A stretch of DNA of 7,093 nt from an archaeon (GTDB lineage Archaea > Hydrothermarchaeota > Hydrothermarchaeia > JALTZZ01 > JALUTC01), in NCBI GenBank assembly GCA_027051265.1, contig JALTZH010000012.1, forward strand, positions 1 through 7,093, read 5' to 3'. Shown piece by piece: positions 1-7,093 of this stretch. The position numbers and the translations under genes are program-made. The notes beneath the pieces are model-generated. The model was not told the DNA's origin. It saw only the letters and a list, made by a program, of their open reading frames with translations, and ran no database searches. Numbering within the stretch: the first letter of the stretch is position 1; each line of letters starts with the position of its first letter.

Positions 1-95
1 ATCTCATTCCCTTCAAATGTTGGAGTATGCAAAGGGATAAAATCATTAAGTTTCAAATATTTTTTTAAATAATAGATTCTCTCAATTCCATTCAT
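1..95 (-). CDS. DegT/DnrJ/EryC1/StrS-family aminotransferase, LegC-like, N-terminal fragment
   Basis: This is a partial gene: only the first 31 codons are in the window, and it runs off the left edge. The ATG at 95 is preceded on the minus strand by AAGGT (105-101) with a 5-nt spacer, a usable Shine-Dalgarno site. It overlaps the 3' end of the precorrin-2 dehydrogenase gene by 14 nt in another frame. The peptide contains FIPLHTPTFEGNE at residues 19-31. This resembles the N-terminal signature of PLP-dependent sugar aminotransferases of the LegC type (pattern IPLHEPxFxGNE), which aminate nucleotide-linked keto sugars for nonulosonic acids or other surface glycans. The family call rests on this one motif; the catalytic lysine lies outside the window. 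The overlap implies cotranscription and perhaps translational coupling with the upstream gene. Confidence 0.62.
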   Translation of the reverse strand, partial: MNGIERIYYLKKYLKLNDFIPLHTPTFEGNE

Positions 96-615
96 CTTTT
101 ACCTTTTTGATGATATGTTTTCTTACATCTATTAACAATTTCAAGTTCTCATCTTTAAGCATGTCTCCTAAAGTTTGATCGACGATCTTTTTTAAATACC
201 TAGATAATCCAGGAAATTTTCCTGAAGATGATATCGATATTATTATATCATCATATCTTAAATCTGCAGTAAATATTACATCTGATACCTTATCAACTCT
301 ATTTATCAAAATATTTTTCTTTTTACAAATCTCTTCTATCATATCATTCAACCCTTTATCATTTGTTGCAATTATAGCTAGAAAACAATCTTCAATGTTC
401 TCTTTTACAACATTTTCATCTATTTTTGTTCTTATAAGTCTTACTTTATCATTCATTTGCATTTTTAGTTGTAATATATCTTTAGAAAAATCTTTAGAGA
501 TGATAACGATATAACATCCAGTATGTACTAATTTTTTTACTTTTCTGCTTGCAACATTACCTCCACCAAACACAACGACTTTTTTCCCTGTTATGTTTAA
601 AACAACGGGTAACAT
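82..615 (-). CDS. Precorrin-2 dehydrogenase / sirohydrochlorin ferrochelatase-like (Met8p/CysG N-terminal family)
   Basis: The 177-residue protein belongs to the NAD-dependent family that oxidises precorrin-2 to sirohydrochlorin. Some members also insert Fe or Co, leading to siroheme, the archaeal alternative heme pathway or cobalamin. Residues 10-25 form a Rossmann nucleotide-binding loop (GKKVVVFGGGNVASRK). AATND at 82-86 is the usual second dinucleotide-site motif. The NRVD segment ends in Asp108, which aligns with the catalytic Asp of CysG and Met8p. ISSSGKFPGLSR at 128-139 matches the conserved substrate-side stretch. The length fits a stand-alone form without the uroporphyrinogen methyltransferase half of CysG; the C-terminal helical part is short, so chelatase activity is uncertain. 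The start lies 3 nt past the stop of the phosphodiesterase gene and the end overlaps the aminotransferase start. No other tetrapyrrole gene is in the window. Confidence 0.9.
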   Translation of the reverse strand: MLPVVLNITGKKVVVFGGGNVASRKVKKLVHTGCYIVIISKDFSKDILQLKMQMNDKVRLIRTKIDENVVKENIEDCFLAIIATNDKGLNDMIEEICKKKNILINRVDKVSDVIFTADLRYDDIIISISSSGKFPGLSRYLKKIVDQTLGDMLKDENLKLLIDVRKHIIKKVKDEWN

Positions 616-618
616 ATC

Positions 619-1377
619 TCATACATGAAAATAGCGTTTAATTATATAAAAGATATCTTCTGGTTGTTGAATGTTAAGATTCATATTGGATATATATATT
701 GCATCGATATCATGTTCACCTTTAATGTTATCATACCTCTTTAAAGTTTTATATCTCGCTTTATTTAAATCTGTAAAACCGTGATCACTCACGATTATAT
801 AATCTCCATCGTAATTGTTAAATATTTTGGATAACGCTTTATCTATTAATATATAAAAATCCAATAGTTTTTTCTCACCCCAGTGTAAGTGAGAGTATCT
901 ATCCAACGCAGTATAAACGAAAATAAAAAGATCAGGTTTCTTTTCTATAATTTCTAATGCTTTGTTTGTAATTAAGTTTATCTCATCCAGACATTCTTTC
1001 TCAGTTATAGGTAATCCATAACCTATAGGCTTAAATTCAACACGAAAATTATAAGGAGGAATTATAAACGGAACATTTAGCACGTATACATCGTATCCTT
1101 TTTCATATAGAATCTCCCATATGAATTTTACCGGTATATCATCTCTTTTAACTAAGCTGTTATTTTTTATAAAATCCCAATGGTTATGAATTCTTGGAGA
1201 AATTCCGGAGAACATACTCGTCCATATAGCTGGAGATAATGGTTTATATTTTAGATAAATTGTACCATGATAACCTCGATCCATCAGAGATTTTATCGTT
1301 TTTAAATCTTCTATGTTTTTCATTATGATTTTCCATGTTGCACCATCTAATCCTATTATAATCATGACATTATTCAC
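619..1377 (-). CDS. Alkaline-phosphatase-superfamily type I phosphodiesterase/nucleotide pyrophosphatase-like protein
   Basis: The 252-residue protein carries the metal-site pattern of type I phosphodiesterases and nucleotide pyrophosphatases. GLDGATW has Asp11. PLSPAIWTS at 46-54 has Ser48 as the likely nucleophile, followed by the TGxxPxxHG-like SGISPRIHNHWDF. LDRYSHLHW has Asp159 and His163. VSDHGF has Asp198 and His199. GEHD at 220-223 has His222. The set looks complete, so an active two-metal phosphoesterase is likely; the substrate is unknown. It is shorter than the many 400-500-residue relatives and lacks the C-terminal tail common in them. There is no signal peptide or membrane segment, so it should be cytoplasmic. 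The start given is GTG. An ATG at 1365, with GGTG about 9 nt ahead, is an alternative that would shorten the first strand. It follows the ribbon-helix-helix gene by 31 nt and precedes the dehydrogenase gene by 3 nt. Confidence 0.83.
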   Translation of the reverse strand: MNNVMIIIGLDGATWKIIMKNIEDLKTIKSLMDRGYHGTIYLKYKPLSPAIWTSMFSGISPRIHNHWDFIKNNSLVKRDDIPVKFIWEILYEKGYDVYVLNVPFIIPPYNFRVEFKPIGYGLPITEKECLDEINLITNKALEIIEKKPDLFIFVYTALDRYSHLHWGEKKLLDFYILIDKALSKIFNNYDGDYIIVSDHGFTDLNKARYKTLKRYDNIKGEHDIDAIYISNMNLNIQQPEDIFYIIKRYFHV

Positions 1378-1408
1378 CTATAATATACTTTAAAAAGCAA
1401 TTATTTCT

Positions 1409-1624
1409 TTATAGGTAGCCTAATCCTCTTAAACGTTCCTTTATTTTTTCTTCTTCCTCTTCGCTTAATTCATATTCTTCTTCCTCTTCCTCTTTTAATA
1501 ATTCCGATAAAACGAAGTTTATATACTCTTCCACGCTATTAAATTCGTTACTCAATTCTACTCTCTTTTTTATTTCCTCATAGATTTTTTTTGGAATCTT
1601 AATGCTCACATATTCTTCCGACAT
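1409..1624 (-). CDS. Ribbon-helix-helix (CopG/Arc-like) protein with acidic linker and sulfatase-like C-terminal tail
   Basis: The protein has 71 residues. Residues 5-12 (YVSIKIPK) read as the DNA-contacting beta strand of a ribbon-helix-helix fold. Helix A spans 13-24, there is a turn at FNSVEE, and helix B spans about 31-44 with the EYINFVLSELL pattern typical of CopG-like proteins. A Glu run follows at 45-50. The last 19 residues, LSEEEEEKIKERLRGLGYL, resemble the LRxLGYL tail seen at the C-terminus of many sulfatases and related phosphoesterases. The likely role is a dimeric DNA-binding regulator, or an antitoxin-like or partner protein for the adjacent phosphodiesterase, whose gene starts 31 nt downstream. 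DNA binding is inferred from the fold; the partner role is inferred from the tail and gene order. Confidence 0.75.
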   Translation of the reverse strand: MSEEYVSIKIPKKIYEEIKKRVELSNEFNSVEEYINFVLSELLKEEEEEEYELSEEEEEKIKERLRGLGYL

Positions 1625-1720
1625 AATTATGTATGATATTTTTAACTACATGAAGTAATAATTCTTTAAACAATGATTTTAAACCAGCATATAATCGTTC
1701 CTAATGAACATCGTAATAAG

Positions 1721-1745
1721 TAATCTAATGTATGTATCTAGATTA
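1721..1745 (-). repeat. Inverted repeat TAATCTA / TAGATTA, weak hairpin
   Basis: The arms 1721-1727 and 1739-1745 pair perfectly over 7 bp with an 11-nt loop. The stem is AT-rich and would be weak at high temperature. It may be part of the 3' end of the upstream minus-strand gene or a regulatory site for the ribbon-helix-helix operon. Confidence 0.25.
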
Positions 1746-1751
1746 TCATTT

Positions 1752-1764
1752 ATGCTATTAGCAT
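1752..1764. repeat. Short palindrome ATGCTA-T-TAGCAT, possible operator
   Basis: The arms 1752-1757 and 1759-1764 are perfectly complementary around one central T. The single-base centre is too tight for a good RNA hairpin and is more like a protein-binding palindrome. It lies about 130 bp upstream of the ribbon-helix-helix gene, a family that binds short symmetric sites. With no second copy seen nearby, the operator role is a guess. Confidence 0.25.
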
Positions 1765-1793
1765 GAAAAAATCGCTTAATTTCTTTCTGATAG

Positions 1794-2513
1794 TTATGTT
1801 TTCAATGCAAACGTTCTAAAAACGTATTCATTTATGATACTTGAAAATTCAAGAGCAATATCCTGTAGCTCTATGTTTTTTATTTCAACAAAATCTTGAT
1901 CTTCAAGAAGTTGTATATATACTGGTATTCTCTTTGATATTATTAAAAAAATTTCATAAGGTTTCAATATTAAATATGTACCAAGTAATTTGTTTTTTTC
2001 ATCAACTTTATAATCTATCAAGTAATAATTCTCGGATAAGAAATGCAACAATGCACTGTCGTTGTTGAATACCATCTTTACTCTTAAATAACCTTCATCC
2101 AGCAATTCTTCAACCTTTTTTTTACTTATTGTTTCTATATTTTTTTCAAATCCTCTTACTTTAATAAATATGTTATATTTTGTGTATATATTTTTTAACA
2201 TTCTTATCGTTTCTTTAATAACGGATGTAAATTCTTTAAAATCAAGTATTAGATTAGAAGGTTTATAAACTTCTACGACAACTGGTGCTAATCTCAAACT
2301 ATTATACAGGAAGGAAATCATGCTCTTAAACTCTAAATCTAAATCAAGATATGATGAATAGAGATTCTCTTCATATATTTCATCGGCTAAAAATTCTCTT
2401 ATTATTTTTACATCTCTTTCTTTCTTTAATTCATTGAGTAACTTCTTCAGATTGCTTTCAGCTTTACCTCTTACGTTTGATTTGGATTCGATGTAAAATT
2501 TTGCAAAAATCAT
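1794..2513 (-). CDS. Hypothetical protein, 239 residues, divergent from ppcA
   Basis: I do not recognise this protein. It is rich in Lys, Glu, Ile and Leu, with no signal peptide, long membrane segment or Cys cluster, so it is probably a soluble cytoplasmic alpha/beta protein. A basic helical N-terminal part (about 15-45) is followed by a hydrophobic stretch with SLRLAPVVVEVYKPSNLILDF around residues 71-91 (too few hydrophobic residues in a row for a membrane span). The rest alternates strand-like and helix-like segments. Its ATG lies 9 bp from the divergent ppcA ATG, so there is no room for a Shine-Dalgarno leader and its mRNA is probably leaderless. Its promoter would have to lie inside the start of ppcA, but no strong TATA box is visible there. 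Base composition matches its neighbours, and the long intact frame argues for a real gene. Confidence 0.7.
   Translation of the reverse strand: MIFAKFYIESKSNVRGKAESNLKKLLNELKKERDVKIIREFLADEIYEENLYSSYLDLDLEFKSMISFLYNSLRLAPVVVEVYKPSNLILDFKEFTSVIKETIRMLKNIYTKYNIFIKVRGFEKNIETISKKKVEELLDEGYLRVKMVFNNDSALLHFLSENYYLIDYKVDEKNKLLGTYLILKPYEIFLIISKRIPVYIQLLEDQDFVEIKNIELQDIALEFSSIINEYVFRTFALKT
2494..2501 (+). promoter_or_regulatory. Possible TATA box of ppcA, leaderless spacing
   Basis: TAAAATTT is centred about 25-26 nt upstream of the ppcA ATG at 2523, the spacing expected when an archaeal transcript starts at or next to the start codon. It lies inside the 5' coding end of the divergent minus-strand gene. 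The sequence is AT-rich overall, so the match is only suggestive. The absence of any Shine-Dalgarno site before the ATG supports leaderless translation. Confidence 0.4.
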
Positions 2514-2522
2514 TTAAAAATT

Positions 2523-4091
2523 ATGAGAAAAATTCCCAAGTTAATGGTTACGCAACATCCAGATGCTGCAAGCAAGTATGTACCTGTTCAAGAAGAAGTT
2601 AAGGAAGCTGTTTATAGTCTATCTTATAAAGGATTGAATTGCGATGAATATATGGTAGACTTCGAAGGAAAAGCAACACCCTATCATCAACCATCGCAAA
2701 TCGTTCTCGAACTATTAAAAGAAGGTATAAGAGTTGGTGAAGAAGTTTTTATAACACCAAGAATTCCAAGTGCTAGTAAGGAAAACGTTTTTAGACAAAT
2801 AATTGCAATCCTTTCAGCTATAGAGGCGATATATCTGGCAAAGAATTATCAAAAAGATAACGTTGCAATTGTCGAACTGATACATCCTATGACAGAAGAT
2901 TATAAAGATTTGGTATCAACAAAACAAAGGATAAACGATTTGATAAACTTCGCAAACAAAGAACTTAATCTAAACCTTAGAGAAAACGATATAAATATAA
3001 TACCATTACTTGAAACCGTTCCATCTTTATTAAATCTTGATCATATAGTTGGTAAGTTTATAGAGGAAACGAAGCCTAAATATCTTAGAATATTTATAGG
3101 TAGAAGCGATCCAGCAACGATGTATGGAATGTTACCTTCAATTCTCTCATGTAAAATTGCGATCCATAAATGTTACGAATTATCAGATAGGTATGAAATC
3201 TGCATATATCCAATTCTTGGAGTTGGTGCACTTCCATTTAGAGGACATTTGAGACCCGAAAATGTGAAAAATATTTTAAACGAATATTCTGGCATAAGAA
3301 CGATTACGATACAATCAGCTTTGAGATACGATTTTGAAAGAAAAGAATTGTTTGAGATGTTGAATTATATAAGAAGTAATATAGAATATTTAAACCCTTT
3401 AAATTTTACAAATGAAGAGATACGTGAGATTATAGATATAATTGGTATATTTACAAAAGAGTATGTTATAACACTACTTTCAATAGCAAGTAAAATAAAA
3501 TTTATCTCAGATATCCTTCCAAATCAGCGGGATCGTTTAATTAGAGCAGGACCTTATGGTTATAGTAGAGAATCACCAGATTTGGTTTCAATATCGAAGA
3601 TGGTAAATATAGAAGAAATTTCAAAACAGTTGGTAAAGTTACAAGTCAATTCGATTGCAGAATTACCAAGAGCAATAAAATACACTGGAGCACTATATTC
3701 CATAGGAATACCACCAGAATTTATAGGAACGGGTAGGGGTTTAAGAAATGTGGAAAAATTACTCGGTGAAGAATCTTTGGAGAAATTGTTAAAGAAGTAT
3801 TATAAAAGTTTAAAGAAGGATCTTGAGTTTGCTGGACAATTCCTTAATCTAAAAGTTGCATCGGAAATCTTACCGAATTTTGCTATGAAACAAATAAGAA
3901 ACGATGTTGAATATGTTATAGAAATTCTGGATTTGGATTTAAAACAAAACGAGGAATATAATTTAATATTATCACGTTTAATACCATATTTATCCAACAT
4001 AATGAAAGAAAAAAACTTCCTAGATATAGAACTTAAGCTTATAAAAGAGTTGCTGATAAGACTTGGTATGATAAGAAAATCTTTAGGATAA
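2523..4091 (+). CDS. ppcA: Phosphoenolpyruvate carboxylase, archaeal type (PEPcase type 2)
   Basis: This cytoplasmic enzyme carboxylates phosphoenolpyruvate with bicarbonate to oxaloacetate, feeding the citric acid cycle or carbon fixation. The 522 residues match the usual size of archaeal PEPC, which is much shorter than the bacterial or plant enzyme. The start is fixed by the family N-terminus MRKIPKLMVTQHPD. Conserved blocks follow in order: DFEGK (46-50), TPR (78-80), PLLETV (161-166), IGRSDPATMYG (192-202), LPFRGHLRPENV (237-248), NQRDRLIRAGPYGYSRE (334-350), and RAIKYTGALYSIGIPPE running into FIGTGRGL (383-407). All look intact, so the enzyme should be active. Bacterial-style allosteric regions are absent, as is known for this family. 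The gene starts 9 bp from a divergent gene and probably heads a plus-strand group, since the next gene has its Shine-Dalgarno site directly after this stop codon. Confidence 0.97.
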   Translation: MRKIPKLMVTQHPDAASKYVPVQEEVKEAVYSLSYKGLNCDEYMVDFEGKATPYHQPSQIVLELLKEGIRVGEEVFITPRIPSASKENVFRQIIAILSAIEAIYLAKNYQKDNVAIVELIHPMTEDYKDLVSTKQRINDLINFANKELNLNLRENDINIIPLLETVPSLLNLDHIVGKFIEETKPKYLRIFIGRSDPATMYGMLPSILSCKIAIHKCYELSDRYEICIYPILGVGALPFRGHLRPENVKNILNEYSGIRTITIQSALRYDFERKELFEMLNYIRSNIEYLNPLNFTNEEIREIIDIIGIFTKEYVITLLSIASKIKFISDILPNQRDRLIRAGPYGYSRESPDLVSISKMVNIEEISKQLVKLQVNSIAELPRAIKYTGALYSIGIPPEFIGTGRGLRNVEKLLGEESLEKLLKKYYKSLKKDLEFAGQFLNLKVASEILPNFAMKQIRNDVEYVIEILDLDLKQNEEYNLILSRLIPYLSNIMKEKNFLDIELKLIKELLIRLGMIRKSLG

Positions 4092-4097
4092 GAGGAG
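4092..4097 (+). promoter_or_regulatory. Shine-Dalgarno site of the gene starting at 4103
   Basis: GAGGAG begins one base after the ppcA stop codon and sits 5 nt before the ATG at 4103. It is one of the few clear ribosome binding sites here. It supports both that start codon and cotranscription with ppcA. Confidence 0.75.
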
Positions 4098-4102
4098 ATT
4101 CG

Positions 4103-4375
4103 ATGAACGTTGAAGAAAAAATTAGAAATTATAAAAAAAAGATATCAACGTATGAGAAATATATATGCTGTAATGAATGTAAACTTTGGTTGGATGATGC
4201 AAAATATTGGTTACATATACTTGAGGAAGGGTTATACGAGATTGAATGTATAAGAACAAAATACGGAAACAAAGCTTTGATTGAAAAACTTAAAAAGACA
4301 GAATACGAAATATTTTTAGCTGAAGAATATTTGGAAGAAATATTTGAAAAATTGAAAAATCATTTTAACAAATAA
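4103..4375 (+). CDS. Small helical hypothetical protein with N-terminal cysteines
   Basis: I do not recognise this 90-residue protein. It is almost wholly alpha-helical by composition, with heptad-like spacing and many Lys and Glu residues, and probably folds as a helical hairpin or coiled coil. Four cysteines stand out in an otherwise Cys-poor set of proteins: Cys22, Cys23 and Cys26 (CCNEC) and Cys49. They could bind metal or form a disulfide, but the spacing is not a standard zinc knuckle. The start is supported by GAGGAG. Its stop overlaps the next ATG (TAATG), so the two are probably translationally coupled and may work together. I considered DUF357, a small helical archaeal family, but the motif match was poor. 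Confidence 0.72.
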   Translation: MNVEEKIRNYKKKISTYEKYICCNECKLWLDDAKYWLHILEEGLYEIECIRTKYGNKALIEKLKKTEYEIFLAEEYLEEIFEKLKNHFNK

Positions 4376-4923
4376 TGTTAGAGAATATATTTAAAAAGGG
4401 ATTTATATACGAATGTATAATCTCAACAAGAAATGATAATAAAACTTTCAACTTCGCTCCATTTGGAGTTTATTTTCATAAAAATTTCGTTTATTTAAAA
4501 ATGTATAAATGGTCAAATACTTTAAAAAACATACTTAGAGAAAAATGTTTTTTAATAAATATTATTAACGATGGGTTACTTTTTCTAAAAACTCTTCTTA
4601 ACGATTTTAGAGATATTGAGTATGTTGTTTCAAAAAATATAAAACTTCCTATTATAAAAAATTGTAGTGCTTACTTTGAATGTACACTTGACACAATTCG
4701 AGAATACAAGGATCATTATTTTTTGCGAGGAAAAATTGTGAATTATATGATATATGAAAAATGTTTCATAAATAGAGGTTATAACTATTGTATAGAAATA
4801 GCTATAAAGATATCACGTGGAAATTTCAACATACATAAAGAGCTTGAGATAATAAGAAAAACGACGAGCTACGATTTTTACAGAAAAATTAAAAACTTAA
4901 TTTTTAAAATTAGAAATAAATAA
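4375..4923 (+). CDS. DUF447-like protein, predicted FMN-binding split barrel
   Basis: The 182-residue protein resembles the archaeal DUF447 family, whose members adopt the flavin-reductase-like split-barrel fold. The opening KKGFIYECIISTRND matches the family N-terminus (G-x-x-YE-x-x-x-x-T). It is followed by NFAPFGV (26-32), which corresponds to the AP-G-V flavin-side motif, by INIINDGLLF (61-70), the usual VN-x-x-D-x-xLF block, and by LPIIKNCSAYFEC (91-103). It probably binds FMN; its reaction is unknown. The C-terminal third is lysine-rich and less typical. It starts on the last base of the upstream stop (TAATG) with no Shine-Dalgarno site of its own, so translation is likely coupled to the 90-residue protein. 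The family call is from recalled motifs. Confidence 0.72.
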   Translation: MLENIFKKGFIYECIISTRNDNKTFNFAPFGVYFHKNFVYLKMYKWSNTLKNILREKCFLINIINDGLLFLKTLLNDFRDIEYVVSKNIKLPIIKNCSAYFECTLDTIREYKDHYFLRGKIVNYMIYEKCFINRGYNYCIEIAIKISRGNFNIHKELEIIRKTTSYDFYRKIKNLIFKIRNK

Positions 4924-4931
4924 ACTTCTTT

Positions 4932-4968
4932 CCTCCTAGTTAATGTAGTTTTTATAAAATATAGGAGG
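4932..4968 (+). promoter_or_regulatory. Inverted repeat that could mask a Shine-Dalgarno site
   Basis: CCTCCTA at 4932-4938 is perfectly complementary to TAGGAGG at 4962-4968, with a 23-nt AT-rich loop. The right arm contains the Shine-Dalgarno site of the gene at 4981, so in a transcript reading through from the DUF447-like gene the site could be hidden. The left arm also copies the anti-Shine-Dalgarno motif of 16S rRNA. It may be regulatory or chance. Confidence 0.4.
4951..4960 (+). promoter_or_regulatory. TATA box for the gene starting at 4981
   Basis: TTTATAAAAT is a near-ideal archaeal TATA element. Its centre is about 26 nt upstream of the ATG at 4981, which predicts a transcript starting at or very near the start codon. 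It also lies in the loop of the Shine-Dalgarno hairpin. A promoter here suggests the 120-residue gene can be expressed apart from the ppcA group. Confidence 0.6.
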
Positions 4969-4969
4969 T
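4963..4969 (+). promoter_or_regulatory. Shine-Dalgarno site AGGAGGT, long spacing
   Basis: This is a full-strength match to the 16S 3' end, 11 nt before the ATG at 4981, which is a rather long spacer. It can only act on transcripts begun further upstream. A transcript from the TATA box at 4951-4960 would start downstream of it. Confidence 0.5.
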
Positions 4970-4980
4970 TATATTAAAAA

Positions 4981-5343
4981 ATGATAAAAAGAGATGAAAT
5001 CGAACGACATATATATGTGAACTGGTATAAAATCGGGAAGAAATTAAAAATTATAATGCGTTTAAGAATAACGTTTATTTCAGAAAAAGGTTTAGAGCAT
5101 ACGGTTATATTCAGACATGATTTTTCAAAGAAAATTGATGAAGTTAAAAATATAAACGAATATATTTTAAAACATATAGAAAAGATGAAACATCATTTCA
5201 TAAACGAAGCCTTAAAACTTGTTAAAAAAAATAGTATAAAAGTTTCAATTATAGAATTTATAGTCAAGAATGATGAGGTGATAAAGAGAGTTATAGAAGA
5301 AGATAAAGAATTTAGGTTTGTAAAAATAAGAATTGAACGATAA
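4981..5343 (+). CDS. Hypothetical basic protein, 120 residues
   Basis: I do not recognise this protein. It is lysine- and isoleucine-rich, with strand-like segments at about 22-34 (KLKIIMRLRITFI) and 38-46, a long helical middle (about 50-86, ending in HHFINEALKLVKKN), and strands again near 88-96 and 110-118 (the latter FRFVKIRIE). That suggests a compact alpha/beta fold, soluble and possibly nucleic-acid binding because of its charge. No catalytic motif is visible. Expression signals are good: a TATA box at leaderless spacing and an AGGAGGT site. It ends 74 bp before the C/D-box sRNA and converges on nop5. Composition matches its neighbours, so it is unlikely to be a recent arrival. Confidence 0.68.
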   Translation: MIKRDEIERHIYVNWYKIGKKLKIIMRLRITFISEKGLEHTVIFRHDFSKKIDEVKNINEYILKHIEKMKHHFINEALKLVKKNSIKVSIIEFIVKNDEVIKRVIEEDKEFRFVKIRIER

Positions 5344-5410
5344 ACATCTTGATCCCTCTAATCGAGAAACATTCATTAAAAGGAAAGATTTGTCATTATT
5401 TATTTCATTA

Positions 5411-5470
5411 ATTATTAGTGATGAATGATGGGCGAACTGATAAGTGATGATCCCTGGAGTAGCTGAGATT
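5411..5470 (+). ncRNA. Dual-guide C/D-box sRNA (core 5418-5466)
   Basis: The core has all four boxes in canonical form and order: box C GTGATGA at 5418-5424, box D' CTGA at 5437-5440, box C' GTGATGA at 5444-5450 and box D CTGA at 5463-5466. Both guide spacers are exactly 12 nt and the D'-C' spacer is 3 nt, the compact symmetric layout of archaeal 2'-O-methylation guides. The D' guide (ATGATGGGCGAA) complements the archaeal 23S rRNA A-loop segment UUCGCCCAUUAA, recalled from memory, over 11 positions with one G-U pair. The D guide (TCCCTGGAGTAG) complements CUACUCCAGGGA, matching the 23S segment just before GAUAACAGG up to lineage variants. By the N+5 rule the targets would be near E. coli C2558 and U2441. 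The RNA would assemble with L7Ae, Nop5 and fibrillarin. The terminal stem is weak, the outer ends are approximate, and no clear TATA box was found. Confidence 0.9.
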
Positions 5471-5473
5471 TGC

Positions 5474-6505
5474 TTATCGCTTTTTTCTTTCGATAATTTT
5501 CTTTTTTCTAGTTTTCATCTCTTTTTTTATTTCATCTACTCTCTTCATCAAATCTCTTTTAAGTTTATCCGCATAATATCTGTTTGAGAAAGCATCGAGT
5601 TTTGCTGCTATAGCAATTTTTGCAGCCAGACTTCTTGCTATTTTTCCTCTATATTTCTTAGGGAAATTTCTTACCAAATAATGTTGGAACAGAATGCCAT
5701 GTTTTGGAGGTGTTGCTTTTCCTGAGAGATGTTTAAACAAAGCTTTTTCTGCACCAATAACCTGTATCGTACTTGCAGGTAATGTTGCAAGTTTTTTCAA
5801 ACCTCCAGCCATTGATAGAAGTTTTGCACCTAAAAGAGGACCAGCTATTTCAGAAAGATTTGGAGCATATTCTCTCATTCTTTCTTTAATGTAACTCTCC
5901 AACGTTTCCCTATATCTGTATAACTGTTCTAAAATTTTTGAAAGTCTATGAACAACGTTTAAATCTCTTTCATCAAAATCTGCACCAGCTGATTCTTTTG
6001 CGAGATTTTTATACTCTTTGAAATTTTCTCTACTCTTATATTTTGATACCAACTCTACAATCTTTCTATTGTTTCTTACAATTTTTATTAGTTCAGGAAA
6101 ATGTAAGCCGTAGAATTCTTTAAGTCTAGCGATCAATATATTTATAACTTGATCAACATCTTCTAAAGATTCTACAGCTTGTATTATTAAATTATCCTGA
6201 TTTGAAAACGATTCCTTTAATTCATATTTAGCGAGTTCTATAGAAAATCTATGTAGATAATCATAATACTCTCTTTTATCAATCTTTACGTATTTAAGCA
6301 GGTCATCGAGTTTTTCTAATACTTCCCTATCATAAATATATTTATAGTTTTTATATTTTTTAATAATCTCTTTCTCTTCTTCACTTTTTTCTTTGAATTT
6401 TTTTACAACATCTTCGATACTACCTTTAAACCTTTTAAATTCTAATACATTTCCATCTTCATCTAAAACAAAGATTCCTAAAGGATTTTTATAAATAAAG
6501 TACAT
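5474..6505 (-). CDS. nop5: Nop5 (NOP56/58-family) core protein of C/D-box sRNPs
   Basis: Archaeal Nop5 is the scaffold that joins L7Ae-bound C/D guide RNA to the methyltransferase fibrillarin for 2'-O-methylation of rRNA and tRNA. The protein has 343 residues, slightly shorter than many orthologues. The N-terminal fibrillarin-binding domain occupies about 1-100, coiled-coil helices about 105-215 (with YGLHFPEL at 132-139), and the Nop RNP-binding domain about 215-325. The Nop domain includes APNLSEIAGPLLGAKLLSMAG (214-234), the signature GAEKALFKHL (251-260) and PPKHGILFQH (266-275). A basic tail (about 325-343) ends in a Lys/Arg run. All expected parts are present. Fibrillarin, the usual neighbour, is not beside it; the space past its stop holds a convergent C/D-box sRNA. 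A TATA-like box gives leaderless spacing at the ATG. Confidence 0.96.
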   Translation of the reverse strand: MYFIYKNPLGIFVLDEDGNVLEFKRFKGSIEDVVKKFKEKSEEEKEIIKKYKNYKYIYDREVLEKLDDLLKYVKIDKREYYDYLHRFSIELAKYELKESFSNQDNLIIQAVESLEDVDQVINILIARLKEFYGLHFPELIKIVRNNRKIVELVSKYKSRENFKEYKNLAKESAGADFDERDLNVVHRLSKILEQLYRYRETLESYIKERMREYAPNLSEIAGPLLGAKLLSMAGGLKKLATLPASTIQVIGAEKALFKHLSGKATPPKHGILFQHYLVRNFPKKYRGKIARSLAAKIAIAAKLDAFSNRYYADKLKRDLMKRVDEIKKEMKTRKKKIIERKKR

Positions 6506-6528
6506 AATAATTATTTTTAACCAATATC

Positions 6529-6536
6529 ATTTTTAA
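6529..6536 (-). promoter_or_regulatory. TATA box of nop5
   Basis: On the minus strand TTAAAAAT is centred about 27 nt upstream of the nop5 ATG at 6505, the expected distance for a leaderless archaeal transcript. No Shine-Dalgarno site precedes the ATG. The box lies between the gene and the transposon end near 6553, so the insertion left about 16 bp upstream of the TATA box intact. Confidence 0.55.
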
Positions 6537-6552
6537 TTGAATCAGGTATTAC

Positions 6553-6709
6553 ACTGACCTCCTTCCCACTCTAAAGGACGAGGATTCCTTGCGCGGAGGT
6601 TTATGCTTCTGCAAGAGAGACCTGCAGAGGCATAGGGTAAGCCAGCACCCGGTTAAACCTTACTCTTTCAGATCCTCTAATCCTGCTCCTTACGGAGTAG
6701 ACTTAGAGG
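6553..6709 (-). ncRNA. Probable TnpB omega RNA (reRNA) scaffold and right end
   Basis: TnpB of IS200/IS605 elements is guided by an RNA made from the 3' end of tnpB and the element's right end. Here the minus strand folds well. First, 6709-6703 pairs with 6680-6674 (CCTCTAA/TTAGAGG) and encloses a CTCC-GTAA-GGAG hairpin with a GNRA-type loop; this overlaps the last tnpB codons. Second, 6660-6654 pairs with 6603-6597 (AGGTTTA/TAAACCT) and closes a three-way junction. Inside it are a GGGT/ACCC hairpin (6650-6635) and a long TGCCTCTGCA/TGCAGAAGCA hairpin (6632-6604) with one mismatch. A subterminal hairpin follows at 6584-6560. The guide would be the flanking sequence after the end, reading toward nop5. 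Pairings were made by eye; expression is unknown. Confidence 0.6.
6608..6628 (-). repeat. Hairpin TCTGCA / TGCAGA within the omega RNA
   Basis: The arms 6608-6613 and 6623-6628 are perfectly complementary with a 9-nt loop. After one mismatch the stem extends by three more pairs at 6604-6606 and 6630-6632. It is the strongest local stem in the right-end region. Confidence 0.6.
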
Positions 6710-7086
6710 ACATCATTGAGACGAGGGCTATATTTAGCGTAGCTACGACGTCTCTATGAGCTTCTACATCGCAGTTAAGACATTTAAACAATTACCTTTT
6801 TTAATGAACAAGGCTGATCCACACCAAGTGCAACGGGAGGGGGGGTATTATATTCATTTACGGGTTTAACTTCAATACCGAAGTTTTTGGCTGTGATTTT
6901 AATTCTTTGGATGATATATCTATAGCTGAAGAAGTTGTGGATAATAGCATTAACTTTCTTGTCTTCGTTATTGTTTCTTCTTAAATCTTTGGGATTACCG
7001 ACGAAGATAGTTTTAACGTCTTTTTTCAAGCGAAGCTTAACAAAACTATGAACAGCTATGTTAATAGGTGGTTTAAAAAATAATTA
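6690..7086 (-). pseudogene. tnpB: tnpB (IS605 OrfB-type RNA-guided nuclease), frameshifted C-terminal part
   Basis: The C-terminal half of a TnpB can be read only by changing frame twice. Frame one gives KTIFVGNPKDLRR, a SYRYIIQRIKI helix, and GIEVKPVNEYNT with the second RuvC acidic residue (Glu of VNEY). A C7 run at 6845-6839 then breaks it; removing two C restores NTPSRCTWCGSALF, the first zinc-ribbon CxxC. A lost T near 6788-6786 breaks it again; adding one T gives CFKCLNCDVEAHRDVVATLNIAL, with the second CxxC and the last RuvC Asp (HRD). The zinc-ribbon and RuvC III spacing then match intact family members. Frame one has a stop at 7086-7084, where earlier coding sequence would be expected, so more damage lies upstream. 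An 81-codon stretch from a TTG at 7029 to 6784 is only a remnant. The protein is presumed inactive. Confidence 0.85.
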
Positions 7087-7093
7087 GAGAAAG

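Follow-up and report, generated by a model that had tools for sequence, protein, structure and literature searches.

A predicted box C/D sRNA gene of Hydrothermarchaeia that joins an sR26-type 23S guide to a new partner guide

The closest described counterpart of the element analysed here is sR26 of Pyrococcus furiosus, published as GCGAGCAAUGAUGAGUGAUGGGCGAACUGAAAUAGUGAUGACGGAGGUGAUCUCUGAGCUCGC, whose D' substrate (GCUUCGCCCAUCAC) has been used for in vitro methylation studies (PMC7089733). Its D' guide is GAUGGGCGAA, while its D guide (GGAGGUGAUC) fits the 3' end of the 16S rRNA. Guides that depend on a tRNA intron are also already known, namely those for C34 of pre-tRNA-Met in Pyrococcus (sR49) and Haloferax (PMC2584109). 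For Methanopyrus kandleri, rearranged C/D genes were described whose box-bounded guide modules pass from one gene to another and trade places (Dennis et al. 2015, PMC4644070). Circular forms of C/D sRNAs are frequent (PMC7994747).

The window, a stretch of 7,093 nucleotides from a Hydrothermarchaeia metagenome-assembled genome (MAG), contains an element of this kind on its plus strand, next to the convergent nop5 gene. Its features are as follows:

5418-5466, plus strand: body of the C/D-box sRNA from box C through box D, based on sequence, shuffles, Rfam and relatives
5414-5416, plus strand: 5' arm of the terminal stem, pairing with 5467-5469 (A-U, U-A, U-G), based on the Rfam RF00095 alignment and a covarying stem position in 24 sequences
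5418-5424, plus strand: box C, GTGATGA, kept in relatives
5425-5436, plus strand: D' guide ATGATGGGCGAA, with 23S helix 92 (TTCGCCCATCA) as target, a predicted Cm at E. coli C2558 and a match to P. furiosus sR26
5437-5440, plus strand: box D', CTGA, kept in relatives
5441-5443, plus strand: D'-C' spacer TAA, 3 nt, read from the sequence
5444-5450, plus strand: box C', GTGATGA, kept in relatives
5451-5462, plus strand: D guide TCCCTGGAGTAG, best target 16S GTACTCCAGGGG with a tentatively predicted Um at E. coli U678; relatives have CCCTATGAGC
5463-5466, plus strand: box D, CTGA, kept in relatives
5467-5469, plus strand: 3' arm of the terminal stem, based on the Rfam RF00095 alignment and covariation
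5481-5491, plus strand: T-rich tract 3' of the sRNA, within the 3' end of nop5, a possible archaeal transcription termination signal judging from the sequence
5474-6505, minus strand: nop5 (aNop56), the convergent neighbour (Pfam Nop, 1.6e-63), whose product belongs to the sRNP that would work with this sRNA

An earlier note on this DNA had described two GTGATGA boxes, two CTGA boxes, two 12-nt guides and a 3-nt D'-C' spacer within 49 nt, and this reading is exact: the order is GTGATGA-ATGATGGGCGAA-CTGA-TAA-GTGATGA-TCCCTGGAGTAG-CTGA. The sequence hallmarks of an archaeal box C/D sRNA are present (RUGAUGA boxes C and C', CUGA boxes D' and D, guides of about 10-13 nt and a terminal stem). The window has a single strict box array, 0 of 3,000 dinucleotide-preserving shuffles of it contain one, and a relaxed array likewise gave 0/3,000, which agrees with the claim that chance is a poor explanation. 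The GC content also lies above that of the surroundings, as had been noted, with 46.9% in the sRNA vs 28.6% in the window and 24.3% in the upstream spacer. The proposed check with a C/D model was carried out with Rfam, where several archaeal C/D sRNA families matched the same place and strand (E 0.0006-0.006), but all with scores below the gathering thresholds (31.9 vs 45 bits for RF00095 snoPyro_CD and 27.5 vs 45 bits for RF01152 sR1). Scans for sigma-70 promoters and stem-type terminators, which are ill-suited to archaea, returned nothing. As regards the description as previously unannotated, missing annotation is expected for such genes in MAGs.

Conservation was assessed for the first half of the gene, the 22-nt C-guide-D' module TGATGAATGATGGGCGAACTGA. 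Allowing up to three mismatches, it was found in 18 of the 23 Hydrothermarchaeia genomes, including all 14 of good quality (at least 90% complete, at most 5% contaminated). As an exact pattern, the module was present on 113 contigs, for example of Methanobacteriales, Thermoplasmata, Methanococci, Archaeoglobi, Altiarchaeota, Diapherotrites and Nanohaloarchaea. The sole contig labelled Methylococcaceae (L082) has no further boxes and may be a chance match. The module search gave no match in the only other genome of the window's genus (G001, 81% complete), so that the window's D guide has so far been seen in one genome only. In 24 aligned sequences that share this gene order, the boxes hardly vary and the terminal stem covaries, with double changes at all four pairs (19 cells vs 6.3 after shuffling); shifting the stem partner along the alignment wipes out this signal. 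The stem in the window is weaker than those of the relatives, with just three pairs, one of them G-U. In three loci (L220, L222 and L223, from G011, G010 and G012), the D'-C' spacer is a hairpin instead of 3-5 nt, and these sRNAs therefore have stems at both ends; this form may be an intermediate on the way to a circularly permuted gene. The earlier note had proposed to look for conservation of boxes and guides in relatives and had named conserved flanks with unconserved boxes as the refuting pattern. The opposite was found for the boxes and the D' guide, which are kept while the flanks are not; the D guide is lineage-specific.

Targets were assigned by the N+5 rule, by which methylation falls on the nucleotide that pairs with guide base five, counted upstream from box D' or D. 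As there are no 16S and 23S genes in the window's own MAG, the rRNA targets rest on relatives of the class. The D' guide forms 11 contiguous pairs with TTCGCCCATCA of 23S helix 92 (rRNA of G006), and 0 of 400 shuffled guides matched the 23S rRNA as well. With E. coli U2552 as anchor, the base opposite the fifth guide base corresponds to E. coli C2558, so that complementarity to rRNA in the N+5 register is given for this guide with the 23S rRNA of class relatives; in the rRNA of G008, helix 92 is covered by N letters. In archaea, helices 90-93 are known as a methylation hotspot (PMC4644070). Elsewhere in the window's genome, 13 of the 30 guides in 15 other sRNAs score at least 10 against rRNA, compared with 95% and 99% quantiles of 9.0 and 10.3 for shuffled guides, and we conclude from this that the genome has a genuine set of C/D sRNAs. 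In two Altiarchaeota loci (L102 and L140), GATGGGCGA and GCGAACAACCT appear as guides, in one order in the first genome and in the reverse order in the other. Each is complementary to the A-loop region of the 23S rRNA; since their targets overlap, the two cannot share one rRNA at once.

Taken together, box and D' guide conservation, the covarying stem, the 23S complementarity and the identity to the sR26 D' guide bear out the proposal of a dual-guide C/D-box sRNA. Sequence comparison thus confirms 5418-5466 as a real and ordinary, though so far predicted, box C/D sRNA gene with a new partner guide beside an sR26-type 23S guide. The window shares with sR26 the C-guide-D' module TGATGARTGATGGGCGAACTGA, the order of elements and the D' substrate sequence, and its D' guide agrees with that of sR26. 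However, the sR26 D guide (CGGAGGUGAUCU) fits the 16S 3' end, whereas the window has TCCCTGGAGTAG at this position, and owing to this difference we do not class the sRNA as a full sR26 orthologue. A guide resembling the sR26 D guide (AGGAGGTGATCA) occupies another sRNA of the same genome (contig C256, from position 1512). There, positions 1512-1610 (L034-L036) hold two fused C/D sRNAs whose D and C boxes overlap (CTGATGATGA). The resulting array has four guides, the first of which, AGGAGGTGATCA, matches the 16S 3' end.

In most Hydrothermarchaeia members, the second guide reads [AG]CCCTATGAGC. Its complement, GCTCATAGGG, sits at the exon-intron junction of elongator pre-tRNA-Met, where the gene of these relatives reads CTCATA-GGG followed by the intron, and the N+5 position is the wobble base C34. 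The second guide of most Hydrothermarchaeia orthologues thus resembles the known C34 guides in spanning the intron junction. The D guide of the window differs from them in that it does not fit tRNA-Met, its best score with any tRNA being 6.3 (tRNAs in 30 tRNA loci of the genome), by which a tRNA target was ruled out; the relatives' guides do fit. The elongator tRNA-Met lacks the intron (CTCATAACGCGG) in both genomes of the genus, the window's and G001, and consequently the old C34 guide would have lost its fit; neither genome contains the pattern GCTCATAGGGT. G001 contains a C/D array with the guide GCGTTATGAGCT, which pairs exactly with 11 bases of the intronless tRNA-Met. This array (L273 1432-1514; contig C112, about 1857) has three guides, of which GCGTTATGAGCT is the last. 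With the pattern used, no tRNA-Met C34 guide was matched in C/D context in the window's own genome. In G002, a member of the same order in which the intron is present, the two guides lie in separate sRNAs (L197 and L225).

For the D guide, the best candidate target is 16S GTACTCCAGGGG, with which it forms 11 contiguous pairs (10 Watson-Crick and one G-U) and an N+5 position at E. coli U678. Since 11 of 400 shuffled guides equal this match, the assignment to U678 in the window's lineage is tentative. Searching the class for the pattern CCCYGGAGTA followed by CTGA gave six other places, none in C/D context. The D guide might instead be an orphan that has no substrate, with only the D' half functional and the D half kept for the k-turn. 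Orphans are frequent among guides (PMC7994747), the genus no longer has the former tRNA-Met target and the 16S match is only modestly above chance; we regard this reading as a substantial, if minority, possibility. It has to be set against the 11 contiguous pairs in the right register, in a 16S segment that was read in several relatives, and against the lack of any comparable tRNA match. We keep 16S U678 as the most probable target. Replacement of the guide after loss of the intron fits the pattern seen in the two genomes of the genus, from which alone the order of events is deduced. A fuller scenario, in which intron loss removed the old substrate, the window guide was re-aimed to the 16S rRNA and a guide newly matched to the tRNA without intron (as in G001) rescued C34 methylation, appears possible but rather doubtful. 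If true, re-aiming and rescue would constitute documented coevolution of a guide RNA with a tRNA intron. More genomes of the genus would bear on the agreement between D guide and 16S complement, on the intronless tRNA-Met and on the GTTATGAGC guide.

The coordinates agree with the placement given in the earlier note: box D lies 7 nt from the stop codon of nop5, in convergent orientation. Proximity of this kind could suggest a functional arrangement, such as antisense control of the nop5 mRNA or co-regulation of RNP protein and guide. We consider this highly improbable, since the sRNA and the coding sequence do not overlap, a distance of 25 nt or less to another gene is frequent among C/D sRNA genes (PMC7994747), and no other module locus had nop5 in its fetched flanks by tblastn (up to 1.5 kb for class genomes and up to several kb for named contigs). 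The hint that the adjacency matters is thus not upheld, and it is best read as incidental. C/D sRNA genes, moreover, can often do without a separate promoter (PMC7994747). BLAST matches of the region in G002 (locus L010) belonged to a CTP synthase-like gene, not to nop5. The Nop5 protein of the window has 343 amino acids; its match to aNop56, a model of 417 positions, begins only at residue 60 and stays under the curated cut-off, so that its N-terminal, fibrillarin-binding domain appears short or divergent. Just upstream of nop5, positions 6541-7093 carry either what is left of an IS200/IS605 TnpB gene or its end (TIGR01766, 3e-7, 6784-7029, minus strand); the GC-rich stretch after it may be omega RNA or the end of the element.

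That the locus is a chance or degenerate copy, with box-like motifs and no transcribed RNA (a pseudogene), deserves hardly any credence: the weak terminal stem and the divergent second guide would suit it, but the four perfect boxes, the empty shuffles and one guide preserved class-wide speak against it.

The two guides also occur in permuted order. Hydrothermarchaeia have the 23S guide in first place (11 loci), whereas in 39 loci, nearly all of them from Methanobacteriales, the tRNA-Met guide is first and the 23S guide second. As in Methanopyrus, guide modules bounded by boxes have changed places; here, however, the same guide pair is swapped between clades and not between paralogues of one genome. 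Because swapped orders and mobile modules (PMC4644070) as well as circularity (PMC7994747) have been described, these permuted orders extend a known phenomenon.

Overall, the locus very probably encodes an sRNA whose sR26-type D' guide is directed to 23S C2558 and whose D guide was replaced in this lineage, most probably by one for 16S U678, while the guide of the relatives fits C34 of pre-tRNA-Met. If transcribed, the sRNA would be bound by L7Ae at its C/D and C'/D' k-turns and would then be joined by Nop5 and fibrillarin. Each guide would position its substrate, and the nucleotide opposite the fifth base upstream of D' or D would receive a 2'-O-methyl group. The D' guide would direct methylation of 23S helix 92 just 3' of the A-loop, and the D guide most probably that of the 16S rRNA at U678. 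In related genera, the second guide would instead serve C34 of the intron-containing elongator pre-tRNA-Met.

These results add Hydrothermarchaeia to the known range of sR26, an archaeal guide RNA module that is among the best studied. The guide beside the 23S A-loop is nearly unchanged in many archaeal groups, and its partner guide is exchanged from clade to clade. With its tie to the tRNA-Met intron, the partner guide offers a testable case of guides gaining and losing substrates. The finding is of modest interest, which lies in the guide's apparent response to the loss of a tRNA intron and in the permuted gene orders between clades.
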